Positions 1 to 22,436 of a stretch of 22,436 nt of DNA are shown here, piece by piece. The DNA comes from an uncultured Gemmatimonadota bacterium (GTDB taxonomy: Bacteria; Gemmatimonadota; Gemmatimonadetes; Gemmatimonadales; Gemmatimonadaceae), in contig CAMLIT010000071.1 in assembly GCA_946480295.1 (NCBI GenBank), positions 1 through 22,436 on the forward strand, in the 5' to 3' direction. The position numbers were made by a program, and so were the translations under genes. How positions within the stretch are numbered: position 1 is the stretch's first letter; every line of letters starts with the position of its first letter. Under the pieces are notes generated by a model. The model saw nothing but the letters and a program-made list of their open reading frames with translations, ran no database searches and was not told where the DNA came from.

Positions 1-2
1 TG

Positions 3-107
3 ACGCACTCGCAGCTCACGAACCCGCTCGTCACCTGCGAGGTGGCGGTCAACACCGGGAATGCGACGGTGCCGGCGGCGGGCGAGGGCGAGCCGGCTTG
101 TAAGTAA
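3..107 (+). CDS. C-terminal fragment of an unknown protein
   Basis: A frame open from the left edge ends at TAA 105-107 and encodes the last 34 residues of a protein. The tail contains two cysteines (TCEVAV and PACK) and is small-residue and Thr/Val rich, as in exported beta-structured proteins, but it is too short to assign a family. This frame is preferred because it has normal amino-acid composition and because an intrinsic terminator follows 24 bases later. The start lies outside the window. Confidence 0.55.
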   Translation, partial: THSQLTNPLVTCEVAVNTGNATVPAAGEGEPACK

Positions 108-131
108 GTCACTCGCTTCACCGTACCACGG

Positions 132-166
132 AGCGGGCCAGCATCTGCTGGCCCGCTCTGCTTTTT
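132..166 (+). terminator. Intrinsic terminator
   Basis: AGCGGGCCAG (132-141) pairs perfectly with CTGGCCCGCT (148-157) around a six-base loop, and a T5 run follows at 162-166. It lies 24 bases after the stop of the partial gene and before the hydrolase gene, so it separates the two transcription units. Confidence 0.85.
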
Positions 167-195
167 CCCTCGTTCTTCCGCGCTCGGGCCGACGA

Positions 196-201
196 TAGCT
201 T
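196..201 (+). promoter_or_regulatory. Possible -10 box, leaderless start of the hydrolase gene
   Basis: TAGCTT lies six bases before the ATG at 208, and there is no purine-rich Shine-Dalgarno sequence. It matches the spacing seen at 4620, 5511 and 21866. No convincing -35 element is visible, so this is only a positional inference. Confidence 0.25.
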
Positions 202-207
202 TCCGCC

Positions 208-1095
208 ATGCCCCCCATCCCCCCGCCGCGCGAGTCGGGATACACGCGCACCACACCGGTCCCGCTGTACTGGGTGCGCCACGGCCGCGCCGGCGCCCCC
301 ACGCTGGTGCTGCTGCACGGCGGCCCGGGCGCCGACCATCGCTATCTCCTCCCGCAGATGCTGCGGCTCGGCGCCGACCACGACCTGCTGCTGTACGACC
401 AGCGCGGCGGCGGCCAGTCGAGGAGCGACGACGATCGCTCGCCGGTGACGTGGCGCAGCCAGGTCGAGGATCTCGCGCGGGTGGCCGCGGAGCTGGGCGT
501 GGAATCTCCGACGCTCGTGGGGTATTCATGGGGTGGACTGCTGGCGCTGCTGTACGCGATGGAGGCGGCGGGCGGGCGGGTCGCGCCGGCACCCAGGCGG
601 ATGGTGCTGATTGACCCGGCGCCCGTCACGCGCCAATATCGGGCGGAGTTCGAGCAGGAGTTCGCCCGGCTTCAGGCCAGCGCGGACGTGCAGGAGCTCC
701 GCGCGGATCTGGCTGCGTCGGGATTGCGGGAGCAGGATCCGGAGGCGTATCGCCATCGCGCCTTCGAGCTGAGCGTGGCCGGCTACTTCGCCGATCCGCG
801 CGCCGCGCGCGACCTCACCCCGTTCCGAGTCACCGGGCGGGTGCAGCAGTCGGTGTGGGACAGCCTCGGCGATTTCGACCTGCTGCAGCCGGGGTTGCTC
901 GATTCGATCCGCTGTCCGGCCATCGTCATCCACGGCCGGCAGGACCCGATTCCACTCGCCTCATCCGAAGGAGTCGCACGCGCCCTCAGCGCAGACCTGA
1001 TCATCCTCGATCACTGCGGCCACGTGCCGTACGTCGAGCAGCCGGAAGCCCTCTTCGCCGCCGTCGAGCGCTTCCTCGCCACCACCGGCGGCTAG
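208..1095 (+). CDS. Alpha/beta hydrolase, proline iminopeptidase type
   Basis: This is a 295-aa serine hydrolase of the alpha/beta fold, probably cytoplasmic because no signal peptide is seen. The oxyanion motif HGGPG is at residues 37-41, DQRGGGQS at 64-71, the nucleophile elbow GYSWGG at 105-110 (Ser107), the acid in HGRQDP (Asp246), and the catalytic His in CGHVPYVEQP (His272). HGGPG together with DQRG is typical of the proline iminopeptidase (S33) branch, which releases N-terminal proline from peptides, but the same signature occurs in esterases and other hydrolases, so the substrate is not certain. It follows a terminator and is 15 bases upstream of the next gene. There is no Shine-Dalgarno sequence; the start was chosen because it begins just before the first conserved strand. 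Confidence 0.88.
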   Translation: MPPIPPPRESGYTRTTPVPLYWVRHGRAGAPTLVLLHGGPGADHRYLLPQMLRLGADHDLLLYDQRGGGQSRSDDDRSPVTWRSQVEDLARVAAELGVESPTLVGYSWGGLLALLYAMEAAGGRVAPAPRRMVLIDPAPVTRQYRAEFEQEFARLQASADVQELRADLAASGLREQDPEAYRHRAFELSVAGYFADPRAARDLTPFRVTGRVQQSVWDSLGDFDLLQPGLLDSIRCPAIVIHGRQDPIPLASSEGVARALSADLIILDHCGHVPYVEQPEALFAAVERFLATTGG

Positions 1096-1110
1096 CCCAC
1101 GAGCCCGCGC

Positions 1111-1566
1111 ATGCCCCACCACGACGACGCCGTCCAGGTCTACCTCACCACGATCGAGCACCAGGGACGCCGATACAATGTGGCCTGCCACGTCGGCTTC
1201 GACGGCATCGAGTACGTGGGGCGCCTCTGGTTCACCGACGAAGCCTGGGAGGACAGCGGCATCCCCGATCGGGCGGCACTTCCCGGCCGCAACCAGGAAG
1301 AGGTGCTCGTGCTCGCCAAACGCCTCACCCAGCAAGAGCTGACGCTGCGCTACCGCCGCGCCCTGGCCGAGAAGCGGCGGTTCGTCAGCCTGCGCAAGGT
1401 CACCGACGAGATCCTCTCCAAGATCCGCTACCTCAACCAGGTGGCCGTCTCCATGCGCGCGGGGCTTCTCGACGTGGACGGCGCCGCGCAGGAGCTCGAG
1501 CTCACCGAGCGCCAGCTTCACGACTGCATCGCGCGCCTGCGCGAGACGGCGGGCGTGGAGGGCTGA
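1111..1566 (+). CDS. Conserved-looking hypothetical protein, 151 aa
   Basis: I do not recognise a family. The first ~45 residues look like a small beta-rich unit (VQVYLTTIEHQGRRYNVACHVGFDG, shown as alternating strands), followed by a segment with acidic and aromatic residues. From about residue 60 the chain is strongly helical and charged, ending in a helix-turn-helix-like stretch (LELTERQLHDCIARLRE, residues ~130-146). No signal peptide, membrane span or metal motif is seen. It lies 15 bases after the hydrolase and 18 bases before polX, so it is probably co-transcribed with the repair genes. Codon use is that of a real gene (GC-rich third positions). A regulatory or nucleic-acid-binding role is possible but not shown. 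Confidence 0.75.
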   Translation: MPHHDDAVQVYLTTIEHQGRRYNVACHVGFDGIEYVGRLWFTDEAWEDSGIPDRAALPGRNQEEVLVLAKRLTQQELTLRYRRALAEKRRFVSLRKVTDEILSKIRYLNQVAVSMRAGLLDVDGAAQELELTERQLHDCIARLRETAGVEG

Positions 1567-1584
1567 GCGGGTCGGCGCCGGGCG

Positions 1585-3318
1585 ATGGACTCCAGGACCG
1601 CGGCGCACGTCCTGTCGCAGATCTCGGCCTATCTCGAGCTCGCCGGGGACAATCCATTCAAGGCTCGCGCGTACAAGCAGGCGGCACGCGGCATACTGTC
1701 CACCGGCGCGGACGACCTCGGCGACCTCCTCCGATCGGGGGCGCTCGAAGAGGTGCCCGGCGTCGGTCCCGCCACCCTCGCCGTCATCCGCGACCTCGTC
1801 GCGACCGGCGAGTCGCGCCTCCTCGAGCAGCTTCGTGAGCAGGTGCCGGAAGGGCTGCTCGAGCTGCTGAAGGTCCCGGGGCTCGGCACGGCGAAGATCC
1901 ACAAGCTGCACGAGGAGCTGGGGATCGAGAGCGTGGACGACCTCGAGGCGGCGGCGCGCGACGGCCGCGTCGCGAAGCTGCCGCGCTACGGTCCGAAGAC
2001 CGCCGAGAAGATCCTCCGCGGCATCGCCTTCATGAAGGCGTCGGGCGTCCTCGTGCTGTATCGCCACGCCATCGTGCAGGCGGAGGCGCTGCTCGCGGAG
2101 GTGCGGGCGCACCCGGACGTGGCGCGCGCCGAGATCACCGGCTCGATCCGCCGCCGCCTGGAGGTCGTTGGCGACGTGGACATCGTCGCCGCGTGCACGG
2201 CTCCCGCGGAGAAGGTCGCCGCGTCGTTCGCGCGAGTGAGCGGGGTGCGCGAGGCCAGCGGCGTCGGCGGGCCGGCGGTGCGGCTCGGGTACGTGGACGG
2301 CACCACGCTAGACCTCACGTGCGTACCCCCGGAGCGATTCGCCGCCGCCCTCTGGCGGACCACGGGCGCCGCCGACCACGTGCTGCGCGTGCGCGAGCGC
2401 CTCGCCACGCGCGGCCTCTCCGTGCATGACGACGCGCTGCACGACGAGGCGGGCGGGATCGTCCCCGTCCCCGACGAGGCGGCGCTCTACGCCGCGGCGG
2501 GGCTGGCGTACGTCGAGCCGGAGCTGCGCGAGGGACACGGCGAGGTGGAGGCGGCCGCCGGCGGCGGGCTCCCGCGCCTCGTCGACGTCGGCGACGTCCG
2601 CGGCGTCCTCCACTGCCACTCCGACTACTCCGACGGAAAGGAGTCGATCGCGGCGCTCGCCGCCGCGGCGCGCGAGCGCGGCTGGGACTATCTCGGCATC
2701 TCCGATCACTCCGAATCGGCGTTCTACGCCGGCGGCCTGACGCGCGAGCGCGTGCTCGAGCAGCACGACGAGATCGACGAGGTGAACGCGTCGCTGAAGG
2801 GCTTCCGCGTGCTCAAGGGGATCGAGTGCGACATCCGCCCCGACGGCCGCCTCGACTACGACGAGTCGCTCCTCGACCGCTTCGACTACGTCATCGGCTC
2901 CGTGCACTCCCGCTTCTCGATGGGCGAGCGGGAGATGACCGAGCGCGTGCTGTCCGCGCTCGACGACCCGCACCTGACGATCCTCGGCCACCCCACGGGG
3001 CGCCTCCTGCTCTCCCGCGAGGCATACGCCGTCGATCTCGATGCGGTGCTCGCGCGCGCGGCGGAGGTCGGGGCGGCCGTGGAGCTGAACTGCGATCCGT
3101 ACCGCATGGACCTCGACTGGCGCTGGCTGCGGCAGGCGACGGCGCTCGGGGCGAGCGTCGAGATCGGGCCCGACGCACATTCCAGCCTGGGGCTGGACAA
3201 CGTGGCGCGCTTCGGGATCGGCGCGGCGCGCAAGGGATGGCTCGAGGCGAAGGACATTCTCAACGCGCGGTCGGCGCGCGACGTCGTCGCGTTCGCCCGG
3301 CGGCGCAGGCGACACTGA
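1585..3318 (+). CDS. polX: DNA polymerase/3'-5' exonuclease PolX
   Basis: A 577-aa family X DNA polymerase of the bacterial type, acting in gap filling during base-excision repair. Helix-hairpin-helix segments with VPGVGP (57-62) and VPGLGT (97-102) bind DNA. The nucleotidyltransferase core has GSIRRR (186-191), the metal aspartates in GDVDIV (Asp197, Asp199) and a third in LDLTCVPPE (Asp243), then TTGAADH. The C-terminal PHP domain (from ~340) keeps the metal ligands: HCHSD (343-347), SDH (373-375), GIECD (412-416), SVHSRF (439-444), GHPTG (468-472) and GPDAHSS (528-534). It should therefore retain Mn-dependent 3'-5' exonuclease activity. Length is normal for the family. It is followed 14 bases later by nth, a functionally matching repair gene. 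Confidence 0.96.
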   Translation: MDSRTAAHVLSQISAYLELAGDNPFKARAYKQAARGILSTGADDLGDLLRSGALEEVPGVGPATLAVIRDLVATGESRLLEQLREQVPEGLLELLKVPGLGTAKIHKLHEELGIESVDDLEAAARDGRVAKLPRYGPKTAEKILRGIAFMKASGVLVLYRHAIVQAEALLAEVRAHPDVARAEITGSIRRRLEVVGDVDIVAACTAPAEKVAASFARVSGVREASGVGGPAVRLGYVDGTTLDLTCVPPERFAAALWRTTGAADHVLRVRERLATRGLSVHDDALHDEAGGIVPVPDEAALYAAAGLAYVEPELREGHGEVEAAAGGGLPRLVDVGDVRGVLHCHSDYSDGKESIAALAAAARERGWDYLGISDHSESAFYAGGLTRERVLEQHDEIDEVNASLKGFRVLKGIECDIRPDGRLDYDESLLDRFDYVIGSVHSRFSMGEREMTERVLSALDDPHLTILGHPTGRLLLSREAYAVDLDAVLARAAEVGAAVELNCDPYRMDLDWRWLRQATALGASVEIGPDAHSSLGLDNVARFGIGAARKGWLEAKDILNARSARDVVAFARRRRRH

Positions 3319-3332
3319 CCAGGAGCAGCGGC

Positions 3333-4073
3333 ATGGCGGCGAAGAAGAGCGCGGTGCGCAAGGCGGCGAAGAAGGCGGCGACCAGGGCACCGAAGCCGGC
3401 GAAGAAGGGCGCGCGTCCCTCCATGGCGGGGGCGCGGAAGGCGCCGGCGGCGCAGCGCGCGCCCGAGATCTTCGCCCGCCTCCGCCGCGCCTATCCGGAT
3501 GCGCACTGCGCGCTCGACTTCCGCAACCCGTACGAGCTGCTCGTCGCGACCATCCTCAGCGCGCAGTGCACGGACAAGCGCGTCAACATGGTGACCCCGG
3601 CGCTGTTCGCGAAGTATCCCGACGCCGCGGCGCTCGCCGCCGCCCGGCCGGAGGAGCTGGAGGACATGATCCGCAGCACGGGCTTCTTCCGCAGCAAGGC
3701 GAAGAGCCTCCTCGGCATGGCCAACGCGGTCGTGGACCGGCACGACGCGCGGATCCCGGAGACGATGGAGGAGCTGGTGAAGCTCCCAGGGGTGGGGCGC
3801 AAGACCGCGAACGTCATCCTCGGCAACGCCTTCGACCGCAACGAGGGCGTCGTGGTGGACACCCACGTGTCGCGCGTCGGCCACCGCCTCGGGCTGACGA
3901 AGCACACCGACGCGGTCAAGATCGAGCTGGACCTGATGCCCCTCTTCCCGCGAGAGGACTGGACGCTGCTGGCGCACCTGCTCATCGAGCACGGTCGCCA
4001 GGTCTGCGTGGCCCGGAAGCCGAGATGCCCCGAATGTGTGCTGAACGACATCTGTCCGTCGTCCAGTGTGTAG
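3333..4073 (+). CDS. nth: Endonuclease III
   Basis: A 246-aa DNA glycosylase/AP lyase that removes oxidised pyrimidines and cleaves the abasic site. The HhH motif LPGVGRKTAN (151-160) carries the catalytic Lys157, and VVDTHV carries Asp176. The iron-sulfur loop C-X6-C-X2-C-X5-C is intact (Cys225, 232, 235, 241). ATG 3333 was chosen because AGGAG sits at 3321-3325, although the frame is open further upstream. The first ~45 residues are an extra Lys/Ala/Arg-rich tail, like histone H1 tails, preceding the usual enzyme core. The gene starts 14 bases after polX, so the two repair enzymes probably share a transcript. Confidence 0.96.
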   Translation: MAAKKSAVRKAAKKAATRAPKPAKKGARPSMAGARKAPAAQRAPEIFARLRRAYPDAHCALDFRNPYELLVATILSAQCTDKRVNMVTPALFAKYPDAAALAAARPEELEDMIRSTGFFRSKAKSLLGMANAVVDRHDARIPETMEELVKLPGVGRKTANVILGNAFDRNEGVVVDTHVSRVGHRLGLTKHTDAVKIELDLMPLFPREDWTLLAHLLIEHGRQVCVARKPRCPECVLNDICPSSSV

Positions 4074-4115
4074 GCCGCCGACGGCCTCCATTCGACTCCA
4101 GTTCTTCCGATCGTC

Positions 4116-4595
4116 ATGCGCATTCTTCCCGCCGCCCTCGTCGTTCTCGCCGCCGCGTGCTCCTCGTCACAACCGGAGACCACCCCGGTGCCGGAGAACG
4201 CGCCCGCACGCATGGCCTCGCCGGTCCGCTACGGCGACTGCGTGGAGGCACGGCGTCAGGCCGCGCTCAAGAACGACCTCGAGGTGGATCGGCTCCCCAC
4301 GCCCGTTCGCTACGAGCCGCCGCCGATCCCGCGGCTGAGGCACTACCCCAAGGGCGTGTTCGGCCACGGCACCTCGGAGGTCCGCATCCAGGTGCTCGTC
4401 GACACGCTCGGGCACCCGGACATGCGCACCTTCACCGTGGTGAAGAGCACGCATCCGTGGCTGTCGAAGACGATCCGCCGCTCGGTGTCCCGGTGGCGCT
4501 TCCATCCCGCCGAGCTCGCCGGGTGCAAGGTGCCCCGCGTCTTCAAGTTCGCCGTGGTCTCGCCGCCGCGCGGGGACTCCAACGGGGGCGAGTGA
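4116..4595 (+). CDS. Putative lipoprotein with TonB C-terminal-like domain
   Basis: A 159-aa exported protein. Residues 1-14 form a hydrophobic signal with a possible lipidation cysteine at 15 (LAAAC; the box lacks the usual Leu at -3, so lipidation is uncertain). A Pro/Ser-rich linker follows. Residues ~90-150 ([20 protein letters not shown] ... [14 protein letters not shown]) have the strand-helix-strand pattern of the TonB C-terminal domain, including the W-x-F-x-P-A motif before the last strands. No transmembrane anchor or long proline arm of a true TonB is present, so this is a free periplasmic or membrane-attached relative of unknown partner. It lies 42 bases after nth and 37 before the cyclophilin gene. 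Confidence 0.75.
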
Positions 4596-4619
4596 CCTGC
4601 GCGCCGGCGCGCCCCCCGC

Positions 4620-4625
4620 TAGTTT
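4620..4625 (+). promoter_or_regulatory. Possible -10 box, leaderless start of the cyclophilin gene
   Basis: TAGTTT stands seven bases before ATG 4633 in an otherwise G/C-dominated stretch, and no Shine-Dalgarno sequence is present. A transcript would begin at or next to the start codon. No clear -35 box is seen. Confidence 0.35.
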
Positions 4626-4632
4626 TCGCGCC

Positions 4633-5091
4633 ATGAAGAAAGCCACCTTCGAGACCAATCGCGGCACCATCGTCGCGGAGCTGTACGACAAGGAAGCGCC
4701 GAACACCGTCGCCAACTTCGAGAAGCTGGCCAACTCCGGCTTCTACGACGGCGTGAAGTTCCACCGCGTCATCCCCGATTTCGTGGTCCAGGGCGGCGAT
4801 CCGCTGTCGCGCGACCTCCCGGCGGGCGACCCGCGCATCGGCACGGGCGGGCCGGGCTACAAGATCAAGTGCGAGACCGCCGGCAACCCGCACAAGCACG
4901 ACAAGGGCGCGCTGTCCATGGCCCACGCGGGGAAGGACACCGGCGGCAGCCAGTTCTTCATCGTCCTCGACGACGCCAACTGCCGCCACCTCAACGGCGT
5001 GCACACGGTGTTCGGCAAGGTCGTCCAGGGACTGGACGTGCTGGACAAGATCCAGAAGAACGACGTCATGAACTCGGTGCGCGTCGCCTGA
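4633..5091 (+). CDS. Peptidyl-prolyl cis-trans isomerase, cyclophilin type
   Basis: A 152-aa single-domain cyclophilin that accelerates prolyl bond isomerisation during folding. It has no signal peptide, so it is probably cytoplasmic (PpiB-like). Conserved motifs are [16 protein letters not shown] (42-57, catalytic Arg45), GGSQFFI (104-110) and [14 protein letters not shown] (120-133). Position 124 is His where human cyclophilin A has the cyclosporin-contacting Trp, as is usual in bacterial members. Between residues 58 and 80 there is a loop ([17 protein letters not shown]) that fits the family. It begins after a possible leaderless promoter and is followed 31 bases later by a small membrane-protein gene. 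Confidence 0.95.
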
Positions 5092-5122
5092 CGCGCCGCC
5101 CTCACGCACCCGTTCCACGCAC

Positions 5123-5293
5123 ATGAGCACGAACCCCACCGATCACGTCACCGATCACGGCTCCGATCTCGGCGCGGCCTACACGGGCCTCGTCGTCGGC
5201 GCGATCGTCCTCTTCATCGTCCTGTTCGGCATCGTCAAGCTCACGGCGGCGCACTACCAGCACGAGAAGCCGGCAGCGACCGCGCAGGGCTAG
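5123..5293 (+). CDS. Small single-span membrane protein, 56 aa
   Basis: ATG 5123 to TAG 5291-5293 encodes 56 residues: a hydrophilic His/Asp-rich N-terminus (two TDH/TDHG repeats), one strong membrane helix at about residues 20-41 (AYTGLVVGAIVLFIVLFGIV), and a short basic/polar C-terminus. Membrane-helix codons and the clean stop support a real gene. I cannot assign a function; small subunits of respiratory complexes have similar size and shape, but no specific motif supports that. No clear Shine-Dalgarno sequence precedes it, and it lies 31 bases after the cyclophilin gene. Confidence 0.6.
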   Translation: MSTNPTDHVTDHGSDLGAAYTGLVVGAIVLFIVLFGIVKLTAAHYQHEKPAATAQG

Positions 5294-5352
5294 CGCGCGC
5301 GCGTGCGCCGTCGCTCAGTCCCGCAAGACGGTTCGAGAACAGAAACGGTTCG

Positions 5353-5406
5353 AGGTCGGTCAGTCCCGCCGCGACAGGCCTGTCGTGGCGCGGGACTGAC
5401 CGACCT
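5353..5406. repeat. 54-bp near-perfect inverted repeat
   Basis: The 17-base arm AGGTCGGTCAGTCCCGC (5353-5369) is perfectly complementary to 5390-5406. The interior contains the 14-base palindrome CGACAGGCCTGTCG (5372-5385), so the whole element folds into one long hairpin with a small bulge. The 230-base gap 5294-5523 holds six copies of GCGGGAC or its complement (5318, 5363, 5390, 5435, 5472, 5485) and two copies of ACGGTTCGAG. No T-run follows, so it is not a classical terminator. I see no gene in this gap. Confidence 0.8.
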
Positions 5407-5510
5407 TCACGCGTCCGGACAGAGAGGCGTCAGGGCGGGACTCCCGCACATGCCGCCAGAGGGGCGTGAGCGCGGGACGTCGGCGCGGGACCCTCTGACC
5501 ACACCAGGCG

Positions 5511-5516
5511 TATACA
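5511..5516 (+). promoter_or_regulatory. Probable -10 box, leaderless start of the HD gene
   Basis: TATACA (4 to 5 matches to TATAAT) lies seven bases before ATG 5524, so transcription would begin at or one base before the start codon. The surrounding bases TATACATCATCACATG form an A/T-rich island and there is no Shine-Dalgarno sequence. A -35 element is not evident. Confidence 0.45.
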
Positions 5517-5523
5517 TCATCAC

Positions 5524-6129
5524 ATGCCCACCACCGCCCTCCCGTCGCGGGCCGATGCGCTCGCGCTCGTGCACGAGTTCACCGCGTCCGAATCGCTCCG
5601 CAAGCACATGCTGGCCGTGGAGGCCGCGATGCGCGCCTACGCCGGACGATTCGACGCGGATCCGGAGCGGTGGGGGCTCGCGGGGCTGATCCACGACTTC
5701 GACTACGAGCGCTACCCCAACGACGCCCACTCCGCCACCGACGAGCACCCGGCGTGGGGCGTCCGCTACCTTCGCGAGCGGGGCTGGCCGGACGACATCC
5801 TGCAGGCGATCCTCGGCCACGCGGCCTACTGCAACGTGCCGCGCGAGACGCCGATGGCGAAGACGCTCTTCGCCGTCGACGAGCTGACGGGGCTCATCAC
5901 CGCGACCGCGCTCGTGAAGCCGTCGCGGAGCGTGAACGACGTGGACGCGCGCTCCGTCCGGAAGAAGATGAAGGACAAGGCGTTCGCCCGCGGCGTCAGT
6001 CGCGACGACGTGATCCTCGGCGCGCAGGCGCTGGGGGTCGACCTGGACGAGCACATCCAGTTCGTGATCGAGGCGATGCGCGGCGCCGCGGCCGACATCG
6101 GCCTGGCCGGGGTACCGAGCGCGGGATGA
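5524..6129 (+). CDS. HD-domain phosphohydrolase
   Basis: A 201-aa metal-dependent hydrolase of the HD superfamily. The putative metal ligands are His28 (LRKHMLAVE), His57-Asp58 (GLIHDFDYE), His99 (ILGHAAY) and Asp119 (FAVDELTGL), in the order H...HD...D expected of the fold. The HDFDYERYP and HAAYCN patterns resemble the stand-alone HDIG-type proteins of bacteria whose substrates (nucleotides or phosphate esters) are mostly unknown. No signal peptide or membrane span is visible. It is preceded by a repeat-rich gap and a probable leaderless promoter, and followed after 64-73 bases by the sigma-factor gene. Confidence 0.88.
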   Translation: MPTTALPSRADALALVHEFTASESLRKHMLAVEAAMRAYAGRFDADPERWGLAGLIHDFDYERYPNDAHSATDEHPAWGVRYLRERGWPDDILQAILGHAAYCNVPRETPMAKTLFAVDELTGLITATALVKPSRSVNDVDARSVRKKMKDKAFARGVSRDDVILGAQALGVDLDEHIQFVIEAMRGAAADIGLAGVPSAG

Positions 6130-6202
6130 GGGGAGCACCGGTCGATGGTCAACGCTTTCGCCCGCCCGGCCGTTTACCAATCGACAGCCTCGGGTGACCG
6201 GG

Positions 6203-6796
6203 ATGACCGCAGCGCCAGCCATACGAGCCGCCCCCGCCATGCCCTCGCCGGCTGACGCGGGGAAGGTGCACGAGCGCTCGCTCGTGGTGCGTGCCCAGCA
6301 CGGGGACGGCGATGCCTTCGCCGCGCTCGTGCGGCTGCACCAGCGACGGGCGTACGCCGTGGCGCGCGCGATCGTCCTGACGCACGAGGATGCGGAGGAC
6401 GCCGTCCAGGAGGGGTTCCTCCACGCCTATCGGGCGCTGGATCGCTTCCTCCCGGATCAGCCCTTCGGCGCGTGGCTGTACCGCATCATGGCCAACGCGT
6501 CGCTCGACCTGGTGCGGCGGCGGAAGGTCCGCGATGCCGACGAGCTGCCCGACACCGTCCCGGTTCCGTTCCGCGATCCGGGGGAGTCGGACGAGCTGCG
6601 GCGGCGGCTGCGTGAGGCGCTGGCGACGCTGGCGCCCCGGCAGCGCGCGGTGATCGTGCTGCACGACATCGAAGGCTTCACCCATGGCGAGATCGGCGCG
6701 ATGCTCGGCATCCCGGAAGGCACCGCCCGTTCGGACCTGCACCACGCGCGGGCCGCGCTGCGAAAGATCCTGAAAGACGTTCGGAGCGACCTATGA
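6203..6796 (+). CDS. ECF-type RNA polymerase sigma factor
   Basis: A 197-aa group 4 sigma factor. Region 2 spans about residues 35-107, with DAEDAVQEGFLHAYRAL binding core polymerase and the -10 element, and region 4 spans about 135-190, with LAPRQRAVIVLHDIEGFTHGEIGAMLGIPEGTARSDLHHARAALRK seen as a standard helix-turn-helix (residues 143-187). A short linker replaces region 3. The start is uncertain: GTG 6194, ATG 6203 and ATG 6239 are all possible, and the conserved core begins after the last. The stop overlaps the next start as ATGA, so sigma factor and downstream membrane protein are translationally coupled. Confidence 0.93.
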   Translation: MTAAPAIRAAPAMPSPADAGKVHERSLVVRAQHGDGDAFAALVRLHQRRAYAVARAIVLTHEDAEDAVQEGFLHAYRALDRFLPDQPFGAWLYRIMANASLDLVRRRKVRDADELPDTVPVPFRDPGESDELRRRLREALATLAPRQRAVIVLHDIEGFTHGEIGAMLGIPEGTARSDLHHARAALRKILKDVRSDL

Positions 6797-7158
6797 CCGA
6801 TCTCAGGCTGTACCCCAACGACGGGGACGACGAGGTGACGCGGGGGCTGCGCGAGATCTACGCGGCGCCCGCGGACGAGGCCTACTGGAACGAGCTCGAG
6901 GCCAGGGTCATGGAGCGGATCCATCACGTGGATCTCGGCTGGTGGGCGGAGCTGGACCGCTGGGTGCGGCCGGCGCTCGTCGCGGCGGTGCTGCTCATCG
7001 TCGCCGCGAGCCTGGCGGTGGCGCACGCGCGGCAGGACGACACCCAGATCGCGTACGAGAACATCCTCACCCCCATCCCCGTTCCCGTGGAGACCGCCGT
7101 GCGTCCGATGCTGCAGAGCGATCGTGACGCCACGCTGCGGTTCGTACTCGGCCGGTGA
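6793..7158 (+). CDS. Putative membrane anti-sigma factor
   Basis: A 121-aa protein with an acidic, helical N-terminal part (residues 1-57), one membrane span at about 59-78 (RPALVAAVLLIVAASLAVAH), and a ~40-residue exterior tail. Its 4-base overlap with the ECF sigma gene and its topology fit an anti-sigma factor that holds the sigma factor at the inner membrane. The N-terminus lacks the HxxxCxxC zinc motif of ZAS-type anti-sigma factors, so this is either a non-zinc type or only an accessory membrane protein. The assignment rests on position and topology, not on a recognised domain. Confidence 0.7.
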   Translation: MTDLRLYPNDGDDEVTRGLREIYAAPADEAYWNELEARVMERIHHVDLGWWAELDRWVRPALVAAVLLIVAASLAVAHARQDDTQIAYENILTPIPVPVETAVRPMLQSDRDATLRFVLGR

Positions 7159-7190
7159 CCACGCCCTCGCACCCACCCCGGAGATCCCTG

Positions 7191-7565
7191 ATGCAGCGCT
7201 CCAAACAACAGGCGCTGATGTTCCTGCTCGGAGCCGTCCTCGTCGGCGGCGTCCTGGGCTTTTCCGCCGACCGCGTTCTCGGACGTGCCGACGGTCACCG
7301 CGTCTGGGCGAGCCGCGAGCGCATGTATGACGACCTCGGGCTCTCCACCGGGCAGCGTACGGCGATGGACTCGACGATCGACGCGCGCCACCAGCAGATC
7401 GAAGCGCTCCTCGCGCCGCTCAAGCCGCAGTTCGACTCGATCCGCAGCAGCGCGCACGAGCAGTTCCGGCGGATCATGACCCCCGAGCAGTGGGCGAAAT
7501 TCGAGGCGCGCGAACGGCAGGACTCCGTGCGCCGCGCCCAGGCACACATGGCGAGAGGACAGTAG
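7191..7565 (+). CDS. Spy/CpxP-like periplasmic protein
   Basis: A 124-aa protein with an N-terminal hydrophobic signal or anchor (about residues 8-25) and a helical, charged exported part. LGLSTGQRTAMDSTIDARHQ (49-68) and RIMTPEQWAKFEAR (95-108) resemble the two LTxxQ-type repeats of the Spy/CpxP/heavy-metal sensor group, which bind unfolded proteins or restrain stress sensors in the periplasm. ATG 7191 was chosen because GGAG at 7180-7183 precedes it; an alternative GTG at 7155 overlaps the previous stop. It sits between the anti-sigma candidate and the TolC gene, supporting an envelope-stress role. Confidence 0.75.
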   Translation: MQRSKQQALMFLLGAVLVGGVLGFSADRVLGRADGHRVWASRERMYDDLGLSTGQRTAMDSTIDARHQQIEALLAPLKPQFDSIRSSAHEQFRRIMTPEQWAKFEARERQDSVRRAQAHMARGQ

Positions 7566-7573
7566 AAGGCGTG

Positions 7574-8881
7574 ATGAAGACATTGAGTTTGCTCCTGCTG
7601 GCACCGGCGACCCTCCTGGCCCAGCAGCTTCCCACCACCGATTCCCTCCGTCCCATCAAGCTCGATTCCGCGATCGCGCTGGCGCTCCAGAACGCGCCGG
7701 CGGAGGTCGCCGCACGCGGCCAGATCCGCAGCACGGAGTCGAACGTGAAGGCGGCCTACGCGGCGCTGCTGCCGGACCTCTCCTTCAGCATGGGGCAGTC
7801 CCAGCAGAGCGGCTCGCGCTTCGGCCCGAACGGCACGCTCGTGCCGTACACGGCGCAGCCCTGGTCCTTCTCCACCGGCCTGCGGAGCAGCATCACGCTC
7901 TTCGACGGCGGGAGGAAGTTCGCCGACCTGCGCACCCAGAAGTCGAACGTCACGGCGGCGGAGGCCAACGAGGTCTCGCAGCGCTTCAATCTCGCGCTCC
8001 AGGTCAAGACGCAGTACGCCAACATCCTCGCGGCGCGCGAGAGCGAGGCGGCGGCGCTGGCGCAGCTCCAGCAGGCCACCGAGCAGCTCAAGGCGGCGGC
8101 GGCGCGCGTGAGCGCGGGCGCGGCGACGGTCTCCGACTCCCTGCGGTCCGTGGTTGCCGTCGGCAACGCGCAGCTCGCGCTCCTGCAGGCCCGCAACAAC
8201 GTGCAGGTGGCCAGCGCGGCGCTGACGCGCCTCATCGGCGTGCCCTACCTCGTGACGGCGGATCCCAGCGACACGCTCGACCACACGTTGGCGCCCATCG
8301 ACAGCGCGCAGCTCGTCGAACTCGCGCTCCAGGGGCCGGCGGTGAAGCAGGCGGAGGCGAACCTCTCCGCCGCGCGTTCGGTCGAGCGGGCGTCGAAGAC
8401 GAGCTATCTCCCGACGATCACCGCCTCGTACAGCCGGAACGGCAGCGGCTTCGACAAGTACTACGGCGTCGGCAACGGGCAGCTCGCCTATGCCAACACG
8501 ATCAGCCTGAGCCTCTCGTACCCGCTCTGGAACCAGTTCTCCCGCGAGAACTCGATCAACCAGGCGGAGATCGGGCGCACGAACGCCGAGGCGCAGGCGC
8601 GCGACGCCCGCCTCGCCGCGCAGCAGAACCTCATCACCCAGATCGCCGCCCTGCGTACCGCCGAGGCACAGATCCAGATCAACGAGGCATCGGTGAACGC
8701 GGACCAGGAGGACCTGCGCGTCCAGCAGCAGCGGTATGCGCTCGGCGCCTCGACGCTGCTCGACCTCCTGACCTCGCAGAGCAACCTGAATCGCGACGAG
8801 GCGTCGCTCATTCAGGCGCGCCAGAACTACCGCATCGCTCGCGCCCAGATCGAGGCGATCATCGGGCGGGACCTGAAGTAG
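7574..8881 (+). CDS. TolC-family outer-membrane efflux protein
   Basis: A 435-aa outer-membrane channel subunit. Residues 1-17 form a signal peptide ending ATLLAQQ. Two repeats follow, each starting with the OEP pattern: LDSAIALALQNAPAEVAARGQIR with long coiled-coil helices, and again from about residue 245 (LVELALQGPAVKQAEANLS). SLRSSITLFDGGRK and SLSLSYPLWNQFSREN are the beta segments that build the barrel. The protein should trimerise and carry substrates from a periplasmic adaptor to the exterior. ATG 7574 is nine bases after the previous stop with AGAAGG at 7564-7569; GTG 7571 is possible. A hairpin at 8907-8936 ends the unit. Confidence 0.93.
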   Translation: MKTLSLLLLAPATLLAQQLPTTDSLRPIKLDSAIALALQNAPAEVAARGQIRSTESNVKAAYAALLPDLSFSMGQSQQSGSRFGPNGTLVPYTAQPWSFSTGLRSSITLFDGGRKFADLRTQKSNVTAAEANEVSQRFNLALQVKTQYANILAARESEAAALAQLQQATEQLKAAAARVSAGAATVSDSLRSVVAVGNAQLALLQARNNVQVASAALTRLIGVPYLVTADPSDTLDHTLAPIDSAQLVELALQGPAVKQAEANLSAARSVERASKTSYLPTITASYSRNGSGFDKYYGVGNGQLAYANTISLSLSYPLWNQFSRENSINQAEIGRTNAEAQARDARLAAQQNLITQIAALRTAEAQIQINEASVNADQEDLRVQQQRYALGASTLLDLLTSQSNLNRDEASLIQARQNYRIARAQIEAIIGRDLK

Positions 8882-8906
8882 CCGACCACCGGTCGGCTTC
8901 CGTGCA

Positions 8907-8936
8907 GCGGGCTCCGGACTGTCGTCCGGAGCCCGC
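8907..8936 (+). terminator. Terminator-like hairpin after the TolC gene
   Basis: GCGGGCTCCGGA (8907-8918) pairs perfectly over 12 bases with 8925-8936 around a six-base loop. Only TT follows, so the classical T-run is missing. It lies 25 bases after the tolC-like stop. A smaller palindrome CCGACC/GGTCGG (8882-8896) directly follows the stop codon. The rest of the 206-base gap to the adaptor gene holds a possible TATTAC -10 box at 9034-9039 and no gene that I can support. Confidence 0.6.
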
Positions 8937-9033
8937 TTCGCGTTCGGAGGGGCGCCAGCGCGACTTCACCAACGTGCCCGCCGGGGCGACGGCGCGTCCT
9001 CCAGCCGTCGCAGCGGTCCGCACGCCGCCGCCG

Positions 9034-9039
9034 TATTAC
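9034..9039 (+). promoter_or_regulatory. Possible -10 box for the adaptor/permease operon
   Basis: TATTAC in a G/C-rich context lies 49 bases before the GTG start of the adaptor. It would give a leader of about 40 bases containing the Shine-Dalgarno sequence AGGAGA at 9078-9083. No -35 match is clear. Confidence 0.3.
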
Positions 9040-9087
9040 TCCTGACCATGTCCGCCCGCGCTGCCGCGGACGATCCCAGGAGAACAC

Positions 9088-10788
9088 GTGAAGCGAATCC
9101 TCTGGCTGAGCCTCGCGTTCGCGGCCGGCTGCGCCGCGAAGTCCGACAAGCCGCCGACGATCCCCGCCGCGGCCGCGACCCGGCGCACGATCGTCATCGA
9201 TGCCGAGGCCACCGGCGTCGTCGAGCCGATCAACATCGTCGAGGTGAAGTCCAAGGCGTCGGGCCTCATCACGAAGATGCCGGTCGAGACGGGCATGCTC
9301 GTCAAGCCGGGCGACCTGCTCGTCCAGATCGACACCCGCGACGTGCGGAACCAGTTCGACCAGGCCCAGGCCGACTACGACGCCGCGAAGGCGAAGCTCG
9401 CCGTCGCCCAGGCGCAGAAGAAGCGCAGCGATGAGCTCTACAAGGCGCGCGTCATCACCGCCCAGGAGCACGAGTCTTCGTCGCTCGACTTCGAGAGCGC
9501 GAAGGCCAACGTCGTCCGGACCACCGCGGCGCTCGACCTCGCGAAGCAGCGGCTGGAGGACGCCACCGTCGTCGCGCCGGTCGCCGGCACGGTGATCGAG
9601 AAGGACGTGTCGCTCGGCCAGGTCATCACGTCGGCCACCAACTCCTTCGGCGGCGGCACCACCATCATCAAGATGGCGGACCTCAACCAGGTGCGCGTGC
9701 GCGCCCTGTTCAACGAGACCGACATCGGCCAGGTGCGCGCGGGCCAGGTGTCCACCGTGACCGTGGATGCCTACCCCGACCGGCGCTTCCAGGGGCTCGT
9801 CGAGAAGATCGAGCCGCAGGCGGTTGTCCAGCAGAACGTGACCATGTTCCCCGTCCTCGTGAACCTCGACAACCGCGAGGGGCTGCTGAAGCCGGGGATG
9901 AACGGCGAGATCTCGGTGCTCGTGGACGAGCGGCCGCAGGTGATCGCGGTCCCGAACGACGCCGTCAAATCAGTGCGCGAGGCGGCGGCGACCGCGACGA
10001 TGCTCCACCTGAACTCCGACAGCGTGCAGGCCGACGTCCGGGCGCAGTTCGCCTCGATGGGCAACGGTGTCGGCGGCGGGTTCAACGGCCGCCGCGGCAA
10101 CGGCAACAACGTCGGCACCGCACGCGGCGAGGTCGCGCTCGAGGGAAGCGCGCGCGCGATGCCGAGCAGCGGCGCGGCGCAGGAGCCGCAGCAGGGGCCC
10201 GAGGTCACCGACAAGGACTGCGCGGCGGTGAAGGCGGCGTTCGCGAAGAAGCCGGGGATGCGACAGAAGCTCGACGACCTCCGCGCGCGCATGCGGAACC
10301 AGGAGCTCGACTTCCAGACCGCGCGCGAGCAGATGATGCAGATCTACGCCGCCGTCGGCGTGGATGGCCGCGTCGCCGGCGCGTGCGCGCGTCGCGAGCG
10401 CATGGCCCAGGGCGGCGCCGCCCCCATCGGTTCGGGGCAGGTCGGGATGCCCGCGGGCGCGCAGGGGCGCGCCGCGGGGAGCATCGCGGCCGGCGCGGCG
10501 ACGGCCGGCGCGGCGGATCTGCCGCGCACCCGCGCGCGGCCTGGCCTCGTGTTCGTCGTCGCCGGCGCCACCTACAAGCCGCGCGTCGTCATGCTCGGCG
10601 CGAGCAACCTCGATTACACCGAGGTCGTCTCGGGGCTCAAGGAGGGCGAGCAGGTGGCGCTCCTCGGCTCCCTCGGCCTCCAGGCGCAGCGCCAGCAGAT
10701 GACCGACCGCATGCGTCAGGTGCAGGGCGTGCCCGGGCTGAACACGCCGGGCGGCGGTGGCCGGAACGGCGGCGGGCGCGGGAGATGA
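9088..10788 (+). CDS. MacA-like periplasmic adaptor with large insertion
   Basis: A 566-aa membrane-fusion protein linking an inner-membrane transporter to a TolC-type channel. The N-terminus is a signal with a plausible lipidation Cys15 (FAAGC). The lipoyl half-motifs are around 45-85 and 158-180 (APVAGTVIEKDVSLGQVI), the alpha hairpin spans 85-155, and the beta barrel about 200-285. VPNDAVKSV (288-296) normally leads straight into the final membrane-proximal strands, but here about 185 residues intervene before GLVFVVAGATYKPRVV (486-501). The insert has Gly/Asn- and Ala-rich linkers around a helical module at 371-440 with two cysteines (378, 433). The C-terminus is Gly/Arg rich. GTG start with AGGAGA five bases upstream. 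The permease gene follows after four bases. Confidence 0.93.
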   Translation: MKRILWLSLAFAAGCAAKSDKPPTIPAAAATRRTIVIDAEATGVVEPINIVEVKSKASGLITKMPVETGMLVKPGDLLVQIDTRDVRNQFDQAQADYDAAKAKLAVAQAQKKRSDELYKARVITAQEHESSSLDFESAKANVVRTTAALDLAKQRLEDATVVAPVAGTVIEKDVSLGQVITSATNSFGGGTTIIKMADLNQVRVRALFNETDIGQVRAGQVSTVTVDAYPDRRFQGLVEKIEPQAVVQQNVTMFPVLVNLDNREGLLKPGMNGEISVLVDERPQVIAVPNDAVKSVREAAATATMLHLNSDSVQADVRAQFASMGNGVGGGFNGRRGNGNNVGTARGEVALEGSARAMPSSGAAQEPQQGPEVTDKDCAAVKAAFAKKPGMRQKLDDLRARMRNQELDFQTAREQMMQIYAAVGVDGRVAGACARRERMAQGGAAPIGSGQVGMPAGAQGRAAGSIAAGAATAGAADLPRTRARPGLVFVVAGATYKPRVVMLGASNLDYTEVVSGLKEGEQVALLGSLGLQAQRQQMTDRMRQVQGVPGLNTPGGGGRNGGGRGR

Positions 10789-10792
10789 CCCC

Positions 10793-12019
10793 ATGCTGAT
10801 CGGCGAGATCGTCAGCGTCGCCCTCGGCGCGCTGCGCGCGAACAAGCTCCGCTCCGTCCTCACGATGCTCGGCATCGTCATCGGCGTGGCCGCGGTGATC
10901 GCGATGGTGGCCCTCGGCACCGGCGCGCAGACCGCCGTCAAGACCCGCATCGCCGCGCTCGGCACCACCCTCCTCACGGTGAGCCCGGGGCAGCAGCGCG
11001 GCATGGGCGGCGGCATCGTCATCGCGCAGTCGCAGACCAGGCTGACGATCGACGACGCCAAGGCGCTGGAGGACCGCGGCGACAACCTCCTCGCCGTCCA
11101 GCCGGAGATGAGCCGCAACCTCCAGGTCACGTACCTGAACAAGAACACCAACACCTCGGTCGTCGGCACTACCGCCAACTACCCCGAGGTGCGGAAGTAC
11201 ACGGTCGCCGCCGGGCGGATGTTCACGGCGGCGGAGGACCAGGGGCGGCAGCGCGTGGCGGTGATCGGCCCGGCGGTGGCGGAGAACATGGGGCTCGAGG
11301 TGCCGGAGGCGCTCCTCGGCGAGAGCATCCGCATCCGCGGCGTCCTCTTCACCGTCGTCGGCGTGCTCGCGTCGAAGGGGCAGGCGTCGCCCTTCGGCAA
11401 CCCGGACGACCAGATCCTCATACCGCTCAACACCGCGCGCTTTCGCGTCATCGGCAGCGACTGGCTCCGCTCGATCAGCGTGCTCGCGCCGACCGAGGAG
11501 AAGATCCCCGACGCGATGGCCGACATCCAGCGCATCCTGCGCCGGCAGCACAAGCTCCGCCCCGGCGCGCCGGACGACTTCTGGATCCGCAACCAGGCCG
11601 ACTTCCTCAACACCGCGGCGGAGACGACCGAGGTCTTCACCTACCTGCTCTCGGGGATCGCCGCCGTCAGCCTCCTCGTCGGCGGGATCGGGATCATGAA
11701 CATCATGCTGGTGTCGGTCACCGAGCGCACCCGCGAGATCGGCATCCGGAAGGCGCTCGGCGCCACGCGCGTCAACATCCTGCTGCAGTTCCTCATCGAG
11801 GCCGTGGTCCTCTGCTGCCTCGGCGGCATCATCGGCATCCTGCTCGGAAGCGTGGGCGCGAGCGTGATGAGCCGGACGGCGGGGTGGTCGACACAGGTCT
11901 CCCCTGGCGCCGTGGGGCTGGCGTTCGCCTTCTCGGCGATCGTGGGCGTCCTCTTCGGCGTCTGGCCGGCGCGCCGCGCGGCGACGATGGACCCGATCAT
12001 CGCCCTGCGCTACGAGTAG
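10793..12019 (+). CDS. MacB-like ABC transporter permease without ATPase domain
   Basis: A 408-aa FtsX/MacB-family membrane subunit. A first membrane helix at about 21-43 (SVLTMLGIVIGVAAVIAMVALG) leads to a periplasmic MacB core domain (about 45-270), then three more helices (about 280-310, 330-355 and 370-395). The FtsX pattern ERTREIGIRKALGA (about 308-321) and the end WPARRAATMDPIIALRYE are clearly seen. Unlike E. coli MacB there is no N-terminal nucleotide-binding domain, and no separate ATPase gene is found in the window, so energy must come from a subunit encoded elsewhere. Start chosen for GGAG at 10781-10784. It is probably translated with the adaptor. Confidence 0.93.
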   Translation: MLIGEIVSVALGALRANKLRSVLTMLGIVIGVAAVIAMVALGTGAQTAVKTRIAALGTTLLTVSPGQQRGMGGGIVIAQSQTRLTIDDAKALEDRGDNLLAVQPEMSRNLQVTYLNKNTNTSVVGTTANYPEVRKYTVAAGRMFTAAEDQGRQRVAVIGPAVAENMGLEVPEALLGESIRIRGVLFTVVGVLASKGQASPFGNPDDQILIPLNTARFRVIGSDWLRSISVLAPTEEKIPDAMADIQRILRRQHKLRPGAPDDFWIRNQADFLNTAAETTEVFTYLLSGIAAVSLLVGGIGIMNIMLVSVTERTREIGIRKALGATRVNILLQFLIEAVVLCCLGGIIGILLGSVGASVMSRTAGWSTQVSPGAVGLAFAFSAIVGVLFGVWPARRAATMDPIIALRYE

Positions 12020-12053
12020 GCGCCGCAGCGACTTGCGCTCCGTAGCACCCCCG

Positions 12054-12081
12054 AGCCCGCGCGCGAGCGCGGGCTTTTCTT
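12054..12081 (+). terminator. Intrinsic terminator after the permease gene
   Basis: AGCCCGCGC (12054-12062) pairs with GCGCGGGCT (12067-12075) around a GCGA tetraloop (GNRA type), followed by TTTTCTT. It ends the adaptor/permease operon 34 bases after the stop. Confidence 0.88.
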
Positions 12082-12115
12082 CGGGTGACGACGGCGCCCC
12101 GAATGAAGCGAGAAG

Positions 12116-12175
12116 GTGACCCTGGTCACAGAGCGACCGTGAGATTCGGTGCAACATCAACCCACTCACGGTCGC
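12116..12175. promoter_or_regulatory. Two inverted repeats upstream of the ZU5-like lipoprotein gene
   Basis: GTGACC/GGTCAC (12116-12121 and 12124-12129) forms a tight palindrome. Directly after it, GCGACCGTGAG (12133-12143) is perfectly repeated in inverse at 12165-12175 with a 21-base spacer. They lie 88 bases before the start of the lipoprotein gene. They could be operator sites or an mRNA leader structure; there is no T-run, so termination is less likely. The remaining gap 12020-12262 holds the terminator and no gene I can support. Confidence 0.45.
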
Positions 12176-12262
12176 GTCCGCCACCCGGATGTCGACCGCG
12201 CAACGGGAATTCTGCTCGACGCCAGGCGATGTCGTCCGGCTCGCGCCCAGCGGAGGTCTTCG

Positions 12263-12874
12263 ATGAAGAAGCGTCTCGCGGTGCTCCTCACTGTGCTCGT
12301 CGTGACCGGTGCGACCATCGTCGCCTGCGGTCGTGATGGTTCCAGCCCGACCTTGCCCGCCGCGCCCCAGGCGCCGTCGCGGCTCCTCGGGCTCCAGCTC
12401 CCCCTCGTCGGCTCGCTCCAGCTCCCCATCATCACGCGCCTGGTGCCGCTGTCCGCGCCGGTGACGTGGTCGTTCGTCGCCAGCCCGCTCGGGTCGAAGT
12501 CGACGAACCTCACGACCGGGCTGACGGTGATCGTCCCCGCGGGCGCCGTGTCCGTGCCCACGACGATCACGGTCACCGCGGAGGCGGGCGCCCCCGTGGC
12601 GTACGACTTCCAGCCGGCGGGGCTGAAGTTCAAGACGCCGATCACGCTCGTGCAGGACATGTCGCTGACGGACCTGGTCACCGGCCTGCTCGGCGCGACG
12701 CCCCAGGGCGCGTACTTCGCCTCGTCGCAGCTCCAGTACGATTCGACGACGGGGCTGGGCACGGTGAACGAGCTCGAGCCGACGACGACGAACCTGCTGC
12801 TGATGCAGACGCGCGTGAGCGTGTCGCACTTCTCGGGGTATACGTTCGCCACGAGCCTGAGCGGCGGCATGTGA
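12263..12874 (+). CDS. Putative lipoprotein with ZU5-like domain
   Basis: A 203-aa exported protein. The signal MKKRLAVLLTVLVVTGATIV ends at a lipobox (IVAC) with Cys22. After a Pro/Leu-rich linker, residues about 83-135 contain a ZU5-like pattern: GLTVIVPAGAVSVPTTITVT, then PAGLKFKTPITL, the beta strands with the typical 'glkF..PitL' ending. ZU5 domains in bacterial surface proteins are usually structural or binding modules, so no enzymatic role is implied. The start has a strong Shine-Dalgarno sequence GGAGG at 12252-12256. It lies 18 bases before the TPR/HD-GYP gene and may be co-transcribed with it. The ligand is unknown. Confidence 0.75.
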   Translation: MKKRLAVLLTVLVVTGATIVACGRDGSSPTLPAAPQAPSRLLGLQLPLVGSLQLPIITRLVPLSAPVTWSFVASPLGSKSTNLTTGLTVIVPAGAVSVPTTITVTAEAGAPVAYDFQPAGLKFKTPITLVQDMSLTDLVTGLLGATPQGAYFASSQLQYDSTTGLGTVNELEPTTTNLLLMQTRVSVSHFSGYTFATSLSGGM

Positions 12875-12892
12875 CCTGATCGCGGACCACTG

Positions 12893-14590
12893 ATGTCTTC
12901 GCCCACGCAGCGCCCGACCGCCGATCCGGGCGCACCCGCCAAGCCTCGTCACGACTCGCTCCACGGGCCCATCGCCCAGGAAGCGGAACGTGCCGAGGCG
13001 GCGGGCCGGCGCGAGATCGCGCGACGCCTGTACGAGGCCGCTCTGTACTTGCTGCGCCGGGCGGACGATGGAATCGAGGCATCGACCATCCTGCGACGCG
13101 TCGGGTGGCTGTACTTCGAGGAGGGAGATTTCGGAGCCGGCGAGGATTGCCTCACCGCGTCCATCGCCATCGCGCGAGCACTTGGCGACGACTCGGCGGT
13201 CGCATATGCCACGAACACGCTGGCCAGCAGCTTCGCGCATCGTGGACATCTCGACGAGAGCGAGTCCCTCTACCAGCAGACATTGACGGCGGCGCAAGCT
13301 GCCGGCGATGCGAAGCTCGCCGCGATGGTGCTCCAGAATCTGGGAATCCTCGCGAACATGCGCGGGGACGTGGCGCTTGCCCTCGAGCGTCTGACGCGCA
13401 GTCTCGAGGGCTACCGCTCCATCGGCCTGGACGAGTACCTCGGCAAGTTGATGAACAACATCGGCATGCTGCACGCCGACATGGCCGAGTGGGAGCAGGC
13501 CGAGCACGCGTTCCTCGAGGCGCTCGCCCACTGCGCGACCTCGGGCGACGTCTCCACCGGCCTCATGATCGAGGCGAACCGCGCCGAGGTGCAGATCGCC
13601 CTCGGGAAGCTCGACGAGGCGAGCGCGCTCTGCGACCGTGTCCTGCGCCGCGCCGCCGCCGTCAACGACCATCGCGCCGTCGCCGAAGCACACAAGCACG
13701 CGGGCGTGGTCGCGCGCGAGCAGCGCCGCCTCGAGGACGCGGATCGCCACCTCGACCTGGCCTTCACCATGGCCATGGACCGCGAGGACCTCCTCCTCGC
13801 CGCCGAGACGGCGCGCGAGCAGGCGGAGCTTTTCACGCTCATGCGCCGAAGCCGCGACACCCTCCAGGCGCTCACCACCTCCCACCGCCTCTTCCGCCAG
13901 CTCCGCGCGCAGCGCGACCTCGCCGAGGTGGACGGCCGCATCCGGCGGCTCGAGACGCGCTTCCTCGACCTCATGCGCGAGTGGGCGAGCTCGATCGAGT
14001 CCAAGGACCGCTACACCCTCGGCCACTGCGAGCGCGTCGCCAGCTACGCCTGCGTCCTCGCCGAGAACATGGGCTTCGACGAGACGCGGCTCTTCTGGTT
14101 CCGCATCGGCGCGCTGCTGCACGACGTCGGCAAGATCGCCGTTCCCTCGGAGATCCTGAACAAGCCGGGCAAGCTCACCGCCGAGGAGCGGATCATCATG
14201 GAGGGGCACGCGCGCGCCGGCGCCGACCTCCTGCGCGACATCGACTTCCCGTGGGACATCCTCCCTATGGTGCGCTGGCATCACGAGCGCTGGGACGGCC
14301 GAGGCTACCCCGATCGCCTCGCCGGCACGGACATCCCGCTCGAGGCGCGCATCCTCTGCGTCGCCGACGTGTTCGACGCGCTGACGTCGGACCGGCCGTA
14401 CCGGCAGGCGCTGTCGCGCGCCGCGGCGCTCGAGATCATGCGGGGCGACGTCGGGGGCTTCGACCCGGAGATCCTCGAGCGCTTCGCGCGGCTCGTGGCG
14501 CTCTTCCCGCCGACGCTCTTCGCGCCGGACCCCTCGGTGGCGAGCGGAGCGCGCGACGACGCGCGCACGGTGCTGACGCTGGTGGCCTGA
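12893..14590 (+). CDS. TPR / HD-GYP protein, probable c-di-GMP phosphodiesterase
   Basis: A 565-aa cytoplasmic protein. Residues about 40-340 are helical TPR-like repeats (for example NLGILANMRGDVALALERL and NNIGMLHADMAEWEQAEHAF), a protein-interaction scaffold in place of the usual receiver domain. Residues about 360-530 form an HD-GYP domain: HCERV (378-382), ALLHDVGKIAVP (407-418, His410-Asp411), EGHARAG, HHERWDGRGYP (463-473) and ADVFDALTSDRPYR (491-504). All metal ligands and the GYP signature are present, so it should hydrolyse cyclic di-GMP. The next gene makes the same messenger. It has no membrane span. The last ~30 residues are low-complexity. Confidence 0.93.
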   Translation: MSSPTQRPTADPGAPAKPRHDSLHGPIAQEAERAEAAGRREIARRLYEAALYLLRRADDGIEASTILRRVGWLYFEEGDFGAGEDCLTASIAIARALGDDSAVAYATNTLASSFAHRGHLDESESLYQQTLTAAQAAGDAKLAAMVLQNLGILANMRGDVALALERLTRSLEGYRSIGLDEYLGKLMNNIGMLHADMAEWEQAEHAFLEALAHCATSGDVSTGLMIEANRAEVQIALGKLDEASALCDRVLRRAAAVNDHRAVAEAHKHAGVVAREQRRLEDADRHLDLAFTMAMDREDLLLAAETAREQAELFTLMRRSRDTLQALTTSHRLFRQLRAQRDLAEVDGRIRRLETRFLDLMREWASSIESKDRYTLGHCERVASYACVLAENMGFDETRLFWFRIGALLHDVGKIAVPSEILNKPGKLTAEERIIMEGHARAGADLLRDIDFPWDILPMVRWHHERWDGRGYPDRLAGTDIPLEARILCVADVFDALTSDRPYRQALSRAAALEIMRGDVGGFDPEILERFARLVALFPPTLFAPDPSVASGARDDARTVLTLVA

Positions 14591-14804
14591 GCCGTCGGCG
14601 GCGCGCGCGACAGATCTCGCGGAGTGCAGATCCGTTGGGAGCCTTCCAAAGCAGACACAGCGCTTCTGTGAGTGTTATCACCGCCGCCGCTCGGTCGTCG
14701 TTGCCAGAGTGCGATCGTCGCGCGGGACGCGCCGGCGGCGAGAGCGCACGAGAGCTGGCGATCCTGCGGGCGCGGATGCGACGCGCGTCGCGGGGGAGAA
14801 TCAC
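14591..14804 (+). other. Gap between the HD-GYP and GGDEF genes
   Basis: This 214-base stretch shows no gene, terminator or clear riboswitch. CAGATCT and CAGATCC at about 14610-14630 are a short imperfect repeat, and TTATCA near 14676 could be a -10 element for the GGDEF gene. A purine-rich ribosome site (GGGGGAGA, about 14791-14799) lies just before ATG 14805. The frame is open upstream to GTG 14709, but that extension is Arg-rich and has no domain, so it is not counted as coding. Confidence 0.4.
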
Positions 14805-15755
14805 ATGATCCAGGCTGCACCACTCGACCTCGCCCCCGGGGGGATTCGCGTCGCGATCGGCGACCAGGGCATCGACGGCGCCGCGGCCGAGCTGCGCCAG
14901 GTCCTGGCGGGCCAGACGCTCGTCACCCTCCTGCCGAACGACGTCCTGCGCGCCGACTCGTTTGGCACCGCCGAGCCGCCGCACATCGTCATCGTCACCT
15001 GGGGCGGGACGGCCGATCTCGGCGCCACGATCAGCCTCGCGCGCCGCGACGCACCGGATGCCGCCGTCGTCGTGATCGTTCCCTGGTACGACGAGGCGGT
15101 CTTCCTCGGGGCCATCCGGCTCGGCGCGGAGGACTGCCTCACCGCCTCGCAGATCGACGGTCCGGGGCTCATGCGCACGCTGCTGCTCGCCGTCGAGCGC
15201 CACCGGCTCACCTCGACCCTGCGGGCGGTCGCGGTCACCGACGAGCTCACGGGGTTGTACAACCGGCGCGGCTACATCTACCGCGCGGCATCGCTCCTCA
15301 AGGCGGCGAGCCCGAAGGAGATCTGGCAGATCTTCTTCGACATCGACGACATGAAGGAGATCAACGACGGCTACGGGCACTGGGCCGGCGATCGCGCGCT
15401 GATCGAGGTGGCCGGCGTGCTCCGCGCCGCGTTCCGCGCGACCGACGTCGTCGCGCGGGTCGGCGGCGACGAGTTCGCGGTGCTCGCCATCGCGCCCGCG
15501 GACACCGTGGTGCCGAACGGGTGGGCGGCGCGCTGGCACGAGCCGCTCGCGGCCCTCGCCGAGCGGCGCGACATGCCGTTGGCGGTGAGCGTCGGCGTCG
15601 CGCAGCCCGACGAGAACGGGCACATGACCCCTGAAGACCTCCTCACCCGGGCCGACGCGACGATGTACGCGGCGAAGCGCCTGCGGAAGAAGCTGGCGAA
15701 GGCTCCGTCGGGGCTGGCGAACGGCGGGATCGCCATCTCGCGCGAGACGCGCTGA
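14805..15755 (+). CDS. Diguanylate cyclase with degenerate receiver domain
   Basis: A 316-aa GGDEF protein that should make cyclic di-GMP from two GTP. Residues about 10-135 have receiver-like alternation (HIVIVTW at 60-66, and IRLGAEDCLTASQID resembling the last receiver strand), but the phospho-acceptor Asp is replaced (VTW), so this is a pseudo-receiver that cannot be phosphorylated normally. The catalytic domain begins with TDELTGLYNRRGY (145-157), contains FFDIDDMKEINDGYGHWAGD (177-196) and the active loop RVGGDEF (218-224). RATD (211-214) five residues before the loop is a good inhibitory I-site, so product feedback is likely. Start chosen for the GGGGGAGA site. Confidence 0.95.
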   Translation: MIQAAPLDLAPGGIRVAIGDQGIDGAAAELRQVLAGQTLVTLLPNDVLRADSFGTAEPPHIVIVTWGGTADLGATISLARRDAPDAAVVVIVPWYDEAVFLGAIRLGAEDCLTASQIDGPGLMRTLLLAVERHRLTSTLRAVAVTDELTGLYNRRGYIYRAASLLKAASPKEIWQIFFDIDDMKEINDGYGHWAGDRALIEVAGVLRAAFRATDVVARVGGDEFAVLAIAPADTVVPNGWAARWHEPLAALAERRDMPLAVSVGVAQPDENGHMTPEDLLTRADATMYAAKRLRKKLAKAPSGLANGGIAISRETR

Positions 15756-15757
15756 GG

Positions 15758-15785
15758 GGGACGAAGAACGAGGGACGAGGGAAAA
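15758..15785 (+). repeat. GGGACGA heptamer array after the GGDEF stop
   Basis: Four consecutive heptamers GGGACGA, AGAACGA, GGGACGA and GGGAAAA begin three bases after the TGA stop. The same 7-base period occurs after the kup stop and, on the other strand, after the namZ stop. Inverse copies CGTCCC are at 15829-15834 and 15843-15847, on the far side of the hairpin 15788-15819. Confidence 0.7.
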
Positions 15786-15787
15786 AC

Positions 15788-15819
15788 GATGCGGGTGGGG
15801 CTGACGCCCCACCCGCATC
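15788..15819. terminator. Perfect 14-bp hairpin, possible bidirectional terminator
   Basis: GATGCGGGTGGGGC (15788-15801) pairs perfectly with 15806-15819 around the loop TGAC. On the plus strand only CCCC follows, but on the minus strand the hairpin is followed by GTTTTTC (the complement of GAAAAAC 15781-15787), a T5 tract as in an intrinsic terminator. No minus-strand gene lies upstream of it, so its direction is unclear. It may still stop transcription of the GGDEF gene. Confidence 0.6.
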
Positions 15820-15926
15820 TCCCCAGTGCGTCCCGGACCTCTCGTCCCGTCCTCCCTGCCCTCACCCGCGGCCGCGACGCCGTCCCGATCGAGGTCCCCT
15901 TTCCACTCCAACCCCACACCACTCGT

Positions 15927-15940
15927 CAGTACCGGTACTG
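15927..15940. promoter_or_regulatory. 14-bp perfect palindrome upstream of padR-like gene
   Basis: CAGTACCGGTACTG is a full palindrome and GTACCGG recurs at 15951-15957. It lies 131 bases before the padR-like start, in the 315-base gap 15756-16070, which also contains the heptamer array, the 14-bp hairpin and the operator-like repeats. It may bind a dimeric regulator; no gene is seen in the gap. Confidence 0.35.
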
Positions 15941-16003
15941 CGAACCTCGGGTACCGGCAAAGGCAATCGGTGTGCCCCATGGCGTCGGAGCGGACCTCTT
16001 GCG

Positions 16004-16057
16004 ACGATATATCTTGCGTTACATCGTTGGCGGCCACGATATATCACAGACATATCG
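16004..16057 (+). promoter_or_regulatory. Probable PadR operator and promoter
   Basis: ACGATATATC occurs twice (16004-16013 and 16036-16045), exactly 32 bases apart or about three helical turns, and a partial copy ACATATCG lies at 16050-16056. GATATATC is itself a palindrome, as expected for a homodimeric winged-helix protein. The second copy overlaps a TATATC -10-like box about 25 bases before ATG 16071. PadR proteins commonly repress their own gene, so this fits autoregulation. The sites form an AT-rich island in a GC-rich background. Confidence 0.65.
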
Positions 16058-16070
16058 CATGGAGGTCGTC

Positions 16071-16661
16071 ATGTTCGACGGGTTCTTCGCCGAGTTCGGG
16101 GCCGGGCCATGCGGGGCTCGCCGCGGTCGCTCCGGCTTCGAGGCGTTCATGGGGGACTTCTGGGGCGGCCACCGCGGCCGCTTCCGGGGACGGGGTGGCC
16201 GCATGTTCGAGCAGGGGGACCTCCGCTACGTCATCCTCCGGCTGCTGGAGGAGAAGCCCCGCCACGGCTACGACATCATCAAGGAGCTCGAGGAGCGCTC
16301 CGGCGGTGCCTACTCGCCGAGCCCGGGGACGGTCTATCCCACCCTCACCCTCCTCGAGGACCAGGGCTTCGCCCGCGCCCGCGAGGAAGAGGGCGGGAAG
16401 AAGATCTACGAGATCACGGACGAGGGCCGGAAGCACCTGGCGGAGCACAGCTCGACCGTGGACGACATCTTCGGCCGGATCTCGCGCTTCGTCGAGAACT
16501 TCGTCGACACGCCGATGATGGAGGTGAACCAGGCGTTCGGCGGGCTCGGGCGCACGACGTACCGCACGGCCTCCGCGCACGTGCAGGACAGGGAGCGGCT
16601 GGCGCGCATCAAGGAGATCCTCGACCGCGCGGCGCGCGAGATCGAGGAGCTCGGCAGGTGA
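16071..16661 (+). CDS. PadR-family transcriptional regulator
   Basis: A 196-aa DNA-binding protein. Residues 47-125 form the PadR winged helix: FEQGDLRYVILRLLEEKPRHGYDIIKELEE as the first helices (46-75), SPSPGTVYPTLTLLEDQGF (82-100) as the recognition helix and wing, then KKIYEITDEGRKHLAEH. The C-terminus (130-196) is a helical dimerisation part. The N-terminal 45 residues are Gly/Arg rich and probably disordered. ATG 16071 was chosen because GGAGG at 16061-16065 precedes it; the in-frame ATG 16059 overlaps that site. It is monocistronic, flanked by its operator-like sites and a terminator. No target transporter is adjacent, so its regulon is unknown. Confidence 0.93.
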   Translation: MFDGFFAEFGAGPCGARRGRSGFEAFMGDFWGGHRGRFRGRGGRMFEQGDLRYVILRLLEEKPRHGYDIIKELEERSGGAYSPSPGTVYPTLTLLEDQGFARAREEEGGKKIYEITDEGRKHLAEHSSTVDDIFGRISRFVENFVDTPMMEVNQAFGGLGRTTYRTASAHVQDRERLARIKEILDRAAREIEELGR

Positions 16662-16724
16662 GCGGCGGGAAAATGCACCGGCGGGCGCCGCTTTAACGCC
16701 GGGTCCAGCAGGGCTAGATTGGAG

Positions 16725-16762
16725 AATGGGTCGCCGCCGCTGCCGCTGGCGACCCATTTTTT
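16725..16762 (+). terminator. Strong intrinsic terminator after padR-like gene
   Basis: AATGGGTCGCC (16725-16735) pairs perfectly with GGCGACCCATT (16748-16758) around a 12-base loop, and the T6 tract covers 16757-16762. It lies 63 bases after the padR-like stop and before kup. Confidence 0.93.
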
Positions 16763-16841
16763 GCGTAGCTCCCCCTCGCCCAACCCGGCCGAGGCGCCAT
16801 CATAGGATGTACGGCTGCATGGTCCCGCGCAGCACCAATAC

Positions 16842-18899
16842 ATGACCGCAGAGCCTGCTCGACCAGGTGATCCTTCCCGGGCGACGTCTCCCCAGCCGCG
16901 TCTTCCCGAGCCGCCGACAGGCACGAGCGGCTTTCACCCGGCGGCGCGCGCCGACCGGCATCGCGTCGAGGCGCGCCCGACGGGGAAGCGACTCGCGATC
17001 CTCTCCCTCACGGCGCTGGGGATCGTGTATGGCGACATCGGCACCAGCCCGCTGTACGCGATGCGCCAGTGCTTCGACAAGGAGTACGGGCTCCTCGCCA
17101 CGCAGCTCAACGTCTACGGCGTCCTCTCGCTGATCCTCTGGTCGCTGATCCTCGTCGTCAGCGTCAAGTACATCGTCTTCATCATGCGCGCCGACAACCG
17201 GGGCGAGGGAGGGATCCTCGCCCTGCTCGCGCTGCTCCTCCAGCAGGAGCGCCGGGCGGGGGACTCGCGGCGCCGCATGCTCCTGATCTCGATCGGCCTC
17301 TTCGGGGCGGCCCTGCTCTACGGCGACGGCGTGATCACGCCCGCGATCTCGGTCCTCGGCGCCGTCGAGGGCCTCGAGGTGGTGACGCCGCGGCTCGGCG
17401 AGTACACCGTCGTCCTCTCGCTCATCATCCTCTTCGCGCTGTTCATGGTCCAGCGCTTCGGCACGGCGCGGGTGGGCGGAGCCTTCGGGCCGATCATGGC
17501 GCTCTGGTTCGTGGCGATCGGCGCGCTGGGGCTGTACGAGATCGCGCGCGAGCCGCGCATCCTCCTGGCGATGAACCCGTGGCACGCGCTCGTCTTCTTC
17601 CACAAGCACGGGCGCGCCGGCTTCCTCACCCTCGGTGCCGTCGTCCTCGCCGTCACCGGCGCCGAGGCGTTGTACGCCGACATGGGCCATTTCGGGAAGC
17701 GACCCATCCGGCTCGCCTGGTTCGCCCTCGTCCTGCCGGCGCTCCTGCTCAACTATTTCGGCCAGGGCGCCCTGCTGCTGCGGACCCCGGCGGCGGCGCA
17801 GAACCCGTTCTTCATGCTCGCGCCGCGCGCGCTCCTCTGGCCGCTCGTCGTCATCGCCACCCTCGCCGCGATCGTCGCGTCGCAGGCGTTGATCTCCGGC
17901 GCGTTCTCGCTCACCCAGCAGAGCGTGCAGCTCGGCTACTCGCCGCGCGTGTCCATCATCCACACCTCCGCGCGGGAGGCGGGGCAGATCTACATCCCCG
18001 AGATCAACAAGATGTTGATGATCGGCTGCCTCCTGCTCGTCGTCGCCTTCCAGAGCTCCACCAACCTCGGCGCGGCCTACGGGATCGCCGTGACGGGGAC
18101 CATGGCGATCACCACGATCCTCTTCTACGTGGTCGCGCGCTCGCGGTGGAACTGGTCCTTCCGGCACATCGTGCCCCTGACGATCGGCTTCCTCGTCATT
18201 GACCTGGCGTTCTTCTTCGCCAATGTCGTGAAGTTCCTCCACGGCGGCTGGGTCCCGGTGGCGATCGCGTTGGGCGTGTTCACGATCATGAGCACGTGGA
18301 AGAAGGGGCGGTCGATGCTGAACCAGGTGCTGCACTCCGGCGCGCTGCCGCTGGAGCTGTTCCTCGACGACGTCGCGCGCCGCAAGCCGCCGCGCGTCTC
18401 CGGCACCGCGGTGTTCATGACGTCGTCCCCGGAGGGCGTCCCGGTCGTGCTCCTGCACCACCTGAAGCACAACAAGGTGCTGCACGAGCAGGTGATCCTG
18501 ATGTCGATCATCACGCGCGAGATCCCGGAGATCCCGCGGCGGGAGCGCGTCATCGTGCAGAAGCTCGAGCACGGCTTCTGGCGGGTGACGGCGAGCTACG
18601 GCTTCATGCAGACGCCGGACGTCCCCGACGTGCTGGCGGCGGCGCGCGAATCGGGACTGCGGGCGCGCCCGAACGACACGACGTTCTATCTCGGGCGCGA
18701 GCGGGTGATCATCGCCGACGGACACGGCGAGGCCCGCCCCGGCGTCCGCCGCGCCTCCCACGGCCGGCCGAAGATCTCGATGGCCCGCTGGCGGAAGAAG
18801 CTGTTCGTCATCATGTCCCGCAACGCGCGCTCGGCCACGGAGTTCTTCGGGATTCCGCCGAACCGGGTGGTGGAGCTGGGGGCGCAGGTGGAGTTCTAG
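16842..18899 (+). CDS. kup: Low-affinity potassium transporter Kup
   Basis: A 685-aa K+/H+ symporter of the KUP/HAK/KT family in the inner membrane. The family signature GIVYGDIGTSPLYA (60-73) opens the first membrane helix, and about twelve hydrophobic segments run to about residue 480; GEGGILALLAL, DGVITPAISVLGAVEG and ALISGAFSLTQQSVQLGY are well-conserved parts seen directly. A cytoplasmic C-terminal domain follows, ending with SRNARSATEFFGIPPNRVVELGAQVEF, shown here as its typical closing motif (residues about 659-685). The first ~48 residues are a Pro/Arg-rich extension absent from many homologues. No Shine-Dalgarno sequence is visible, so a later start is possible. It has no partner subunits, as expected. 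Confidence 0.95.
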   Translation: MTAEPARPGDPSRATSPQPRLPEPPTGTSGFHPAARADRHRVEARPTGKRLAILSLTALGIVYGDIGTSPLYAMRQCFDKEYGLLATQLNVYGVLSLILWSLILVVSVKYIVFIMRADNRGEGGILALLALLLQQERRAGDSRRRMLLISIGLFGAALLYGDGVITPAISVLGAVEGLEVVTPRLGEYTVVLSLIILFALFMVQRFGTARVGGAFGPIMALWFVAIGALGLYEIAREPRILLAMNPWHALVFFHKHGRAGFLTLGAVVLAVTGAEALYADMGHFGKRPIRLAWFALVLPALLLNYFGQGALLLRTPAAAQNPFFMLAPRALLWPLVVIATLAAIVASQALISGAFSLTQQSVQLGYSPRVSIIHTSAREAGQIYIPEINKMLMIGCLLLVVAFQSSTNLGAAYGIAVTGTMAITTILFYVVARSRWNWSFRHIVPLTIGFLVIDLAFFFANVVKFLHGGWVPVAIALGVFTIMSTWKKGRSMLNQVLHSGALPLELFLDDVARRKPPRVSGTAVFMTSSPEGVPVVLLHHLKHNKVLHEQVILMSIITREIPEIPRRERVIVQKLEHGFWRVTASYGFMQTPDVPDVLAAARESGLRARPNDTTFYLGRERVIIADGHGEARPGVRRASHGRPKISMARWRKKLFVIMSRNARSATEFFGIPPNRVVELGAQVEF

Positions 18900-18900
18900 A

Positions 18901-18929
18901 GGGACGCGGGACGAGGGACGCGGGACGCG
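18901..18929 (+). repeat. GGGACGM heptamer array after the kup stop
   Basis: Four perfect tandem heptamers GGGACGC, GGGACGA, GGGACGC and GGGACGC start one base after the kup TAG stop. Inverse heptamers sit at the other end of the same gap (19328-19347), so the two arrays can pair with each other. Confidence 0.85.
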
Positions 18930-19102
18930 TGCATCCCTGGCTTGGTCCCGGCGTGCGTCGGGATCCGAGATCGGGCGGGGATCACACGAGGGGAACACGG
19001 ATCGGACGGATGCAGGGCGGATCGGCGCGGATCGCTCCGCGTGGCGCGACGGCGCCGCTCGCCCAGCGGCCGGTCCGGGTACCGGCCCCCACACCGCCGC
19101 CC

Positions 19103-19300
19103 GCATTCGCGCCGATTCGCACGATGTCCTTTCAATTCGCGTCGGCTCTTTGGATGCCGGCAGGGCACAGGGGCCAGCGGCGACACGAGAAACCCGGTCC
19201 CCGCCCGCCGGACCCCATCCGTGCCGATCCGACTTTTCCATTGAATCCGTGTCGGCTCCGTTGAGCCGGCCGGGTAGAGGGGCCAGCCGCGGCGAGACGG
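19103..19300. repeat. Two imperfect ~86-bp direct repeats in a non-coding gap
   Basis: A unit starting GCATTCGCGCCGATTCG (19103-19189) is repeated with changes from CCATCCGTGCCGATCCG (19214-19300); both end with a conserved AGGGGCCAGC-type block. Each unit also has an internal repeat (ATTCGCG..CGATTCG; ATCCGTG..CGATCCG). Related words (CACGGATCGG, GGCGGATCGGCGCGG) occur at about 18990-19030. The 446-base gap 18900-19345 between convergent kup and namZ genes has no supportable gene and looks like decayed repeats. Confidence 0.6.
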
Positions 19301-19327
19301 ATCCGGACACGCCGAGCAACCCCACGC

Positions 19328-19347
19328 GTCCCACGTCCCTCGTCCCT
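19328..19347 (-). repeat. GGGACGM heptamer array after the namZ-like stop
   Basis: Read on the minus strand, the TAG stop of the namZ-like gene (19346-19348) runs directly into AGGGACG, AGGGACG and TGGGACG, three tandem heptamers whose first bases overlap the stop codon. It mirrors the array after kup. Confidence 0.8.
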
Positions 19348-20596
19348 AGTACAACCAGTATTTCCTCGCCTCCGCCTCGAACCGCGCCGACTCGGCGCGG
19401 AGCTCCGGTAGGAGCGACGCGACCGTCCCGGACTCCACCGCGCGTCGCAGCCGCGTGCTCCCCGACAGCGACTCGAGCCAGGTCCCGCGCCACTGCCAAT
19501 CGTGCGGGTGGTGCGCGCGGATGGTCTGCAGCATCCAGGCGCCGACCTCGGTCGGGCGCAGCGCGTCGCGGTCGGTCACCGTCAGGTGCAGCATCGGGAT
19601 CGTCTGGCCCCCCCACTTCTGTCCCTTCTCGATCGTGCGCGAGGTCGAGTCGAAGCGCACGCCCGGCAGCCGGAGCGCGTTCAGCTCCGCGGCGATCGCG
19701 CCGGCGTCGGTCAGCCAGGGCGCGCCGACGAGCTGGAAGGGCTGGTCGGTGCCGCGCCCCTCGCTGAGGTTCGTCGCCTCGAAGTAGACCGTGCCCGGAT
19801 AGAGCGCCTCGGCGTCCACCGAGCGGAGGTTCGGCGACGGTCTCACCCACGGGATCCCCGTCTCGTCGTACCACATCGACCGGCGCCAGCCTCGCATCGG
19901 CACGACGGTGTAGTCCACCTTGATCTGCCCCGTGCCGACGAGGTAGCGCAGCAGCTCCCCCGGCGTGAGGCCGTAGCGCATCGCCACCGGGTACTGGCCG
20001 ACGAACGAGCGGTACGCGGGCTCGAGCACGCCGCCCTCGACGATGTCGCCGCGAATCGGGTCCGGGCGGTCGAGCACGATGAACCGCTTTCCCGCCTTCC
20101 CCGCCGCTTCGGCGGCGAGCGCCATCGTCCATTCGTAGGTGTAGATGCGTGCGCCGACGTCCTGGATGTCGTACACGAGGACGTCGATGTTCGCGAGCAT
20201 GGCGGGGGTCGGCGCCCTCGTCGCCCCGTAGAGCGAGTAGATCGGCAGCCCCGTCGCGGAGTCCGTCGACGAGGCGACCGTCTCGCCCGGAGCGGCGGCG
20301 CCGCGCAGCCCGTGCTCCGGACCGAAGAGCGCGACGAGCTTCACCCCCGGCGCGCGATACAGCAGGTCGATCGTGCTCGTGCCGTGCCGGTCACGTCCGC
20401 TCTGGTTCGTGATCAGTCCGACGCGCTTGCCCTGGAGGAGATGGAGCGAGTCCCGGAGCAGCACCTCGATCCCCGGCATCACCGCGCCCGCTGGGACGGT
20501 GACGGCGGTGGCCGCCGCGGGCGCCTGCGAGGCGGATCGGCAGGCGGGGAGGAGAATGGTCAGGGCGAGCGCGGCGCGGCAGGTCGGACGGAGCAT
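19346..20596 (-). CDS. DUF1343/NamZ-like exo-N-acetylmuramidase lipoprotein
   Basis: A 416-aa exported enzyme. The signal MLRPTCRAALALTILLPAC ends at a good lipobox with Cys19. The DUF1343 core is clear: RVGLITNQSGRDRHG (58-72), LFGPEHGLRG (90-99), IDVLVYDIQDVGARIYTYEWTM (seen at about 137-158), VLDRPDPIRGD, PSPNLRS and GTVYFEATNLSEGRGTDQPF. NamZ-type members remove terminal N-acetylmuramic acid from peptidoglycan fragments during cell-wall recycling; not all family members have been tested, so the reaction is inferred. Start uncertain: an in-frame ATG at 20635 would lengthen the signal by 13 residues, and neither start has a Shine-Dalgarno sequence. It follows the PDZ gene by about 118 bases. 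Confidence 0.9.
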   Translation of the reverse strand: MLRPTCRAALALTILLPACRSASQAPAAATAVTVPAGAVMPGIEVLLRDSLHLLQGKRVGLITNQSGRDRHGTSTIDLLYRAPGVKLVALFGPEHGLRGAAAPGETVASSTDSATGLPIYSLYGATRAPTPAMLANIDVLVYDIQDVGARIYTYEWTMALAAEAAGKAGKRFIVLDRPDPIRGDIVEGGVLEPAYRSFVGQYPVAMRYGLTPGELLRYLVGTGQIKVDYTVVPMRGWRRSMWYDETGIPWVRPSPNLRSVDAEALYPGTVYFEATNLSEGRGTDQPFQLVGAPWLTDAGAIAAELNALRLPGVRFDSTSRTIEKGQKWGGQTIPMLHLTVTDRDALRPTEVGAWMLQTIRAHHPHDWQWRGTWLESLSGSTRLRRAVESGTVASLLPELRAESARFEAEARKYWLY

Positions 20597-20714
20597 CAGC
20601 GTGCGGCTGGAGGGAAGAGGGGCACGGAACCGCATGATATCTCGGCGCGGCGCGCGCGTCGAGCCGCCGTGCTCCCCCTTCCGCCCGGTGCGCTGCGCCG
20701 CGCTCGAGCTGCCC

Positions 20715-21776
20715 TCAGTTCCTGGCCCAGCTCCGCAGCGACTCCATCGCGCGACCGGCACCCTCCATCGCGCGGTCGACGCCCTCCATCGCGCGATCGA
20801 GCGAGCGCTGGACCTGGTCGTTGATGGCCGGTCCGTCGAAGTCGAAGCGCATGCGGGGCATCGGCGGCATCGGCGCGACCGGCGGGATCGGCGGCACCGG
20901 CCACGGTCCCATCATGTCGCCCGTCATGAAGAACGAGCCGCCGCGCCGGGGCAGGTCGGAGGCGCGCGCCGCCTTCAGCTTGATCGTGCGATACTGCCCG
21001 TCCTGGTAGACCCGGAGCGTGACGTCGTCACCCGGCTTGAGCTGGCCGATCTCGCGCTGCAGCCGCCGCACCTTGGCGCTGCCGACCATCTCGTCGCCGG
21101 CATCGGCGTTCGAGACGCGGACGTCGACGCCGTTCACCGAGGCGATGCGGCTGCCCTCCTCGAGCCCGGCCTTCGCCGCCGGCCCGGAGTCGTTCACCGA
21201 GAAGACGAAGACGCCGAGGGTGTCGCGTCGGCTCCCCGTCGCACCGATGCCGATGCCGAGCGTCGCCCGGTTCTCGTCGTCGAAGCGCGCCATGCGGACG
21301 TTGCTCGCCGTGCGGAATCGCTCCTCGGGGTAGAGCGAGTCGGCCGCGACGGTCTTCACGCGCACGGTGCGCGTGCGCCCCGCCGAGTAGACGCGGAGCT
21401 CGACGTCGTCTCCGGGCTTCACCTTCTGCAGCTCGCGCTCGAGCCGTCGCTGCATGATGCCGCGCATCTCGGCGTCGCCGGTGTCGCCTGGCGAGAGCCG
21501 GAGGCTCGTGCCACCGACTGCCTGCAGGCGGTCGCCCTCCTCGAGCCCCGCCTTCTCGGCGGGGCTGTTCGGTGTGATGGCGGTCACGATCAGGCCGAGG
21601 GTGTCTCGCGCCCGCACGCCGGCCGACGTCGTCACGCCGATGACGGCGCGATTCGCGTCCTCGGCGCGCACCGTGACGATGCGCCGCTCGATCTTCGGGC
21701 GAGCGTCGGGGGTCTGGGCCAGCGCCGGGGCGGCCACGAGCGCGAGCGCCGCCGGCAGGTGGAGCATCCGTGTCAT
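20715..21776 (-). CDS. Periplasmic tandem-PDZ protein without protease domain
   Basis: A 353-aa exported protein with signal MTRMLHLPAALALVAAPALAQ (1-21). Two PDZ repeats occupy about 44-147 and 171-274. Each has the ligand-loop region (RDTLGLIVTAI; RDTLGVFVFSV), the helix pattern SPAEKAGLEEGDRL or GPAAKAGLEEGSRI, a charged helical insert, and a closing KPGDDVELRVYSAGRTR or KPGDDVTLRVYQDGQYR strand. No protease domain is present, so it is a binding or scaffolding protein. Residues 290-314 are Pro/Met rich, and the tail (about 326-347) has the 7-residue repeat DRAMEGV/DRAMEGA/GRAMES. The start follows GAGG. It precedes the namZ-like gene on the same strand. Confidence 0.88.
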   Translation of the reverse strand: MTRMLHLPAALALVAAPALAQTPDARPKIERRIVTVRAEDANRAVIGVTTSAGVRARDTLGLIVTAITPNSPAEKAGLEEGDRLQAVGGTSLRLSPGDTGDAEMRGIMQRRLERELQKVKPGDDVELRVYSAGRTRTVRVKTVAADSLYPEERFRTASNVRMARFDDENRATLGIGIGATGSRRDTLGVFVFSVNDSGPAAKAGLEEGSRIASVNGVDVRVSNADAGDEMVGSAKVRRLQREIGQLKPGDDVTLRVYQDGQYRTIKLKAARASDLPRRGGSFFMTGDMMGPWPVPPIPPVAPMPPMPRMRFDFDGPAINDQVQRSLDRAMEGVDRAMEGAGRAMESLRSWARN

Positions 21777-21865
21777 AGGACCTCGAAGTGTGTGGATCTG
21801 CCTGGTCAGACACGCCGGCGCTGGCCGGGGGTTTCCGCCGCGCCCTCTCTGCTTGACCCGACCGC

Positions 21866-21871
21866 CATATT
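21866..21871 (+). promoter_or_regulatory. Possible -10 box, leaderless start of the VIT gene
   Basis: CATATT lies six bases before ATG 21878 with no Shine-Dalgarno sequence, so the transcript would start at the ATG. TTGACC at 21853-21858 is too close to serve as a standard -35 box. The 101-base divergent gap 21777-21877 serves this gene and the PDZ gene. Confidence 0.35.
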
Positions 21872-21877
21872 CCATGC

Positions 21878-22436
21878 ATGGCCACGTCATCCAGCGCGCC
21901 AGCCCCCGCCCCCACCCCAGACCTCGACGCCTTCGAGCACCACTGGCAGGACGAGGCGGACGCCGCGTTCCTCTACCGCATCCTCGCCGGCGCGGAGCCG
22001 GACACGTCGAAGAAGGACCTCTTCCTCCGCCTCGCGGACGTCGAGGACCGGCACGTGGGGATCTGGGCGAAGCTCCTCGAGGAGCACGGTCGTCGGCCCG
22101 GCCCCTTCCGGCCGAGCGCGCGCACGCGGCTGCTCGCCCTGGCCGGGCGCTGGTTCGGCCCCGGGTTCCTCCTCCCGATGCTCCTCGCCGAGGAGGGGCG
22201 CGAGGTGAAGGGCTACCTGGACATGCACCGCAGCATGCCGCGCGGCGTGCCGGGCCATCGCGAGGCGCTGGAGCTGGCGCGCGAGTCGGCGGAGCACGCC
22301 GACACGCTGAACCAGATCTCCGGGCGCAGCGGCGAGCCCTGGCATCGCACCGAGTCGGGCGGCTTCCTGCGCAACGTCGTCTACGGCTTCAACGACGGGC
22401 TGACGGCGAACTTCGGCCTCGTCGCCGGGGTGATCG
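21878..22436 (+). CDS. Ferritin-like / VIT-family metal transporter, N-terminal part
   Basis: The first 186 residues of a protein cut by the window edge. After a Pro/Ala-rich start, residues about 16-150 are helical with acidic and His residues in ferritin-like positions: EHHWQDEAD (20-28, Glu26), VEDRHV with an ExxH pair (Glu56, His59), EEGREVKGYL (105-114) and AEHAD (138-142). FLRNVVYGFNDGLTANFGLVAGV (163-185) is the start of a VIT1/CCC1 membrane domain, which moves iron or manganese. The fusion fits a membrane-bound ferritin-like iron transporter. The start is ATG 21878; a second ATG at 21874 is in another frame. Confidence 0.88.
   Translation, partial: MATSSSAPAPAPTPDLDAFEHHWQDEADAAFLYRILAGAEPDTSKKDLFLRLADVEDRHVGIWAKLLEEHGRRPGPFRPSARTRLLALAGRWFGPGFLLPMLLAEEGREVKGYLDMHRSMPRGVPGHREALELARESAEHADTLNQISGRSGEPWHRTESGGFLRNVVYGFNDGLTANFGLVAGVI

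Follow-up and report, generated by a model that had tools for sequence, protein, structure and literature searches.

GGGACGN arrays behind Gemmatimonadota stop codons as probable arms of dispersed short-repeat elements that turn over

STRR sequences of heterocystous cyanobacteria are tandem heptanucleotides dispersed between genes; we know of no in-frame copies, pair polarity, or octads among them. Rickettsia palindromic elements are short palindromic repeats of 100-150 nt found in frame in conserved genes. The closest described system is made up of the G-rich heptameric repeats of Rehm 2015, GGGAATC in Xanthomonas and GGGGAYT in Nostoc (PMC4692102). In the passages of that paper drawn on here, the repeats are dispersed, prefer four units, and lie up to 50 nt from a stop codon on the sense strand. 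The 5' neighbour is closer than the 3' neighbour, convergent pairs are observed (70 and 75), and the same passages give no link to a gene class. Between 89 and 93% of the copies are located between genes, 7-11% are intragenic in Xanthomonas, and the heptameric repeats form quadruplexes in vitro (PMC4692102).

REP elements and REPINs, which are associated with RAYT, measure 20-40 nt, often occur as opposite pairs, and lie mostly downstream of genes and sometimes inside them, according to the portions of PMC3733652 used here. The TAACTGA direct repeats of marine Beggiatoaceae are dispersed heptamer arrays near gene boundaries (excerpts of PMC4679880). The word 'gemmatimon' is absent from the main text of Rehm 2015 (PMC4692102), and no open-licence paper among the matches listed describes such repeats in Gemmatimonadota.

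The window is the whole stretch of DNA analysed here, 22,436 nt with a GC content of 70.6%. The initial annotation had placed GGGACGM arrays at the stop codons of three unrelated genes, and both the stop coordinates and the period-7 arrays found by TRF (15758-15782, 18901-18929, and 19327-19347) agree with this. The Pfam domains of the three adjoining genes are GGDEF, K_trans, and NamZ. A further gene product of the window is PadR-like in our own reading of its sequence; the queried stretch of this protein had no Pfam match.

Element 1 follows dgc (14709-15755, plus strand), an ORF for a GGDEF diguanylate cyclase (PF00990, E 2.6e-30) with the stop codon TGA at 15753-15755. The left arm (15758-15785, plus strand) starts 3 nt past this stop and is composed of four heptads, GGGACGA AGAACGA GGGACGA GGGAAAA, of which two are intact; TRF scores the array at 77% matches. 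The right arm (about 15828-15855, minus strand) is inverted and degenerate, with GGGACG on the minus strand from 15848 and 15834. Between the arms, the RNA fold and the terminator scan both reveal a perfect 14-bp GC-rich hairpin (15788-15819).

Element 2 is the entire gap (18901-19347) between the convergent genes kup and namZ. The K+ transporter gene kup (16842-18899, plus strand; PF02705, E 1.9e-190) ends in TAG at 18897-18899, and its nearest relative in the genome collection is the Kup of a Gemmatimonadetes MAG, at 73% identity over the best segment, which makes Gemmatimonadota the most likely origin of the window. The left arm (18901-18929, plus strand) starts 1 nt past the kup stop and reads GGGACGC GGGACGA GGGACGC GGGACGC followed by GTG. 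The right arm (19327-19347, minus strand) has three units, GGGACGA GGGACGT GGGACGC, again followed by GTG. It overlaps the minus-strand TAG (19348-19346) of the namZ-like gene (19346-20761, minus strand; PF07075 and PF20732), which encodes an exo-beta-N-acetylmuramidase.

The window arrays are real: GGGACG.GGGACG occurs five times, whereas 300 first-order Markov shuffles gave a mean of 0.02 and at most 1. The single word GGGACG shows no enrichment in the window (33 vs 35.9 in shuffles). The three arrays are not independent occurrences, as they belong to two convergent inverted pairs and the dgc array is degenerate. Inverse copies, which had been reported downstream of each array, are present, but those of kup and namZ are simply each other, mutually inverse across the 446-nt gap, and that of dgc is the degenerate right arm. 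An abundance of GCGGGAC at 5318-5491 had also been claimed; the word is at chance level over the whole window (16 vs 13.4 in shuffles), and its copies there lie in or around a separate palindrome.

Both regions are predicted to fold better than their shuffles, with z -3.87 for the dgc region and z -4.01 for the kup-namZ gap (100 shuffles for the gap), where the fold is closed by both arms. The earlier proposal that the inverted copies are able to fold is thus borne out by prediction. The transcript 3' ends of dgc and of kup and namZ could fold through their paired arms, and the kup-namZ element may be used secondarily as a 3'-end hairpin shared by both convergent genes. The terminator scan found no sense-strand T run in either element. 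The hairpin of element 1 is followed by a minus-strand T run (match 15819-15788) and is terminator-like for minus-strand transcripts; element 2 had no match. No match to Rfam 15 reached the gathering score in the window. The kup arm, and the namZ arm together with the GGGG that follows it, fit the quadruplex pattern G3+N1-7, which the dgc arm does not fit.

In the window organism, the window arrays alone were seen, and all genome-wide figures below come from related Gemmatimonadota. At least one GGGACGN tandem pair is found in 309 of 395 genomes, many of which hold a handful of matches and about as many to the reversed control. In the six richest genomes, GGGACGN reaches 115, 99, 86, 74, 60, and 57 matches against 0-2 for the reversed pattern, led by G087 (115 vs 2), G367 (99 vs 0), and G101 (86 vs 2). 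The element is therefore dispersed, as first supposed, with tandem GGGACGN at tens of places per rich genome. By our count of the table, 14 genomes have at least 15 matches and exceed the control fivefold or more. The reversed pattern is itself another GGG heptad, GGGNGCA, and dominates a few genomes (GGGACGN against reversed is 2 vs 59 in G090 and 0 vs 28 in G066). The relatives carry several repeat families per genome, and the heptad and octad families met include GGGACGN, GGATTGC, and GAGAAGAC.

The arrays may be the target of a mobile-repeat enzyme, as had been suggested. Matches to the Y1-type transposase (PF01797) occur in 9 of the 15 array-rich genomes and in 5 of the 16 empty ones, a difference that is not significant (P 0.16), and G367 has none despite its 99 GGGACGN matches; Y1/RAYT, the obvious candidate for the mover, is not clearly linked to the arrays.

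The detailed sample comprises the first 400,000 bases of a single contig from each of G014 and G101, and 20 stretches of G087. Genes were called with a home-made caller trained on six window ORFs (five Pfam-confirmed), whose start codons are too unreliable for distances to starts to be used. Arrays with a period of 7 or 8 number 155 in the sample, 70 between genes and 85 in predicted genes. Array density is 9.3 times higher between genes than inside them, where the G087 contribution is biased upward because its stretches were chosen from the array match list.

For 66 intergenic arrays both flanking genes are available, and 50 of these arrays are nearer to the 5' neighbour. Starts in the sense direction between -16 and +10 nt of a stop codon are observed for 27 of the 66, against 9.1 expected from uniform placement in each array's own gap with equal overlap allowed and random strand; none of 20,000 simulations exceeded 20 arrays. 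The narrower range of -5 to +10 nt holds 22 against 7.0 expected, and GGGACG arrays alone are within 10 nt of a stop in 11 of 19 cases against 2.6. If no overlap with the gene end is allowed, the preference is weak (11/66 vs 6.2, P 0.03), and the P values for stop placement are too small because paired arrays are not independent. A preference for TAG stops was considered and rejected (10/23 vs 339/1069, P 0.26). The non-random placement at stops that was first read from three genes thus holds beyond the window, given the 27 arrays against 9.1 in relatives. For this scattered repeat class, a stop codon is a preferred place and not a defining feature.

Sense-strand arrays near stops and the strong predicted folds at dgc and kup-namZ are also what a functional 3'-end RNA element would show; in such an element, the hairpin of convergent arms would stop transcription or hold back 3' exonucleases, and selection would keep it at stop codons. 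The recurrence of different repeats at the kup stop in other species points the same way. In 3 of 11 other Gemmatimonadota loci, a 7-, 8-, or 11-nt array lies 1, 7, or 13 nt past this stop, against 0.11 expected from random stretches of kup loci. These three arrays differ from the window array in sequence or period, and that of L005 has the opposite polarity, C-rich in sense, a point against the reading favoured below. In other kup loci, an array lies within 120 nt in 2 of 68 against 0.235 at random, with one further locus too short. We nevertheless regard this explanation as unlikely, and the 3'-end element proposed in the initial annotation is not supported as such. More than half of the arrays (85/155) are in predicted coding sequence, in frame in conserved proteins, and arms are paired as often in genes (28/85) as between them (28/70, P 0.40). 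Convergent gaps of at least 60 nt show no clear preference (10/66 arrays vs 54/432 gaps), the sense-strand T run is missing from both elements, and folding alone leaves the absence of C-rich-then-G-rich pairs (0/31) unexplained. On this sample, a role in RNA 3' ends does not account for pairing in general.

The commonest array size is four units in GGG heptads (38/69), other heptads (15/30), and octads (41/56), counted with a detector that misses arrays below about 3.5 units and so cuts the lower side. When GGGACGN arrays are called from seeds of two units, those with four units make up 8 of 9 in G014, 6 of 9 in G101, and 23 of 36 in G087. The last unit is followed by a 3' cap: among 100 arrays, the next bases are G in 83% and T in 55%; upstream of these 100 arrays there is no strong base motif, and no conserved tetranucleotide immediately 5'. 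Arrays no more than 150 nt apart (n = 31) are oriented +- in 28 cases, -- in two, ++ in one, and -+ in none. Neighbours are thus nearly all convergent, G-rich then C-rich with the G-rich 3' ends inward. Both arms have an equal period in 28 of 28 convergent pairs, and by eye an equal family. Unpaired arrays in well-scoring genes are G-rich in sense in 31 cases and in antisense in 15. For 19 of the 28 pairs, the match to the partner is equalled or bettered by an arm elsewhere in the sample. The arms are thus not simply mutual copies, and the idea that one arm is copied from its partner was rejected.

Simple-sequence DNA that arises by local polymerase slippage and is tolerated between genes would account for arrays that differ by single units, and heptamers are over-represented in many bacteria, as cited in the text of PMC4692102. 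Slippage is improbable as the source, since it leaves unexplained one family at tens of places per genome, the common four-unit size, the 3' cap, and the convergent polarity. An element whose four units reflect the four G tracts required by a G-quadruplex is more improbable still: the kup and namZ arrays fit the pattern, GGGACGN size peaks at four units, and similar repeats form quadruplexes in vitro (PMC4692102, in part), but the dgc arm falls outside the pattern, and GGG-less heptads and octads peak at four units and pair convergently just as GGG heptads do, with octads in the ValS loop as well, so quadruplexes are rejected as the sole cause and, in the sample, do not account in general for arrays of four units.

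Many arrays lie in ORFs with coding signal at both flanks. Ten proteins were checked, and in six of them the array is within the Pfam match, i.e., ValS, HisF, MnmE, TldD/PmbA, a BPD_transp_2 permease, and hydantoinase A. In the other four (NAD synthase, DnaX, an E2 acyltransferase, and a GH3 enzyme), it is in a linker or tail. Arms that are G-rich in sense encode peptides such as GTGDGGRGTG, and C-rich ones encode peptides such as PVPRPPSPVP. The ValS array occupies the loop that follows GRM; when aligned to the solved enzyme 1gax, this place shows a gap of eight residues. Read from sequence, GGGACGN repeats lack a stop codon in all frames, which allows in-frame copies to persist.

At mnmE, 12 of the 30 loci were read at the DNA level, with families assigned by eye. 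Two loops with GGGACGN arms are found in G087, G226, and G122, and G014 has them partly decayed. G156 carries GGGACGN/GGGGCGN heptads in the left loop only. Other families in the left loop are GGGATGC-type (G167, G026, G125, and G088), GGGAAAC-type (G189), and GGTGCGT (G047), and several genomes whose left loop has non-GGGACGN heptads carry octads in the right loop. Both loops of G034 are without arms. The stretch between the arms is native and aligned in 12 of 12 genomes; as it is shared with a relative without both arms, a whole mobile hairpin was rejected as the sole mode.

The ValS site was read in 30 of 54 matched genomes. Called arrays are present in the loop of four of the 30 genes, each of a different family: GGGACGN in G087, GGGGAAG-like heptads in G088, GTCGGACG octads in G026, and GGCGGACG octads in G357. 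G122, G167, and G034 are among those without an array. In G226 and G156, which share 92% identity in ValS, one GGGACGG array is identical, a second is one base apart, and a 33-nt octad array changes family with its length kept. At one site, both arms are GGGACGG in G226 and G156 and GGGAAAC in G122.

No insertion event was identified among the compared sites, the clearest occupied/empty pair being G226/G156. A 91-bp GGATTGC pair occurs in G226 but not in G156, and G122, which is more distant, also has it. Loss in G156 is likelier, because G122 has the pair at the equal place, and the empty site was thus rejected as proof of insertion. The relatives sampled yielded neither a target-site duplication nor a target motif or mobilising gene.

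The many families, the octads, and the in-frame copies argue against a purely quadruplex or purely 3'-end role. The reading we favour, as the probable one, is that the window arrays form the arms of short-repeat elements, dispersed and turning over, with the bases past a stop codon as one favoured site. An arm would be composed of about four purine-rich heptads, (GGGACGN)4, often closed by GT and about 30 nt long; in other families, it would consist of about four octads. A pair of arms from one family would often face each other with their G-rich 3' ends inward. We infer that new as well as existing sites receive arm copies drawn from a genome-wide pool, with selection acting as a filter on this process. 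In gene-dense genomes, the least harmful sites would be the bases past a stop codon and flexible protein loops, and 3'-end folding at dgc and kup-namZ would be a secondary use.

More tentatively, the ~30-nt arms may themselves be mobile, with a machinery that writes same-family pairs convergently around native DNA and later overwrites both with the active family. If so, each genome would hold many arm families of four 7- or 8-nt units, at sites between genes or in frame in essential genes, and overwriting would sometimes be length-neutral. Valyl-tRNA synthetase, MnmE, and HisF, with their in-frame copies, provide a natural record of short repeats entering and changing conserved proteins. Different families at one site in related genomes make the spreading process directly testable.

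The Gemmatimonadota arms share dispersed tandem heptanucleotides with STRR. In the relatives, they resemble Rickettsia palindromic elements in having in-frame copies in conserved genes, and differ from these 100-150 nt repeats in being separate ~30-nt arms around native sequence. Like REP elements and REPINs, they are units of 20-40 nt, often in opposite-orientation pairs, mostly past genes and partly inside them. Unlike these, they are tandem 7- or 8-mers instead of a single palindrome with a GTAG or CGTC tag, native coding sequence can lie between the arms, and tracking with Y1 is unclear. The TAACTGA repeats share with the arms their dispersal as heptamer arrays close to gene boundaries and differ in lying mostly upstream of start codons and in a unit that carries stop codons, as given in the excerpts of PMC4679880.

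The likeness to the repeats of Rehm 2015 extends to the 7-nt GGG unit in at least two copies at kup and namZ (degenerate at dgc) and the four-unit preference of GGGACGN arrays in relatives. It also covers the position on the sense side past stops (3/3 in the window and 27/66 intergenic arrays in relatives) and the convergent pairs (28 of 31 neighbours, none divergent). Dispersal, a 5' neighbour that is closer than the 3' one, and the absence of a link to a gene class are shared as well. Quadruplexes, which were linked to the known heptamer repeats because four G tracts are preferred, are here a pattern fit only, and the four-unit size needs another cause because GGG-less families and octads share size, polarity, and sites. 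Unlike the known repeats, 85 of 155 Gemmatimonadota arrays, of any family, lie in predicted ORFs, and several families per genome, octads, GGG-less heptads, and different families at one and the same site are observed. The Gemmatimonadota arms are the kind of repeat known from Xanthomonas and Nostoc; the many families, the octads, and the many in-frame copies set them apart.

The region at 5318-5491 of the window is a palindrome, GGTCGGTCAGTCCCGC ... GCGGGACTGACCGACC, with several copies of GCGGGAC inside it and nearby. The initial annotation had related this word to the GGGACGM heptamers. The palindrome region does not itself form a heptad array.

The kup-namZ gap, which is bounded by two convergent heptad arms, has a second inverted pair nested inside it. 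This pair is made up of degenerate CGGAT-based repeats (18986-19036 and 19216-19265) and shares the polarity of the heptad arms. A 21-bp tandem repeat of 2.8 copies, spanning 20742-20800, surrounds the start of the namZ ORF. In locus L006, which lies outside the window, 11-nt AGAGARACAAC repeats follow the stop codon of kup, and farther downstream there are long arrays in inverted orientation (11997-12170 and 14971-15045).

Near the end of dgc, the minus strand contains a 14-bp hairpin (15788-15819) followed by GTTTTT. This arrangement is terminator-like toward transcripts coming into dgc from the right. Repeats of the GATATATC type occupy 16001-16063, immediately upstream of the PadR-like gene, and are possibly the operator of that gene itself.

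Genes of relatives carry other inserts. The peptide PSAAAQRAPAA is a further recurrent in-frame insert in unrelated Gemmatimonadota proteins, namely ValS (loci L293 and L297) and the E2 acyltransferase of genome G087 (L227, 5362-6792). An insert of ~20 nt that adjoins heptads, CCTMARGGACTYCCTGACGG, is common to two different genes in four genomes, mnmE (L271, L272) and ValS (L294, L295).

Other REP-like families are found within the same genomes as the arrays. Members are the palindrome-like inserts of 86 and 95 nt in genome G226 (L324 around 13837 and L325 around 2608), which are missing in G156. The reversed control pattern, i.e., GGGNGCA heptads, is abundant in genomes G090, G066, G050, and G209. 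These heptads are another family with the same shape as the GGGACGN repeats.
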